Shown here piece after piece: positions 1-60,548 of a stretch of DNA of 60,548 nt (position 1 is the first letter of the stretch; each line of letters begins with the position of its first letter). The notes beneath the pieces are model-generated. The model saw only the letters and a list, made by a program, of their open reading frames with translations. It did not search any database and was not told where the DNA came from. A program made the translations under genes and the position numbers. Location of the stretch: positions 1-60,548 of the forward strand of contig CAIUGT010000097.1 in NCBI GenBank assembly GCA_903898755.1. Reading direction: 5' to 3'. The DNA is from an uncultured bacterium. Its GTDB lineage: Bacteria > Planctomycetota > Phycisphaerae > Phycisphaerales > SM1A02.

Positions 1-819
<819 letters not shown>

Positions 820-904
820 GCGCGCGCTGAAGTTGCAAAGCCTTGGCAACTGGTTGGCAGCACTCTTACGCTGATTCACGTGTAGTTCAAGCGCCACGCA
901 TAAA

Positions 905-940
905 GAAACACGCCCCAACCGTATGGCCAGGGCGTGTTTC
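905..940 (-). terminator. Hairpin between katG and tRNA-fMet, probable terminator
   Basis: A perfect 11-bp inverted repeat, GAAACACGCCC and GGGCGTGTTTC, encloses a 14-nt loop. Read on the minus strand it is followed by TTTCTTTAT, so it best fits a rho-independent terminator for the tRNA gene transcribed leftwards. On the plus strand there is no T-run after it, but it could still act as a weak terminator for the convergent katG. Confidence 0.65.
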
Positions 941-982
941 AATGACGTGCGGACCGACCAGTTTCCTGATCGACCCTAAAAG

Positions 983-1056
<74 letters not shown>

Positions 1057-1070
1057 GTCTTGAGTTCTTA

Positions 1071-1099
1071 AGCGTAGTTCATTCACTCGTTCGCGTCAA
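1071..1099 (-). promoter_or_regulatory. Sigma-70-type promoter of the initiator tRNA
   Basis: On the minus strand, TTGACG (1099-1094) and TACGCT (1076-1071) are separated by exactly 17 bases. The -10 box ends 14 bases upstream of the mature tRNA 5' end at 1056, which leaves room for a short 5' leader. The -35 box matches the consensus in five of six bases; the -10 box is weaker. Confidence 0.55.
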
Positions 1100-1216
1100 T
1101 CATGTTGTTGATTTGAAATCTTTCCGCGAAGTCAATGCAAAGACTCCAAGGCGCAATTCTGAAATTGTCTGGCGAAATAAAAGAGGTTGCCACACGGGCT
1201 CAGACAACCACGACAC

Positions 1217-1256
1217 AAAAAAGAAGAGAGCCCCCCGACGAATCGGAGGGCTCTCT
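1217..1256 (-). terminator. Rho-independent terminator of the PEP-CTERM gene
   Basis: AGAGAGCCC (1225-1233) pairs with GGGCTCTCT (1248-1256). The stem extends inward by CCGA/TCGG after one mismatch, with a CGAA loop. On the minus strand the hairpin is followed by TCTTCTTTTTTGTG. It lies about 70 bases past the stop codon of the PEP-CTERM gene. Confidence 0.85.
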
Positions 1257-1326
1257 GAGGTGACAGTATCAGTGAAGTATCTGAGTCCTTTTAGTAACTC
1301 ATAAACTCAGTCGTAACTTGTCCAAC

Positions 1327-2292
1327 TTAGTTACGTCGGCGACGGGCAACGATGCCAGCCAAACCGAGCAACGCAGCGGCGCCAGGAGCAGGAACGTCGT
1401 ATGCATAGATTGCAACGTCGTCAAGATTCATGTTGCCAGCAGTTGTAGAACTGTTGCGATTGTTCAAGAAATCAACTTCGTTTACTGCAACTTGGTTGGC
1501 TGCACCAATGTAGCCAGATGCAGTTGGATCGAAGTAGTAGCCTGTTTCACCAGTCGTACCCGCATCCCAACCCCAGTACACAACACCAGTGGTGTTGTCG
1601 TACGCGGAGTAGTAGGTATGAGTACCAGCTTGGGTTACTGAGCTACCACTTGCCAACGTGAAGGAATAGGTACCAGTTGAAGCCGCAGTACCAGTGTTTA
1701 GGTACGCCAAGCCACTGATGGATCCATTGGTTCCAGTTGCGTAGTTTTGAAGAATCATGCCAATGGTTGTTTGGGATCCAGAAGCATCGAAAGTACGCAT
1801 TTGGGTTTGACCCTTATTGGTGCTTACGGTGTTGCTGAAGCGAGTTACGCTGAAGTCAACTTCAACGCTACGGCCAGTTGTGAAACCAGCATAACCGGAT
1901 TGAGCATTGTCCTGATAGAGGTAGCTGTAAGAACCAGCAGCTGCTGCTGTACCCCAAGTACCTTTAGCGGCTTTGCCACCAGCTACTGTCACAATGGCCC
2001 AGCGGTTGCCGGAACCAGTCTGGTATTGACTCCACATGTCTTGACCCATTGTTGCGCCAGTCAGGTCAGTGCAAATTGCACCAGTGACGTACGCATCAAA
2101 GCCAGTGCTGTAGAGCAGGTCGGTGCTTTCCTTCGCTTGACGACGCATTTGGAAAGCAGCGTACGCCTGACCATTGTCTTGGCGAAGGCCACTGCCTTTG
2201 TACTCAAGAGTAATGTCGGAAATTGGGCGATCAGCCGCGGTTGCAGCTGCGGCAATCATGCCTACGGACAGAAGTGAAAGGGAAATCTTCAT
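1327..2292 (-). CDS. PEP-CTERM sorting domain protein, secreted
   Basis: A 321-residue exported protein. It opens with a signal peptide (MKISLSLLSVGMIAAAATAA) and ends with the tripartite PEP-CTERM signal: VPAPG, a hydrophobic stretch (AAALLGLAGIVA) and RRRRN. In other bacteria such signals direct proteins to an EpsH/XrtA-type exosortase that anchors or releases them at the surface; no exosortase is in this window. The central region is rich in Ser, Thr, Gly, Tyr and Asn and predicted by eye to be beta-rich, like the lectin-like folds common in this group. I chose ATG 2292 because the signal peptide starts there and CGGAG lies about 10 bases upstream; the frame stays open to 2460 but that part does not look like a protein. 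The exact role is unknown. Confidence 0.85.
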   Translation of the reverse strand: MKISLSLLSVGMIAAAATAADRPISDITLEYKGSGLRQDNGQAYAAFQMRRQAKESTDLLYSTGFDAYVTGAICTDLTGATMGQDMWSQYQTGSGNRWAIVTVAGGKAAKGTWGTAAAAGSYSYLYQDNAQSGYAGFTTGRSVEVDFSVTRFSNTVSTNKGQTQMRTFDASGSQTTIGMILQNYATGTNGSISGLAYLNTGTAASTGTYSFTLASGSSVTQAGTHTYYSAYDNTTGVVYWGWDAGTTGETGYYFDPTASGYIGAANQVAVNEVDFLNNRNSSTTAGNMNLDDVAIYAYDVPAPGAAALLGLAGIVARRRRN

Positions 2293-2697
2293 GGGAACTA
2301 ACTCCGAAAAGGGGGAACTCAGAACACTTCTAACTGAAACATCAGCTAGAAAAAGGGGACGTGATTTAGGTAAGTCAGTAAGGGAAATTTTTATAGTTTC
2401 TGAACGAGTGAAGGGAAGGAGTTCAGAAAGTCTTGGAACAAACCTGAATTGCTTTCGCAAGTCAGCCCTTTATCCCGAGTTGAAATGAAACTACCCCGCC
2501 ATTTACGTGATGCAAATAATTCTTTATTATTTTTTAATAAAAAATGAAACTGTTTTCTGCGATGGCTGGTGATTTGTTAAAAAGACTTCATTTCTTAATT
2601 AAAAGGATGAAGTTATTGGTCTTTTATGACTTTGTGTTTTTTAAAGTTTTTCGTGCTGCGCAATTCAAATTGGCAAATCGTTAGGATCATTGTCCCA
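2293..2697. other. Intergenic region without a recognised gene
   Basis: About 400 bases between the divergent PEP-CTERM and EttA genes. The right half (about 2510-2620) is markedly A+T rich compared with the rest of the window. It contains an imperfect dyad, ACTTCAT ... ATGAAGT, at about 2585-2615. This is where promoters for both genes should lie. I see no convincing -35/-10 pair, no RNA gene and no small ORF with a good start. Confidence 0.6.
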
Positions 2698-4401
<1,704 letters not shown>

Positions 4402-4421
4402 TTTGTGTTTACGATACTTTT

Positions 4422-5588
4422 ATGATCTCCAACGACGAAGCCATTGTCATGGGCGGTATTTCCGCCACAAATATGACCCTGTTTCACCAGACACGCTTTC
4501 GTGTGGGGGACCCACTGGCTTTCGCTGATATTTCCGCCGCTAATGGCGCGCGCAAGCGCACACTGATTGTGCGCGACATAGAACTGGATCGCGCCAGGCA
4601 ACACGCGCGCGCGGATGTGTTTGCATCGCCCATTGAATTTGCTCCGGCTACGGGCTTGTCTGGCGAGCGCGATATTTCCACCGCGCAAGCGTTGGCGCAA
4701 TGCGTTCTCCGCGCGGGCGTGAAGCGCGCGGTGTGTGATCGAACTTTTCCAGCGCTCTTCATGCACGTGTTGGTGGACGCTGGAATTTCCATGCGCTGCG
4801 ATTTGGAATTGTTTCAATCGGCGCGCCGCAGCAAGGACGCGGCCGAGTTGAAAGCCATGGATGAATCGCAGCGCACCACCGAGGACGCGATTGAGTTGGC
4901 GTGCAGGTTGATTGCGCGCGCGGGCGTGAATGCCAACGGCGAGTTGGTTCACCAAGGCGCACCACTGACGAGCGAGCGAGTGCGCGCGGAGATTGACATA
5001 TTTTTTGCGCGCCATGGATTTGAAAATCCGCGCTCCATTGTCGCGGGTGGTCCCCAAGGCGCCGACTGCCACCATGATGGTGACGGCGTGCTGCGCACGG
5101 GCGAATTGGTGATGGTGGATATTTTCCCAAAGTCAAAAAGCAGCGGATATTGGGGCGATTGCACGCGAACCGTGGTGCATGGCCAGGCTTTGCCGCAAGC
5201 AGAAAAAATGCACAAAGCCGTTGTGCAAGCCAAGGCCGCAGCGGTGCGCGCCGCCAAAGTTGGTGCAACTGGCAGCGATGTGCACGGCAAAACGTTGCGC
5301 GTGATTCATGAGCATGGATTCAGCAGCGGCACGCCACCAGTTGATGCGCCCGATTCGTGGTGTGGCATGGTGCATGGAACTGGACACGGGCTTGGCCTTG
5401 ATGTGCATGAGCCACCGCTTATGGATATCGGTGGGTTGCCATTGGTGGCGGGCGATGTCATCACTATTGAGCCCGGCTTATATTGCAAAGCCGTTGGTGG
5501 CGTGCGCATTGAAGACGCGTATGTCATTGAAGCAACTGGCGCGCGTCGACTTGGTCGCGGTTTACAAGAAGGACTTGATTGGAGTTGA
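4422..5588 (+). CDS. M24 family metallopeptidase (Xaa-Pro aminopeptidase type)
   Basis: A 388-residue cytoplasmic aminopeptidase of the pita-bread fold. The five metal ligands of the M24 family can be seen: two Asp in VMVDIFPKSKSSGYWGDCTRT (about 231-244), His in GTGHGLGLDVHEPP (about 319), Glu in VITIEPGLY (about 350) and Glu in GVRIEDAYVIE (about 366). The N-terminal part (1-150) is the creatinase/prolidase-type N domain found in PepP/PepQ rather than in methionine aminopeptidase. It should remove N-terminal residues ahead of proline or cleave Xaa-Pro dipeptides; which of these cannot be told from sequence. It follows the EttA gene by 20 bases, so they may be co-transcribed. It ends tail to tail with the gene at 5694. 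Confidence 0.88.
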   Translation: MISNDEAIVMGGISATNMTLFHQTRFRVGDPLAFADISAANGARKRTLIVRDIELDRARQHARADVFASPIEFAPATGLSGERDISTAQALAQCVLRAGVKRAVCDRTFPALFMHVLVDAGISMRCDLELFQSARRSKDAAELKAMDESQRTTEDAIELACRLIARAGVNANGELVHQGAPLTSERVRAEIDIFFARHGFENPRSIVAGGPQGADCHHDGDGVLRTGELVMVDIFPKSKSSGYWGDCTRTVVHGQALPQAEKMHKAVVQAKAAAVRAAKVGATGSDVHGKTLRVIHEHGFSSGTPPVDAPDSWCGMVHGTGHGLGLDVHEPPLMDIGGLPLVAGDVITIEPGLYCKAVGGVRIEDAYVIEATGARRLGRGLQEGLDWS

Positions 5589-5693
5589 AAGCGACCGCGG
5601 CGCTGCAGGTTTCATGCAACGGTTGTATTGGAACAAGTGTTAGTACGGACAAGTCTGCGTGGACACACGCGATTGATAACCAATCTCCAAAAA

Positions 5694-6431
5694 TTATTCG
5701 CCTTGATCGTCGTTTTGTGTTTCGTCTTCAAGAGCAAGTTCGGCGTCAAGTTCCGAAAGGGCGGCGGGTTCGCTGCGTTCAAAACCTTTTTCAGCCTCGC
5801 GGCACATATCCGCTAGCACGTGGTGCAAACCTTCATGATCTGGAACAGAGTCTAAAAGCCCCAAAACCGCGTCAATTTGCCTATCAAGGTCCATGCCAGA
5901 ATCCACATGCGTGCCCGTCAAGCCCGCGTCGCCCAATGCTTCCATGGCGTTGACATACCACTTCATGCTGGGCTTCTTCTCATTTTCTGGGGGATCAACG
6001 TAGGCGCGCACAGTCACCACGCCAATGGCAACAATGGGCCACTTGCCGCGCAAGTTGGGTGGCTCGCAGCAAATCACGGTGACTGGTTTCTCATCACGCA
6101 GTGCGGCCAAGCGAAGTCGTCGCGCGTCCGCGCCAACAAGTTGCATTGGCATGACCAAATAGCAGCCAGACTCAACTTTAAGTTCTTCCATGTTGCCGTC
6201 GTACAGCACGCGGATTTTTTTCAGATCAAGCGCGGCTTGCACGCGTTGACGACGGGCTTCTTGCAGCGGCATACAAATGCGCGCCATGGCTCCAAAGTCC
6301 TCGGAGCGCCGCGCCATTTCCATGGCGCGTTGGGCAAGTCGTTCAGCTTCAAACCATTGGCCACGGCGAAGCGCGGCCTCTGTTTTTTCCATTTGCTCTC
6401 GCAGGCGCTCATCGTTTTTTGCTGAACTCAT
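5694..6431 (-). CDS. Conserved hypothetical protein, last gene of the lpx-bam operon
   Basis: A 245-residue protein I do not recognise. Residues about 1-75 are charged and helical (REQMEKTEAALRRGQW, then AERLAQRAMEMARR), like a TPR-type helical hairpin. The middle (about 80-165) has the sort of beta strands seen in small regulatory domains. The C-terminus is very acidic (SELDAELALEDETQNDD). No signal peptide or membrane segment is seen, so it is probably cytoplasmic. Its ATG is 21 bases after lpxA, which makes it the likely last gene of the seven-gene operon. The link to lipid A is by position only. Confidence 0.7.
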   Translation of the reverse strand: MSSAKNDERLREQMEKTEAALRRGQWFEAERLAQRAMEMARRSEDFGAMARICMPLQEARRQRVQAALDLKKIRVLYDGNMEELKVESGCYLVMPMQLVGADARRLRLAALRDEKPVTVICCEPPNLRGKWPIVAIGVVTVRAYVDPPENEKKPSMKWYVNAMEALGDAGLTGTHVDSGMDLDRQIDAVLGLLDSVPDHEGLHHVLADMCREAEKGFERSEPAALSELDAELALEDETQNDDQGE

Positions 6432-6452
6432 GGTGGGTGTGCTCGAGTGGAT

Positions 6453-7313
6453 TTATTTTTTATGAACAGTGGAAGCCGCCGCGGCGATGGATGGATGGTT
6501 TCGCTTGTCGTCAGGACGCAACGCCTCTTGTGAGCGTCCGTGCGTGCCATCGCCAGCCTCAAGCACGGCGTCGCACACTTGCGCAATGCTTTGGAAAGTG
6601 GGGTATTCCGCGCGTAATTTTGCTACTTTTTCCATAATGCTTCCGCCGCGATCGCGGAAGAGGCGCTTGTAGGCCTCCTTCATAGCGTCTACTTCGGCGT
6701 CGGCAAACCCACGGCGTTTCATTGCGATTGCATTGTGTCCGCGCACCTCGGCGGGGTTGCCCTCGGCAATCATGTACGGAGGAACATCTTTGCTTACGCG
6801 CGCCATGGCTCCAAGAAATGCGCAGGTGTTCAGGCGCACAAAGTGGTGCAACCCGCAACCTCCTCCAACATTCACATAGTCGCACACAGTGACATGTCCC
6901 GCCAACATTGCGTTGTTGGCAAGAATGACATGCGAGCCAATTTGGCAATCGTGCGCAATGTGCACGCAACCCATGACCAAATTATCGCTGCCAATCTTGG
7001 TCGAGCCGCTTCCATTGCCAGTGCCGCGATGAATGGAAGCGAACTCGCGAATATGGTTGCGGTCGCCCATCTCAAGCGTTGTGCGCTCGCCCGCGAATTT
7101 TTTATCTTGTGGCGGACCGCCCACAATGGTGAACGGATGCAACACATTCTCGCGTCCAATGCTGGTGTATCGATCCATGTGAACATGGCTGACCAGTTCG
7201 CTGCCTTCGCCAATTTCACACTCGGGACCAATGACGCACCATGGTCCAATGGTCACACCAGCGGCCAGTTTGACGGATGGATCGATGATTGCGGTGGGAT
7301 GAATTTTTGTCAT
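6453..7313 (-). CDS. lpxA: UDP-N-acetylglucosamine O-acyltransferase LpxA
   Basis: A 286-residue enzyme for the first step of lipid A synthesis: transfer of a 3-hydroxyacyl chain from ACP to the 3-OH of UDP-GlcNAc. It has left-handed beta-helix hexapeptide repeats through residues 1-190 (HPTAIIDPSVKLAAG, TIGPWCVIGPECEIG). The diagnostic HIAHDCQIG block holds the catalytic His (about 121), followed by LANNAMLAGHV. GGPPQDKKFAGE and the RRGF start of the C-terminal helices are typical of LpxA and separate it from LpxD. It is slightly longer than E. coli LpxA (262), with a poorly conserved C-terminal tail. The start is 24 bases after lpxC-fabZ, with no clear ribosome-binding site. Confidence 0.96.
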   Translation of the reverse strand: MTKIHPTAIIDPSVKLAAGVTIGPWCVIGPECEIGEGSELVSHVHMDRYTSIGRENVLHPFTIVGGPPQDKKFAGERTTLEMGDRNHIREFASIHRGTGNGSGSTKIGSDNLVMGCVHIAHDCQIGSHVILANNAMLAGHVTVCDYVNVGGGCGLHHFVRLNTCAFLGAMARVSKDVPPYMIAEGNPAEVRGHNAIAMKRRGFADAEVDAMKEAYKRLFRDRGGSIMEKVAKLRAEYPTFQSIAQVCDAVLEAGDGTHGRSQEALRPDDKRNHPSIAAAASTVHKK

Positions 7314-7337
7314 AAAGAATGGGGTAAAAATAAAAGA

Positions 7338-8705
7338 TCAGGCTTCGGTGGAATCCACCATCATAAAGCGAATTTCAGCCTCAGCGGCGGATTTTCCGCC
7401 CACCGTGGCGCGGCATTTGACGGAGGCAGTCCGGGCATTGGCGCGAACAGTTTCAACTTCAAGAACTAATTGATCGCCCGGCACAACAGGTTTACGCAAT
7501 TTCACGCGGTCCAAACTCAGCAGCATGGCCACGCGTCCGGAATGTTCCAGAGTTTGGCTGAGCATGAGTCCGCCCAATTGCGCCATGGCCTCCACAATCA
7601 ACACGCCCGGCATAATCGGGGTGCCTGGATAATGACCTTGAAAAAACGGTTCGTTCATGGTGACATTTTTCACGCCAATAGCGCGGCGATTTGCGTCCAT
7701 TTCAACAACGCGATCAACCAACAACATTGGATATCGATGTGGCAAAACTTTTGCAATGGCGCGCGCGTCCATGGCTTGACCAGCCACCAAACTTTCGGCC
7801 AAGTCCGCCGCCTTCATGGCGCGCAAAAGTCGCTGGCACATTTGCCGATTCAGTCCGTGACCACTGCGGTGCGCAACAATGCGGCACTGCACGGGGCGAC
7901 CAGCCAAATATAAATCGCCAAGCACATCAAGTAATTTGTGGCGCACGGGTTCATCGCTAAAACGGAACGCATTTTCAATTGGACCATTGTCGCCAATGAC
8001 CAGGGCGTCGCGCACGGTGAGATGGCGGCACAAGCCGGCCGCCCAAATGGCCTCGGCTTCTTCTTGCAAACTAAATGTGCGAGCTGGCGCAATGTCGGAG
8101 GCGTAGTCACTGCGCGTGGGATCAAAAACCATGGTTTGGCGCGGTATTCTGAGCTCTTTTGCGCCGTAGTCCAAGTCGTATGAGATTTCCATTCCCTCGC
8201 CGTCGCGTGGCAGCGCGGCAATCATGGAGTCGGCATCCTCCACAACAATGGCTTCGCGCAAACGAAACACTCGTCGCGGCGCGTCTTGCTCAATCAAACC
8301 AGCTTCGCAAATAGGTTGCACAAACGGCATCGCGCTGCCATCACCGCAAGGCAACTCTGGTCCATGCAGACGCAAAATAGCGTTGTCAACGCGCAAGCCT
8401 GCAAGCGCGCTCATGCAATGTTCAATGGTGTCAATGGTGACATCGCCACCGCGCAATGTTGTGCGCCGTGGCTTGGGTAACACATGCGTCACCAACGCGG
8501 GAATAGTCACGGTTGGATTCAAGTCCACGCGTTCAAAAATAATTCCGGTTCCAGGCGGCGCGGGTGTGATTTCTAAAATCGCCTCTTCGCCAAGCATCAA
8601 TCCTTTGCCACGCACAATGGCCACGCGCGCAAGCGTTCGTTGCGGATCAACGGTGGTCCCGCGCAGTTGCCCAGTGGGAAGAACTTTGGTGGCGACAGGT
8701 TTCAT
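7338..8705 (-). CDS. lpxC-fabZ: Bifunctional LpxC-FabZ: UDP-acyl-GlcNAc deacetylase / 3-hydroxyacyl-ACP dehydratase
   Basis: A 455-residue fusion. Residues about 10-300 are LpxC, the zinc deacetylase that commits the cell to lipid A. The zinc ligands are His96 in IEHCMSAL and His256/Asp260 in [15 protein letters not shown], and the catalytic His283 lies in SGHGLNRQM. Residues about 315-455 are FabZ, the hot-dog dehydratase of fatty acid elongation, with [13 protein letters not shown], catalytic His358 in [11 protein letters not shown] and Glu372 in VEAMAQLGG. Such fusions are known from Bacteroidetes and relatives; the link lets both enzymes draw on the same 3-hydroxyacyl-ACP pool. The ATG at 8705 overlaps the lpxD1 stop as ATGA, pointing to translational coupling. 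The in-frame region up to 8789 lies inside lpxD1 and was not used. Confidence 0.95.
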
Positions 8706-9829
8706 TGGACTTTCGATGGACCTTTCAGCGGGTCCTTCGCGGGGTCCTTTATCTGTTCCTCCAAGAGTGTTCGTAACTTGCGTGACCATTGTGGCAATTT
8801 ACGGATTGCGGCGATCACACGCAATTCCTCTCGGATGTCCTGAGCTGGCATTCCACCCCACGTGGCGCCAGCTGGAATGTCGTTCATCACGGCGCTTTTT
8901 GCCGCCAAACGCGCTCCGTCGCCAATGGTTTTGTGGTCACCAATGCCGCAATAGCCACCAATTTGCACGCCATTGCCAACCGTCACGCTGCCAGCCAAAC
9001 CACTCATGCCCGCGATCACGGTCATGCGTCCAATGCGGCAACCATGTGCGATCTGGCACAAATTATCAATCTTGGTTCCCGCTCCAATTTTTGTTGAACC
9101 AAACTTGGCTCGGTCAACGCACGTGTTGGCGCCAATTTCAACATCATCATCCAGCACAACATTGCCAGTGTGTGGAATGCGCGTCAAACTTTTTCCATCG
9201 GCGGCGGGACGATACCCAAATCCGTCGCCGCCAATAACGGCGGACGCATGAATGATCACGCGCGCGCCAAGCACGCAGCGCTCATCAATAAATGCGTTGC
9301 TGTGAATGATGCAGTTTTCTCCCAAAATCACGTTTGCCGCAATGCGTGCGCCGCTATGCAACACGCAACCATTTCCAATATGCGAACCGGCGCCAACACT
9401 CACCAGCGCGCCAATGCGCGCGTCTTTGCCAATGATTGCGCTTGCATCAATGACCGCCGATGCATGCGCGCCAACTGAGGGAAGGGTGGTCGGCGGGGCG
9501 AAAATTGCCAGCACCTTGGCCACAGCAAGATCGGCGTTGTCGACGCGAATCAACGCGCGCGAATGGCCCTGAGCGCCTTGCGCAGAAGTAGGTGAAATAC
9601 CGTGATTTGTTGGCGAATTTGAAAGTTCCGTCTTGACTTGGTTTCCAACAATGGCAATACGCGCGCGGCTGTGATCCCACAATTTTGCGTGTGCGTCGCT
9701 GGTGATAAATGTCGCCTCATGTTCCGTCGCATCCGCCAGCGACGACAGCCCTGTGAACGCAATGTCGCCAGCGCCATCAAGGGCGCCGCCCACCAACGTC
9801 GCCAGCTGGGAACTTGTCTTGGGTATCAA
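8702..9829 (-). CDS. lpxD: UDP-3-O-acylglucosamine N-acyltransferase LpxD, copy 1
   Basis: A 375-residue acyltransferase for the third lipid A step, adding the N-linked 3-hydroxyacyl chain. The uridine-binding N domain occupies residues about 1-115 and seems to carry an extra loop (about 65-92) rich in Ser, Asn and Gly. The hexapeptide beta-helix runs from about 115 to 335, with [13 protein letters not shown] (about 194-206) and the catalytic His262 in QIAHGCRIG. The C-terminal helices follow. The start is a TTG at 9829-9827 with AGGA eight bases upstream; no ATG or GTG is available near it in frame. It sits between a skp-like gene (25-base gap) and lpxC-fabZ (ATGA overlap). A second lpxD is encoded at 13924. 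Confidence 0.94.
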
Positions 9830-9854
9830 CGTGAATTCCTAATGACCGCTGGGG

Positions 9855-10451
9855 TCACTTCCCTTGTCTCTTGGAAAAATTCTCGTTCATTTGTTTAATG
9901 ACAACATCGCTGATGTCTATTGCGGGATTGATCCACAACATGCGACGACCAGAAATTTGCGTCATGACAGGGCGCGTGTCCTTTGGATCAAATGGCGGAG
10001 TCGCGTCGTCAAGAAAGACGGCGTCAATTTGTTGAGCCTTGCAAATATCTCCCAGTGAGGACTTGATGGCTTGATAGGTGTTTTTCAGCAGGAGATTTTT
10101 TTCCATGTCGAACTTGCGCCGCGAGAATTCGTCAAAGGCCTTCATGTTGCCCACGGCCTCTTGAATTTTCTTAGTGGTCTCAAAAAAGCCAGGGGAATCT
10201 GCCTTAAAATTCTCAAGTTCGGCCTGCAGGGATTGGGCAATCTGCCCCAGTTTTTCATTCTTGGCGTTCAGTTCCTTGGCGGTTTCCTCAAGGCGCTTTT
10301 CGCCTGCTTTGTGCTCATCAAGGCCGCTATACAAGCGCTCAAGATCCACGGTTGCAATGACGGTTGGTTTTTCAAACGAGTTGAAAGCCCACAAAGAAAT
10401 TGCGGCAAGCGCTACGAACAGTGTGATTGGCAGGGGAGAGAGGCGACGCAT
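9855..10451 (-). CDS. OmpH/Skp-family periplasmic chaperone, copy 1
   Basis: A 198-residue exported protein. An N-terminal hydrophobic segment (LPITLFVALAAISLWAF) acts as signal peptide or anchor. A long charged helical region (about 40-130: EKRLEETAKELNAKNEKLGQ, then FETTKKIQEAVGN) would form the coiled-coil tentacles of Skp. The C-terminal strands follow. Skp holds unfolded outer-membrane proteins and hands them to BamA, which is encoded two genes upstream. ATG 10451 has GGAG eight bases upstream; an earlier ATG at 10496 lacks a signal peptide start. It pairs with the related gene at 10551. Confidence 0.82.
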   Translation of the reverse strand: MRRLSPLPITLFVALAAISLWAFNSFEKPTVIATVDLERLYSGLDEHKAGEKRLEETAKELNAKNEKLGQIAQSLQAELENFKADSPGFFETTKKIQEAVGNMKAFDEFSRRKFDMEKNLLLKNTYQAIKSSLGDICKAQQIDAVFLDDATPPFDPKDTRPVMTQISGRRMLWINPAIDISDVVIKQMNENFSKRQGK

Positions 10452-10550
10452 GTGATTTCTCCAAAAGTGGGTTGGTTTTAAGTGGACATCAATCAAGACA
10501 GAGTGCGAATCATGGAAAAGCCAAGTGAGATGTGAGGCACAAATCAGAAA

Positions 10551-11198
10551 TTATTTTTTAGCTGGACCAACAGAGGCTGGCGCGGCCGCGTGGGTGTTGT
10601 TCATGCGCACAATCAACTTGTCGCTGACATCCGTAGCGGGGCTGGCAAAAATAATATTGCGGCGACCAATTTGCTCAAGCACTTGTTGGGCAAGCGGAAC
10701 CTTGACCTCTCGATTAGTCATGATTTCATTTGTTCCATCATTCACAATGATGTAGTCATAGCCTTCGCTCTCCGCAAGCTTGGCGCTTTCCTCGCGTAAA
10801 TTGCGATAAATGCTTTGCCACATCAAGCTATTTTCCAAATCAAGCTCGCCGCCCTTCAACGTGGCCCATTGCTCAAGTTGCAATTGCTCAAGCACCACTT
10901 GTTCGGCAATTCGTTGTTGCTCCGCGGCGTCTGTCGCGCTGGAAGCTTGTTTAATTTCAGCTTCTAATTTGCGCTTGCGGCTGTCGGCCTCGTCGCGCAT
11001 TTGATTTTGCAGCGCGGTGAGTTGCACTTCCCAATCTGATTTTTCCTGAAGTTTGTCCAAGACCTTCGCCAAATTAATGCTGCCAATTTTGGTGGCTTGG
11101 GCGGGCGCCATTGGACGGCTTACGCCCCAGGCGAATGAGCCCAGTCCAAAGGCGACTAGTGAGGCAATGACGACGGTTTGCATTTGAAATTTGTTCAT
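10551..11198 (-). CDS. OmpH/Skp-family periplasmic chaperone, copy 2
   Basis: A 215-residue protein with a signal peptide (residues about 1-25, QTVVIASLVAFGLGSFAWG). Then comes IGSINLAKVLDKLQEKSDW, the typical first strand and helix of OmpH/Skp. A long coiled coil (about 60-115, DEADSRKRKLEAEIKQ) follows, and then EGYDYIIVNDGTNEIM, the conserved strand near the C-terminus. It matches the Skp layout more closely than its neighbour. It lies 120 bases after bamA and 99 bases before the second skp-like gene. Tandem divergent Skp copies next to BamA are common in several phyla; whether the two form mixed trimers is unknown. Confidence 0.86.
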   Translation of the reverse strand: MNKFQMQTVVIASLVAFGLGSFAWGVSRPMAPAQATKIGSINLAKVLDKLQEKSDWEVQLTALQNQMRDEADSRKRKLEAEIKQASSATDAAEQQRIAEQVVLEQLQLEQWATLKGGELDLENSLMWQSIYRNLREESAKLAESEGYDYIIVNDGTNEIMTNREVKVPLAQQVLEQIGRRNIIFASPATDVSDKLIVRMNNTHAAAPASVGPAKK

Positions 11199-11318
11199 AG
11201 GGGTCTTCTATAGATAGAGGGAGAGTGTAAGTGCCGCGCTGAAAGTTTGCCCAACGATTTATGCTGTGAATTCCTATCAATTTGTTGGGCAATCAAACAA
11301 GAACTCGGTATCCGCAAC

Positions 11319-13793
11319 TTAGAAAGGAAGTTCGGCGTTGAAAGAGAACACTTGGGTTTCGTCCGTGTCCTGTTTCATTAACGGAACCGCAAAATCCAGC
11401 GCGATTGGGGCGGGACCAAGCGCGCCAATGTACAAACGCAAGCCCACTCCAACGCTGACCCGGTATTGGTAGAACCCAAGCGGATTTGGAATATCACCCG
11501 CGTAGCTATTGCCAGTCACGGTTCCGGAATCCACAAAGGCGACGGCGGTGATGACGTCTTGGAAGACCGGCGTTTCATATTGCGTGCCTGCGAAGAACAT
11601 GAACTGACCGCCAATGTTTGTGGCGGGCGCGCCGTTGCTTGGACCTTGATCCGTTGGCGGATAGGAGTTTGGATATCCCTGCAACTGATAGGTCACAGGA
11701 CTGATGGTGCGGAACGCGAAGCCGCGCAATGAGCGACCACCCAAATAGAAACGTTCAAACACGGGCGCATTGTCGCCGGCGATATAGCCCATTTGGGAAT
11801 TAAATCGCAGCGTGGTTTTGCGGCCAAGAAAATCCTCATCCAATGTGAGAAACGTGGTGTAACTGCCGCGCAACATTGGAAAGCTGTAAGAGCCTCCGTA
11901 CATGCTGGCGGTGACTTCGGAAACCGAACCAGCGCCTGGGCGCGTTTTGCTGTCAACGGTGTTGCGCGAAATGGATGTGGAAATCACGCCAAATTGACTT
12001 GGGCCCGCCTGGTCATTTTCAACAACCAACGGAGTGCCATCTTGAAATTGTGTCAGCGTGACATTTTCAAGACGCACGTTGGTTCCAAATGTCCAGAAGT
12101 CGCCAAGACGTCGACCAGTTCCAAATCCCAACGTTGTGCGTTCTTCGGTCCATTGAGGGTAGATGCGATTGCGATAGGACAAACTTGTGTTGCCCGACCA
12201 ATCGCTTTCAAATAAATGCGGCTCGCCCAGCGAGATGGAGTAGGTGCTCACATCAATACCTGGTTGAATGGCAATGGTGAATGTTTGGCCCGCGCCACGG
12301 AACGCGCGTCCCGCCGTGAATTCACTGAACGAAGTCGGCACGTCGGCGATGTCAAAGTTGTATTGATTCAAAGAAATTTCACCGCCGAACCCTTGATCGG
12401 TGCCGATGGCCAAACCAAAATTCACGCTGCCTGTGTTCTTCTCTTTCACTTCCACCAGCACGTCGCGCGTTTGTGGATGGTCGGGGTCGGGCTCTTGCGG
12501 CGTGACGCGAATGTCGTTGAACAAGTTGGTGGATTTCAGGCGGATTTGCGTGAGTTCAATTTCGCGTCCGTCCATGGGGCGCCCTGGTTGAAAGCGAACC
12601 ATGCGGCGGATAATTTTATCACGCGTAATGAAATTGCCTTGAATTTGCACCAATCCAGTCTCAAAGCGATCACCCTCGGTGACGTTGACCAGCATGTCCA
12701 CTTCGGCTTCCTCACCCGAACGCACATAGGTTGTGGTGACCTTCGCGTTGATGTAACCCATGACAAAGTACGAGGTTTGAATGCTCTTCACGCTCGCGTC
12801 AATGCCTTTCTTTTGAAAGGCGTCGCCAGGGCGAATGACCATCAATGAACGCAATTGCTCGGATGAAAAAGTTTTTAACTCCCCGTCGCTGCCCGTGCCT
12901 TCAACGCGCACGGAGCGCAGTCGATACTCGCGGCCTTCGTCAATGACAAAGACAACCTTGGCCTCTTTCTGATCGGAGTTCAGTTCAACTCGTCGATCAA
13001 CGCGCACGTCAACAAAACCATGATCCTTGTAAAATTTATCCAGCGTGGCAACATCGTCCACTAAGGCTTCCTCATCCAAGTTGCCTTTTCGGAAAATAAA
13101 AATCCACGGTTTGGTCTTAATTTCCGCGGAAAGTTGCTTGTCTGGAAAAGTGCGGTTGCCCACAAATTCAACTTCTTGAATGCGCACGCGTGGACCTTCC
13201 ACAATGCGGAAAATTAAAATTCCGGAATCCTTCAGACGCGATTCATCCACCGTGATCTCCACCAAATAATGACCTTTATTGCGGTACAGGTCCTTCATTT
13301 TCAAAATGCTTTGTTCCAGCAAAAAGTCGTCGCGCGGACCGCCCGGATACAACGGAATGACGGCGCGCAATTCCTGATCGCTCACCGCTTTGTTGCCCAC
13401 TGTTTGAATGTCAAGAACCAAACTTTGTTCAATCAATGTGTAGATGACTTCAACCGTGCCGTCGGGTTGCAGAGACGCTTCCGCCGTGACTGTTTCAAAA
13501 TGACCCAGGCGATACAGACTGGCCACGTCGGCGCGCACCGCCAGTGATTCGTAGGGCTCGCCCGCGCCAATGCGCAGATTGTTCTTGACTTCCTGCTCGC
13601 TGATTCTGCTGAGACCCTTGATGGTTACCAATGAGATTGGTCGATCGGCGAAAGTTTGGTCCTCAATGTCGCCAGCGCGCGAGATGGGCGCGGGCAATGC
13701 GATCATGACGAACAGCATGATCAAAATAAAATTGAATCGCCATATTTTCGGGCGACAACCCGAGCAACGGCTTTGGCGGACGGGCCTTTTCAT
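11319..13793 (-). CDS. bamA: Outer membrane protein assembly factor BamA
   Basis: An 824-residue Omp85 protein, the central pore of the machinery that inserts beta-barrels into the outer membrane. The signal peptide (FILIMLFVMIALPAPISRAG) follows a basic N-region. Five POTRA-like repeats can be followed between about residues 50 and 420 (VTIKGLSRISEQEV, VEFVGNRTFPDKQL, VRVEGTGSDGELK, VQIQGNFITRDKIIRR among them). The barrel fills the C-terminal half, with the conserved RGF loop in LGGRSLRGFAFR, and the chain ends in a C-terminal Phe. Length is close to E. coli BamA (810). ATG 13793 is chosen because the signal peptide begins there; the frame is open to 13988 but that part overlaps the divergent lpxD2 region. 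Confidence 0.93.
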   Translation of the reverse strand: MKRPVRQSRCSGCRPKIWRFNFILIMLFVMIALPAPISRAGDIEDQTFADRPISLVTIKGLSRISEQEVKNNLRIGAGEPYESLAVRADVASLYRLGHFETVTAEASLQPDGTVEVIYTLIEQSLVLDIQTVGNKAVSDQELRAVIPLYPGGPRDDFLLEQSILKMKDLYRNKGHYLVEITVDESRLKDSGILIFRIVEGPRVRIQEVEFVGNRTFPDKQLSAEIKTKPWIFIFRKGNLDEEALVDDVATLDKFYKDHGFVDVRVDRRVELNSDQKEAKVVFVIDEGREYRLRSVRVEGTGSDGELKTFSSEQLRSLMVIRPGDAFQKKGIDASVKSIQTSYFVMGYINAKVTTTYVRSGEEAEVDMLVNVTEGDRFETGLVQIQGNFITRDKIIRRMVRFQPGRPMDGREIELTQIRLKSTNLFNDIRVTPQEPDPDHPQTRDVLVEVKEKNTGSVNFGLAIGTDQGFGGEISLNQYNFDIADVPTSFSEFTAGRAFRGAGQTFTIAIQPGIDVSTYSISLGEPHLFESDWSGNTSLSYRNRIYPQWTEERTTLGFGTGRRLGDFWTFGTNVRLENVTLTQFQDGTPLVVENDQAGPSQFGVISTSISRNTVDSKTRPGAGSVSEVTASMYGGSYSFPMLRGSYTTFLTLDEDFLGRKTTLRFNSQMGYIAGDNAPVFERFYLGGRSLRGFAFRTISPVTYQLQGYPNSYPPTDQGPSNGAPATNIGGQFMFFAGTQYETPVFQDVITAVAFVDSGTVTGNSYAGDIPNPLGFYQYRVSVGVGLRLYIGALGPAPIALDFAVPLMKQDTDETQVFSFNAELPF

Positions 13794-13923
13794 TTCTACT
13801 TTGCAGGATAACCGTGTGCAAGAATGGGCGCACACACTGAAACAAACCCGCGCCACTAGGAAAACAATTTTAGACCGCATTGCCTCCACGCAATCAAAGT
13901 TGGTTGCTAGGCTTGGGGTTGTT

Positions 13924-15033
13924 ATGGCTATCCGACTTGACGAACTTGCCAACACAATTGGCGCCACATTGCGCGGAGACGGCGCCACTCTGGTGCATTC
14001 CTGCGCCCCGATCGACCGCGCCCAGGTTGGTCAAGTCAGTTTCCTTGCCAATAGAAAATATGCTGCGCATTTAGCCACAACCAACGCCTCCGCGGTCATT
14101 GTGGTCAGCGGCGAAACAGCAAAGGCGGGTGTGGCCACATTGGAGGCAGTCGATCCATACTTTGCATTTCGCCAGGCCATGGTCGCGCTTCATGGCTTTC
14201 GAAAACATCCAGCGCCAATCCTTGCGTCGCAGAAAAATAATTCCATTTCGGAGCGCGCTGTCATTCATGCAACCGTGCAACTAGGTCGCGATTGCGTGGT
14301 CCATGCGGGGGTGGTGCTTGAGCGCGGCGTGACGCTTGGCGCACGCTGCGTGATTTATCCCAACGCCTATGTTGGCGAAGGTGTGAATATGGGCGATGAT
14401 TGCATTGTGTATCCAGGCGTATGCATTTATGACGGGTGCGTCATTGGCAATCGCGTCACATTGCACGCCAACACGGTGATTGGCAGCGACGGATTTGGTT
14501 TCGCAACGCACAAGGGGCGCCACGAAAAAATTCCTCAGTCGGGCATTGTTGTTCTAGAGGACGATGTGGAGATTGGATCATGCTGTGTGATTGAGCGCGC
14601 CGCGATGGAAGAGACGCGCATTGGCGCGGGAACGAAATTCGCGGATCTGATTTCAATTGGACATGGAACACGCATAGGCAAGCATTGTTTGCTTGTGAGT
14701 TTGGTGGGCATTAGCGGCAGCGTGGACATGGGCAACTATGTTGTATTGGGCGGGCAAGCTGGCGTGACTGGACATTTGTCCATCGGCGACGGCGTGCAAG
14801 TCGCGGGCAAGTCCGCGGTGGTTGGTGACATCGCACCTGGAATGCGGGTTGCCGGCGTTCCAGCCATTGAAAGCGATATCTCATTGCGAAATCATCTTGT
14901 TTTTCGAGATCTGTACGGCATGTCTCGAAAATTAAAATCGCTTGAACGTGAAGTCGCCAAACTTCAAGACGCCAAAAAGAGCGCGGGCATATCCAGCCAC
15001 GAAAATCCTTCTTCAACAAATCCACCCTTGTAA
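13924..15033 (+). CDS. lpxD: UDP-3-O-acylglucosamine N-acyltransferase LpxD, copy 2
   Basis: A 369-residue LpxD with the textbook N domain (MAIRLDELANTIGATLRGD, then QVGQVSFLANRKYAAHL). The hexapeptide beta-helix includes HANTVIGSDGFGFA (about 181-194) and the expected catalytic His247 in SIGHGTRIG. A C-terminal helix follows (SRKLKSLEREVAKL). Its N domain is closer to the standard family than that of the lpxD inside the operon at 8702. It is divergent from bamA, with 130 bases between them that should hold both promoters. gcvT starts 19 bases after its stop. The two copies may use different acyl chains or substrates, or act under different conditions; sequence alone does not decide. Confidence 0.93.
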   Translation: MAIRLDELANTIGATLRGDGATLVHSCAPIDRAQVGQVSFLANRKYAAHLATTNASAVIVVSGETAKAGVATLEAVDPYFAFRQAMVALHGFRKHPAPILASQKNNSISERAVIHATVQLGRDCVVHAGVVLERGVTLGARCVIYPNAYVGEGVNMGDDCIVYPGVCIYDGCVIGNRVTLHANTVIGSDGFGFATHKGRHEKIPQSGIVVLEDDVEIGSCCVIERAAMEETRIGAGTKFADLISIGHGTRIGKHCLLVSLVGISGSVDMGNYVVLGGQAGVTGHLSIGDGVQVAGKSAVVGDIAPGMRVAGVPAIESDISLRNHLVFRDLYGMSRKLKSLEREVAKLQDAKKSAGISSHENPSSTNPPL

Positions 15034-15052
15034 AATTCAGCACAGGAAAAAA

Positions 15053-16210
15053 ATGACAACAGCAACACTTTTAGAAACACCGTTCCACGCCATGCACTTG
15101 CAGCACCACGCCAAAATGACGGACTTCGCGGGTTGGGACATGCCGCTGCATTTCGGATCCATTCTTGACGAGCATCGATGGACGCGCACGTCCGCCGGCT
15201 TCTTTGATGTGAGCCACATGGGTCGAATTAAATTCACTGGCCGACATGCGCGGCGATTTTTGGATCGCATTTGCACGCGCGGAATTCTTGGCATGACCAA
15301 AGGCTCGGTGCGCTACGGTTTGGTGTTGAATGAGCAGGGCGGTTGTCGCGACGACATCCTGGTGTACTGCTTGGAAGAGGACGAATATTTAATGGTGTGC
15401 AATGCGTCGAATCGCTTGAAATTGCTGCAGCATTTTGCGGAAAATAAGGGTGATTTGGTTTTCAAAATGGACGACCAAACCGCCTCCACCGCCATGGTCG
15501 CGTTGCAAGGACCCAAGGTCATGGATTTAGTCAGCACCATGAGCCGCGAAATCCCAACGCTGAAGCGCTATCGCTTTGTTGAAAAAAGTTTAATGGTGGT
15601 GAAGTTGCTCGTCAGTCGAACGGGGTACACAGGCGAGGACGGCGTGGAAATTATTTTGGGCGCGGGCATGGCCAAGTTGGCGCTCAGCATGCTGCTGAAA
15701 GACATGGGCGGCGCGACAAGCGTGATCAAGCCGTGCGGTCTTGGCGCGCGCGACACGTTGCGCATGGAAGCCGGCATGCCGTTGTATGGACACGAGATTG
15801 ACGAGACTGTTGATCCGTTGACGGCGGGATTGAACTTCGCGGTGAAAATGGACAAGGGCGCGGGCGATGAACGCGAAGTGCGTTTCATTGGTCAAGATGC
15901 GCTAGAGAAAATTGCCAAGGCGGGGCTGAAACAAAAGTTGGTTGGATTGAAATTGCAGGGTCGTCGTAGCGCGCGTCAAGGGATGAATGTCATCGCAAGC
16001 GGAGCAGGCGGCGATCGCGTTGTTGGTCGCGTCACCAGTGGGTGCTTGAGCCCAACGCTTGACATGCCTATTGCCATGGCCATTGTGGATATGGATATTG
16101 CCGAGAAAATGCCCGCGTTAATGGTGGATCTGGGACGCGAACGCGCTGAGGCCGCGGTCTATCAACTGCCGTTTTATAACCCGACAAAGCCTGGCAAATC
16201 AGCGACTTGA
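15053..16210 (+). CDS. gcvT: Glycine cleavage system T protein (aminomethyltransferase)
   Basis: A 385-residue tetrahydrofolate-dependent aminomethyltransferase. It releases ammonia from the aminomethyl group on lipoylated GcvH and forms methylene-THF. Recognised blocks are MTDFAGWDMPLHFGSILDEH, GFFDVSHMGRI, RTGYTGEDGVEI, GLGARDTLRMEAGMPLYGHEID and GCLSPTLDMPIAMAIV, covering both the folate-binding domain and the C-terminal barrel. ATG 15053 has AGGA seven bases upstream, which decides the start. gcvH and gcvP are not in the window. The gene follows lpxD2 by 19 bases, so transcription from the lpxD2 promoter is likely although the functions are unrelated. Confidence 0.95.
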   Translation: MTTATLLETPFHAMHLQHHAKMTDFAGWDMPLHFGSILDEHRWTRTSAGFFDVSHMGRIKFTGRHARRFLDRICTRGILGMTKGSVRYGLVLNEQGGCRDDILVYCLEEDEYLMVCNASNRLKLLQHFAENKGDLVFKMDDQTASTAMVALQGPKVMDLVSTMSREIPTLKRYRFVEKSLMVVKLLVSRTGYTGEDGVEIILGAGMAKLALSMLLKDMGGATSVIKPCGLGARDTLRMEAGMPLYGHEIDETVDPLTAGLNFAVKMDKGAGDEREVRFIGQDALEKIAKAGLKQKLVGLKLQGRRSARQGMNVIASGAGGDRVVGRVTSGCLSPTLDMPIAMAIVDMDIAEKMPALMVDLGRERAEAAVYQLPFYNPTKPGKSAT

Positions 16211-16330
16211 TTCAATATTGGAATACGTTGCGCTTGCGCCTTGTTCTATTTATGTATTGCCGATTTTGGGAAGCAGCGCGACCACATTTCTTGGTGAGTT
16301 AGATCCAGCGCTTTGTACAAAAATTTTTGC

Positions 16331-16347
16331 GCGTTGTCTCACAACGC
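16331..16347. terminator. Small hairpin between convergent gcvT and sigma factor genes
   Basis: A perfect 7-bp stem GCGTTGT / ACAACGC with a CTC loop. On the minus strand it is followed by GCAAAAATTTTTG, which could make it a weak terminator for the sigma factor gene. No other hairpin is seen in this 148-base gap. Confidence 0.35.
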
Positions 16348-16358
16348 CGCGAACAAAC

Positions 16359-17351
16359 TTAACGATCCGTTTTTGGAATTTTAATGCTTGGCACTTTGTT
16401 CGTGCGCGCCAATGAATTCTTGACACCAGAAACTTGGCGCGGCGATTCATTGTCGTTGGGCGCATCTGTTTCACCAACCGAGAAACGCAATGGCTTGTCG
16501 TCCATCATGCGCGTGTAGAGTTTTTTCAGGGCGTCCACTTCAATTTGACGCACTCGTTCACGGGTCAATCCCACTTGGTCGCCAACTTCTTTCAGTGTCA
16601 ATGGCTCTTGACCTTCCAGTCCAAATCGCAGGCGCAACACATGCGCATCGCGGTGGTCAATGGAGTCCAACAATTTTAAAATCACTGAGAAATCCTCGCG
16701 CGAACTAATTTTTTCCTCGGGGCCGGAATTGCGCGTGTCGGCGAAAAGATCGTTGAAGTTGGGCTCTTCGCCACCAATTGATTTTGGCGCCTGATTGGGC
16801 GAGTTATAAGCGGTAATCGCCTTCTTCACAATATTCAGTTTGCGCACTGGAATACCCATGATTTTGGAGAGTTCCAAAATGGATGGTGGCCGCGAATTCT
16901 CCGATTCAAATTTGCGCGTTTCAATTTTCCAACGCGCGATCAGTTCCACCATATAGGCGGGAATATGAATGGCTTGCTGGGAGTTGATCAAGGTTCGCTT
17001 GATGGCTTGCTTGATCCACCAACTTGCATAGGTGCTAAATCGTGCGCCTTGCGCGGGATCAAATCCTTGGGCGGCGCGAATCAATCCCACATTGCCTTCC
17101 TCAACCAAGTCAGAAAGGGAAAGTCCGCGGTGAGAATAATGTTTTGAAATGGCAATGACCAATCTCAGATTGGACTTGATCATCAATTCAATGGACTCGT
17201 TTCGAAGTTTGCTTTGCTGCGGGTCGCAGTCATCGCAGTTGTTGACAATCTTCCAACCTAAAATCTTCTCCGATTCCGGAGTCAACAACGGCGTTGCGCC
17301 AATTTGGCGCATGTATGTTTGTAAATCAGATGTAGCAAATACTCTCGCCAT
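16359..17351 (-). CDS. RNA polymerase sigma-70 factor, RpoD/RpoS-like
   Basis: A 330-residue sigma factor with region 1.2 (LQTYMRQIGATPLLTPESE) and region 2 (IKSNLRLVIAISKHYSHRGL, then LVEEGNVGLIRAAQGFDPAQG). The -10 recognition helix FSTYASWWIKQAIKRTL follows, then region 3 and region 4.2 with the helix-turn-helix LTLKEVGDQVGLTRERVRQIEVDALKKL. Region 1.1 is absent, so this resembles a group 2 or short group 1 factor; planctomycetes carry several. The unusual low-complexity tail (VGETDAPNDNESPRQ and on) follows region 4. ATG 17351 is used; an upstream in-frame start at 17381 would add ten residues. It is divergent from the UVR-motif gene. Confidence 0.92.
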   Translation of the reverse strand: MARVFATSDLQTYMRQIGATPLLTPESEKILGWKIVNNCDDCDPQQSKLRNESIELMIKSNLRLVIAISKHYSHRGLSLSDLVEEGNVGLIRAAQGFDPAQGARFSTYASWWIKQAIKRTLINSQQAIHIPAYMVELIARWKIETRKFESENSRPPSILELSKIMGIPVRKLNIVKKAITAYNSPNQAPKSIGGEEPNFNDLFADTRNSGPEEKISSREDFSVILKLLDSIDHRDAHVLRLRFGLEGQEPLTLKEVGDQVGLTRERVRQIEVDALKKLYTRMMDDKPLRFSVGETDAPNDNESPRQVSGVKNSLARTNKVPSIKIPKTDR

Positions 17352-17506
17352 AACTTCTTTTTGAAAGAGACTCCCAGCCACTCTACACGGATAGCATAGT
17401 TGCCCTGCGCCTTAAAACCCTACCCGAAATGATTTAAATTCGGAAGTTGCGCGCCCCTTGGAAGAACCCCCTCAAATAAAAAGATTTTGTGAGCTAGCAT
17501 GGTTTC

Positions 17507-18268
17507 ATGTCCAGCCCCAGCGATCTAACCCCCATTTTAAAGGATTGGCAGTGGCAATCCGGGGTCTTTGGCGCCAGAACCCTGTCGGGGCATGATGGAA
17601 GGCTGTTAATTCAGGTGCGCTTGGAACTTGGAATTATTCAAATGGAAGCCGATGGGCGGCCCGACGGCAACGCATCGGGTGGATTTGGATCTGTGCTTGA
17701 CCGCGTTCGATCGCAACTTGCGATTCTTGGCGGGCCGGCCACCGGTGGTGGATCGCGTCTGAGCGCGGATGACGTCTCCGATTTAAGCGGCGAGATTTTG
17801 CTCTTTCGCCAACGCGCCATGGCGTGCGCGGTGTTGGAATTATGGCCAAGGGTTCGACGCGACGCGCTTCACAATATTGAAATTCTTGAATTGCTCTGGA
17901 CGCGAGGCGTCGACAACCCGCAGCGTTTGCATAGTGAATTGTGGCGCGCCAATGAAATCAAAATGCAAGTGCGCGCCGAAGTGGCCGTTGCGCTATCGGC
18001 GGGAAGAAAATCAGAAGCGGGGCTCGCAATTGACCGCGGTTTGGAAGCACTTGAAAAATCATTTCAGCGCGCCGGAGCCGTGGATCAATTTGAACGCTCT
18101 ATTGAAACACAGTACTTGCGCGGCTTGCGCGAGTCGCTCACATTGAAATTGCCAGCAAGTCAACGCCTTGAATTGGAACGGCGAATGTTGGTCGCCATTG
18201 GTTGCGAGAATTTTGAATTGGCGGCCATACTTCGTGATGAATTGCGACAGATGGGGCCTTCATTGTGA
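17507..18268 (+). CDS. Protein with C-terminal UVR-like motif
   Basis: A 253-residue protein. The C-terminus (about 215-250: LELERRMLVAIGCENFELAAILRDELRQM) is a clear UVR motif, the helical hairpin by which UvrB and UvrC, and also McsA-type proteins, make contacts. The first 210 residues are not recognised. They begin with a beta-rich part (LLIQVRLELGIIQMEADGRP) and continue with helices (REDALHNIEILELLWTRG-like). The family of planctomycete proteins with this layout has no known function. The stop codon TGA overlaps the ATG of the DUF456 gene (TGATG), so the two are translationally coupled. Confidence 0.7.
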   Translation: MSSPSDLTPILKDWQWQSGVFGARTLSGHDGRLLIQVRLELGIIQMEADGRPDGNASGGFGSVLDRVRSQLAILGGPATGGGSRLSADDVSDLSGEILLFRQRAMACAVLELWPRVRRDALHNIEILELLWTRGVDNPQRLHSELWRANEIKMQVRAEVAVALSAGRKSEAGLAIDRGLEALEKSFQRAGAVDQFERSIETQYLRGLRESLTLKLPASQRLELERRMLVAIGCENFELAAILRDELRQMGPSL

Positions 18269-18801
18269 TGTGGGCGCAATACATTGGCGCCAGTTTTTTT
18301 GCCGTGATTGGATTGGCGTGCGTGGTGGTAACGCCACTCGGCTTGCCTGGAACATGGATCATGATTGGATTGGCGGGAATGTCTGACGCGGTCGTCTTGG
18401 GGATGTGGCCGGCGCAAGACATTCCATTTGGAATTTGGGCGATGGTCATCGCTGTCCTTGCGGGAACCACGGGCGAAGTGCTTGAATTTGTCGCAGGCGC
18501 GCTGGGCGCCAAGGCTGGTGGCGCGTCGCGCAAGGGCGCGGTTGGCAGCATGATTGGAAGCGTCATTGGTCTCATCATTGGAACAATCTTCATTCCAATT
18601 CCGCTTGTAGGTTCCGCTATTGGCGCAATCGCGGGCGCGGTTGTTGGCGCGATTGCGGGTGAAAAAATCCATGGGCGCGACATGAAAGATTCACTCAAGC
18701 CCGCTGCTGGCGCGGCCATCGGAAGAATTCTTGGCGCGCTTTCCAAAGCGCCGTTCGCCCTGATCGCATGGTTTGTGTTGGTGTGGGACGCGTTCACCTA
18801 A
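18268..18801 (+). CDS. DUF456 family membrane protein
   Basis: A 177-residue integral membrane protein. Two N-terminal membrane helices (YIGASFFAVIGLACVVVTPL and the one after WIMIG) are followed by a glycine-zipper region (about 85-140: GSMIGSVIGLIIGTIFIP, then GAIAGAVVGAIAGE). A last hydrophobic stretch follows. The GLPGTW motif after the first helix and the KAGGASRKGA segment are typical of DUF456, whose function is unknown. The start is either GTG 18265 or ATG 18268. I use the ATG, which overlaps the upstream TGA by one base. A glycine zipper of this kind can mediate helix packing or oligomers. Confidence 0.82.
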   Translation: MWAQYIGASFFAVIGLACVVVTPLGLPGTWIMIGLAGMSDAVVLGMWPAQDIPFGIWAMVIAVLAGTTGEVLEFVAGALGAKAGGASRKGAVGSMIGSVIGLIIGTIFIPIPLVGSAIGAIAGAVVGAIAGEKIHGRDMKDSLKPAAGAAIGRILGALSKAPFALIAWFVLVWDAFT

Positions 18802-18915
18802 TTTGCGTGCCCATGTTCATGCGGCGTTGATCGGGTGCGCCTGCTGACAAGAGACACAATTTGTGCCAGCAGATCTTGAGTGAAAAATCAGATTCGCAAA
18901 ATCATGTGCGCACAA

Positions 18916-19383
18916 TCACTCGCCTACATCGACATTCTCCAAATCTTCAACGCGGGTCAGAAGATTGCCTTTCAGAGTCACGCACAGTTGCGGCGTACCC
19001 TCAAAGCGCAAAATAAATGTGCGACACTTCATGGTGTCATCTGCCGATGTCGCTGTCATATGTTGCGCGGCTCTATTTTCTTGCGGATTGCATTTCTCAT
19101 GCAGCTCATGCGCCCAGCCGCGAGCGATGGGTTCCACAATTCCACGGCCGCCATCCAATTCGCGCGCGCTTTGAAGTGTTAAATACAAGCCGCGATGTTT
19201 GGCAATCGCCTCAACAACCATGTGATCATGCACATTCATCGCGGTCAGCAGGCTGGGGCAACGCCAACATAAAGTTTCCCGCGCATCCGGCTGCACAATC
19301 GCCGCTCCAGCCAAAAGCCAGTCAAAATGATGGCGTCCGTCGGTTGTTGTGTGGCGAAGAATTGCGGTTTGCAGGGGGTTCAT
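18916..19383 (-). CDS. Small conserved protein, possibly LigD phosphoesterase-like
   Basis: A 155-residue protein. The opening (ILRHTTTDGRHHFDWLLAG), the middle RGLYLTLQSARELDGGRG and the final FILRFEGTPQLCVTLKG recall, by memory, a planctomycete family with the fold of the LigD 3'-phosphoesterase domain (HxxxxxHxD/W start, then a GGRG turn). The match is weak, and the catalytic His/Asp set of true LigD enzymes is not clearly complete. No signal peptide or membrane segment. Its start is 45 bases from the divergent lipoprotein gene at 19429, leaving room for one short shared promoter region. It may instead be an unrelated hypothetical protein. Confidence 0.55.
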   Translation of the reverse strand: MNPLQTAILRHTTTDGRHHFDWLLAGAAIVQPDARETLCWRCPSLLTAMNVHDHMVVEAIAKHRGLYLTLQSARELDGGRGIVEPIARGWAHELHEKCNPQENRAAQHMTATSADDTMKCRTFILRFEGTPQLCVTLKGNLLTRVEDLENVDVGE

Positions 19384-19428
19384 TGGTCAACACGCTATTG
19401 CACGGAAGACCTTATCATCTCGACGCCC

Positions 19429-20103
19429 ATGACTCACTTCACCAAAATTATCGTCGCTTCGCTTCTCGCAACGCCATTGTTGGTTGGTTGCAGCAGCACG
19501 CCCCCCATTGAAAGCACCACCAACGCGGCGCAGCACTACATTGACTTTGATCAATGCGCGGAAGCCGCCGATTTAATTCGACCCGTTGTTGTGCAGTGGC
19601 CCGGTGAATGGAAGGCGCAATTTATTTATGGCAAAGCCGAATTATGCCTGAACGATTTACCCGAAGCGCGTCACGCGCTTGAGGCCGCCAACGCGCGCAT
19701 GCCGAGCAACATGGACGTTGTGTTTGCCCTGGCGGATTGCATGGAAAAGCAAAAAGATATTCCAGAGTTGTACTTGCTTCTTCGCAACGCCGGCGCGGAG
19801 TTTCGTAGCGCGGAGGCATACGTAAAGCTTGCGGAAATCGCGGACAGCACCGGCGATATGGATTCGGAAAAAACAGCGCTCTTAGCCGCCATTGAACTCG
19901 ACGAGGGCTACGGCATGAAGCGAATCATTAGTCCATATCTGCAAATGGCTGCGCTGCAAGACAAGCTTGGCGATAAAGCCGAAGCACTGCGCCGATTGCG
20001 CCAGGCCTACGGCGTGAATCCAAACGATCCACGCGTTCAATCGGCTCTGCAAGAGCGCGGACAAGTTCTTGGTCCAACCCTGGCCCTGCCTGGTGGAATT
20101 TAA
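19429..20103 (+). CDS. TPR-repeat lipoprotein
   Basis: A 224-residue lipoprotein. The signal peptide ends in a lipobox (LLVGCSS), so Cys about 21 should be lipidated. The mature part is a run of helix pairs in TPR style: CAEAADLIRPVVVQWPGEWK, FIYGKAELCLNDLPEARHAL, then RMPSNMDVVFALADCMEKQ and DKLGDKAEALRRLRQAYGVN. Such proteins act as scaffolds at the envelope. ATG 19429 is chosen because the signal peptide starts exactly there; the frame is open to 19327 but that part is antisense to the neighbouring gene. The ArsR-methyltransferase gene follows after 12 bases, so the two are probably one transcript. Confidence 0.85.
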   Translation: MTHFTKIIVASLLATPLLVGCSSTPPIESTTNAAQHYIDFDQCAEAADLIRPVVVQWPGEWKAQFIYGKAELCLNDLPEARHALEAANARMPSNMDVVFALADCMEKQKDIPELYLLLRNAGAEFRSAEAYVKLAEIADSTGDMDSEKTALLAAIELDEGYGMKRIISPYLQMAALQDKLGDKAEALRRLRQAYGVNPNDPRVQSALQERGQVLGPTLALPGGI

Positions 20104-20115
20104 TTTCGTGCCGCG

Positions 20116-21087
20116 ATGAGCCGGCGTAACACACGCAACGCTGGTGACGCAGATCGTCTACTCAGCCAATTCACCGCGCTTGGTGATGTTGTTCGTTTGC
20201 GTATGTTGCAACTTTTGACCGACGAGGAATTGAGCGTTGGCGAGTTGGCGCGCATTGTGCAAGTGCCGCAAAGCACCGCGAGTCGCCATCTGAAACCTTT
20301 GCTTGATGGTGGGTGGATCGCGCGTCGCAGCGACGGCACCGCGGGTTTGTATCGCATGGCCAACGCCACCATGCCGGATGATTCCAAAGCATTGTGGGAA
20401 GTGGCGCGCCAAAGTATTCAAACCCATCCCGAGGTCGCGCAAGATCGCCAGCGCATGTCCAGTGTGATTTCGTCTCGCCGTGTGGATAGCGAGGCGTTCT
20501 TTGGCCGCATGGGTGGCGAATGGAGCGATGTTCGTCAGAAACTTTTTGGCACGCGCCTCACCAACGCCGCGCTGCTGGATCTTTTGGATCCCGACACCGT
20601 GGTCGCTGATTTGGGTTGTGGTACCGGCGAGGCCAGCGAAGTGTTGGCTGGGTTGGTGCGCAAAGTCATCGCGGTGGACCGTGAAAAATCAATGTTGGAT
20701 GCCGCGCAGAAAAGACTTGCGCATGTGAAGCATGTGGAATTTCGCCGCGGCAGCATGGAAGCCTTGCCGTTGAAAGATGGCGAAGTTGATCTTGCCATTG
20801 CCATGCTTGTGTTGCATCACATTGTGGATATCGAAGCGGCGCTGAGTGAAGTCGCGCGCGCGCTCAAGGCAAACGGGCGGTTGTTTATTGTTGATATGGT
20901 GGCGCATGATCGCCGTGCGTATGCCGCCAGCATGGGCCATGTGCATTTGGGATTTTCCGCCGACACCATTCGCCGTGTGGCCAAATCGGCGGGTTTTGAA
21001 TTACTGCGCTATCGGTTGCTTGCCAGCGATCCAGTGGCAACTGGTCCGGGTTTATTCACAGCGTTGCTTGGCAAAAAAGCAAAATAA
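20116..21087 (+). CDS. ArsR-type HTH fused to SAM-dependent methyltransferase
   Basis: A 323-residue two-domain protein. Residues about 12-95 form a winged helix of the ArsR type (FTALGDVVRLRMLQLLTDEE, VGELARIVQVPQSTASRHLK). Residues about 150-290 form a class I methyltransferase with motif I VVADLGCGTGEASEVL, then EKSMLDAAQKRL and LAIAMLVLHHI, close to the Methyltransf_11 group. The cysteine metal sites of classical ArsR are absent. Fusions of this kind occur widely and are often found near methionine/SAM-cycle genes; here the neighbour is a lipoprotein gene, while metH lies 33 kb away. It may sense SAM or SAH and act as a repressor; this is inference. Confidence 0.85.
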   Translation: MSRRNTRNAGDADRLLSQFTALGDVVRLRMLQLLTDEELSVGELARIVQVPQSTASRHLKPLLDGGWIARRSDGTAGLYRMANATMPDDSKALWEVARQSIQTHPEVAQDRQRMSSVISSRRVDSEAFFGRMGGEWSDVRQKLFGTRLTNAALLDLLDPDTVVADLGCGTGEASEVLAGLVRKVIAVDREKSMLDAAQKRLAHVKHVEFRRGSMEALPLKDGEVDLAIAMLVLHHIVDIEAALSEVARALKANGRLFIVDMVAHDRRAYAASMGHVHLGFSADTIRRVAKSAGFELLRYRLLASDPVATGPGLFTALLGKKAK

Positions 21088-21178
21088 TCTAATTCAAGCA
21101 CGTGCATCCCATCGCAATGTGGCGGCGCGCTCGGGAAGACATGCAGGTTCACTGGCGACATAAAAGAACTTGTTTCAA

Positions 21179-21211
21179 ATAAAAAAGCCGCGGAGAGTAT
21201 CTCCGCGGCTT
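21179..21211 (-). terminator. Rho-independent terminator of dnaK
   Basis: A perfect 11-bp stem AAGCCGCGGAG / CTCCGCGGCTT with loop AGTAT. On the minus strand it is followed by TTTTTTATTTG. It lies 28 bases after the dnaK stop. Confidence 0.92.
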
Positions 21212-21238
21212 CATGGGTTCACACTGTTCAGAAGCGAA

Positions 21239-23143
21239 TTACTTCTGATCTTTGACTTCAAACTCGGCGTCAATCACATCGTCTTTGCCGCCTTGGGTCT
21301 TGGTCTCGCCCGCGCCTTCGCCAGGCTTTTGACCAGCGGAACTGGCCTCATAAACGGCTTTGCCAAGTTCCATTGCGGCATCATTCAAGTTCTTCATGGC
21401 CGCTTGAATGGACGCCTTGTCCTCGCCCTTGAGTTTGTCCTCTAGGTTTGACAACGCGCTCTCCACTTTGCCACGGCTGTCCTGCGAAATCTTTCCGCCA
21501 TGCTCCTCCAAACTTTTCTTGGTGGAGTACGCCAACGCTTCGCCCTGATTGCGCAGGTCGATCAGTTCGCGCCGAGTTTTGTCGGCCGAGGCATTTTGCT
21601 CAGCTTCTTGACGCATGCGGGTCACTTCTTCCTTGCTCAAACCGCTCGAGCCAGTGATGCGGATTTCCTTCTTGGTGCTGGTGGCCTTATCGGTTGCGGA
21701 AACATTCAAGATTCCGTTGGCGTCAATGGCAAACTCAACCTCAATTTGCGGCAATCCACGCGGCGCTGAACCAATTCCCGTCAAGTCGAAACGACCTAGG
21801 CTGCGGTTGTCCGCGGCGAACTCGCGCTCGCCCTGCATCACGTGAATGGTGACACTGGTTTGATTGTCCGCGGCCGTGGAGAACGTTTCCTTCTTGCTGG
21901 TTGGAATAGTGGTGTTGCTCTGGATCAGCTTGGTCATGACGCCACCAAGCGTTTCCACGCCCAGTGAAAGCGGAGTGACATCAAGCAGCAGAACATCCTT
22001 CACATCGCCTTGCAACACTGCGCCTTGAATTGCGGCGCCAATGGCAACCACTTCATCAGGGTTGATGCTGCGATCAAGTTCTTGCGTTTGGAAAATATCC
22101 TTGGCAATGTCTTGCACCTTTGGAATACGAATGGATCCACCAACCATGACCACTTCTTGAATGTCCTTGGCGGACAACTTGGCGTCACGCAACGCTTGCT
22201 CGCATGGACCACGCAAACGATCAAACAAATCCTTGCACATGTCCTCAAAACGAGAGCGCGTGACGGTGACTTGCAAATGGCGCGGACCACTTTGATCCGC
22301 CGTGATAAACGGCAAATTCACCACTGTTTCAAGTTGATTTGACAACTCAATCTTGGCTTTTTCCGCGGCTTCCTTGAGTCGTTGCAAAGCCATAGCGTCC
22401 TTGCGGACATCAATGCCTTCCTTCTTGCGGAATTCCTCGGCAATGAAATCGATCAAGCGTTGATCAAAGTCGTCGCCACCAAGATGGCCATCGCCGTTGG
22501 TGCCCATGACTTCAAACACGCCGTCACCAATATCCAAAATGCTGACGTCGAATGTTCCGCCGCCCAAATCAAACACGGCAATGCGGCCATTCTTTTTCTT
22601 TTCTAAACCATAAGCCAAAGCCGCGGCGGTTGGCTCATTGATGATGCGCTCCACTTGAAGACCAGCGATTTCGCCGGCGTCCTTGGTGGCTTGGCGTTGA
22701 CTGTCGTTGAAATACGCAGGCACGGTGATGACTGCGCGATCCACTTTCTCGCCAAGATAATCCTCGGCCACTTTTTTCAGCTCTTGCAAAATCATTGCGC
22801 TAATTTCTGGCGGTGTGTATTCCTTGCCGCGAATTTCCACCTTGACCAAATCCTGCGAGCCACCGGTGACCGCGTACGGCACCATTTTCTCTTCGCCTTC
22901 AACTTCGCTGTGACGGCGACCCATGAAGCGCTTGATGCTGAATACGGTGTTCTTTGGATTGGTCACTTGCTGATGGCGCGCAGGCTGGCCAACCAGTCGC
23001 TCGCCCTTTTCAGTAAATCCGACAACGCTTGGGGTGGTGCGGCTGCCTGAAGTGTTGATTAACACTTTGGGTTGACCACCCTCCATGACGGAGACGCATG
23101 AATTTGTTGTTCCTAAATCGATTCCAATAATTTTTCCAGCCAT
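21239..23143 (-). CDS. dnaK: Molecular chaperone DnaK (Hsp70)
   Basis: A 634-residue Hsp70. The nucleotide-binding domain has [13 protein letters not shown] at the start, [29 protein letters not shown] and [21 protein letters not shown]. The substrate domain has [20 protein letters not shown] and the [19 protein letters not shown] block. A helical lid follows, and the tail ends in an acidic [12 protein letters not shown] motif like the usual EEVKD. Length is standard. ATG 23143 has AGGA upstream; an in-frame ATG at 23188 was rejected. grpE and dnaJ are not next to it. I looked for a CIRCE element in the upstream region and found none. It ends in a strong terminator, so it is a single-gene unit. 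Confidence 0.98.
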
Positions 23144-23303
23144 TGTTGTGTTCCTTTTCTGTCCTCGAAATTTCGGGGACAATTGCATAGTGCAAGAGCG
23201 ATGCCAAACATATTAGAATCTATTTCTCTTTGTCAGAATGCCTATTCAAGAGGGGTTTGCAAGCCGATAGAAGTAGCATGTTGCCCCAATTTCCATTTTT
23301 AAC

Positions 23304-24368
23304 ATGCCGCCGACCAATGCATTCTGCCAAAGCGGCACCCGTGGAATTTTTGGCATGACCGAGGCGGCCGTACAAACCGCGGAAGAGCCATTGTCTACAC
23401 CTCGCCGCACGCGTTGGGATTGGGCAGCCATGGCCATAGATACCGCATGGTTCAGTTTGTTTTTGGTGTGGCTTATCGGGCGAATTGTCGGGGATAGAAA
23501 TAGTTTGGTGCAGTGGATTTCCTGGATTCCAACTTTGGGTGTAGTCGCATTCGGGTGTATGTGGTTGGCGTGTCGGGCAGGGGATCGTCGCCGACATCGA
23601 TTTCGTAGGTGGGGCGGATTAGCGTGCGCGGCGTTATCTGTTGGCGCCGCGGTGCGCGGAGATTTTTGTCCGTGGACGGATCGTGTCGCACCATCACCGC
23701 AAGACATTCATATTGTGCAGTGGAATACGGATCACCCAAGCGGCAACGATCCGCGCAGCATGGAAGCGCTTGCCACTCTTTCTGCGGAGCATCCAGCCGA
23801 TTTATTTTTGATCAGCAACCGAGGTTCAATCACAACTCAAGAATGCGTTCATGCATGGGCTGGTTCAAATTTTTCCAGCGTGGGAGCAGGACCGTTCGCA
23901 TGTGTCACCACATTTCCAATTGAAGAAGCCAGAGTGATTGCGGCGACGGGGAAGGGCAACGATATGGTGTGGGTGGCCAAGTTTGTTGTTCGACCTCCAT
24001 CGTGGAATGGTCGAGCGCTTCGCATAGCCATGGTTGATCTGCCAAGCAAGCCAACATTGTCGCGTATGCAAGTCGCGCAAGAACTTTTGGCAGACATTCG
24101 CCGTGGTGATCTTGGCGAAGTGGATATTGTCGCCGGGGATTTCAACGCTCTACCAGGAAGTTTGATTCTTTCCGGCGTCTTTCCAATGTTTCACGACTCT
24201 TGGGCGGAGGCGGGCTCTGGCTTGCGCCTTTCATGGCCGCGTTTATTACCATTGTTGTCCATTGATCACGTGTTGCTTGCGCCAGACATGCGAGCTATTT
24301 CTAGCGTCACGGCGGACCCCGGAGTTTCCAAGCATCGAATGAATGTGGTTTCGCTGCGACCGCGATAA
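23304..24368 (+). CDS. Membrane protein with degenerate endonuclease/exonuclease/phosphatase (EEP) domain
   Basis: Up to 354 residues. Three hydrophobic segments (about 43-65, 72-92, 103-120; for example WFSLFLVWLIGRIVG) are followed by a C-terminal EEP-fold domain (about 135-350) that would face the outside. EEP motifs seen are QWNTDHPSG, AGDFNALPGS and SIDHVLLAP. The Glu usually found after the second strand (LQE) is replaced (DLFLISNRG), and the last SDH motif reads SKH, so activity is doubtful. Related membrane EEP proteins are common in planctomycetes. The start could also be ATG 23355, which removes 17 poorly conserved residues and has GGA upstream. It is divergent from dnaK and converges tightly (10 bases) with the pseudopilin gene. 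Confidence 0.78.
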   Translation: MPPTNAFCQSGTRGIFGMTEAAVQTAEEPLSTPRRTRWDWAAMAIDTAWFSLFLVWLIGRIVGDRNSLVQWISWIPTLGVVAFGCMWLACRAGDRRRHRFRRWGGLACAALSVGAAVRGDFCPWTDRVAPSPQDIHIVQWNTDHPSGNDPRSMEALATLSAEHPADLFLISNRGSITTQECVHAWAGSNFSSVGAGPFACVTTFPIEEARVIAATGKGNDMVWVAKFVVRPPSWNGRALRIAMVDLPSKPTLSRMQVAQELLADIRRGDLGEVDIVAGDFNALPGSLILSGVFPMFHDSWAEAGSGLRLSWPRLLPLLSIDHVLLAPDMRAISSVTADPGVSKHRMNVVSLRPR

Positions 24369-24378
24369 ATGAAGTCGT

Positions 24379-25137
24379 TTAGCGATCAATTTCTTTTTGA
24401 ATTGAAGCCCAAATTTTAGGGAATGACTCGTTTGGGATTTCACCAGTGATGCGAGCGTTCAGTTTGGGAGCAAGGAATTTTTCGTTGTTGAACCAGCGAA
24501 TTTCACCGCCACTGCTGAGGCTGTTGCTGCCTTTCGCATGGTTGAAATCCTTGGCCGATCGCATGCCATCCGTCAATAAAACATTGTTGGCAATGTCATT
24601 GAATAAAATTCGTTTGCCAGTTTTTGTGTCGCAACCACCCGCGTATTGATAGTTGCAAAACAATTGGCGATCAGTCGAAACTGGGTGTGTTGAGATATTT
24701 TCTAAATCAGCCTGATATGTTTCGAATGAATGATCCCCATGATGAGATGGGCAGTACAAACATTTGCAATTATCTAAATAGCCATACTTCAGTAAAAGTC
24801 CAAGACCGTCCCACTCCTCATGGTCGGCAGAGGATTCTTTCGCGGTGATGGCCATAGTGTTTTGGAATTGCTTTGTGTCATATGGAATGCTTGTGGGCAT
24901 GAATTGACGACTTTGATCATTTGCGTATCCGTTGAACCCGTAATAAATAGAGCGCATGTTGTTTGCGCACATTAATTTTTCAGCGGAGCCGCGCACGCCT
25001 TTTAATGTTGGCATCATGATGCCAAACAACAATGCAATAATTGAAAGCGTGACAAGAAGCTCAATAAGACTAAAGCCAGCCGCCGATTTGAATGGTCGGG
25101 TCGAAAGGGTCAAAGATGTATCGTCGGTATTTTTCAT
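24379..25137 (-). CDS. Type II secretion/type IV pilin-like pseudopilin
   Basis: A 252-residue protein with a prepilin leader: a polar N-region, then GFSLIELLVTLSIIALLFGIMM (residues about 21-42). This carries the Gly before the cleavage site, Phe as the first mature residue and Glu at position 5, which fits PilD-type cleavage and methylation. The mature part has several Cys (CANNMRS, CKCLYCPSHHG, GGCDT) and a NVLLTDGMRS block close to the H-X9-DG type planctomycete pseudopilins. Those families are abundant in planctomycetes and their role is unclear. ATG 25137 is preferred over 25182 because it sits at the leader. No secretion or pilus genes are nearby. Confidence 0.85.
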   Translation of the reverse strand: MKNTDDTSLTLSTRPFKSAAGFSLIELLVTLSIIALLFGIMMPTLKGVRGSAEKLMCANNMRSIYYGFNGYANDQSRQFMPTSIPYDTKQFQNTMAITAKESSADHEEWDGLGLLLKYGYLDNCKCLYCPSHHGDHSFETYQADLENISTHPVSTDRQLFCNYQYAGGCDTKTGKRILFNDIANNVLLTDGMRSAKDFNHAKGSNSLSSGGEIRWFNNEKFLAPKLNARITGEIPNESFPKIWASIQKEIDR

Positions 25138-25244
25138 CCGATAACAACCTTGTCCGCGAGAACGGTCTCGCGCCCAATCCAAACCTCACAACACTATCTT
25201 GACACGCATTTTGCAAAAGTACAAATTATTTTGAAATTCTTCGT

Positions 25245-25301
25245 GACTTTTCAAAAAGTCGCAGTAGGTTCATTGCATGGTGGTTCCTAATCAAGGGAAC
25301 C
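25245..25301 (+). promoter_or_regulatory. Two inverted repeats upstream of the ECF sigma gene
   Basis: GACTTTT / AAAAGTC (25245-25260, 2-base loop) and GGTTCC / GGAACC (25282-25301, 8-base spacer) lie between the divergent pseudopilin and ECF sigma genes. The second lies just ahead of the ribosome-binding site. They could be operator sites or RNA hairpins in the 5' leader. A clear ECF-type promoter was not identified. Confidence 0.35.
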
Positions 25302-25324
25302 GCTTACAACCAGGAGGAGTGGAA

Positions 25325-25909
25325 ATGACCTTTCAATCAGGCGAAGAAGAGTGGGTTTTTATGTCGAAAGTTGCTTCAGGTGATGAAGCCGCAATCGCAG
25401 AGTTATACGATGCATTTGGAGCTTTAGTGTTCAAGTCCGCGCGCCAAGTTTTAACGCGCCGCGCCGAAGCCGAAGATGCCGTTCAGGAAATTTTTATCCA
25501 GCTTTGGAAGACGGCAGATCGTTTCGACTTCCGCAGAGCGCGATTGGTGACTTGGGTGATGTTGCTCACTCGACGTCATTTAATTGACAAACTGCGTCGC
25601 AAGAGTTCGCGCCCAGAAACGCTTGGTTTTGAAGCGGATAACAGCAGTTTTAAGCAAATGAATGAGCGTTCCAACCACGCAGCTCAACCTATGGTGACTT
25701 CTGAAGGCAACAATGCAATTCGTGCCAAGATCGCTGAATTGCCTGAACTGCAACGTGAAGTCATTGAGCGTGCGTACATCAAGGGTCATACGCTTCGTGA
25801 AGTAAGTGAGCAGTTGAATGTTCCGCTTGGAACCATCAAAAGCGCTCTAAGCCGTGGCCTGGGTCGTCTGCGTGAACGCATGAGTGGTTCGACCGAAGAG
25901 ATAGCGTAA
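25325..25909 (+). CDS. ECF RNA polymerase sigma factor
   Basis: A 194-residue sigma factor of the extracytoplasmic-function type. Region 2 has ELYDAFGALVFKSARQVLTR, AEDAVQEIFIQLWKTADRFD and ARLVTWVMLLTRRHLIDKLRR. Region 4 has LPELQREVIERAYIKGHTLREVSEQLNVPLGTIKSALSRGL, the recognition helix. The layout matches SigK-like ECF factors that pair with RskA anti-sigma factors, and an RskA-like gene follows. ATG 25325 is chosen because AGGAGG stands ten bases upstream, one of the best ribosome-binding sites in the window; an in-frame GTG/ATG at 25277 was rejected. A strong terminator lies between it and the anti-sigma gene, so the two may be made at different levels. Confidence 0.92.
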   Translation: MTFQSGEEEWVFMSKVASGDEAAIAELYDAFGALVFKSARQVLTRRAEAEDAVQEIFIQLWKTADRFDFRRARLVTWVMLLTRRHLIDKLRRKSSRPETLGFEADNSSFKQMNERSNHAAQPMVTSEGNNAIRAKIAELPELQREVIERAYIKGHTLREVSEQLNVPLGTIKSALSRGLGRLRERMSGSTEEIA

Positions 25910-25968
25910 GAAGTGCAATAAGACCGTTATTTGTTCGACTCTGGTTGTGAGAACAAATCAATGAACGT

Positions 25969-26005
25969 AAGCCTGCGAAGGATTTCCTTCGCAGGCTTTG
26001 TTTTT
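25969..26005 (+). terminator. Rho-independent terminator after the ECF sigma gene
   Basis: A 14-bp perfect inverted repeat AAGCCTGCGAAGGA / TCCTTCGCAGGCTT, followed by TGTTTTTAG on the plus strand. It stands 60 bases past the sigma gene stop and 320 bases before the anti-sigma gene. Confidence 0.9.
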
Positions 26006-26250
26006 AGGACCCAAGTTATTTTGCGGGTTATTGATGCAGAAATCTATTTTTCCCATTTCTTGTGGCAGAAAAAACAACGATGAAAAAGTTATTTTTCCAA
26101 AAAGGAGAATTGGTTGCAGCCTTCGTCCGCGCTGCTGCGGATATGTCTGACAATCAGGGAGTGGCAAGGGTCAGAACATGACTCTTGGTTACGGGTTTGC
26201 TCCTCGTTCGTGGTCTAAGTTGGACTACAGGGGTAAACCTTCAAAAGGGT

Positions 26251-26280
26251 GTTTGTTGCATCAACTTTGATGTGGCAAAC
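26251..26280 (+). promoter_or_regulatory. Stable hairpin in the leader of the anti-sigma gene
   Basis: GTTTGTTGCATCA (26251-26263) can pair over all 13 positions with TGATGTGGCAAAC (26268-26280), three of them G-U type pairs, around an ACTT loop. A second small stem AAAGGGC / GCTCTTT follows before the start codon. The wobble pairs suggest an RNA structure rather than a DNA site. The rest of the 420-base gap 25910-26328 holds the sigma terminator and no gene I can support. Confidence 0.45.
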
Positions 26281-26328
26281 AAACAAGGCTAAAGGGCGTT
26301 GGCTCTTTGACCGATGGAGATTGAACCA

Positions 26329-27210
26329 ATGACTACTCCTGAACCAATGCGACGAGATGAATTGCTTGAGATGGCTTCTTTAGACGCCCTAGGAATGCTT
26401 GAGGCCGATGAAGCTGCTTTCTTCAGCCGCAGTTTTTTAGAAGCTCCACGCATGGTGCAAGATGAAATTCGCGCTTTGCAAGCCAGTATTGCCTCCGATC
26501 TTCAATTGGTTTCCGATGAGGAACCACCTGCGTTCTTGCGTAATAAGGTCATTGGCGCAGTGCTAGAGGAAATTGACCAGGTGAGCCTTGGACTTGCTCC
26601 AATCGCAACCATTGGCGCATTACGCAATGCGCGCGCGTCAAATGCGCAGTCTGAACATGGTGTTGAATCCGCGACTCGGTTTGATGATGTTGAACAACAT
26701 CTTCAAGTTGAACGACGCGCAATTCGTGTGCGTTCAATGAATCGTTCGCTCATGGCGTGGCGCGCTGCGACAGTGGGTTTGGCGGCATCGCTTCTGGCGA
26801 CATTCATGTGGGTGACTGTCATTGCGAACAAAGCCATGGATTCCAACCGCCTTGCTTTAACTCAAGTGACCGAGGCCGAAATTATTCAGCAGTTGGGAAC
26901 GAATTTCAACCAGTTTTTATCTTCGCCATGTCAGACTTTGTCTTTGTTGACTACCCGAAATGAGAATGTGGCTGGTGTTCTCTATATCAATCTGAAGACG
27001 AACGAGTCCTTCTTGATTGGTTTCGGTTTGCAGACCAACAAGGATTACACAGTTCGATTGAATCACAAAGATGGCTCAAGTGTGCAAATGGGCAAGTTGA
27101 TCGGCGGCAGCAAGATCACGGGCGGATTGTTAGCGGCCTTGGACATGAACCAAAAAGTGTCCATTGAAGTGCTAGATGACCAAGGCCAAGTTGTGCTGCG
27201 CGCAGCGTAA
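26329..27210 (+). CDS. RskA-like anti-sigma factor, membrane anchored
   Basis: A 293-residue single-pass membrane protein. The N-terminal cytoplasmic part (about 1-140) starts with LLEMASLDALGMLEADEAAFF, typical of the sigma-binding anti-sigma domain. It lacks the HxxxCxxC zinc motif. A membrane helix follows at about 142-166 (VGLAASLLATFMWVTVIA). The outer part has strands such as VAGVLYINLKTNESFLIG and KDYTVRLNHKDG, as in the RskA C domain (anti-sigma-K). It should hold the ECF factor encoded just upstream at the membrane until regulated proteolysis frees it. ATG 26329 has GGAG at a good distance; an ATG at 26314 overlaps that site. A strong terminator follows. Confidence 0.83.
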   Translation: MTTPEPMRRDELLEMASLDALGMLEADEAAFFSRSFLEAPRMVQDEIRALQASIASDLQLVSDEEPPAFLRNKVIGAVLEEIDQVSLGLAPIATIGALRNARASNAQSEHGVESATRFDDVEQHLQVERRAIRVRSMNRSLMAWRAATVGLAASLLATFMWVTVIANKAMDSNRLALTQVTEAEIIQQLGTNFNQFLSSPCQTLSLLTTRNENVAGVLYINLKTNESFLIGFGLQTNKDYTVRLNHKDGSSVQMGKLIGGSKITGGLLAALDMNQKVSIEVLDDQGQVVLRAA

Positions 27211-27245
27211 TCAGGGTTGAGTTCCAAAATCGAATTTGCAATTTC

Positions 27246-27288
27246 AAGCCGAGCATTCAATGAATTTGAATGCTCGGCTTTCTTTTTG
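27246..27288 (+). terminator. Rho-independent terminator after the anti-sigma gene
   Basis: A perfect 15-bp stem AAGCCGAGCATTCAA / TTGAATGCTCGGCTT with a TGAAT loop, followed by TCTTTTTG. It isolates the sigma/anti-sigma unit from the aminotransferase gene. Confidence 0.93.
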
Positions 27289-27308
27289 CCATGCGTTACC
27301 TTGTAGGC

Positions 27309-28238
27309 ATGGTGATTTGGTTCAACGGTTCGTTTCTTGGCTCCGACGACGCAAAGCTTTCGCCGCTTGACGCGGGCTTGCAACATGGAGTGGGTCTGTT
27401 CGAAACATTGCAAGCGCGCAATGGGCACGTGTTTCGCCTGCAAGATCATTTACAGCGCTTGCGCCGCAGTGCCACCGAACTTGAGTTGATGAGTTCGCTT
27501 CATATTGAACCTTTGACAGAGGCGGTTGGAGAAGTGGTGAAGAAGTGGGGCGACAGCGACGCGCGGATTCGTATTACATTGACCGGCGGCGTGGTCAACA
27601 TGTTGCGAGCCGTGAGGGAAGCAACAGCGGATGACAAGCAAGACGCGGCCGCGCCAGCGCCAGTGCGCACAGATCCAACATTGTTGATCGTGGCCAGCGC
27701 GGCCACGCCATTTCCGGCGGAGTTGTTTCAGCGCGGCGTTGGCGTGATGGTGTCGGATCAGAGGGTTTCCAATTCCGATCGCTTTGCGGCGCACAAAACG
27801 TTGGCGTATTGGCCGCGCCTATTTGCCTTGCGACAGGCGGCGCGCGCTGGCGCCAGTGAGTCGCTGTGGTTTGACACGCGCGGACAGTTGGCCTGCGGTT
27901 GCACCAGCAATTTTTTTCTTGTGAAGGCTGGTGAACTGGTGACGCCGCCATCCGGTGATGAGGACAATTCAAGTCCGGTGTTGCCAGGAATTGCCCGCAA
28001 GACTGTAATGGAGATTGCGCAATCCCAAGGCGTGCAGGTGCGGCGCAAGGCGATTTTAATAGACGATGTGTTGGCCGCCGACGAATGTTTTTTAACCAAC
28101 GCCGCATGGGGCGTGCTGCCTGTGGTGCGAGTTGAAAAAGCCACGATTGGCGCAGGAAAACCTGGTGATTTGACGGGGCGCCTTCGCCAAGGTTGGTTGC
28201 AGTTGGTAGCGCAGCAGTGTCCGGCGCAAGCGCGGTGA
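27309..28238 (+). CDS. Class IV aminotransferase (BCAT / aminodeoxychorismate lyase-like)
   Basis: A 309-residue PLP enzyme of fold type IV. Visible are DAGLQHGVGLFETLQARNGHVFRLQDHLQRL at the N-terminus, the PLP-binding Lys (about 163) in AAHKTLAYWPRLF, and SLWFDTRGQLACGCTSNFFLVKAGELVTPP, then VLPGIARKTVMEIA. Members include branched-chain aminotransferase (IlvE), D-amino-acid aminotransferase and 4-amino-4-deoxychorismate lyase (PabC). The short length and the GLFET start favour a PabC-like or general class IV enzyme. The substrate cannot be decided here. ATG 27309 is taken; upstream in-frame codons run into the terminator. dnaE follows after 96 bases. Confidence 0.85.
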   Translation: MVIWFNGSFLGSDDAKLSPLDAGLQHGVGLFETLQARNGHVFRLQDHLQRLRRSATELELMSSLHIEPLTEAVGEVVKKWGDSDARIRITLTGGVVNMLRAVREATADDKQDAAAPAPVRTDPTLLIVASAATPFPAELFQRGVGVMVSDQRVSNSDRFAAHKTLAYWPRLFALRQAARAGASESLWFDTRGQLACGCTSNFFLVKAGELVTPPSGDEDNSSPVLPGIARKTVMEIAQSQGVQVRRKAILIDDVLAADECFLTNAAWGVLPVVRVEKATIGAGKPGDLTGRLRQGWLQLVAQQCPAQAR

Positions 28239-28334
28239 ACGCGCGATTGTGGACAACCTGACGAATTTTGGATGGGGGGTGGAAGGCGATTACTATTGCT
28301 TTGTTCGCTAATCAATACTTGAAGAGGAGCTTCA

Positions 28335-31300
28335 GTGCCCGACGATATTCACGCCACGGAAAGGCCGCAGTTTGTTCACCTTCACTTGCATAGCGAGTAC
28401 AGCTTGCTTGATGGTGGCAATCGCATGGAGCGCTTGGTTGAGCGTGTGAAGGAGTTGGGAATGGACGCCGTGGCGTTGACCGATCACGGCAACTTGCATG
28501 GTGCCGTTGAATTTTACAACGCGGCCCGCGAAGTTGGCGTGAAACCAATTTTAGGAATAGAGGCATATGTCGCGCTGGGCGAGCGCGGTGATCGCACGCA
28601 CACCGGTGTGAAAGACGGTGGATTTCATCTTGTGTTGCTGGCGGAAAATTTGACGGGGTGGCGCAATTTGATGAAGTTAAGTTCGGATGCGTATCTGAAC
28701 GGGTTTTATTACAAGCCGCGCATGGACAAAAGCACGTTGGAGAAATGGGGCGAAGGCATCATCGCCATCAACGGCCACTTGGGTTCAAGCATCGCCTATC
28801 ACTTGAGTTTGTTCGCGCAGAATCAAGACGACAAACATTGGCAAGACGCGCGCGCCGAGGCGGTGTGGCACGCAAAAACATTTGGGAAGAATGAGCGCGG
28901 GGAGCCGCGTTTTTACATTGAATTGCAGCGCCACAATGAGGATCAGTGGCGTATTGATCCTCTGCTGCAGAAGTTGGCCAAAGAGTTGAAATTGCCTGTT
29001 GTGTGCGACAATGACGCGCATTTTTTGCGCCAAGAAGACCACGACACGCATGACACGCTGTGTTGCATCAGCATGGCCAAGAACAAGGACACGCCGGATC
29101 GCATGAAGTATCCGGAGCAGTTGTATGTGAAGAGTCCAGAGGAAATGGCCACGTTGTTTTCAGATGTTCCAGAGTCGCTGCAGAACGCGTGCGCCATTGC
29201 GGCGCGTTGCAATGTGGAGTTGCCACATGGCGAAAGTCATGCGCCGATTGTGCGCGTAAAAAAAAATAAACAGAAAAAGAGTTCCGCAACACTTGATCCA
29301 ACGGAAGTGTTCAAGGAATTTTGCTGCGCGTATGAATTGCAGCCGTTCGACGCCACCAACGCCTCCGATAAGGATCGCGCGGCGGCAAAGAAAGAGTGCG
29401 ACCAAGCGCTGTATGAATTGGCGGAGGCGGGCTTGGTATGGCGCTACGGTGCGGATGGCATCACCGAGACAATCCGCGCGCGCTTTGAGCGCGAGTTGAG
29501 CATTCTCGCCAACAAAAGTATCTCCGCGTATTTTCTGATTGTTTGGGACTTTGTGAATTGGGCTCGTCAGCAGGGAATTCCGGCCATTGCCAGAGGCAGC
29601 GGCGTGGGCACCATGGTGGGTTTTGTGCTGGGGCTTTCCAACGCGTGTCCCGAGCAATTTGGGCTTCTTTTTGAGCGTTTCACAGATCCAGATCGCAATG
29701 AATATCCCGACATTGACGTGGATATTTGCCAAGACGGCCGCGCCAAAGTGCTGGAGTATGTGCGCCAAAAATATGGACATGTGGCGCAGATCATCACCTT
29801 TGGAAGATTGAAGGCCAAGGCCGCTGTGAAAGATGTCGCGCGCGTGATGGGCTTGACCCCGACCGATGGGCAGCGGCTTTCCAATTTGGTCCCAGCGGAA
29901 TTGAACATCACCCTTGCGGAGGCGATTGAGCGCGAACCTGAATTACAAAATGCAATGAGGGCGGATCCGTTGATTGCGAAAGTGTTGGAACATGCGCAGG
30001 CGCTTGAAGGTCACGCGCGTAACGCCAGCATTCACGCCGCGGGTGTGGTTATTGCCACGCGGCCATTGGATGAGATTGTTCCGCTGTGCCGCGCGACAAG
30101 CGCGGGCGAAGAAGTGGTCACGCAATGGGACGGTCCAACATGCGAACAAGCCGGTTTGTTGAAAATGGATTTTCTGGGTTTGCGCACGCTGACCACCATT
30201 GAGCGTTGTCGCACCATGATTCGTAGTGGTTTGGATGAGAGCGCAATTTGGAGCGCGGTTGGCCGCACGGTGGGCGATGGCGGACCGCATCCGATTGATC
30301 TTGATCGCATTCCCACAAATGACCAGCGCGTGTTGTCACTGTTTCGACGCGGCGACACCATGGGTATTTTCCAGTTTGAATCTGGCGGAATGCGCAAGCT
30401 GTTGGTGGACATGCAGCCCGACCGTTTAGAGGATTTAATTGCGGCAAATGCCTTGTTTCGACCTGGTCCGATGGATCTGATTCCGGATTTCAACTCGCGC
30501 AAAAACAAGCGCCAGCCCGTGCCCAAGTTGCATGATGTGGTGGATCGATTGACCGCCGAAACCTACGGCATCATGGTGTATCAAGAGCAGGTCATGCAGG
30601 TGCTGCATCAGTTGGGCGGAATTCCGCTGCGCGCCGCGTACACCATTATCAAGGCGATCAGTAAAAAGAAAACCGATGTGATCGAATCCGCGCGCGCGGA
30701 ATTTGTCGCGGGCTCCGTCACGCGCGGAGTGGATGCGCAAGACGCCGCGAATTTGTTTGATTTGATTTTGCGGTTCGCCGGCTACGGTTTCAACAAGAGC
30801 CACTCAACGGGGTACGCCATTGTCGCGTATCAAACTGCGTATTTAAAAACGTTCTATCCCGCGTTCTACATGGCGGCCGTGCTGAGTTTGGAAAGTCAGG
30901 CGCGCAAATTGGAGGAGTGGGCTCTGTATTTGGAGGATTGCAAGAAATGTATTTGGAGCGATTCGACCAAAGCCAAGCCGCATGTTGGCGTGGAAGTTCG
31001 ACCGCCAGATATGAATTTGAGCGAAAGCGATTTCGCCGTTGTGTTTCCAGATGGAGAACCAGTCGACGCGTTGCATGGTCATGTGCGCTTTGGCTTGCAA
31101 GCCATTCAAGGCGCGGGCGAGGCCGCGGTGCGGGCCGCGGTGGAAGAACGCAAGAAAAACGGGCCATTTAAGGACTTTTTTGATTTCTGTGAGCGCGCCG
31201 ACACGCGCGCGATTTCCAAGGCGACATTGGAGGCCATGGTCAAAGGCGGCGCGTTTGATTCACTGCATGGCGTGCAGGCGCGCGCCGCGTTGGTGGCGTC

Positions 31301-32204
31301 CATTCCAGAAGCCATTCGCTCTGGGCAGGAGCGCGCAAAAGATAAACGCAGCGGTCAACTGAGCATGTTTGGCGCGTTTGATGAGGCGACACCCGACACC
31401 AAGAAAGAAGGCGCGTCGCCGTTGCTGCAAAATGTCGCGCCGTGGGATCGCGCCACAATGTTGGCCATGGAGAAAGAGGCGATTGGGTTCCACGTGAGTG
31501 GGCATCCAATGGATGATTTCAAAGATGTGGTTTCAACATTTTGTACGGCTGATAGTCGCGCGGTTGCGGAAATGTCGGGCGACACGCCGTTGGTTTTGGC
31601 CGGTGTTGTCAGTCGTCTGCGCGCCACGGTGAGTCAGAAGGGGCGCGATCCCGGTCGGCGCATGGCCATGTTGACTTTGTCGGATCGCTTCGGCCAAGTG
31701 GACGGAGTGATTTTTCCGGAGTCCTTCGCGAAATATGGCGAACTTTTGCAGGTCGATCGCATGGTGGTGGCGATTGGTCATTTGGACCAATCGCGCGCGG
31801 AACCAAGCATTATTATGGATCGCGTGATTCCAGTGGAGCGCGCGCAGGAATATTTAGCCACCAAGTTGGAAATTCATTTACGTGCGCAGAGCGGTCATAC
31901 CGACGCGCAATTGCGCGGCGTGTGGAACATGGTGGCTGGTGTGTTGCGGCAAGCCGCCGGCGGAATGCAGGCGCTTGATGGGCGACCAGTTGACACATGG
32001 TTGCGTGTGCAATTGGAAGATGGCCGCGAAGTGGTGATGATGGCGCGCGGTTTGCGCGTTGTACCTGATCACAATTTGCTGTCTCGCATTCGCGCAATGT
32101 TGGCGGACTTGGGCGAAGCAACAGTGCACGGCGGTTGGATTCCGCCAGGGAAAAAACCGCGCGCCTGGCAAGGCGCGTCGCGCAACTCTGAAGCTATGGC
32201 TTGA
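28335..32204 (+). CDS. dnaE: DNA polymerase III subunit alpha
   Basis: A 1289-residue replicative polymerase of the DnaE1 type. The N-terminal PHP domain starts with FVHLHLHSEYSLLDGGNRM and has DAVALTDHGNLHGAVEFY and GIEAYVA, so the metal-binding His/Asp residues lost in E. coli are kept here. The polymerase core has ARGSGVGTMVGFVLGL, the catalytic PDIDVDICQDGR (about 457-468), AHGRNAS-type AGVVIATRPL, MDFLGLRTLTTIERC and FRPGPMDLIP. The helix-hairpin-helix region (GYGFNKSHSTGYAIVAYQTAYLK) and an OB fold (PLVLAGVVSRLRATVSQKG) follow. The start is GTG, set by GAGGAG six bases upstream. Somewhat longer than E. coli DnaE (1160), partly through inserts in the palm region. Confidence 0.97.
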   Translation: MPDDIHATERPQFVHLHLHSEYSLLDGGNRMERLVERVKELGMDAVALTDHGNLHGAVEFYNAAREVGVKPILGIEAYVALGERGDRTHTGVKDGGFHLVLLAENLTGWRNLMKLSSDAYLNGFYYKPRMDKSTLEKWGEGIIAINGHLGSSIAYHLSLFAQNQDDKHWQDARAEAVWHAKTFGKNERGEPRFYIELQRHNEDQWRIDPLLQKLAKELKLPVVCDNDAHFLRQEDHDTHDTLCCISMAKNKDTPDRMKYPEQLYVKSPEEMATLFSDVPESLQNACAIAARCNVELPHGESHAPIVRVKKNKQKKSSATLDPTEVFKEFCCAYELQPFDATNASDKDRAAAKKECDQALYELAEAGLVWRYGADGITETIRARFERELSILANKSISAYFLIVWDFVNWARQQGIPAIARGSGVGTMVGFVLGLSNACPEQFGLLFERFTDPDRNEYPDIDVDICQDGRAKVLEYVRQKYGHVAQIITFGRLKAKAAVKDVARVMGLTPTDGQRLSNLVPAELNITLAEAIEREPELQNAMRADPLIAKVLEHAQALEGHARNASIHAAGVVIATRPLDEIVPLCRATSAGEEVVTQWDGPTCEQAGLLKMDFLGLRTLTTIERCRTMIRSGLDESAIWSAVGRTVGDGGPHPIDLDRIPTNDQRVLSLFRRGDTMGIFQFESGGMRKLLVDMQPDRLEDLIAANALFRPGPMDLIPDFNSRKNKRQPVPKLHDVVDRLTAETYGIMVYQEQVMQVLHQLGGIPLRAAYTIIKAISKKKTDVIESARAEFVAGSVTRGVDAQDAANLFDLILRFAGYGFNKSHSTGYAIVAYQTAYLKTFYPAFYMAAVLSLESQARKLEEWALYLEDCKKCIWSDSTKAKPHVGVEVRPPDMNLSESDFAVVFPDGEPVDALHGHVRFGLQAIQGAGEAAVRAAVEERKKNGPFKDFFDFCERADTRAISKATLEAMVKGGAFDSLHGVQARAALVASIPEAIRSGQERAKDKRSGQLSMFGAFDEATPDTKKEGASPLLQNVAPWDRATMLAMEKEAIGFHVSGHPMDDFKDVVSTFCTADSRAVAEMSGDTPLVLAGVVSRLRATVSQKGRDPGRRMAMLTLSDRFGQVDGVIFPESFAKYGELLQVDRMVVAIGHLDQSRAEPSIIMDRVIPVERAQEYLATKLEIHLRAQSGHTDAQLRGVWNMVAGVLRQAAGGMQALDGRPVDTWLRVQLEDGREVVMMARGLRVVPDHNLLSRIRAMLADLGEATVHGGWIPPGKKPRAWQGASRNSEAMA

Positions 32205-32302
32205 TGACGTTGTGTGGCACGCTGTAAGCGCACGTGAACATGCTCGAGCATCATTTCTATGGCCAGCGCAACTTCACAAATTTCGTTTGTGGTTGAACAC
32301 GC

Positions 32303-32923
32303 TCATGGACACAGTCGCTGGATATTCCACCCAGAGCCAGCGCGCGTGTACACAACTCGATCATGGGAGCGAAATTGATTTCCCTGCCACAATTCAATGC
32401 GTTCGAGCGCGACTCGATAGCCGCCCCAATGTGGCGGTCGAGGCACGATTTTTCCAGCAAATTTGGCTTCAATCGCGTCTTGCGCCTCTTGCATGGCGGC
32501 GCGATTTGCAATCGGCTGACTTTGCGCGCTGGCCCACGCGCTGATCTGGCTTTCACGCGGACGGGTCAGCCAATAGGCGTCGCTTTCCGCGTCGCTTGTG
32601 AAAGAGACAGCGCCTTCAATATTGATTTGCCGACCAATTGGATGTTCATCCCAATGAAAAAGAAGTGCCGCGCGCGCGTGCGCCGCAAGCGCGAGCGCCT
32701 TGCGGCTTTCGCGGTTGGTGTAGAAGACCGCGCCCCGATCGTCAAAGCCACGCAGTAGCACGGTGCGTGACGATGGATGGCCATCGGAACCCACGGTGGA
32801 AAGCGTCATGGAGTTTGGATTTGCCAGCGGAAGTTTTTTTGCTTGTTCAAACCAGTGCGCGCACGCCGCCACGGGATCTGCGGGTGGATGATCAAAATCA
32901 AATGTGTTGTTTGTCGCGTTCAT
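32303..32923 (-). CDS. pdxH: Pyridoxine/pyridoxamine 5'-phosphate oxidase
   Basis: A 206-residue FMN flavoprotein that makes pyridoxal 5'-phosphate, the cofactor of enzymes such as the aminotransferase encoded at 27309. It has NPNSMTLSTVGSDGHPSSRTVLLRGFDDRGAVFYTNRESRK (FMN/substrate binding), LLFHWDEHPIGRQINIEGAV, and the C-terminal PHWGGYRVALERIELWQG, all close to family signatures. The RLxP end reads RLCP. Length is usual (E. coli 218). It overlaps the stop of the NYN-domain gene as ATGA, so both are translated from one transcript. It converges with dnaE across 98 bases that hold a 12-bp palindrome (32240-32251) but no clear terminator. Confidence 0.95.
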   Translation of the reverse strand: MNATNNTFDFDHPPADPVAACAHWFEQAKKLPLANPNSMTLSTVGSDGHPSSRTVLLRGFDDRGAVFYTNRESRKALALAAHARAALLFHWDEHPIGRQINIEGAVSFTSDAESDAYWLTRPRESQISAWASAQSQPIANRAAMQEAQDAIEAKFAGKIVPRPPHWGGYRVALERIELWQGNQFRSHDRVVYTRAGSGWNIQRLCP

Positions 32924-33411
32924 TTTTTTCCTTTTGGTTTTTTCGCGCCGGTCAGTCCAAATGTTTCAAGCCATTTCTGAACACTCTCATCGTCCAACTT
33001 CACATTGCGATTGGGCGTTTGAGCAATTGGAGTTCGCCGCAAATCACTGACAAGATGTTCCAAGAATGTGGAGCTGGGAATTATTTTAGCGCCCTTGCGC
33101 ACGGCGGCGCGTTGCACGGCGCGATCGGATGAAACCACAATGTGTTGGCGTGGATGACTGGAACTTTCCAGCAGCGCGGCGATTCGGTCATCGGCTTTTT
33201 GCGAGCCTGTCCAAATCAATGTCACCAAACTGCCGCGTGAAAAACTTTGCCGCGAAGGCTTTTGCCCGTCGCAGACCAGGGACACTTTTTGACGGCGGTA
33301 ACGACTGCGCTCGATCCATCCCGCAAGGTCCGCGGGCTCTGGACCAGCCAATTCAGGCGGTAAAACACCTGTCACATGCAGCACATTCAGGGTGTCGACC
33401 AACAAGGGCAT
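32920..33411 (-). CDS. NYN (PIN-like) domain protein, YacP type
   Basis: A 163-residue protein that begins with LLVDTLNVLHVTG, the first strand of NYN/PIN ribonuclease folds with the conserved Asp and Asn. It continues with VSLVCDGQKPSR, LVTLIWTGSQKADDRIAALL (a second acidic site) and HIVVSSDRAVQRAAVRKGA (the third). This matches the YacP/Rae1-like group, in which B. subtilis Rae1 is a ribosome-dependent endoribonuclease. The C-terminus is basic (KKPKGKK). It heads a two-gene unit with pdxH and is divergent from rpsU. A role in RNA cleavage is likely by family. Confidence 0.82.
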   Translation of the reverse strand: MPLLVDTLNVLHVTGVLPPELAGPEPADLAGWIERSRYRRQKVSLVCDGQKPSRQSFSRGSLVTLIWTGSQKADDRIAALLESSSHPRQHIVVSSDRAVQRAAVRKGAKIIPSSTFLEHLVSDLRRTPIAQTPNRNVKLDDESVQKWLETFGLTGAKKPKGKK

Positions 33412-33439
33412 GGGTTCATTATGGCTGAAAAATCATAAG

Positions 33440-33475
33440 CATGACCGCTTGCGGCAACGGCATAAAACGGTCATG
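33440..33475 (+). promoter_or_regulatory. Hairpin in the rpsU upstream region
   Basis: CATGACCG (33440-33447) is repeated inverted as CGGTCATG (33468-33475) with a 20-base spacer, 44 bases ahead of the bS21 start. It could be an operator or part of the rpsU mRNA leader, as ribosomal protein genes often carry leader structures. Evidence is only the 8-bp dyad. Confidence 0.3.
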
Positions 33476-33519
33476 ATGTGCGGCTCTTTAACTTTAACCC
33501 ACAAAGGACGACTGAAACT

Positions 33520-33810
33520 ATGGCGATTCGTATCAAGGCTAGAGCTGGTGAATCCGCGGAACAACTTCTGCGACGTTTCAAAAAAATCTGCGAGAAGGAA
33601 GGCCTGACCAAAGAGGTCAAGAAGCGCCAATATTACGAGAAGCCTTCCGAGCGCAAGCGACGTGAAGTGCGTCGTCCTCCGCCGATTGAATTGGGTCGAC
33701 CTGGCGCAGCGACTGGCCGTGAAGGCAGCGCGGGCGTGAAGGCCGGAGCCAAGGGCAAGTCATCCAAGACCGCTGGTGGTCGTGGCATGTCACGAGGTCG
33801 CAGCGAGTGA
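33520..33810 (+). CDS. rpsU: Ribosomal protein bS21 with extended basic tail
   Basis: A 96-residue bS21. The core (residues 1-55) has ESAEQLLRRFKKICEKEGL and KRQYYEKPSERKRREVRR, which are typical for the family. A further 40 residues rich in Gly, Ala, Lys and Arg (GREGSAGVKAGAKGKSSK, GGRGMSRGRSE) exceed the usual 58-71 residues. bS21 binds the 30S platform near the anti-Shine-Dalgarno end of 16S rRNA and helps initiation. ATG 33520 has AAAGGA upstream. Its stop overlaps the GTG start of rsfS (GTGA), giving the order rpsU-rsfS-trmB, all translation-related. Confidence 0.93.
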   Translation: MAIRIKARAGESAEQLLRRFKKICEKEGLTKEVKKRQYYEKPSERKRREVRRPPPIELGRPGAATGREGSAGVKAGAKGKSSKTAGGRGMSRGRSE

Positions 33811-34583
33811 CAACAGAAGTTTCTTCCGCAAGCCTGACGCAGGCCGCGAAGAATAGTCCGCAACCCGTGAGTCTTTCACGGTCGCAGAGTCAAGGTGATC
33901 CGAAAGCCATTCGTGCTTTCGCGATTGAGCTGGCTCGTTTGTCCTCTGAGTTGAAATGCGAGCAAGTGGTGTTGATCGATGTGCGTGGGCGCAATCAACT
34001 GTGCGAGTATTTGGTGATTGTCAGTGGTACAAGCGATCGCCAAATGAAGGCGGTGTCCGATCAGTTGAAGGCCTACGGCGCGCAGCATGGATCGCCGCGT
34101 TGGAAGCGCGACCGCGACACAAATGGAACATGGATCGCCGCTGATTTTGTGGATGTGGTGGTTCATTTGTTTGAGCCTGGCCAGCGCGCTTGGTATGACC
34201 TTGAAGGAATGTGGGCAGATGCGCCGCGCGTGGAATGGCGACGCACTGTTCCCGCCAAGACCGTGCATGAAACGGTTCCGAGCGCCAAAATCACTGAGGC
34301 AAAGTCTCCGCTTGAAATGATCCCCGTTGTGGATGCATCACCCAAGAAGTCTGTGGTCAAGAAGAGTGTGGCTCAAAAGGCTTCAAGCAAGAAAGTTGCT
34401 GGCGTGAAAGTTTCGGGCAAGAAACCAGTTGCGAAGAAGCCAGCCGCGAAAAAATCTACAGCGAAGAAGTCCGCGACTGACAAAGTTGTGGGCAAGAAAA
34501 CTTCCGCCAAGAAGAGCGCGCCGGCAAAGTCCAAGCCTGAAAAGTCCAAGAAGAAGTCCGTCAAAAAATCTTCCCGTCGATAA
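33807..34583 (+). CDS. rsfS: Ribosomal silencing factor RsfS with histone H1-like tail
   Basis: A 258-residue protein starting with GTG 33807. Residues about 30-150 are RsfS: AFAIELARLSSELKCEQVVLIDVRG, then YLVIVSGTSDRQMKAVSDQL, GTWIAADFVDVVVHLFEPGQRAWYDLEGMW. Known RsfS binds uL14 and blocks joining of the subunits in starved cells. The remaining about 85 residues (175-258) are made of Lys/Ala/Ser repeats such as KKPVAKKPAAKKSTAKKS, as in the bacterial histone H1-like proteins. Usual RsfS is 105-130 residues, so the tail doubles its size. It is coupled to rpsU by overlap and trmB follows after 5 bases. Confidence 0.92.
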   Translation: MTTEVSSASLTQAAKNSPQPVSLSRSQSQGDPKAIRAFAIELARLSSELKCEQVVLIDVRGRNQLCEYLVIVSGTSDRQMKAVSDQLKAYGAQHGSPRWKRDRDTNGTWIAADFVDVVVHLFEPGQRAWYDLEGMWADAPRVEWRRTVPAKTVHETVPSAKITEAKSPLEMIPVVDASPKKSVVKKSVAQKASSKKVAGVKVSGKKPVAKKPAAKKSTAKKSATDKVVGKKTSAKKSAPAKSKPEKSKKKSVKKSSRR

Positions 34584-34588
34584 ACCGA

Positions 34589-35239
34589 TTGACCGAGCGA
34601 GCGCTTCCAGATTTGAGGCCATGGGGCTGGAATCAAAGGGATTTGCCAACTCCTGAGAGTGGCAAGATTGGTGCGGACTATTTTTTCAGCGGTCGTGATC
34701 CGTCGCGGCCTTATGAAATTGAAATTGGCTCGGGCAAGGGAACTTTTTTAGTTCAAGAAGCCACGCGTTGTCCTGAACGGGATTTTCTTGGCGTTGAGAA
34801 CGCCGGTGAATTTTTTCGCCACTCCACCGATCGTGTGAGTCGACATGCGTTGAAAAATGTCCGCATGCTGTATGCCAATGCGGTGGAGTTTGTCACGCAT
34901 TGGGTTCCCCACAACAGCGTCGCGATTATTCATTTGTACTTCAGCGATCCTTGGCCCAAGGCGCGCCATCACAAACGCCGAGTTTTGCAGCGAGCGACTT
35001 TGGAGCAATTTCACCGCGTGCTGCAAACTGCGGGCGAGGTGCGCTTGGTGACCGATCACGACGATTTATGGAAGTGGTACGAGGAGTTGATCGCCGCGTC
35101 GGATGATTTGTTTGCGCGCAAGGAATTCGCGCCGCCAGCCAGCGCGGGCGAAGGCGAAGTGGTGGGAACAAATTTTGAGCGCAAATATCGCCGCGAGGGA
35201 CGACCCTTTCATTCGGCCACTTTGATCAAGCGCGGTTGA
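34589..35239 (+). CDS. trmB: tRNA (guanine-N7-)-methyltransferase TrmB
   Basis: A 216-residue class I methyltransferase that makes m7G46 in tRNA. It has the SAM site EIEIGSGKGTFLVQEA, then FLGVENAGEFFRHSTDR, and the family signature IIHLYFSDPWPKARHHKRRV. It ends with TNFERKYRREGRPFHSATLIKR. Length is standard (E. coli 239). The start is probably the TTG at 34589, five bases after the rsfS stop; no closer ATG or GTG exists before the conserved region. Third gene of the rpsU-rsfS-trmB unit. Confidence 0.95.
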   Translation: MTERALPDLRPWGWNQRDLPTPESGKIGADYFFSGRDPSRPYEIEIGSGKGTFLVQEATRCPERDFLGVENAGEFFRHSTDRVSRHALKNVRMLYANAVEFVTHWVPHNSVAIIHLYFSDPWPKARHHKRRVLQRATLEQFHRVLQTAGEVRLVTDHDDLWKWYEELIAASDDLFARKEFAPPASAGEGEVVGTNFERKYRREGRPFHSATLIKRG

Positions 35240-35291
35240 ATTGCATGGTTGGGCAAAGCCGCACGCAAGCGCGTGATCGGTTCAACCGCGC
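35230..35291. repeat. 11-bp inverted repeat across the trmB stop codon
   Basis: GCGCGGTTGAA (35230-35240, covering the last codons and the stop) is repeated inverted as TTCAACCGCGC (35281-35291). The 40-base interval has its own CACGC / GCGTG stem. It stands between two convergent genes and may act as a bidirectional terminator, but there is no T-run. Confidence 0.45.
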
Positions 35292-35309
35292 ATGCACACG
35301 GTAGAGAAT

Positions 35310-35645
35310 TTAAGTCTTAGGAACGGGGCGTTTCCAGCCAGATTCCGGGTCGCGCTCAAGCGTGCGTTTGGCTTGCGTGGAGCATGGCCGACACACTCGC
35401 GCTGTTGTTCGATCAGCCGGAGATTGCGCGGGAGCGGGCGCGCACCATGCGGGTTCCTTGCGCGCTTCAAGACACATTGTGCAAAGGTCGGAGCACGTGG
35501 GTTCAACATTGTTGCTTTCAAACGCATGCAACGCCGTGGTCAAGCATTGTCCACACAGACAACTGCCTTGGTGGCCTTCCACAAATGGTTGCGCGACAGT
35601 CCATGATCGTCCGCAGAAATCACAGAGAAAATCTTCCGGTTCCAT
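35310..35645 (-). CDS. Small Cys-rich putative zinc-binding protein
   Basis: A 111-residue protein with four CxxC-type pairs: LCDFCGRSW near the start, CLCGQCL, CTMCLEA and CRPCSTQA. The pattern suggests two treble-clef or ClpX-type zinc fingers, with FVEGHQGSC between the first pairs. It reads like a conserved planctomycete protein; I do not know a function. ATG 35645 is chosen as the residue before the conserved EPEDFLCDFCG part; an in-frame ATG at 35675 adds ten. It is divergent from the histidine kinase gene (68 bases) and converges with trmB. Confidence 0.68.
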   Translation of the reverse strand: MEPEDFLCDFCGRSWTVAQPFVEGHQGSCLCGQCLTTALHAFESNNVEPTCSDLCTMCLEARKEPAWCAPAPAQSPADRTTARVCRPCSTQAKRTLERDPESGWKRPVPKT

Positions 35646-35713
35646 TTGGTCGCTATTTGATCCAGGTCGATGCATGATGACAGAATACGCACGCCCGCTA
35701 TGCTTCGTGCAAC

Positions 35714-37258
35714 ATGGCGAGACTGAGTCTCACTCAACGAAGTCAACTTGTCATGGGCGCGGTCACCGCGCTGGCGATCACCGGCGCCCTGGCTATTCCG
35801 TGGATTCAAATTCGCGAGTCCATGGTGGCGCAACAATTGCAAAGCATGCGCGACATTTGCGCGGTGTGGGCCAAGAAACCCGACAGTTCAATGGAGCGAT
35901 TTCGATTTGTGAAAGGTTCCAATGCGCAGGCTGCCGCGGGCGATCCGTTTCTTGCAAGCGCATTCGATGAGTTCGCCGCCACTCCCGCGAATTTTGATCG
36001 TTTCGAATTGCAACAAGATAGTGACGCGCCAATATCTCGCTATGTCCGCGCGTTGCGTGGAGATCAAGCGGATCGTGTCGCGGCGGGCGAGGCCATTTCG
36101 TTAGACGCGCCCGACGTGGCGTGGCAGAAGTTGCCGTTGACTGGAGTTTTTTCCATCGAGCGCTCCGGAGTTGGCGCGGCGCGTTTGATTTGGCAGGATC
36201 GAATTTATATTTTGATTGGTGGCGGATTGGCTTGGCTTGGAATTCTTTTTGCCGTGCGTCTTCTTGTGGTGCGCGGATATTTGCGCGCGGTCCGTCGCTT
36301 GCGCGATGTGGCCAACCGCGTGCGCGCCGGCGATCTTTCCAGCCGCAGTCAGTTGCGCACGGGGGATGAATTGGAGCAACTTGGCAATTCATTCAACGCC
36401 ATGGTTGCCACTCTTGATGGAAGCCAAAAACAATTGCAAAGCATGAATGAAAGCCTGGACTTTAAATTGGTTCAGTTGAGCGAGGCCAATGTGGGTTTGT
36501 TTGAAAGCAACCGATTGAAGAGCGAATTCTTGGCCAATGTTTCACATGAGTTGCGCACACCGCTGAACAGCGTGATTGGATTCGCGGAATTGCTGGCGGA
36601 GTTGGCGCGCAAGGATGTGGCCGCGGATCCGAAGCGTATTCGTTACATCGAGCATATTTTAAAGAGCGGTCGAGGCTTGCTTGAGATGATCAACGAGCTC
36701 TTGGATATGGCAAAGATAGAGGCGGGTCGCATGGAACTGAGCGTTTCCAACGCCAGTATCACCGACATGCTTGAAGGCATTTCCGCCATCATGCGCCCTC
36801 AGGCGGATATGAAAAAAATCACGTTGGAGATTCATCGCCCTGATGAATTGCCCACCGTTGAAACAGATCCTGGAAAGTTGCAGCAAATTTTGTACAACTT
36901 TGTGAGCAACGCTATTAAATTTTCACCCGAAGGTTCTCGCGTGATTGTCCGCGCCGATTTGTGGGCCGTGGATGGCGCGCCTGGAATGCGGATGACCGTT
37001 GTGGATAGCGGGCCTGGAATTCCGCTGGACATGCAGCAAACGATTTTTGAAAAGTTTCGCCAAGTGGATGCAAGCCATACAAAAAGCCATGGCGGCACTG
37101 GTCTTGGATTGGCTATTTGCCGTGAATTGTCCGCCATGTTGGGCGCAAAACTTGGGATTGAATCCAATTCCAAAAAGGGTTCAAGTTTCTGGGTGGAAAT
37201 GCCGCTGGAATTCCGAGCAAAGAAACTGCCGCCGCTTATGGCTGATCGCGCTGGATAA
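35714..37258 (+). CDS. Sensor histidine kinase with HAMP domain
   Basis: A 514-residue membrane kinase. TM1 (about 12-32) and TM2 (about 165-187) enclose a periplasmic sensor of about 130 residues that I do not recognise. A HAMP domain follows (about 186-240, VANRVRAGDLSSRSQLRTGDELEQLGNSFNAM). The H-box FLANVSHELRTPLNSVIGF holds the phosphate-accepting His278. The ATPase part has NFVSNAIKFSPEGS (N box), VVDSGPGIP (G1), FEKFRQVD (F) and GGTGLGLAICREL (G2), so it should be active. There is no response regulator next to it, so it is an orphan kinase in this window. Its 3' end overlaps the convergent gene at 37236 by 23 bases. Confidence 0.93.
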   Translation: MARLSLTQRSQLVMGAVTALAITGALAIPWIQIRESMVAQQLQSMRDICAVWAKKPDSSMERFRFVKGSNAQAAAGDPFLASAFDEFAATPANFDRFELQQDSDAPISRYVRALRGDQADRVAAGEAISLDAPDVAWQKLPLTGVFSIERSGVGAARLIWQDRIYILIGGGLAWLGILFAVRLLVVRGYLRAVRRLRDVANRVRAGDLSSRSQLRTGDELEQLGNSFNAMVATLDGSQKQLQSMNESLDFKLVQLSEANVGLFESNRLKSEFLANVSHELRTPLNSVIGFAELLAELARKDVAADPKRIRYIEHILKSGRGLLEMINELLDMAKIEAGRMELSVSNASITDMLEGISAIMRPQADMKKITLEIHRPDELPTVETDPGKLQQILYNFVSNAIKFSPEGSRVIVRADLWAVDGAPGMRMTVVDSGPGIPLDMQQTIFEKFRQVDASHTKSHGGTGLGLAICRELSAMLGAKLGIESNSKKGSSFWVEMPLEFRAKKLPPLMADRAG

Positions 37259-37550
37259 AGAGGCGGCGAATTTGCGCGTCGGCGTTGGCATCAATTCGCC
37301 GCGCCAAACTTGCATCAATACGGTTGGTGAGTTGTTGCGGTTGCGCGTTGGCGATCAACCAACGCAACACGGTTTCCGCCACAAGTGAGGGCTCGGTTCC
37401 GCCGTCTGGACAGAGCAAATCATAGTCCGCCCAATTCAAGCCAATGGTCATTTTTCGAAGCGTTCCACTTTCCTCAATGAATTGCGCATTGAATTGCCAG
37501 CCATGACCGACTTCGGTTTCATTCATGATTTCAAGTGGTCCGTGAAACAT
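37236..37550 (-). CDS. Small hypothetical protein, last gene of four-gene operon
   Basis: A 104-residue protein of unknown function. It is mostly strand-like at the start (MNETEVGHGWQFNAQFIEESGTLRKMTIGLNWADYDLL), then helical (SLVAETVLRWLIANAQPQQL). A charged end follows (RRIDANADAQIRRLF). No signal peptide. It begins 9 bases after the MFS gene, on the same strand, and overlaps the end of the histidine kinase gene. The composition looks like a real protein and the spacing supports it. Confidence 0.6.
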   Translation of the reverse strand: MFHGPLEIMNETEVGHGWQFNAQFIEESGTLRKMTIGLNWADYDLLCPDGGTEPSLVAETVLRWLIANAQPQQLTNRIDASLARRIDANADAQIRRLFIQRDQP

Positions 37551-37559
37551 GGATGGAGG

Positions 37560-38831
37560 TTAACGGATGAAGGTGGTGGATGGACTGACAACTTCAACCA
37601 CCGCACGCACGCGTGCTGGTCGCAGCCATAAGACACCCAAGCGCAGCATGCCCGAAAGAATAAAGATGATCACATACGCGCCGCCAGAAGTGTCCATGCA
37701 TTTGAGAATGTATGCGCCAATGAATGAGCCAGCCGCGATTGAAAAATAAGTTGTGAAGTTGTAGAGCGCCATCATGGACGTGCGTTCCGAATGCTTGATA
37801 CTTTCAAGAAGAACCAAGAATGAGGCGAGTTCCCATGCCGCCCACATCACACCGCTATAGACCTGTACAAATGTGATCCACGCCAAATTGGTTGACACAG
37901 CCAGCATGAGAACGCCAAGCGCCGTGCCAGCGGTTCCAATGAGCAGCACGCGCCTGGCGCCAAATTTTTGAATGATGCCACCAAGCAAAGTGAGCGCCAA
38001 ACATTTTGAGCCAAAAAGCGTGCAAATAACAAGCAAATACGAGGCCTTGTCGAATTTTAAATAATCCAGAAGCCATGGATTCACAAATGGACCGCTGACA
38101 TTCGCTGCAAATTGCAAGGCGATGAGGCAAAGCACGATGCGCAGATCTCCACCGCGACCAAGGCGCTTGGGCAACAGTCGATAATGAACGCGCGCAATGT
38201 CGGTTGGATTCAACTTGACATCGCCTTGATGATGAAGGAACCACACGCTGGACAGGCGAGCCAGCGCAGCGAAGATCATGATCCACATGAACGCCTTGAG
38301 TTGCCAACCGTCGCGCTCGCCCAAATACAGAAGACCGCCCGCCGCAAGCATGGCGGTGAGTTGTGAAATTTGGCAAATACGATTTCGTTTGCTGAAGTAG
38401 CTAGCGCGCAGCGACTCTGGAAAAAGCCGAGCCACCCAAGTGCTCCACGCGGGCCACGCGCCAATCGCGGCGCTCCAATAAATAGAGAGCGTGACAAACA
38501 CCAACCATGTTGGAATCTCTCCGTATGCGGCGGCGATGATTAAAGGAATAAATGAAATGGCTTGCACAATGGCGCAGCCTTGGATCCATTTGCGCGGAGA
38601 GCCAACGCGGCGCAAGCCGGCGGGAGAAGCGAGCTGCACTGTGGCGCCAACCAACATTGGAATAGTGATGATTAACCCCGCAATAAGCGGGCTTTTGCCC
38701 AACGCCAACACCAACGCGGCGATATAGGTTTCACCCGCGCCCACCATGAAACAGAAGGTTGCGCCATCACCCGTGCATGCGTTGAAATCGCGGCGCGTGG
38801 GAAGTGGATCAGGTATCGAATCGTCAGCCAT
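37560..38831 (-). CDS. MFS transporter
   Basis: A 423-residue membrane protein with about 12 hydrophobic helices in two halves. Seen are YIAALVLALGKSPLIAGLIITIPMLVGATVQ, the loop LASPAGLRRVGSPRKW between helices 2 and 3 (the place of the MFS signature), and a second half starting with IVLCLIALQFAANVSG. The N-terminal residues (about 1-20) are cytoplasmic. The substrate is unknown. Its ATG follows the stop of the STN-like gene directly (TAA then ATG), so it is the third gene of a tight operon. Another MFS gene at 43738 belongs to a different branch. Confidence 0.85.
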   Translation of the reverse strand: MADDSIPDPLPTRRDFNACTGDGATFCFMVGAGETYIAALVLALGKSPLIAGLIITIPMLVGATVQLASPAGLRRVGSPRKWIQGCAIVQAISFIPLIIAAAYGEIPTWLVFVTLSIYWSAAIGAWPAWSTWVARLFPESLRASYFSKRNRICQISQLTAMLAAGGLLYLGERDGWQLKAFMWIMIFAALARLSSVWFLHHQGDVKLNPTDIARVHYRLLPKRLGRGGDLRIVLCLIALQFAANVSGPFVNPWLLDYLKFDKASYLLVICTLFGSKCLALTLLGGIIQKFGARRVLLIGTAGTALGVLMLAVSTNLAWITFVQVYSGVMWAAWELASFLVLLESIKHSERTSMMALYNFTTYFSIAAGSFIGAYILKCMDTSGGAYVIIFILSGMLRLGVLWLRPARVRAVVEVVSPSTTFIR

Positions 38832-39671
38832 TTAACGCGTCGGCTTGCTTGTGGGTTGGATATTGGTTCGCACGATGTTGCTGCGCGCAATAGCGCGGTG
38901 CACAAAATCTGGCGCGATCACAATGAGTTTGTCGTCGAAAATAGAAATGGTGCAGGGACCGCCTGAAGATTCCGCCCACACATCACTTTCCACAGTTGAT
39001 TGAATGAGTAATTTTATTTTTTGATAGCGAGCCTCATTTTGCGAGGGTGTAAATGGTGGACTTGTTGTGCTGCCTGAACTTCCGCCTGAACTGCCTCCTG
39101 TATTGCCGCCACTTTGCAATGGTGGCGCTTGAAAGTCTGGCGCCTTGAAACCAAGATCCGTGATGGAGTATGCGCGACGCTCCAACGCGCTCGCTCGAAG
39201 CAAGCGCGGCTTTGGACCAACTTCAATTCCACCAGCGGTTGTTTGCCAACAACATTCGCTTTGCGTGGCATCGCTTGCTTGGCGCAGAACAAGCTCCAAA
39301 ATAGTCCGCGCCGTCGCCTGTTTGCATTCAAGGTCAATGGTGATAGCGGGGTCAATGCCGGCGGAACCAACGGGTTGATCTTGCAACAGAATCTGAATTG
39401 GAACGCCTGTTTTTTGGGCGATTGTGGTCAGGGCTTGAACAATTGGAACTTGCTGGAACGCCACCGTGAAACGCTTCGCATCAAGCGTTGCGACCCAGCG
39501 ATCGCGGACCGCATCATTCTGTGGAGCGTTCTGCGAAGTCAAGGCCAATGCATTGGGACAGATCAAAATCATGACGCACACGCACGCAAGAAGCGTGGCG
39601 CGCAAAATTGTGCAGTTGAGGCACGAATTAAATCGCATGATTTTTATTTTACGGCAAACAGGAGTAGCCAT
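38832..39671 (-). CDS. Secreted protein with STN/secretin-like domain
   Basis: Up to 279 residues. An N-terminal hydrophobic segment (LRATLLACVCVMILICPNALA) acts as signal peptide. Then RFTVAFQQVPIVQALTTIAQKTGVPIQI and TIDLECKQATARTILELVLRQAS follow the pattern of the STN/secretin N domain. A Gly/Ser-rich linker (GGNTGGSSGGSSGSTT) precedes a last domain with IKLLIQSTVESDVWAESSGGPCTISIFDDKLIVIAPDFVHRAI. This layout recurs in planctomycetes. It has no secretin barrel. The start is either ATG 39671, one base after the upstream stop, or ATG 39638 (residue 12). Second gene of the operon. Confidence 0.75.
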   Translation of the reverse strand: MATPVCRKIKIMRFNSCLNCTILRATLLACVCVMILICPNALALTSQNAPQNDAVRDRWVATLDAKRFTVAFQQVPIVQALTTIAQKTGVPIQILLQDQPVGSAGIDPAITIDLECKQATARTILELVLRQASDATQSECCWQTTAGGIEVGPKPRLLRASALERRAYSITDLGFKAPDFQAPPLQSGGNTGGSSGGSSGSTTSPPFTPSQNEARYQKIKLLIQSTVESDVWAESSGGPCTISIFDDKLIVIAPDFVHRAIARSNIVRTNIQPTSKPTR

Positions 39672-39672
39672 A

Positions 39673-41502
39673 TCAATTATTTTTCAAAGATGGCTCGCCT
39701 GCAAAAAGTTGGCGGGCTTCAAGAATGGCGAGCAGGGTGGTTGCGTTCGCTCCGAGAGGTTGACTGCTATCCCATGGCGCGGCGCGAATGCCACCAAGCG
39801 CTTTCCCCGCGTCACGAAATGCGTAGCACGATGCTTGATCAACTTGAAGCTGCTTCAGAAATCGAAGCGCCAACTTGAGAGACTCCAAATTGACATCATT
39901 TGCATTGCCAAAAAGTGTGGGGTTCATGGCCAGCGCGAAGGTAAGGGCGGGGCGGGACGATTGTGCCGTTGCGCCAGTCACGCCATTGGTGATGATGGGC
40001 CAGCCTCCTTCAAGATCAACAGCGAGATCGGGATCGGATTTCTGAGTGAGTTGATTTTCAACAAGCATGATTTGTAGCAATTTCCAAGCCTCTTTGGCGG
40101 TCGACAGGTCGGACGATTTACCAACTCGTTGCTGCGCCAACAGAAGCCATGGACTGGCAGAGAGCAACTTATCAACGGGCCGAATTTTCCACGCGTCCAT
40201 AAGACCCTTGGCGACCTCGTTGGGTAAGTCCTGCGCTAACGCCGCCGCGCACAAAGCCCATGTCTGCAAATCAGCGCGTTGATCAAGTTGAAATTGTTCC
40301 AACACTTTGGCTTTCAATTTTCTTTGCCACTCATCGCATTCTGGATTTCCCCATGCGATGACGCAATGATTCAATGATTGACAGGCAAGAAGGCACGCGG
40401 CGGCGGCGGCTGGATTGTCAAGAGGATTTTTTTCTTCATCGACCACTCGCTGCAACGATTGCAATGTGGTGATGGCAAATGCCCGCGCCGCAAGCCGGTC
40501 TTTCTCTGAAAAGTTCATCTCTGAAAATCGCGCCATGGCGAACGCGCTCATGCCTTGCTCCAGCGGCGAACACACTTGCTGCGTCATTGACCCAAGCGCG
40601 GGTTGATATTCGCCCGCGGGTCCAAGCGCTTGAAGCGTGTCAAGAGTCTCAGGTGAAAGGCCATCTGTATTTCGAATGCGGCTTTCAAGATGTGTCGCGA
40701 TGGCCACGGCCATCTGGTCGAGCGTTGTGGCGGTGATGTCCGAAAGCGGCACGTTCACCATGCCACGAGAGACTTCAAACGCAGCATCTTTTGCCGTGAT
40801 TTGCGCCATCCTGCGCGTGTCGGCCCGGTACACGACCACGCCTTGTGGCAACTGAAATTTTTTGTCGGCGCCCGCTTCCACTCCAACATCGCGCGCCATG
40901 ACCACCATGGTGTACCACGGCAAGCGTGTTTGATTGAGTGATTGTTGCAGCGATGGCAATGAGAACGCCCATTGATCACCGGCGCGAATGGCCATGGCTT
41001 GGCGAGCGTTGTCAACCTTTGACGCAAGCACATCAACTCGATCCCCGGAGAATGGACGAGTCTCTCCAACAAGCTCAATTTCCAGCGCGAGTTCTTGCGG
41101 AGCGTTGGCGCGCAGGTCCGCTGGAAGCGCACAAAGAACACGGTCGTTGTTGGCCTGGCGCAACGCGTTTAAAAGCGCCGCGGCAAGACACAGTGAGCTA
41201 TCAGGATTTTGTTTCACCCACGCCTGACCAACAGGCCTGCCGTTCAATCGCAACACAACGCCAGCGGCTGTGGCGGAAAATGTTGGTGAAAGCGCAACGT
41301 CTTTGGAAAAATCGGGTGCGGCGGCATCAAATGGTGTCTTGAAACTTTGCTGGTCAAGCCACTTGCGCGACGCTTGAAAGAGCGTCCGCGCGTCGGCGGT
41401 GGAACAAAGATCCGCCTGCGCGGGCGTGATAACCGTGACGGCCGTGATGAAAATGGCGCATAGAAAGAAGATTTGTCTGTACACAATGCGAAACGGCGTC
41501 AT
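39673..41502 (-). CDS. Large secreted protein of unknown function (possible AMMECR1-like plus helical domain)
   Basis: A 609-residue exported protein with a signal peptide (FFLCAIFITAVTVITPAQA). The first half (about 30-260) has LSPTFSATAAGVVLRLNGRPVGQAWVK, CLAAALLNALRQANNDRVL, LALEIELVGETRPFSGD and LPWYTMVVMARDVG. This order recalls the AMMECR1 fold, but the identity is low and the usual RGCIG motif is missing. The second half (about 310-600) is helical with repeated pairs (AARAFAITTLQSLQRVVDEE, PALTFALAMNP, LKLALRFLKQLQVDQ), like an alpha/alpha toroid. ATG 41502 is chosen for the signal peptide. It heads the operon 41502-37236. No enzyme function can be claimed. Confidence 0.72.
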   Translation of the reverse strand: MTPFRIVYRQIFFLCAIFITAVTVITPAQADLCSTADARTLFQASRKWLDQQSFKTPFDAAAPDFSKDVALSPTFSATAAGVVLRLNGRPVGQAWVKQNPDSSLCLAAALLNALRQANNDRVLCALPADLRANAPQELALEIELVGETRPFSGDRVDVLASKVDNARQAMAIRAGDQWAFSLPSLQQSLNQTRLPWYTMVVMARDVGVEAGADKKFQLPQGVVVYRADTRRMAQITAKDAAFEVSRGMVNVPLSDITATTLDQMAVAIATHLESRIRNTDGLSPETLDTLQALGPAGEYQPALGSMTQQVCSPLEQGMSAFAMARFSEMNFSEKDRLAARAFAITTLQSLQRVVDEEKNPLDNPAAAAACLLACQSLNHCVIAWGNPECDEWQRKLKAKVLEQFQLDQRADLQTWALCAAALAQDLPNEVAKGLMDAWKIRPVDKLLSASPWLLLAQQRVGKSSDLSTAKEAWKLLQIMLVENQLTQKSDPDLAVDLEGGWPIITNGVTGATAQSSRPALTFALAMNPTLFGNANDVNLESLKLALRFLKQLQVDQASCYAFRDAGKALGGIRAAPWDSSQPLGANATTLLAILEARQLFAGEPSLKNN

Positions 41503-41580
41503 GGTGACCAATGTAGCGGAGCCGTTTGAATTGACGTATTTCATTCAAGCGGCTCCGACTAAGCATTGCCAGACTTGACC

Positions 41581-41670
41581 ATGAACTATTTCCGCCAAAA
41601 CAATGTTCAACGCGCGCATCTGAAACGGATGATGTTGCTTGTCCTTGTGGGCTTCATCGCCTTGTGCTGA
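41581..41670 (+). CDS. Candidate 29-residue membrane peptide
   Basis: A short frame ATG...TGA lies in the gap between rpsA and the secreted-protein gene. It encodes MNYFRQNNVQRAHLKRMM followed by LLVLVGFIALC. The basic residues ahead of a hydrophobic C-terminus would fit a small inner-membrane protein. There is no good ribosome-binding site and no promoter I can defend. The bidirectional terminator at 41737-41768 would end its transcript. Chance occurrence is possible. Confidence 0.3.
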   Translation: MNYFRQNNVQRAHLKRMMLLVLVGFIALC

Positions 41671-41736
41671 GAATCGGTCAGGGATGCGCAACTCACGATC
41701 GCTTTAAACGCAAAGCGGTTCCCCTCGTGAAAAAGA

Positions 41737-41768
41737 AAACGACCGCGGCTTTGAAACCGCGGTCGTTT
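41737..41768. terminator. Bidirectional rho-independent terminator after rpsA
   Basis: A perfect 12-bp stem AAACGACCGCGG / CCGCGGTCGTTT with an 8-base loop. Read on the minus strand it is followed by TCTTTTTC and on the plus strand by TGATTTTTAC. It is 22 bases past the rpsA stop. Confidence 0.92.
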
Positions 41769-41789
41769 GATTTTTACAAACTGTGAAAC

Positions 41790-43550
41790 TTAGAAACTGA
41801 TCTTGTCGGTGCCAAGCGCGCCGTGATCATCCATACCGCCGCGGGTTGGACGTTCACGAACCGCCGCATCCGCCGCAATATCCGCACGCATGTCTGGATC
41901 AATTCCCGCGCCCCATTGAGCGCGCTTCAAGCTCAGACCAATCTTGCGATCGGAAGTGTCAACGCGAAGAATCTTCACGTCCACTTCTTGTCCCGGCTTC
42001 ACAACGTCCAGCGGATTTTCCACCTTCTGATCGGAAAGTTCGCTGATGTGCAGCAAGCCTTCAAGACCTTCTTCAAGCTCAACAAACACGCCGAAGTTGG
42101 TGATCTTGGTGATGGTTCCCTTGACGATCATGCCTGGGCGATACGCGCTTGGAATTGCTTCCACCCACGGATCTTCAGACAATTGCTTGGTGCCCAATCC
42201 AACGCGCTGCTTGTCGCGATCCACATCAAGCACAACGCACTTCACGCTGTCGCCCTTCTTGTAGATCTCGTTTGGATGCGCAACTTTCTTGGTCCAGCTG
42301 ATGTCGCTGACATGCAAAAGACCGTCAATTCCAGGCTCAATCTCAACAAATGCGCCGTAGTTGGCCAAGTTGCGGATCTTGCCTTCAATGATGGTTCCGT
42401 TTGGATATTTCTCGGCAACAAGTTCCCAAGGATTGACCTCGGTCTGCTTCATGCCCAGGCTGATCTCCAACTTCTGCTTGTCAATCTCAAGAATGACAAT
42501 GTCAATTTCGTCATTCACGTTCACAACTTCACTTGGATGATTCACGCGGCGAGTCCAACTCATTTCACTGACGTGGACCAGGCCTTCAATGCCTTCTTCA
42601 AGGCGAACGAACGCGCCGTAGCTCATCAAGCTGACAACGGTTCCCTTCAGGCGGGAATTGACCGGATACTTCTTCTCGATCTCCTCCCATGGACTGGCTT
42701 CCTTCTGCTTCATGCCAAGGGCGATCTTTTCGCGCTCTCGGTCGATGTTGAGAATCTTGACTTCGACCTCGTCGCCAATCTTGACGATTTCGGTTGGATG
42801 ATTCACGCGGCCCCAACTCATGTCGGTGATGTGCAGCAAGCCATCAAGACCACCAAGATCAATGAACGCGCCGAAGTCGGCGATGTTGGTCACGATGCCG
42901 CGCACAATGTCGCCCTCGTTCACCTTGTCCATCAACTTGCGCTTGGAATCTTCACGCTCATCTTCGATCAACTTGCGACGGCTGATGACGATATTGCGTC
43001 GCTCAAGATCAATCTTGAGAATCATGGAACGCACTGTTTTGCCGATGAATTCGCCAATATCGCCTGGACGGCGAACATCAACTTGGCTGGCTGGCAGGAA
43101 CACTGGCACGCCTATGTCCACCAAAAGTCCGCCCTTGATCTTGCGCAATACTTTGCCTTCAACAATGTCGCCTTCCTTGCGGCTGACAAGCACTTGCTCC
43201 CAACCGCGAATGCGGTCGGCCTTGCGCTTGGAAAGCATAATGCTTCCATCTGGCGTTTCAGTTTCTTCAACAAGGACTTCAACTTCATCACCGATGGTGA
43301 CGCCGCCTGATTCCTCAAATTCTTCTTTTTGAACTTGACCTTCGCTCTTGCCGCGAATGTCAACAATGACAAAGTCGCCGCTGATACCAACAACGCGTCC
43401 TTTGACAATGTTGCCGGTTCCAAGTGACGCAACTTCCGCGCCAAGGATTTCTTCAAGATTGAGTTCAACTTGTCCGTACGCCTCGCGGAGCATTTTGTCC
43501 GCGATGCCTGCTTCAAGAGCGAGGGCTTCAATGAGATTGTGATTAACCAT
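41790..43550 (-). CDS. rpsA: Ribosomal protein bS1
   Basis: A 586-residue protein with six S1 (OB-fold) RNA-binding domains, starting at GNIVKGRVVGISGDFV, GDIVEGKVLRKIKGG, GDIVRGIVTNIADFGAFIDL, SRLKGTVVSLMSYGAFV, GTIIEGKIRNLANYGAFVEI and GMIVKGTITKITNFGVFVEL. Domains 3 to 6 show the usual GLLH(I/V)(T/S)(D/E)(M/I)SW motif. bS1 captures mRNA on the 30S subunit, and this matters most where, as in this window, many genes lack a strong Shine-Dalgarno site. The C-terminus ends in a short low-complexity tail. No cmk gene is next to it. It ends in a bidirectional terminator. Confidence 0.97.
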   Translation of the reverse strand: MVNHNLIEALALEAGIADKMLREAYGQVELNLEEILGAEVASLGTGNIVKGRVVGISGDFVIVDIRGKSEGQVQKEEFEESGGVTIGDEVEVLVEETETPDGSIMLSKRKADRIRGWEQVLVSRKEGDIVEGKVLRKIKGGLLVDIGVPVFLPASQVDVRRPGDIGEFIGKTVRSMILKIDLERRNIVISRRKLIEDEREDSKRKLMDKVNEGDIVRGIVTNIADFGAFIDLGGLDGLLHITDMSWGRVNHPTEIVKIGDEVEVKILNIDREREKIALGMKQKEASPWEEIEKKYPVNSRLKGTVVSLMSYGAFVRLEEGIEGLVHVSEMSWTRRVNHPSEVVNVNDEIDIVILEIDKQKLEISLGMKQTEVNPWELVAEKYPNGTIIEGKIRNLANYGAFVEIEPGIDGLLHVSDISWTKKVAHPNEIYKKGDSVKCVVLDVDRDKQRVGLGTKQLSEDPWVEAIPSAYRPGMIVKGTITKITNFGVFVELEEGLEGLLHISELSDQKVENPLDVVKPGQEVDVKILRVDTSDRKIGLSLKRAQWGAGIDPDMRADIAADAAVRERPTRGGMDDHGALGTDKISF

Positions 43551-43708
43551 GTTGTCGTTTCAATAGGGTGCGTGATGAGCCGCGCGGACCACGCCGCGAA
43601 ATCGGCCAGGAATAAACGCCCCGGACACGCGTCCGTGAAAGGCGCCGGCGAAATGCCGGGTCGATGATGGTAGCGAAAAAGTCGCTTGAATTGAAGGGCA
43701 ATTGAAAG

Positions 43709-43729
43709 TTTCCTTCGGCCGAAGGGAAA
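43709..43729 (-). terminator. Palindromic hairpin just after the MFS gene
   Basis: TTTCC-TTCGG-CC-GAAGG-GAAA contains a perfect 14-bp palindrome CCTTCGGCCGAAGG. It lies 9 bases beyond the MFS stop on the minus strand and is followed by CTTTCAATTG, so it may end that transcript ahead of rpsA. The T-run is weak. Confidence 0.4.
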
Positions 43730-43737
43730 GGTTCTTG

Positions 43738-45132
43738 TCATGCTTGCGGCAACGCTTGCGCTTGGGAATCGCTGACCAATGTGGTTTTTCTGAGCCGTTT
43801 GCGCGCGCGGCGCATGTGGACAAATCCCCACGCGCCGACGGCGTTGACGACCAGGCACACAAAGAAACTCCACGCGCCAAGGTTGTGGCCTTTGAGCCAC
43901 TCGTACAAACCCACCGCGAGAAATGGCGCGATCAAACCGCGAATGCCGTTCAGTGTGACATGCACGCCCATGTATTCCGCGTCCCGCTCTGGCGGCGCGA
44001 AATCTTGGTGGCCCAAATTCCAGGCCAAACTTCCGCCGGCAAAACCAATTCCAAGCAGCGCGCCGGAAATATAAAACAGCGGCATGGATTTGGCCAGCGC
44101 CGCGATAAAAATCAGCGCGGCCGCGGTTACAAATGTCCACGCGTGGATGGCGCGGAAATCAACCACATGCGAACGGTCAAGCCGCCGCGCCCAAAATGGA
44201 ATGGCCAGCGGCATGATCAACAACGGAATCACGGTGGTCACCAAAATTCCTTGCGCATACGTGGCGTTGAGTTCGTCTTCCAACACAATGGCCAGCGGCG
44301 CTGAGATCATGAGATTGCCAAGACCAAACACCGACATCCACAACATGAATCGCGCGTAGGGTGGATCTTGTTTCAACACGCGCAGCACGGAAGTTGGATT
44401 CAGTTGCGGACCGCTGCGCTTGGGAGCGGCTTGCTCCGCGCGCAGCAATCTTTTTTCTCCGCGCATGGGAACGCGCCGCCACAAAACATTTCCAGCGATG
44501 CCGAGCACGGCGAGCGCGGGAAACAGAATGTGGAAACTTTTGGAGTTGAAGTCCATGGCCGCGCCAATGGCCCAGCCGCACAGCGCCAACACCAGACTTT
44601 GCACGGTGGCCATATTTCCAGCGATTTTGGCTCTGATTTCGCGCGGATAGTTGGCGCGCCAAACCGCGGAGCGCAGCGTGATCACGCCTGTCCATGTAAT
44701 GCGCGCCAGCGTGGCCAAAATACAAAGCGTCCACAAACCCCAGCGTTGCTCAGGCATAAGCGCGATGGAAGCCACGCATACCGCGGTCATGGTTTGCAGC
44801 GACGCGATGTACGCCACCTTTGGTTTTCCTTGCGAGTGCGCGGCCCAAATAAAACTGGTCAAGTTCGCAACATTGGGCGCGGCCGTGACCAACGCCACCG
44901 CCAGATTGAGTTCCGTTGCACCAATGCCTTCAATGCCACTGAATGTTTTCTTCACCACCACGCCAAGGGTTCCGCCTTCAATGGCGCCCAGAAAAAACGG
45001 CAGAAAGGCCCAGCTTAGAATTTCATTGATGTACGCCGGTCGGGACATGGGCGGCAAGTGGCGCGGATGAAAACGCGAGAAAAAACCTTCGGATGTTCTC
45101 GCGTCGCGTTTGATTTCCGTGGGTGCGTTCAT
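43738..45132 (-). CDS. MFS transporter
   Basis: A 464-residue protein with about 12 membrane helices. Blocks seen are EILSWAFLPFFLGAIEGGTLGVVV, a helix 2-3 loop with FIWAAHSQGKPKVAY, IRAKIAGNMATVQSLVLALCGWAIGAAMD and, in the second half, FMLWMSVFGLGNLMISAPLAIVLED. Residue pairs at the cytoplasmic loops are basic. The substrate is unknown, and no resistance or sugar motif stands out. The start is uncertain: ATG 45132 gives a 28-residue polar extension, while ATG 45048 starts right before the first helix. It is separated from the HIT gene by 321 bases, so it may have its own promoter. Confidence 0.83.
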   Translation of the reverse strand: MNAPTEIKRDARTSEGFFSRFHPRHLPPMSRPAYINEILSWAFLPFFLGAIEGGTLGVVVKKTFSGIEGIGATELNLAVALVTAAPNVANLTSFIWAAHSQGKPKVAYIASLQTMTAVCVASIALMPEQRWGLWTLCILATLARITWTGVITLRSAVWRANYPREIRAKIAGNMATVQSLVLALCGWAIGAAMDFNSKSFHILFPALAVLGIAGNVLWRRVPMRGEKRLLRAEQAAPKRSGPQLNPTSVLRVLKQDPPYARFMLWMSVFGLGNLMISAPLAIVLEDELNATYAQGILVTTVIPLLIMPLAIPFWARRLDRSHVVDFRAIHAWTFVTAAALIFIAALAKSMPLFYISGALLGIGFAGGSLAWNLGHQDFAPPERDAEYMGVHVTLNGIRGLIAPFLAVGLYEWLKGHNLGAWSFFVCLVVNAVGAWGFVHMRRARKRLRKTTLVSDSQAQALPQA

Positions 45133-45453
45133 CCGATTTGCCAAGCATAGGCGGATGAACTTGTGTTCAAATGCATTTTCTATTTTCGGCTCTTTGCCCC
45201 GTCGGAGGAACAGAAATAAATTCTGTCGCTTCACAAGGAAGCGCTCTCTGACGATGTTGCCCGAACCCCGCATTCACGTGGGTTCCCCGGCCATCGTTCC
45301 CGATCTTCCACGCCGCGCGAACGCGAGAGGCATGATCATTGACGCAGCCATTAAGTAGGGATCCCTAGGGGTTCGCATCGGTCCGGACGCGTGGTCAAAG
45401 GTCACCCGACGGGGCAAAGAGTCGAAGGCCCAAGTCTACGCATGAAATGCGGC
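45133..45453. other. Gap without a confirmed gene; possible small ORF
   Basis: This 321-base stretch between the HIT and MFS genes holds a plus-strand frame 45254-45358 (34 residues, MLPEPRIHVGSPAIVPDLPR and on). It looks protein-like but has no ribosome-binding site and no recognised match. It also has a 10-bp palindrome AGGGATCCCT at about 45357-45366. I found no tRNA, SRP, tmRNA or RNase P signature in it. Confidence 0.3.
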
Positions 45454-45996
45454 TTAGCCCACACGTTTTTTGGCTTCTGGCAAAGCGATTTTGTATTGCG
45501 CGGCCACGCTGTCAAGGGACTCTGGAACCACACGCGCGCCGGCCACGGTGGACATGAAATTGGTGTCGCCATTCCAACGCGGAACAATGTGCGCATGCGC
45601 GTGTTGCGGAAGTCCGGCGCCGCCAGCGCGGCCCTCGTTCACGCCAATGTTCATGCCTTGCGGACGCAGCGCCACATCCACAAGTGCGGCGGCAAGGTCC
45701 ACCAGACTCCACAAGTGCGCGCGTTGTGTCGTGGAGTAATCCATGAGTCGTGAGCGCGCGTCGCCAAGCGCAACCAGCAAGTGGCCATTGGCATAGGGAT
45801 ATCGATTGAGCAAAATCAAACCGTGCTCATTGCGAAAGACCACATGCTGCGCAAGATCAAGTTGAGGATTTTTCCACGCCGCCAGTAAAAAATTTCCGTC
45901 AGAGTCGGCGGGCGGATTGATTTTGGATTGCGACGCCTGCGATTCAAGATCGCGGATGTACGCCATGCGCCACGGTGCCCACAAGTTGCGTTGCAT
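45454..45996 (-). CDS. HIT family nucleotide hydrolase/phosphorylase
   Basis: A 180-residue HIT protein. The start MQRNLWAPWRMAYI and the sequence HGLILLNRYPYANGHLLVALGDA are typical of the Ap4A phosphorylase-type bacterial branch. The histidine triad is QHAHAHIVPRW (His-x-His-x-His), preceded by MNIGVNEGRAGGAGLP. Enzymes of this branch split dinucleoside polyphosphates such as Ap4A or AppA. Length fits (usual 160-195). It lies 30 bases after the zinc-ribbon protein gene and is the last gene of the envelope-type operon. Confidence 0.9.
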   Translation of the reverse strand: MQRNLWAPWRMAYIRDLESQASQSKINPPADSDGNFLLAAWKNPQLDLAQHVVFRNEHGLILLNRYPYANGHLLVALGDARSRLMDYSTTQRAHLWSLVDLAAALVDVALRPQGMNIGVNEGRAGGAGLPQHAHAHIVPRWNGDTNFMSTVAGARVVPESLDSVAAQYKIALPEAKKRVG

Positions 45997-46026
45997 GCTT
46001 CAAATAGTACACGCTGCCACGGGAAC

Positions 46027-47514
46027 TTAATTTGATTTCGGTTTCACATCGGCGGCAGGTTCTTGCAACACCCAGGCGCGGCCGCGATCGGATCGACCAG
46101 TGGTGCGGTCGCTTGTGCGATCGGACACATTCATTGGAATTTCAACTTGACCCGACCACCACTGCGTGATTGGCGCATTGCCATACATGCCCGCCACGCG
46201 CCGCGCCAAGATTTCGTCGCCGCGAATACGCAGGGTCCAATTGTCGCTCTTTTCAGCGTGATCAAGGGCAATTTGGTCCTCAAGCACGATTTCAAATCCA
46301 GTGCGCGAGCCGCCACGACCGCCGCGCCACCACACATTCAATCGTCGGCGCGGCACGCCATTTTCCATCGCTTCCACAATCATTCCAAAGGCGACGGCAT
46401 CCAATTCGCTTGAAGAAGTTTTGTAGGGTTGATAGCTGAACGCATGGCGCGCGTTGCCCTCGGGCCAACGAATCAGTCCAGGTTCGAAAGCCTCTTTCAC
46501 AAGCGCGTCCAATTCGGAATTTGAAATGGGGGAAAGAATTTCTTTTGTGGGCTGCACATCAATGTTGACTGACTTTGTGACAACGCCTTTCGCATGCGAT
46601 CCAAGTGGCGCGTTGGTGGAAGCCGGCAAATTGGATTCCCAGGCGATTGAAATTTCACCATTGTGGGTGCCCACAGGTAGTGAATCAAAATTGATTGTGA
46701 ACGTGGTGTTGTTGGCGTTGGCGGCGGTTGCGCGCTGCCAGACTTCGTGCGTGAGTCTTTCAAGCGCGGACGCCGTAACGGGAATGTCATTGACCGCGGT
46801 CACGCGCAAAGTCACTTCCGATAGAGCGGGCCACCAATCCATGACATTCACCGAAATGAATATGGGTTCCACGGAATTCCACTTCAGGGGCATATCTAAA
46901 ATAATCACAGGAGCCAGGGCGTTGAGGCCTTGTTCAATTTCATCCATGGTGGCATCGGACACCGGTGCAGTAGGGGGAAAAAGGTCAATTTTCTCGACAA
47001 TTGAAGCAAATTTATTCAGCCATTGATAACTACCAGGCGTGGCCCACGAGTCGCCGTGTACGCACTGCGAAAGAAGCCGCAGTCGATTTGCGTCGCTCAT
47101 TTCGCCGCGCATTAAACAGTTTGCCAAGTACAAAGGAATTTCTCGAAAGGTTTCGCCGTCGTCGGCCAAAGGCAACATGGCAATGACCATGCGATCTGGA
47201 AAGAGGGACCACCAGCTTCGTGTTGAAAGTTGGTCGCGCAACCACAAGGTTCCAGTCATCAGAGCAAGAATTGCAATCGCGGCCCAACCATATCGACGTC
47301 GTGTGCGAAATAAATTGCCCTCAAAAATGGTGAGGTAGCCACACTCGTTGCAGCGAAATGGAAATCTCTCTTGCACATGGTGCCAGCATTTTGGACAGCG
47401 GCGTTGACCTCGCGAGCGATCCCAAAACAGCGACCACCACAAGGAATAAATGATGGTGGTGGCAAAGAGCAGCACGCTGATCCACACCAGGATCAAAGTT
47501 GTCTCGAAGTTCAT
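46027..47514 (-). CDS. Membrane protein with zinc ribbon, unknown function
   Basis: A 495-residue protein. TM1 is at about 5-25 (LILVWISVLLFATTIIYSLWW). A zinc ribbon CPKCWHHVQERFPFRCNECGY (about 39-60, two CxxC pairs) faces the cytoplasm. TM2 lies at about 76-93 (YGWAAIAILALMTGTLWL). The remaining 400 residues should face the outside and look beta-rich, with an Arg/Asp-rich end. A zinc ribbon ahead of a membrane helix is common in planctomycete hypotheticals. ATG 47514 is set at the first helix; it follows the ABC permease stop by 7 bases, so it belongs to the same transcript. Confidence 0.72.
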   Translation of the reverse strand: MNFETTLILVWISVLLFATTIIYSLWWSLFWDRSRGQRRCPKCWHHVQERFPFRCNECGYLTIFEGNLFRTRRRYGWAAIAILALMTGTLWLRDQLSTRSWWSLFPDRMVIAMLPLADDGETFREIPLYLANCLMRGEMSDANRLRLLSQCVHGDSWATPGSYQWLNKFASIVEKIDLFPPTAPVSDATMDEIEQGLNALAPVIILDMPLKWNSVEPIFISVNVMDWWPALSEVTLRVTAVNDIPVTASALERLTHEVWQRATAANANNTTFTINFDSLPVGTHNGEISIAWESNLPASTNAPLGSHAKGVVTKSVNIDVQPTKEILSPISNSELDALVKEAFEPGLIRWPEGNARHAFSYQPYKTSSSELDAVAFGMIVEAMENGVPRRRLNVWWRGGRGGSRTGFEIVLEDQIALDHAEKSDNWTLRIRGDEILARRVAGMYGNAPITQWWSGQVEIPMNVSDRTSDRTTGRSDRGRAWVLQEPAADVKPKSN

Positions 47515-47521
47515 ACGTTGT

Positions 47522-48814
47522 TCATCGCGCCTTGATCCAGCGCAGAAGTTCCATTGGACTTGGCGGCTTGCCTTGCATGAGCACGCCCACGCGGAAGATG
47601 CGCGCGCCGGCCCACAAAATGACACCCACGGTGGAGGCACTGACCAGCACCGCTGCAATCGCTTGCCACATCGGCACTGGTTCGTTGGCGGCGGTCAATC
47701 TCAAAATCATGACAAAAGGCGCGGCTGGAGGCATGAAACTACAAACCGTGGCCAATGTTCCGTTTGGATTGTCCACAATTGGCATCCACAAGATCAGCGG
47801 CAAAATCAGCACCATCATGGCTGGACCGATCAAGGATTGCGCCTCGCGCAGGTCGGACACGGCGCTGCCAATGCTGACCATGATCGCGGCCACTGTGAAG
47901 TACGCCAATGGGAACCACACAAGAAGCCAGAGCAAGTGGGGAAGTGGAACAACATCAAGCATGGCCGCGGCGCCAAGACCCGCCAAGCCCACACCGCCGT
48001 ACATCAACAACATCACTCCAGCCACTCCGGCTTGTCCAACTAATTTTCCCGTGAGCAATTCAATGGGGCTTGCGGCGGAGAGAAGCACCTCCATCACACG
48101 GCTAGATTTTTCCTCAATGGTGGATGTCAGCAAATAATTTCCACTTGTAAAAACCGAGATCCATAAGAGGAACATGAACCCCGCAGGAACAAGCATGCGC
48201 AGTTGCGCATTTTCTTTGGACTCAAGACCGTCAGGCGAGACTCGTCGCGTGTCGATTGCCGCGCGCCCCATGAGTTTGGTCATCCGATCAAAATCTTCTT
48301 GAGCCTGCTCCACGCGCATGCGGGTCACGGCCTCGCGAAGAGATTTTTCCATAATGGTGGTATGGCGCGGACTGGCTTCGCTTGGGACAAGCAGTTCAAC
48401 TGAGGGACCGTCCGTGTTGGGTGTGACAATGATCAACGCTTGCAGTGAGCTGTTCATGAGTTGCAAACGAAACTCATCTTTACGAGTTTGGTCTGTCACG
48501 TTTTCCACCGTCAATGCAACCTCGGTTGGCCCAGAATTGGAAGGATCGTCCTCCAAATTCATGGTGTCTTGAGGTGTTTTTGGCAACGATTTTTCCAGCG
48601 AATTCGCCATGGAATTGGATGGATCAATGACCACAACCCGCCCTTGAAGCGGTGGAGATGTGGAGCCGATCAGCATGGGCAAAAGCGGAATGGCCACGAA
48701 CATGATCCCGGGCAAAAGAATCGCGCCAATTAAAAAACTTTTGGTGAGCGCGGTGTAACGGAAATCACGCCAAGCGATGGCGCGGATGCGCCGGGTTGCT
48801 GCGCGGTCAACCAT
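47522..48814 (-). CDS. ABC-2 type transporter permease (NatB-like)
   Basis: A 430-residue permease. It has one helix near the N-terminus (SFLIGAILLPGIMFVAIPLLPMLIG) and a large outside loop (about 60-215). Five more helices follow in the C-terminal half, among them FMFLLWISVFTSGNYLL, AGVAGVMLLMYGGVGLAGLG and AYFTVAAIMVSIGS. TSTIEEKSSRVMEVLLSA before them is the usual ABC-2/NatB signature. It pairs with the ATPase gene, whose stop lies 8 bases inside this gene. NatAB in B. subtilis exports sodium; most relatives are of unknown substrate. ATG 48814 is used. Confidence 0.88.
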   Translation of the reverse strand: MVDRAATRRIRAIAWRDFRYTALTKSFLIGAILLPGIMFVAIPLLPMLIGSTSPPLQGRVVVIDPSNSMANSLEKSLPKTPQDTMNLEDDPSNSGPTEVALTVENVTDQTRKDEFRLQLMNSSLQALIIVTPNTDGPSVELLVPSEASPRHTTIMEKSLREAVTRMRVEQAQEDFDRMTKLMGRAAIDTRRVSPDGLESKENAQLRMLVPAGFMFLLWISVFTSGNYLLTSTIEEKSSRVMEVLLSAASPIELLTGKLVGQAGVAGVMLLMYGGVGLAGLGAAAMLDVVPLPHLLWLLVWFPLAYFTVAAIMVSIGSAVSDLREAQSLIGPAMMVLILPLILWMPIVDNPNGTLATVCSFMPPAAPFVMILRLTAANEPVPMWQAIAAVLVSASTVGVILWAGARIFRVGVLMQGKPPSPMELLRWIKAR

Positions 48815-49778
48815 GATTGGCCTGCAGCTTTCCAGATTTTTCTGCGGTCTCAATTTCAACCACTGTGCCGCCAACTAGTTTGACAAACACATCATCTAGA
48901 GTGGCTCGTTGCAACTCCACGCGGCGCAGTGGCGTTGCGCCCATCACGTTGGTCATAGCCAGTTGTGGATCAACTCCTGCGGCGACGCGAATCTCAAATG
49001 CTTTTTGCTCCACGGACCAACGGAAGGATTCAATGTTGCTCACGTGCTGCAAGGCCGCTGCCGCCACATCAACAGAGTTGGCGGGCTCCGCAAGAAGTAT
49101 GTGCGGGTCAAAGCGTCCATGAATGGAGCTCATGGTTTCATCCAAAACTTTTTCGCCCTTGTGAATGAGCAGGACCTGATCGCATAAATCCTCCGCTTGC
49201 TCCATTTGATGCGTGGAAAATAAAATAGTGGTTCCACTTTCTTTCAACTGGCGCACCACGGAACTCAGCAAACGGCGGTTCACGGGGTCAAGTCCGGAGA
49301 ATGGCTCGTCCAAAATGAGTAGCGGGGGTTCATGCAAAACAGAGGCAATAAACTGCAGTTTTTGCTGCATTCCCTTGGAAAGTTCCTCGCATCGTTTTTG
49401 GGAAACGCCAGGCAATTCCACGCGCTCCAGCCACGCGCGAATACGCGTGTCGGCGTCATTGCGCGAAATGCCTTTCAGTTTGGCAATGAAGCGCAGAAAA
49501 TCGGCAACGCGCATTTTGCGATACACCCCGCGCTCTTCCGGCAAATATCCAATGCGATCTTTGGCGTCTAGCGCGGAGCCACCAAGCACGGTGATTGAAC
49601 CAGAGTCCGGCAGCAAGATGCTCATGACCATGCGGATGGTGGTGCTTTTACCCGCGCCGTTTGGCCCAAGAAATCCACAGACTTGTCCGCGCTGAATTTC
49701 AAAACTGACATTGCGCACGGCTTGCAATGCGCCAAAGCGCTTGTTCACATTTGCAAGTTGAATGACAGTGTTTTTCAT
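48807..49778 (-). CDS. ABC transporter ATP-binding protein (NatA-like)
   Basis: A 323-residue ATPase with Walker A GPNGAGKSTT (about 38-47), Q-loop region YLPEERGVYRKMRV, signature LSKGMQQKLQFIASVL (about 135-150), Walker B LLILDEPFSGLDPV and the switch His in TILFSTHQM. The C-terminal part (about 215-320) is the DUF4162-type tail seen in NatA-like exporters (VLLIHKGEKVLDETM, then VELQRATLDDVFVKLVGG). Position and overlap show it works with the permease at 47522. Its start is 34 bases after the LolA-like gene. Confidence 0.92.
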   Translation of the reverse strand: MKNTVIQLANVNKRFGALQAVRNVSFEIQRGQVCGFLGPNGAGKSTTIRMVMSILLPDSGSITVLGGSALDAKDRIGYLPEERGVYRKMRVADFLRFIAKLKGISRNDADTRIRAWLERVELPGVSQKRCEELSKGMQQKLQFIASVLHEPPLLILDEPFSGLDPVNRRLLSSVVRQLKESGTTILFSTHQMEQAEDLCDQVLLIHKGEKVLDETMSSIHGRFDPHILLAEPANSVDVAAAALQHVSNIESFRWSVEQKAFEIRVAAGVDPQLAMTNVMGATPLRRVELQRATLDDVFVKLVGGTVVEIETAEKSGKLQANHG

Positions 49779-49812
49779 GAAAGAGTGTTCAGGAAATGAT
49801 GTTCTAAAAAGT

Positions 49813-50640
49813 TCAGGGCTTTATCTTAGGGGCATCAATTGAAGAAGAGGTCGATGTTTTTTTCAATGGGTCTTGACCCTTGGAAAGGAGTACAACTTCA
49901 GTTGGCGGCGCGAACAAGGCGGCGTCAATTGGATCGCCAGAGATGGTGGTGAAATCACTCGTGGTCAGAGACTCGCCCCGCCGAATAGAGATGCGCCGCG
50001 GAATATCGAGCTCTCCCACTTTGGTCCACGCTTCAATGGTCATCACGGTGGGCACGCCTGATGTTGCGGCTTCAGAAGTCTGCAAAACCCGCAATTTTCC
50101 GCTGGATTCTTCAATCCACGCCGCGGCCTCAAGGCCTTCGCGGTCCTTCATGTCAACACGCTGGCACATCACGCCATCTTTCATTTCCAACGGACCAAGT
50201 TTGCGGTTGGGAAATCGGTCAAAGATGGCGATCATCATTCGGTAGGGAAGCACGCCGACAGACGCGGTAAGCACGCCGCGTCGATCCAGTAGGCGCCACG
50301 AACCGTCGATCGGACTTCGCAGCCACGCCAAGTCGCCGTCGGTGCCGCTTTCCATACTTTGACCGCCTGGCAATTTTTGTGTGACTCGGAATTTTTCAGG
50401 ACCCGTGCCTTGAACAAGCATTTGTATATGCGTTATGCCTTGAGGTGAACTGACCACTCCTTCAATGCGCAGTGACTGAATTTCTTTGGTGCCACCAGTG
50501 ACATCAATGACTCGTTGCACAACAGCGTCCACGGTTGGTTCATGAGTTGGTTTGGCTGGCGCCGCAAGTTGATTTGCGGAAGCGCCAAGGCAAATACCCA
50601 AGAGCGTGGACACAAAAACTTTGTGATATCCAAGAGTCAT
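49813..50640 (-). CDS. LolA-like secreted protein
   Basis: A 275-residue exported protein with an N-terminal signal segment (VFVSTLLGICLGASANQLA). The core has VDAVVQRVIDVTGGTKEIQSLRIEGVV, FRVTQKLPGGQSMESGTDGDLAWLRSP, VDMKDREGLEAAAWIEESSGKL and MTIEAWTKVGELDIPRRI. This is the order of the outer-membrane-lipoprotein-sorting (LolA/LolB-like) fold used to bind lipids. The C-terminal tail is low complexity. True LolA carries lipoproteins; this family often has other, unknown roles. It lies between a second LolA-like gene (56 bases) and the ABC ATPase gene (34 bases). Confidence 0.72.
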   Translation of the reverse strand: MTLGYHKVFVSTLLGICLGASANQLAAPAKPTHEPTVDAVVQRVIDVTGGTKEIQSLRIEGVVSSPQGITHIQMLVQGTGPEKFRVTQKLPGGQSMESGTDGDLAWLRSPIDGSWRLLDRRGVLTASVGVLPYRMMIAIFDRFPNRKLGPLEMKDGVMCQRVDMKDREGLEAAAWIEESSGKLRVLQTSEAATSGVPTVMTIEAWTKVGELDIPRRISIRRGESLTTSDFTTISGDPIDAALFAPPTEVVLLSKGQDPLKKTSTSSSIDAPKIKP

Positions 50641-50696
50641 GATGAATAGAACGTCATTGAAATGCGGTGTTTTTCAACAGATCTTGTCACGTGGAA

Positions 50697-51845
50697 TTAT
50701 GGATTTCCGCTGGCTGGGGGGATTGCGGGTGGAGGTGTTGGCGCAGCAGTTGGCGGCGTTGTTGGAGCGGGTGTGTTTGGTGTGGGTGCTGCACTCGTGG
50801 CCGATCCATTGGTCGCAGCGGGTTTGACTCGAATTCGATTCGGCGGCTTCTTTGCGCCGCTCGCTGCGCCAGCCGCTGCGGGGCTTTGGGCGCCACTCAC
50901 AAGCGCCTTAATCTCTGGTGGCAAATTAAAGATGGATGGATCAACTAATTTGTAATCCACTGAATCAACAACAAGAACTTGTTTCATGTTCATCGCTTCA
51001 ACATCAGTGCGCGTGGCAATTTTCACGCCATCAAATTCCTTGTAGTCACTCATAATGGTGGTCGACGGCATTTTGCCCATAGGGCTTTCCACGGTCAGCA
51101 CCATGCCACGCGTCAAGCCAGTTTGGATTTCGTAATACAAGGCGCCATCTCCAGGACCGCCAGAAACAATAATTTCAAAGCAAGGAACGCCGCCAAAATT
51201 CACCGCGCCTTTGGTTTCAGCTTTGTCCCAAATCTTGCTTGGATCAAGGTCTTTATACATGTCGCTGGATTTCTTCAGCTCCTCCAACATAGGGCCCTCA
51301 ATCAAGCTTGGTCCTTGCATTGGGTTCATGCTCCAACCCACTGTGCCGTCGAAGCCTTGTGTGATTTTTCCAACACCTGGAAATTCCATAATTGAGAGAA
51401 TTTTATTTGGAGCAAGAGAAATGATTTCCAATTTGCCCGACATGCCAGCCGCTGTCATGGACAAAGTTCCCTTGGTCACCATGGATGTGTGTTTTCGGAT
51501 GGCCGCTTCACCGCCAATTGCCGCTATGCCTCTTGTGAAAATTTCATTGGCTTTAGGAAGTGGTCCCGCGTATTGAGGTTTTATCGGCGTGACGATTGCG
51601 TTTGGAATGGAGCTTGGGCTTGCGCCAGATGTCGCCGGTGCGGCGGGGGTGAGTTCATCACCTTGACCAACTTTTTTTGGTGAACTTGAAGTTGCGGGTG
51701 GGGGCGTGGTGGGACTTGCGGCGGGAGTCGTTGGTGCCGCTGGCGCCTGACCTGCGCTTGGCTTTGAACCAAACGCGTCGCCTTGCGCGTGCAATGTTGG
51801 TGCGAAGAAAGCCACGGACAGAATGACAATTGCGAATGATTTCAT
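50697..51845 (-). CDS. LolA-like secreted protein with Pro/Ala/Thr-rich ends
   Basis: A 382-residue protein with a signal peptide (SFAIVILSVAFFAPTLHA). A low-complexity part (about 25-85, rich in Ala, Pro, Ser, Thr) precedes a LolA-like domain (about 95-320) with NEIFTRGIAAIGGEAAIRK, ILSIMEFPGVGKITQGFDGTVGWS, GALYYEIQTGLTRGMVLTVES and VDYKLVDPSIFNLPPE. A second Pro/Ala/Thr-rich tail follows. The order of motifs is that of bacterial outer-membrane-lipoprotein-sorting family proteins. ATG 51845 has AGGA upstream. It is the first gene of a likely six-gene operon down to the HIT gene. Confidence 0.75.
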   Translation of the reverse strand: MKSFAIVILSVAFFAPTLHAQGDAFGSKPSAGQAPAAPTTPAASPTTPPPATSSSPKKVGQGDELTPAAPATSGASPSSIPNAIVTPIKPQYAGPLPKANEIFTRGIAAIGGEAAIRKHTSMVTKGTLSMTAAGMSGKLEIISLAPNKILSIMEFPGVGKITQGFDGTVGWSMNPMQGPSLIEGPMLEELKKSSDMYKDLDPSKIWDKAETKGAVNFGGVPCFEIIVSGGPGDGALYYEIQTGLTRGMVLTVESPMGKMPSTTIMSDYKEFDGVKIATRTDVEAMNMKQVLVVDSVDYKLVDPSIFNLPPEIKALVSGAQSPAAAGAASGAKKPPNRIRVKPAATNGSATSAAPTPNTPAPTTPPTAAPTPPPAIPPASGNP

Positions 51846-52028
51846 GGGGTTCCTTTGAAGAGCGACAAGTGTACCTTTGAAAATCAAAATTCTTGTGAGC
51901 ATGATTGTGCGATCTTGGTTTGAAAGGCAAGGCGCATGAAGTGATTGAAGAGAAAATATCAAGCAAATCAAGCACTTTTGGGCGGCATTGTGCACGCTGG
52001 AATCAATTCATTTCACCAAGATCAATGT

Positions 52029-53570
52029 TTACGGTTTGTCAGATTTGTATTGCGCTGCAATCCATTGAGCAGCTGAGTTCACATCTGCGTCTTGGTTGGG
52101 CATCCAATCTTCGCGGTGCGTTCCAGTTGGCTGATCAGGGAGAACGCCAACACCTTCAATGGTGGAACCATCAGGCAATGTGAAATTGGCGAATGCGAAG
52201 AGAAGCGCATCACCCGAGGCGAGCGATTTCATTTGTGCGGGCAGCGCTGCGCCAGCGCTCGTGCGGCCGAACACTCGCGCGCGACCAAGTTTCTGCAAAC
52301 CGCCTGCGAAGATTTCGCTGGTGCTCGCTGAAAGGGGATCCACCACAATCGCAACCGGACCCGCGAATGGTTCCACGCGCTCGCCTTGCGGCGTGCTGCG
52401 TCTTGGATTCACTTTGAACTCAAGCGTAGTGTCACGCGTGCGCATGGTGCCCAAACTTTTAGGTTCATCCATGACATGACCCGCAACGCCCATGGCCATG
52501 CCACCCGCACCACCAGGGTTTCCGCGCAAATCAATAATCACTCCATCCGCGTTGAGATTGCGTTGAAATGCCTCGTCAACTTTTTGCGCGATCGCGGGCA
52601 TCCAAATGTTGAAGCCGATCACCACAATGTTGAAGTCATCGGGTAACCCAAGCGCCAGTAATTCTTTCTTGCTCAGCACTCGTTCATCGCAGCGCACTTG
52701 AAATGGCGGTAAAAGACCTAGTTTCGTGCTTATTCCTTCGCTGCGAGCCCGTGTCAATTCGGTCGTATGCAACTCGCCTGGCTTTGTCTGAAAGATCCAT
52801 GTTTCTTGGCTGTCAATTTCTCCAGCATCGGCGCTTTGCAAAATAAGTTCTTCAACATATTTGGCGGTTTCGGAATTGGAGTCCTGTTGGGACGCGGCTA
52901 TGTCCACTCCATCAACGGACTTGACGACCCAACCCATTTGCACACCAGCTTTGTCGGCGGGGGAGTTCGGTCGCACTCCAGTGACAGTTGGCATTTTTTC
53001 AATGAACCTTAGAGTAAGACCAAACGAAGCCTCGGCCTCCGCGGCGCGTTTGGATTTTATTTCAGTTTTTGTGGCGGCTGGTTTTTCTTGCGGAGCTTCT
53101 TTTTCACTAGCGACGTTCCCAAATTTTTCCAGCGCGGAAGCGGCAGACGGCAAATTTGAATCGAAATCACTTGACGTAGATGTATCCGCGTGTTTGGGAG
53201 AATCCTCTTTGGCCAACGCGGCCGCGCTTTCGGCGGGAATAATTCCAAAGTGGCTGCGCTTGAGTCGCGACAACATGTCTTGAAGAATCGCGCGCAACTC
53301 CTCGCGACTGGTCGCGTTCATTGCCTTGGGTCTCAATTCCATTTTCACCGACACCCAATCCACTCCTCCATGGTCGAGCTCCACATCGGATTGCTCAACG
53401 GTGTTCCAGGTTTCATCAAAAGTGGCCAACGCAATTTCTTGGGTAATGGGGGTCTTGGACTGCCAATGGTCAGCATTTGGCGTGGTAGCAGCCGTCTTTG
53501 GAGCACTGCAGCCACAAAATGCGCCAACGCACATTGCGCAAAAAAGAAGGGAAAGATGGCTAGGTTTCAT
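52029..53570 (-). CDS. S41-family peptidase lipoprotein with PDZ domain
   Basis: A 513-residue protein. The signal peptide ends in a lipobox-like GAFCGC, so it is probably lipidated. Residues about 35-110 form the N-terminal helices (TFDETWNTVEQSDVELDHGGVDW, as in tail-specific proteases). A charged insert follows. PDZ lies at about 200-260 (MPTVTGVRPNSPADKAGVQMGWVVKSVDG). The protease core is at about 330-490 with VIIDLRGNPGGAGG and DPLSASTSEIFAGGL, in which Ser is the nucleophile. The Lys of the Ser/Lys dyad is not evident in GRTSAGAALPA, as in one S41 sub-branch. ATG 53570 is set at the signal peptide. Divergent from metH, 97 bases apart. Confidence 0.85.
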   Translation of the reverse strand: MKPSHLSLLFCAMCVGAFCGCSAPKTAATTPNADHWQSKTPITQEIALATFDETWNTVEQSDVELDHGGVDWVSVKMELRPKAMNATSREELRAILQDMLSRLKRSHFGIIPAESAAALAKEDSPKHADTSTSSDFDSNLPSAASALEKFGNVASEKEAPQEKPAATKTEIKSKRAAEAEASFGLTLRFIEKMPTVTGVRPNSPADKAGVQMGWVVKSVDGVDIAASQQDSNSETAKYVEELILQSADAGEIDSQETWIFQTKPGELHTTELTRARSEGISTKLGLLPPFQVRCDERVLSKKELLALGLPDDFNIVVIGFNIWMPAIAQKVDEAFQRNLNADGVIIDLRGNPGGAGGMAMGVAGHVMDEPKSLGTMRTRDTTLEFKVNPRRSTPQGERVEPFAGPVAIVVDPLSASTSEIFAGGLQKLGRARVFGRTSAGAALPAQMKSLASGDALLFAFANFTLPDGSTIEGVGVLPDQPTGTHREDWMPNQDADVNSAAQWIAAQYKSDKP

Positions 53571-53667
53571 CGCTTTGTCATTTGTACACGCTCTGGCACA
53601 TGTCTGATCTATCCGTTTATCCGGATACACGGTTGAACACCCGTCGCTGTCCATATATAGTTGCCGC

Positions 53668-56600
53668 ATGGTCAGCCGCTTTTTAGACACATTGCAAAAA
53701 CGAGTGCTTCTTTTTGACGGAGCCATGGGAACCAGCATTCACTCTTGCACAGATTGCACGCCCCAAGATTATTTGGGCCGCGACAATTGCACGGACATTC
53801 TTGTGAAGTCGCGCCCCGACATGATTCAGCGCATTCACGAAACTTTTCTTTTGGCTGGAGCTGATGTTGTGGAGACCGACACTTTTGGCTCCAACAAACT
53901 TGTGGGCGCGGACTTTGATCCAGAGATGGTGGCTTGGACACGCGAGTTGAACAAACTTGGCGCACAGATTGCGCGCGCGGCTTGCGACAAGCACGCCACA
54001 AAAGATCGCCCACGCTTTGTCGCGGGCTCCATTGGGCCGGGCACAAAGTTGATCACGCTGGGCAATACCGATTGGGAATCCATGCTTGACTCCTACTGCG
54101 AACAGGCGCGCGGATTGATCGATGGCGGCGTTGACTGTTTCATGATTGAAACATGCCAAGATTTGTTGCAAGTGAAGTGCGCTATCAACGCGTGCATTGA
54201 CGCGCTTGCGCAATCGGGCCGCACCGTGAATGACATTCCAATTTTGGTGAGTGTGACCATGGAAACCACAGGCACCATGTTGCTTGGCAGCGACATGGCC
54301 GCGGTGGTGAACGCACTGAAGCCATTTCCAATCGCCAGTTTGGGTTTGAATTGCGCAACTGGACCAGTGGAAATGGCCGAACATATCGCTTATTTGACCA
54401 AACATTGGGACCGCGCCGTCAGCGTGATTCCAAACGCGGGCTTGCCTATTTTGCTTGATGGTCGAACAGAATATCCACTGCGCGCCGACGCCTTTGCAAA
54501 CGCCATGCGTCGATTCATTGACGAATATAAAATTGACATTGTGGGTGGTTGCTGCGGCACAACTCCGCAACACATTCAAGAAGTGCGCAAGGTTCTTGGC
54601 GAGTCGCGCGCGCGCGCGCCGCGCATCACCACGGCGCAGGCGCCAGGTTGCAGCAGTTTGTACAGCATGACTGAGTTCAAGCAGGACAATTCATTTTTAA
54701 TTGTTGCCGAACGCACTAACGCTAACGGCAGCCGCAAGTTCAAGCGCCTGCTTGATGAGGAGCAATGGGATCAACTCATTGGAATGGCGCGCGAAGAAAT
54801 GAAAGACGGCAGTCACTTGCTTGATGTGTGCGTTGACTTTGTTGGCCGCAACGGCGTGACCGACATGGGTGAATTTGTTTCGCGCGTGGTGCGACAAGTG
54901 AACGCGCCGCTGATGCTTGACAGCACGGAGTCGCCCGTGCTTGAGGCCGGTCTGAAAAGATCCGCGGGCCGCTGCATTGTGAACTCCATTAATTTGGAGG
55001 ATGGCGAAGGCCGCATGAACACGGTGTGTCCGTTGCTCAAGCGCTACGGCGCCGCGTGCGTGGCTTTGACCATTGATGAGGATCCACAAGCGGGAATGGC
55101 TAAAACAGCGCAGAGAAAGCTTGAAATTGCGAAACGCATTCACGACTTGTTCACTCGCAAGTGGGGACTGGATGAGAACGATCTGATTTTTGATCCGCTG
55201 ACATTCACCATCGCCACTGGCAATGAGGACGACCGCGCGCTTGGCTATCAAACGCTTGATGGAATTGAATTGATCGCCAAGCAATTTCCAAATTGCGGAA
55301 TCATTCTTGGCTTGTCCAACATTTCATTTGGCTTGAAACCTTCCGCGCGCACCGTGCTCAACACAGTGTTCCTAGGCGAGGCCCGCAAGCGTGGACTGAC
55401 CGCGGCCATTGTGCACTTCTCTAAACTGCTTCCAAAAAATCGTATCGCCCCAGAGCAATGGGAAGCCGCCGAGTGGCTCATCTTTGATCGCCGAGGCGAC
55501 ACGCGACCTGAAGGCAAGCCCGCGGATTTTGATCCGCTGTTGTACTTCATCAGTTTGTTTCCAGATGGCGAGGAGCAAAAAGTTGAGAAGAAGGGAATGG
55601 CCGACCTTCCGCTGGAGGAACGTTTGCAGCGCCACATTATTGATGGCGACGACGGCGTGCTTGCGGAGTCGTTGAGCGAAGCCATGACCAAGTACGAGCC
55701 ACTGGTGATCATCAATGATCACTTGCTTGCGGGCATGAAAACCGTGGGCGAATTGTTTGGCGCTGGGACAATGCAACTTCCATTTGTGTTGCAGAGCGCG
55801 GGCGTCATGAAAAAAGCCGTGGCGTTTTTGCAGCCTTTTATGGCAAAAAAAGGTGTTTCCGAAAAACCCAAAGCCACCATTGTGTTGGCCACCGTCGCGG
55901 GCGACGTGCACGACATTGGCAAGAATTTGGTGGACATCATTTTGTCCAACAATGGTTTCAAGGTTCACAACATTGGCATTAAGCAAAGTCTGCAACAAAT
56001 TATCGACGCGTGGAAATCCACCGGCGCCGACACGATTGGCATGAGTGGCTTGCTTGTGAAAAGTGTGACGGTGATGGAGCAAAATTTAAAGCAGCTCAAT
56101 GAGCTCAACATTCGCGTGCCCATTATGTTGGGTGGCGCGGCGCTCACGCGTCATTACGCGGAAAGTCATTTGCGCGGCGTGTATCAAGGACCGCTGTACT
56201 ACGGCAAGGACGCCTTTGAAGGACTTTCAGTTTGCAACGCGCTGGCCGATGGCACGCTTGCAAAAGTAGATGAGGAAATTTCCGCGCGACTCACCAAGCG
56301 CGCCGAAGTGGACGCAAAAGTTGGTCAACGACTTGAAGCCGCAGATTCCGCAATCGCCACCGCGCCTGGCCGCAGCGATGTTGATCAAAACATTCCAGTT
56401 CCCAAGCCGCCATTCATGGGCGATCGACTTGTTGAATCCATTGATCTTGACGCCATTTATCCATATGTGAACAAGATTGCTCTGTACCGCGGCCAATGGG
56501 GTTTTAAGCGCGGCGACATGACGGAAGAGCAACACGAAGCGCTGATTCGCGATACCGCCGAGCCAATTTTTGAGCGTCTGAAAGCGCAATGCAAGCAGGA

Positions 56601-57192
56601 AAGTATTTTGCGTCCCGCAGTTGTGTACGGATTTTTTCCGTGCGCCAGCGAAGCGAACGACTTGGTGGTGTACGACCCAACCGATCCTGATCGCGAGTTG
56701 GAGCGCTTCACTTTCCCACGGCAAAACGCGCGTCAGAGTTTGTGCATCAGCGATTTTTTCCGACCCGCTCATTCTGGCGAGCGCGATGTTGTTGCTTTTC
56801 ACTGCGTCACCATGGGGATAGAAGTAAGCCACCGCGCCAAGCAACTTTTTGAGCGCAACGAATACACGGAATATCTGTACTTGCACGGCATGGGCGTGGA
56901 GTGCGCCGAAGCGCTGGCCGAACTGTGGCATAAACGCATTCGCGCCGAGCTTGGCATTGGCAATGATGACAGTCCGCGCCTGAAGGAATTGTTCACGCAG
57001 AAATATCGTGGCAGCCGCTACAGCTTTGGCTATCCCGCATGCCCCGAGATGAGCGATCAGGAAAAACTTTTCAGGCTTCTAAAGCCTGAGCGCATTGGTT
57101 GTCACTTGTCTGAAAATTGGCAGATTGACCCGGAGCAAAGCACGAGCGCGATTATTGTGCATCATCCAGAGGCCAAGTACTTCGCCATTTAA
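53668..57192 (+). CDS. metH: Cobalamin-dependent methionine synthase
   Basis: A 1174-residue enzyme that moves the methyl group from methyl-THF to homocysteine. All four modules are present. The homocysteine module (1-310) has LLFDGAMGTSIH and the zinc Cys pair in VGGCCGTTPQHI (about 295). The pterin module is at about 340-620 (LIVAERTNANGSRKFKRL, DFVGRNGVTDM). The B12 module (about 660-850) has the cobalt ligand His (about 749) in GDVHDIGKN, then GFKVHNIGI. The activation module (about 930-1170) has RPAVVYGFFPC and the SAM-binding SRYSFGYPACPE. It is slightly shorter than E. coli MetH (1227). No cobalamin riboswitch is seen in the 97 bases upstream. A repeat element and a terminator follow. 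Confidence 0.97.
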   Translation: MVSRFLDTLQKRVLLFDGAMGTSIHSCTDCTPQDYLGRDNCTDILVKSRPDMIQRIHETFLLAGADVVETDTFGSNKLVGADFDPEMVAWTRELNKLGAQIARAACDKHATKDRPRFVAGSIGPGTKLITLGNTDWESMLDSYCEQARGLIDGGVDCFMIETCQDLLQVKCAINACIDALAQSGRTVNDIPILVSVTMETTGTMLLGSDMAAVVNALKPFPIASLGLNCATGPVEMAEHIAYLTKHWDRAVSVIPNAGLPILLDGRTEYPLRADAFANAMRRFIDEYKIDIVGGCCGTTPQHIQEVRKVLGESRARAPRITTAQAPGCSSLYSMTEFKQDNSFLIVAERTNANGSRKFKRLLDEEQWDQLIGMAREEMKDGSHLLDVCVDFVGRNGVTDMGEFVSRVVRQVNAPLMLDSTESPVLEAGLKRSAGRCIVNSINLEDGEGRMNTVCPLLKRYGAACVALTIDEDPQAGMAKTAQRKLEIAKRIHDLFTRKWGLDENDLIFDPLTFTIATGNEDDRALGYQTLDGIELIAKQFPNCGIILGLSNISFGLKPSARTVLNTVFLGEARKRGLTAAIVHFSKLLPKNRIAPEQWEAAEWLIFDRRGDTRPEGKPADFDPLLYFISLFPDGEEQKVEKKGMADLPLEERLQRHIIDGDDGVLAESLSEAMTKYEPLVIINDHLLAGMKTVGELFGAGTMQLPFVLQSAGVMKKAVAFLQPFMAKKGVSEKPKATIVLATVAGDVHDIGKNLVDIILSNNGFKVHNIGIKQSLQQIIDAWKSTGADTIGMSGLLVKSVTVMEQNLKQLNELNIRVPIMLGGAALTRHYAESHLRGVYQGPLYYGKDAFEGLSVCNALADGTLAKVDEEISARLTKRAEVDAKVGQRLEAADSAIATAPGRSDVDQNIPVPKPPFMGDRLVESIDLDAIYPYVNKIALYRGQWGFKRGDMTEEQHEALIRDTAEPIFERLKAQCKQESILRPAVVYGFFPCASEANDLVVYDPTDPDRELERFTFPRQNARQSLCISDFFRPAHSGERDVVAFHCVTMGIEVSHRAKQLFERNEYTEYLYLHGMGVECAEALAELWHKRIRAELGIGNDDSPRLKELFTQKYRGSRYSFGYPACPEMSDQEKLFRLLKPERIGCHLSENWQIDPEQSTSAIIVHHPEAKYFAI

Positions 57193-57242
57193 TTTGATGT
57201 GGGGGCGCGGACAATTTGCGCTTTTCTATGAGGTTCTCGAAT

Positions 57243-57380
57243 AGTCGCTCAGACAACGCGTTGCTTGAAAGAAAGTGAAACGCTTTGCAGAAAGGGTGGC
57301 ACCAGTCGCTCAGACAACGCACCCCGCGCAAGCGGGGCTTGCACGGGTGCTAAACTCGCTTGTGGTGCCACCCTTTCTGC
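57243..57380. repeat. Nested repeat element between metH and the SPFH gene
   Basis: Three structures overlap. A perfect 18-bp inverted repeat, GCAGAAAGGGTGGCACCA (57287-57304) and TGGTGCCACCCTTTCTGC (57363-57380), encloses 58 bases. Inside is a small stem CCCCGC / GCGGGG with a GCAA loop (57322-57337), with an alternative GCACCC / GGGTGC stem around it (57319-57350). A 17-bp direct repeat AGTCGCTCAGACAACGC occurs at 57243-57259 and 57304-57320. The layout resembles REP/BIME elements or a MITE-like remnant. No other copy was noticed in the window. Confidence 0.75.
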
Positions 57381-57426
57381 GACGCGGGATTCCAGTCTGC
57401 TTTTGCGCGGTCGCCAATATCATTAT

Positions 57427-57460
57427 GAGCCACCACGGTCCGAGAGTTGTGGCTCTTTTA
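57427..57460 (+). terminator. Possible terminator between metH and SPFH gene
   Basis: GAGCCAC (57427-57433) pairs with GTGGCTC (57449-57455) and is followed by TTTTAAAT. It lies just 20 bases before the next start codon, so it could end metH transcripts or work as a leader attenuator. Confidence 0.5.
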
Positions 57461-57480
57461 AATAAAACTAGAATGGTCGC

Positions 57481-58485
57481 ATGAACAACACGACATCAAC
57501 AACTTCAAGTGACGGCGCTTCTAGCACGCAACGATTGCTCGGTGCGTCGCTGTTTCGCGAGAATCTGTTCAAGCCATTTTCGGGCTGGCTGATTGTGCCG
57601 CTGTGGATCTTCATTCTGGTGTACGACATAGCTATTTTCATGGACGGCGTGCGCAAGCAGGAACCGCCGCCAATTATTTTGGCCGTGTTGATTTTTCTTT
57701 CACTGATTATTTGTGTCGCGGGTTTCTTTGTGGTGGGTCCCAATGAAAGTCGCGCGATGGTGCTGTTTGGACACTATCGCGGCACGGTTCGCAAAGTTGG
57801 ATTTCACTGGACGAATCCGTTCACATCCAAGAAACACATCACGTTGCGCGTGCGCACATTTGAAACTGGCGCGTTTGAGACAGAGGCCGTGAAAGATCCA
57901 ATGGGAAAAGTGATTCGCGAGGCCACTCGTTCGCGCCACCCCGTGAAGGTGAACGATCTTGACGGCAACCCAATTGATATTGCGGCGGTTGTTGTGTGGC
58001 GCGTTGTTGATACAGCCGAGGCGCTGTTCGCCGTGCAAAATTACGAGCGCTATGTGGAGATTCAAAGCGAGTCCGCGCTGCGCAATTTGGCAAGTCGCTA
58101 TCACTACGACTCGCCCGATGTGAATGGCACAAGCCTGCGCGGTAGCACGGATTTGGTTGGCGCAAAATTGAAAGAAGAACTTGATGGCCGTCTTGGTGGC
58201 GCGGGCATTGAAGTGTTGGAAAGCCGCATCTCCAGTTTGAGTTACTCGCCAGAAATTGCCGCGGCCATGTTGCAGCGTCAGCAGGCGTCGGCCATGGTGG
58301 CGGCGCGATTTAAAATTGTTGAAGGCGCGGTGGGCATGGTGGAGTTGGCCATGGCGCAAATTGATTCCAAGAAATTGGCGGTCATGAGCGCTGAGCAAAA
58401 AGCGCAAATGGTGAGCAATTTGCTTGTGGTTTTGGTCAGCGATCGCGGCGCGCAACCGGTGGTGCAAGCCGGTAGCGGGGCGTAA
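57481..58485 (+). CDS. SPFH/band 7 domain membrane protein
   Basis: A 334-residue protein. Two membrane helices at about 35-55 (GWLIVPLWIFILVYDIAIF) and 64-85 (IILAVLIFLSLIICVAGFFVV) are followed by VGPNESRAMVLFGHYRGTVRKVGFHWTNPF, the start of a band-7 domain. The domain continues with VNDLDGNPIDIAAVVVWRVVDTAEALFAVQNYERYV and ends with helical SYSPEIAAAMLQRQQASAMVAARF, which should form the coiled coil. Flotillin- and stomatin-like proteins build rings at the membrane that hold proteases or organise lipids. A NfeD partner is not seen. The gene stands alone, with about 180 bases to the next gene. Confidence 0.93.
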   Translation: MNNTTSTTSSDGASSTQRLLGASLFRENLFKPFSGWLIVPLWIFILVYDIAIFMDGVRKQEPPPIILAVLIFLSLIICVAGFFVVGPNESRAMVLFGHYRGTVRKVGFHWTNPFTSKKHITLRVRTFETGAFETEAVKDPMGKVIREATRSRHPVKVNDLDGNPIDIAAVVVWRVVDTAEALFAVQNYERYVEIQSESALRNLASRYHYDSPDVNGTSLRGSTDLVGAKLKEELDGRLGGAGIEVLESRISSLSYSPEIAAAMLQRQQASAMVAARFKIVEGAVGMVELAMAQIDSKKLAVMSAEQKAQMVSNLLVVLVSDRGAQPVVQAGSGA

Positions 58486-58667
58486 CGGGTCAATACGCGC
58501 GTGGTAACTCTTTTGTCAAAGCGCGGCTCGTCAATGAACAGTTTTTTTATTTACAAGAAATTGACACGCGTATTTAGCCACGCGCCGTGGCACTTTCACG
58601 CAGGAACGCATTGCGGCGCGTTTCTCGTATGATCGCCGACCCGACATTTCGCTCGGGTTGACCAATC

Positions 58668-60539
58668 ATGCTTATCACCGCAAAAGATCTTTCCAAGTCA
58701 CACGGCCTGCGCGAATTATTCAGCGGCGTTTCATTTAGCGTTGCAGACGGCGACCGCGTTGGTTTCATTGGCCCCAACGGCGCTGGTAAGACAACGCTGC
58801 TGCGCATGCTTGCAGGAATTGAAGAACCCGATCACGGCTTGGTGCGCACGCAGCGCAACGCGGTGATTGTGTTTGTAAGTCAGCGCGATGATTTTCCCGC
58901 GGGTCTTACGCCGCGCTCCGCCGCAACCGCCGCGGCGTTGAAGTCCGCAAGCGTGCACGGCGACGCGCTTGAGGCCGAAGTTCTTGGCAGTGTGATTCTG
59001 GGCAAACTTGGTTTTCCAGATTCACGCATGGACGAGCCCGTGGAATTGCTTTCGGGTGGATGGAAAAAACGCCTTTCAATTGCCTGCGGTTTGTGCGAAG
59101 CGGGGGGCACGCCCGATTTGTTGCTGCTTGACGAGCCCACAAATCATTTGGATGTCGAAGGCATTCGCTGGCTTGAACAATTTTTATCGCGCGGCACCAA
59201 CGATATTCGCGCGGGCGCTTGCGTATTTGTGACGCATGATCGTGCGTTCCTTGAGCGTGTGGCAACGCGCGTGTTGGAATTAAGCCGCGCGTATCCGCAA
59301 GGCACGCTCATGATCGAAGGCAACTACAGCGAGTTCCTGAAGCGCCGCGATGAATTTCTAGAGGCGCAAGGTCGCGCCGAAGCCACGCTTGCCAATGAAG
59401 TTCGCATGGACGATGTCTGGTTGTCGCGCGGTCCGCAAGGCCGCGGCACCAAAGCCAAGAGTCGCATTGATGAGAGCGCCGATCGCCGCGATGTGCTCAG
59501 CGCCATCGCCGCGCGCAATGAGGCCGCGGGCGCGGGTGGCGCGCGCGTGGATTTCACCGCCAGTGGGCGTCGTACGCGTCGCTTGGTTGTGGCCACTGGT
59601 ATTAGCAAAGGCTTTGATGGCCGCACGCTGTTTCGCGATTTGGATTTGGAGATTGCGCCAGGCGACCGCCTTGGATTGATGGGTCCAAATGGCAGCGGAA
59701 AGACCACGCTTTTAGGCATTTTGTGCGGCGACACGAAACCCGACACGGGCGACATTCGCTTTGCCGATCCAATGCCGCGCGTTGTGATTTTGCGCCAGCA
59801 ACGCACCGACATTCCAGAAAATACATTGCTGCGCGACGCCATTTGTCCGCTGGGCGAGGTTGTGGATTTTCAAGGTCGCTCCATGCACATCACCGCGTGG
59901 TCGCGGCGATTTCTTTTCAAGGACGCGCAACTTCTGCAAACCGTGAAAAATCTTTCTGGTGGCGAGCGAGCGCGCGCGCACATTGCGCGCATGATGCTTG
60001 AGCCCGCCGACATTCTGGTGCTTGACGAACCCACCAACGACTTGGATATTCCAACGCTTGAAGTGCTTGAGGAGTCGATCGAATCTTTTCCTGGCGCCGT
60101 GTTGTTGGTCACGCATGATCGCACCATGTTGAAGCGCTTGGCAAAAAGCATCGCCGTCATTGGCGCCCCCGACGCCAGTGTGTCGGTGGTAGCAAGTCTT
60201 GATCAAGCCATGGCGTGTTTGGAGCGCGCAGAAAAAGAAGTCGCCGAGCGCGACCGCACAACGCGCATGGAAGGAAACCGAGCCGCCAAAGCCGCGGGTG
60301 TTGCCACAAGCAAGCGCACTCGATTAAGTTTCAAGGAGCAGCGCGAACTGGACTCCATGGAAACCGCTGTTGAAAACGCGGAAAAAGAGCGACTTGTTGC
60401 GGAGGCTCGCGTGGCGGACCCTGCTGTTGCCGCCGACCATGTGAAAATGGCCGCGGCCTGCAAGTCGCTTGATGAGGCGCAAGACAAAATCCACACGCTG
60501 TATGTGCGCTGGCAAGAACTTGAGACCAAGCGGGGCTAG
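58668..60539 (+). CDS. uup: ABC-F ATPase, Uup type
   Basis: A 623-residue soluble protein with two ABC domains: Walker A GPNGAGKTT (about 34-42) and GPNGSGKTT (about 339-347), signatures LLSGGWKKRLSIACG and LSGGERARAHIARM, and Walker B LLLLDEPTNHLD and LVLDEPTNDLD. The linker (QGRAEATLANEVRMDDVWL) and a C-terminal coiled coil (about 515-620, LDSMETAVENAEKERLVAEA) match Uup, which differs from EttA by this tail. The Walker A/ABC core is complete in both halves. Uup acts on ribosomes and is linked to stability of transposon excision. The EttA-type gene at 2698 is the other ABC-F in the window. The gene ends 9 bases before the window edge. Confidence 0.92.
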   Translation: MLITAKDLSKSHGLRELFSGVSFSVADGDRVGFIGPNGAGKTTLLRMLAGIEEPDHGLVRTQRNAVIVFVSQRDDFPAGLTPRSAATAAALKSASVHGDALEAEVLGSVILGKLGFPDSRMDEPVELLSGGWKKRLSIACGLCEAGGTPDLLLLDEPTNHLDVEGIRWLEQFLSRGTNDIRAGACVFVTHDRAFLERVATRVLELSRAYPQGTLMIEGNYSEFLKRRDEFLEAQGRAEATLANEVRMDDVWLSRGPQGRGTKAKSRIDESADRRDVLSAIAARNEAAGAGGARVDFTASGRRTRRLVVATGISKGFDGRTLFRDLDLEIAPGDRLGLMGPNGSGKTTLLGILCGDTKPDTGDIRFADPMPRVVILRQQRTDIPENTLLRDAICPLGEVVDFQGRSMHITAWSRRFLFKDAQLLQTVKNLSGGERARAHIARMMLEPADILVLDEPTNDLDIPTLEVLEESIESFPGAVLLVTHDRTMLKRLAKSIAVIGAPDASVSVVASLDQAMACLERAEKEVAERDRTTRMEGNRAAKAAGVATSKRTRLSFKEQRELDSMETAVENAEKERLVAEARVADPAVAADHVKMAAACKSLDEAQDKIHTLYVRWQELETKRG

Positions 60540-60548
60540 CGCCAAGGA

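What the first reader, a model, noticed from the sequence alone, without database searches (positions are those of the whole stretch)
37236..41502. Very tight four-gene operon with no known function
Seen: four minus-strand genes with gaps of 1, 0 and 9 bases: a 609-residue secreted protein, a secreted STN-like protein, an MFS transporter and a 104-residue protein. Such spacing normally means co-translation and joint function. The mix of two secreted proteins and a transporter suggests uptake or processing of some envelope or external compound. This is inference; none of the four has an assigned role.
Basis: partly seen in the sequence, partly recalled or inferred. Interest (0 to 1): 0.6.

Follow-up and report, generated by a model that had tools for sequence, protein, structure and literature searches.

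The report
Periplasmic gene pair beside conserved microprotein
Four neighbouring bacterial genes read as one operon are really an old, conserved pair of exported proteins joined in this lineage to a transporter and a small protein, and just upstream lies a 29-residue membrane-type microprotein gene whose relatives occur across the whole bacterial class and nearly always end in a cysteine.

Summary
The four minus-strand genes are real and tightly packed, but the first gap is probably 34 nt, not 1 (the STN-like gene likely starts at 39638). Across the order only the first two travel together: adjacent in 38 of 54 genomes that have the first. The MFS gene joins them in this genus and three other genera. 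The 104-residue gene joined only in this genus; relatives keep a PMT_2-like glycosyltransferase gene (and, outside the genus, often a MacB/LolC-type gene) in between, and that glycosyltransferase is missing from this genome. So the last gap is secondary.

Gene 1: exported protein with an AMMECR1-like domain lacking the LRGCIG cysteine, plus an (alpha/alpha) toroid. Gene 2: exported secretin N0 and probable N1 domains without the pore. Most likely a periplasmic accessory of a secretin-type envelope machine (inferred).

Unexpected: a 29-codon ORF (41581-41670, +) divergent from gene 1, ending [RK]-12 uncharged-C-stop. It lies upstream of gene 1 in 55 of 61 order loci and nowhere else in those loci. 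Relatives occur in about 96 of 150 genomes of the class and in none of about 166 other phylum genomes. It evolves as coding sequence. A palindrome with a compensatory change separates it from gene 1.

The parts
41581..41670 (+). 29-aa microprotein ORF MNYFRQNNVQRAHLKRMMLLVLVGFIALC*, divergent from gene 1
   Evidence: HMM match E 1.4e-14 in own genome, next to gene 1 in nearly all order genomes; motif scan and controls; pooled pN/pS 0.42 in the genus; class-wide, not seen outside the class
41517..41557 (.). Inverted repeat (15-nt arms, 93% complementary, 11 nt between) between the microprotein ORF and gene 1; unique in the genome
   Evidence: conserved in L149, L151 and, more diverged, L154; both arms changed in step in L151 (GAGCCG/CGGCTC to GAGTCG/CGACTC); not recovered in L148
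41737..41768 (-). Terminator-like hairpin after the S1-domain gene: upstream boundary of the block
   Evidence: same element in L146, L148, L149, L151
39673..41502 (-). Gene 1 (called TOR here), 609 aa: signal-like N-terminus, AMMECR1-like domain, alpha/alpha toroid
   Evidence: the ATG at 41502 is conserved in relatives
40792..41283 (-). AMMECR1-like domain, residues 74-237; LRGCIG motif replaced by RPVGQA
   Evidence: hhalign E 4e-6, prob 87%; Foldseek best hits 1zq7, 1vaj, 1wsc, the best at E 1e-5
39685..40749 (-). (alpha/alpha) toroid domain, residues 252-606
   Evidence: VIA-align Z 22.6, 270 residues, rmsd 3.0 to GH105 4xuv; epimerases and terpene cyclases nearly as good
38832..39638 (-). 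Gene 2 (STN-like), 268 aa from M12; first ATG at 39671 gives 279 aa. N0-like residues 66-157, Gly/Ser-rich linker, N1-like residues 209-263 (279-aa numbering)
   Evidence: Foldseek best hit XcpQ N0-N1-N2 5ngi E 1.3e-4; N0 of PilQ, XcpQ and others at Z 8-10; start choice
37560..38831 (-). Gene 3, MFS transporter, 423 aa
   Evidence: PF07690 E 4.8e-19, above cut-off; next to gene 2 in the genus and three other genera
37236..37550 (-). Gene 4, 104-aa protein of unknown family; joined to the block only in this genus
   Evidence: no Pfam or NCBIfam match; relatives in 51 of 61 genomes, position varies
37551..37559 (.). Site where relatives carry a ~560-aa PMT_2-like glycosyltransferase gene; absent from this genome
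35714..37258 (+). Convergent histidine kinase gene (HAMP-HisKA-HATPase), overlapping gene 4 by 23 nt; neighbour, not part of the unit

Best explanation
The conserved unit is a periplasmic pair, not a four-gene operon. Gene 1 makes an exported two-domain protein: an AMMECR1-fold domain that has lost the family's LRGCIG motif, so it probably binds rather than acts as an AMMECR1 enzyme would, and an (alpha/alpha) toroid, a fold that commonly holds glycans or isoprenoids. Gene 2 makes an exported secretin N0 plus probable N1 domain without a pore. The most likely working model is that the N0 domain docks the pair to the inner-membrane side of a secretin-type machine or a similar envelope complex, where gene 1 handles a glycan-, lipid- or protein-type cargo. 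The MFS and 104-aa genes are later additions to the transcription unit, the latter joined by loss of intervening genes. The palindrome between gene 1 and the divergent microprotein ORF is most simply a shared operator or a 5'-leader hairpin. Shown here: gene structure, conservation, fold assignments, loss of the Cys motif, the missing glycosyltransferase gene, microprotein conservation. Inferred: export, docking, cargo, regulation.
For: Genes 1 and 2 adjacent and co-directional in 38 of 54 genomes with gene 1 (counted); gene 1 found by profile in 24 of 25 sampled genomes of the order. AMMECR1 fold by structure and by profile comparison; one gene-1 relative (G052) also meets PF01871 by sequence at E 2.7e-4, below its cut-off. 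Toroid fold. Secretin N0 by structure, and gene 2 resembles residues 556-673 of the genome's own 1075-aa secretin protein, which carries PF00263. Gene 4 separable and the ~560-aa gene missing here.
Against: In several families and one genus of the order genes 1 and 2 lie apart (G037, G040, G042, G044-G046, G048, G050 and others), and two genomes of the window's own genus lack gene 2 near gene 1 with no clear copy elsewhere (G001, G013), so they are not an obligate complex. The genome's secretin gene lies among housekeeping genes, not beside this locus. No interaction, localisation or expression data. The gene 1 model is only moderately confident (mean pLDDT 73.6, pTM 0.64), gene 2 less so (68.7, 0.58), mainly in linkers.
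Confidence: 0.4

Rival explanations
1. Functional four-gene operon for uptake or efflux: exported proteins capture or process an external compound and the MFS protein moves it across the inner membrane.
For: Tight spacing, gap 0 between genes 2 and 3 conserved in near relatives; MFS retained beside gene 1 even in the two genomes that lost gene 2 (G001, G013).
Against: In most genomes of the order outside this genus the MFS gene is absent or at another locus, and gene 4 is not in the unit outside the genus.
Confidence: 0.15
2. Gene 1 is an active envelope enzyme, for example a glycan hydrolase, lyase or epimerase, and gene 2 a cell-wall or complex anchor; the linked PMT_2-like gene in relatives would supply a sugar-modified partner.
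For: The toroid matches GH105, cellobiose 2-epimerase and GH76 folds; strongly conserved polar residues Q484, D496, R517, R547, Q551 in the toroid; PMT_2-like genes downstream in relatives.
Against: Terpene cyclases and several sugar enzymes match about equally, so the fold does not pick a chemistry; no known catalytic motif was tested; the PMT_2-like gene is dispensable (lost in three genomes of the genus).
Confidence: 0.2
3. Gene 2 is a signalling STN domain, as in TonB-dependent transducers and their anti-sigma partners, so the pair is a sensor that reports envelope state rather than part of a secretion machine.
For: VIA-align also places PupR/FpvA-type signalling domains and an anti-sigma domain at Z 8-10, tied with secretin N0.
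Against: The N1-like second half and its similarity to the genome's own secretin fit secretins better; no anti-sigma gene or receptor lies nearby (searches show a sigma factor at 25277-25909, about 13 kb away, with no link tested).
Confidence: 0.15
4. The adjacency of the microprotein ORF and gene 1 is inherited synteny without functional meaning; the microprotein serves a separate class-wide role.
For: In other orders of the class it lies beside unrelated genes: FtsY-type GTPase and NAD epimerase, DNA ligase, TPR and ferredoxin genes, an aminotransferase.
Against: Divergent placement held in 55 of 61 order loci across six families while other neighbours reshuffled; palindrome between them with a compensatory change.
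Confidence: 0.45

Closest known systems
AMMECR1 family (PF01871)
   Same: Domain fold and full-length profile alignment over residues 74-237
   Different: LRGCIG motif (named as invariant in PMC5502304) replaced; exported and fused to a toroid; below the Pfam cut-off; canonical AMMECR1 not found in this genome or in the 25 sampled genomes of its family
Secretins GspD/XcpQ/PilQ (PF00263), N0-N1 region
   Same: N0 fold and probable N1; similarity to the genome's own secretin
   Different: 279 aa, no secretin pore domain; Gly/Ser-rich linker between the two halves; separate gene
(alpha/alpha)6 toroid enzymes: GH105, cellobiose 2-epimerase, GH76, type II terpene cyclases
   Same: Overall fold, Z 18-23 over 250-300 residues
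   Different: 7-16% identity; several chemistries match equally; no sequence match to solved structures
Bacterial lipoprotein signal peptides (for the microprotein)
   Same: Basic stretch, 12-residue uncharged run, then Cys
   Different: Residue before Cys is L, M or I in 60 of 60 sequences, not G/A/S; the protein ends at the Cys; a few relatives lack the Cys (G046 ends ...FIALM, G129 ...FIVLL)

Membership tests
AMMECR1 (PF01871) | AMMECR1 fold | tested here: met
   Foldseek 1zq7 E 1e-5, probability 1.00; hhalign prob 87, E 4e-6
AMMECR1 (PF01871) | LRGCIG motif with its cysteine | tested here: not met
   Aligned to RPVGQA; Cys position variable in all 18 aligned members; motif described in PMC5502304
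AMMECR1 (PF01871) | Score over the Pfam cut-off | tested here: not met
   Window protein has no PF01871 match; best gene-1 relative 21.2 bits against 25
Secretin (PF00263) | N0 domain | tested here: met
   Foldseek 5ngi E 1.3e-4; N0 of PilQ and XcpQ at Z 9-10
Secretin (PF00263) | Outer-membrane pore domain | tested here: not met
   No PF00263 match in any of 17 members; too short
STN signalling domain of TonB-dependent transducers | STN/N0-type fold | tested here: met
   FpvA, PupR matches Z 8-9
STN signalling domain of TonB-dependent transducers | Fusion to a TonB-dependent barrel or partnership with an anti-sigma protein | tested here: inconclusive
   No fusion; no such gene in the scanned neighbours, but partners elsewhere in the genome were not searched
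(alpha/alpha)6 toroid enzymes | Toroid fold | tested here: met
   Z 22.6 to 4xuv, 270 residues
(alpha/alpha)6 toroid enzymes | Catalytic residues of any one family | not tested
   Conserved polar residues listed, not mapped to an active site
MFS (PF07690) | Score over the Pfam cut-off | tested here: met
   68.9 bits against 33.4
Lipoprotein signal peptide (for the microprotein) | Small residue (G/A/S) before the Cys | tested here: not met
   L 42, M 17, I 1 of 60
Lipoprotein signal peptide (for the microprotein) | Lipidation of the Cys | not testable with these tools
   needs mass spectrometry or labelling

The most novel reading that the evidence does not exclude
The ORF at 41581-41670 encodes a member of a so far unrecognised class-wide family of ~28-residue inner-membrane microproteins with an obligate C-terminal cysteine, [RK]-12 uncharged residues-C-stop, and in this order it works with, or is co-regulated with, the exported gene 1/gene 2 pair across a shared palindromic control region.
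Probability: 0.45. Interest if true: 0.7.

Novelty: new variant of a known kind. Interest (0 to 1): 0.5.

Why it matters
Planctomycete envelopes are poorly understood. If right, this gives a lineage-wide periplasmic pair built from two known folds in an unusual setting (an AMMECR1 fold outside the cytoplasm and without its hallmark motif, and secretin N-domains without a secretin), and a microprotein family that can be tested directly because its end, basic-12-Cys-stop, is so regular. It also shows that tight spacing alone overstated an operon: one of the three gaps arose where another gene is missing.

Tried and rejected
Porphobilinogen deaminase match to gene 1 (E 0.0044, below cut-off, 1 of 18 members): chance or fold-level noise. 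PLD-like match to gene 2 (E 0.25): rejected. PDB hits of the gene 2 profile to antibodies and other Gly-rich chains: low-complexity linker artefact. Selenocysteine at the microprotein's stop: rejected, because TGA, TAA and TAG are all used. Microprotein as a leader peptide for a downstream gene: unlikely here, because it runs convergent to the S1 gene. Relatedness of the MFS gene to the second MFS gene at 43738-45273: not supported. Plasmid relatives of gene 1: none found. Literature searches on AMMECR1 architectures, Phycisphaerae small proteins, Cys-ending microproteins and stand-alone N0 domains gave nothing on these families in the open-access library; most subscription papers are not held. 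No solved-structure sequence relatives for genes 1 and 4.
Full report
Naming. Gene 1 = 39673-41502 (609 aa, TOR), gene 2 = 38832-39638/39671 (STN-like), gene 3 = MFS 37560-38831, gene 4 = 104 aa 37236-37550, all on the minus strand. The window is a whole 60,548-base contig (G000:C97) of a 2.59-Mb draft genome. Records found by gene 1 in a public collection, which coincide with genomes of the same genus, are lake or freshwater-type MAGs, one titled Phycisphaerales and several Planctomycetota; that the class is Phycisphaerae is inferred from this.

Observation. The four ORFs exist and have homologues. The gap between genes 1 and 2 is 1 nt only if the first ATG of gene 2 is used; near relatives start at the equivalent of its twelfth codon, giving 34 nt here. 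Genes 2 and 3 abut with no gap, here and in near relatives. Genes 3 and 4 are 9 nt apart. For gene 1, the ATG at 41502 is conserved in relatives whereas the upstream one is not. The S1 gene upstream ends in a terminator-like hairpin, so the block probably starts its own transcript; no promoter match was above chance.

Conservation. Gene 1 was found in 54 of 61 relatives by single sequence and by profile in 24 of 25 sampled genomes of the order (my count of the listing), thinning to 45 of 150 across the class sample. Gene 2 lies directly downstream in 38 of the 54 (counted by hand); it lies elsewhere in several families and one genus (for example G037, G040, G042, G044-G046, G048, G050), and no clear copy was found in G001 and G013 of the window's own genus. 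Gene 3 sits beside gene 2 throughout the genus and in three other genera of the family, elsewhere it is absent or distant. Gene 4 has relatives in 51 of 61 genomes, but outside the genus a ~570-aa PMT_2-like gene and often an oppositely oriented MacB/LolC-type gene stand between, or it is on another contig. The PMT_2-like gene is found in most genomes of the genus but not in G000, G015 or G009, whose genes 3 and 4 are adjacent. Because G003, closer to the window in gene 1 than G009 is, has the gene, at least two losses (or a loss and a regain) are likely. The four-gene spacing is therefore partly secondary.

What the proteins are. Gene 1: a model from a 12-sequence alignment has mean pLDDT 73.6 and pTM 0.64. 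Its best PDB matches are the structural-genomics proteins 1zq7, 1vaj and 1wsc (1e-5 to 6e-4); that these are AMMECR1-family proteins is my own knowledge, and it is confirmed here by profile comparison with six (five usable) canonical AMMECR1 proteins from the same order: residues 74-237 align end to end, probability 87%, E 4e-6, with LRGCIG against RPVGQA. One gene-1 relative also meets PF01871 at E 2.7e-4, under the cut-off. Residues 252-606 form an (alpha/alpha) toroid, Z 22.6 to GH105 and nearly as high to cellobiose epimerases and terpene cyclases, so no chemistry is indicated. Gene 2: the model (pLDDT 68.7, pTM 0.58) matches XcpQ/GspD N0-N1-N2 best; on re-alignment the N0-like part fits PilQ, XcpQ, anti-sigma and TonB-receptor signalling domains at Z 8-10, with some phage and injection-system baseplate proteins equally high, so the secretin reading rests on the N1-like half and on similarity to residues 556-673 of the genome's own 1075-aa secretin protein. 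Gene 3 is an MFS transporter. Gene 4 has no known family.

The divergent microprotein. On the plus strand at 41581-41670 lies MNYFRQNNVQRAHLKRMMLLVLVGFIALC, found while reading the region upstream of gene 1. Similar short ORFs lie divergent and upstream of gene 1 in family and order loci. A motif scan of 61 order loci found it at gene 1 in 53, and nowhere else in 1.08 Mb counting both strands; the same scan gave none in 3.78 Mb of mononucleotide shuffles. The pattern was shaped on these sequences, so the shuffle count is a specificity check rather than an independent test. Two of the eight scan misses do have it (G032 fails the basic-residue rule; in G028 the ORF is cut by the contig end but is complete on another contig end), giving 55 of 61; in G037, G042, G046 and G050 a relative lies elsewhere and does not align through the last position (the one read, G046, ends FIALM), G129 has it in place but ending in Leu, and G048 has none found. 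Within the genus pooled pN/pS is 0.42 over the last 20 codons with third positions most variable; pairs are not independent and pS is near saturation, so this is indicative. In 60 distinct sequences Cys is always last (those were chosen for ending in Cys), K/R stands at -14 in 59, F/Y at -5 in all, and L/M/I precedes the Cys in all. Across the class about 96 of 150 genomes have a match at E below 0.01 running to the last position (hand count), in other orders beside unrelated genes. In a phylum sample, none of about 166 genomes outside the class had a match reaching the last position. The alignment used was built from class members, so more distant relatives could be missed.

Control region. 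Between the microprotein ORF and gene 1 lies an inverted repeat, 41517-41557, unique in the genome. It recurs in L149 and L151 and, more diverged, in L154; L151 carries matched changes in both arms; it was not recovered in L148. This supports selection on pairing or symmetry but does not tell a protein-binding site from an RNA hairpin.

Interpretation. The best-supported picture is an old exported pair with a divergent, independently conserved microprotein, to which gene 3 and then gene 4 were added locally. That the pair serves a secretin-type or other envelope complex is inference from fold and presumed location, held at 0.4. Whether the microprotein belongs to the same function is open.

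Noticed in passing
window 41581-41670 (+): 29-codon ORF ending in Cys, conserved across the class; the most unusual feature near the finding.
   Followed up: yes
window 41517-41557: Long inverted repeat between the microprotein ORF and gene 1, unique in the genome, with a compensatory change in L151.
   Followed up: partly
window 35310-35675 (-): 121-aa ORF between the histidine kinase and TrmB-type genes; its relative in L117 has a weak ClpX C4 zinc-finger match and is conserved in ten loci.
   Followed up: no
window 43738-45273 (-): Second MFS gene, upstream of the S1 gene, conserved in position in many family loci, not related to gene 3 by BLAST.
   Followed up: partly
L185 (G046): Relative of the microprotein that ends in Met instead of Cys (FIALM), away from gene 1; profile matches in G037, G042 and G050 likewise stop one position short.
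   Followed up: partly
L228:536-3760 (-): 1075-aa secretin-domain protein of this genome with a Gly-rich stretch like gene 2's, lying among housekeeping genes rather than secretion genes.
   Followed up: partly
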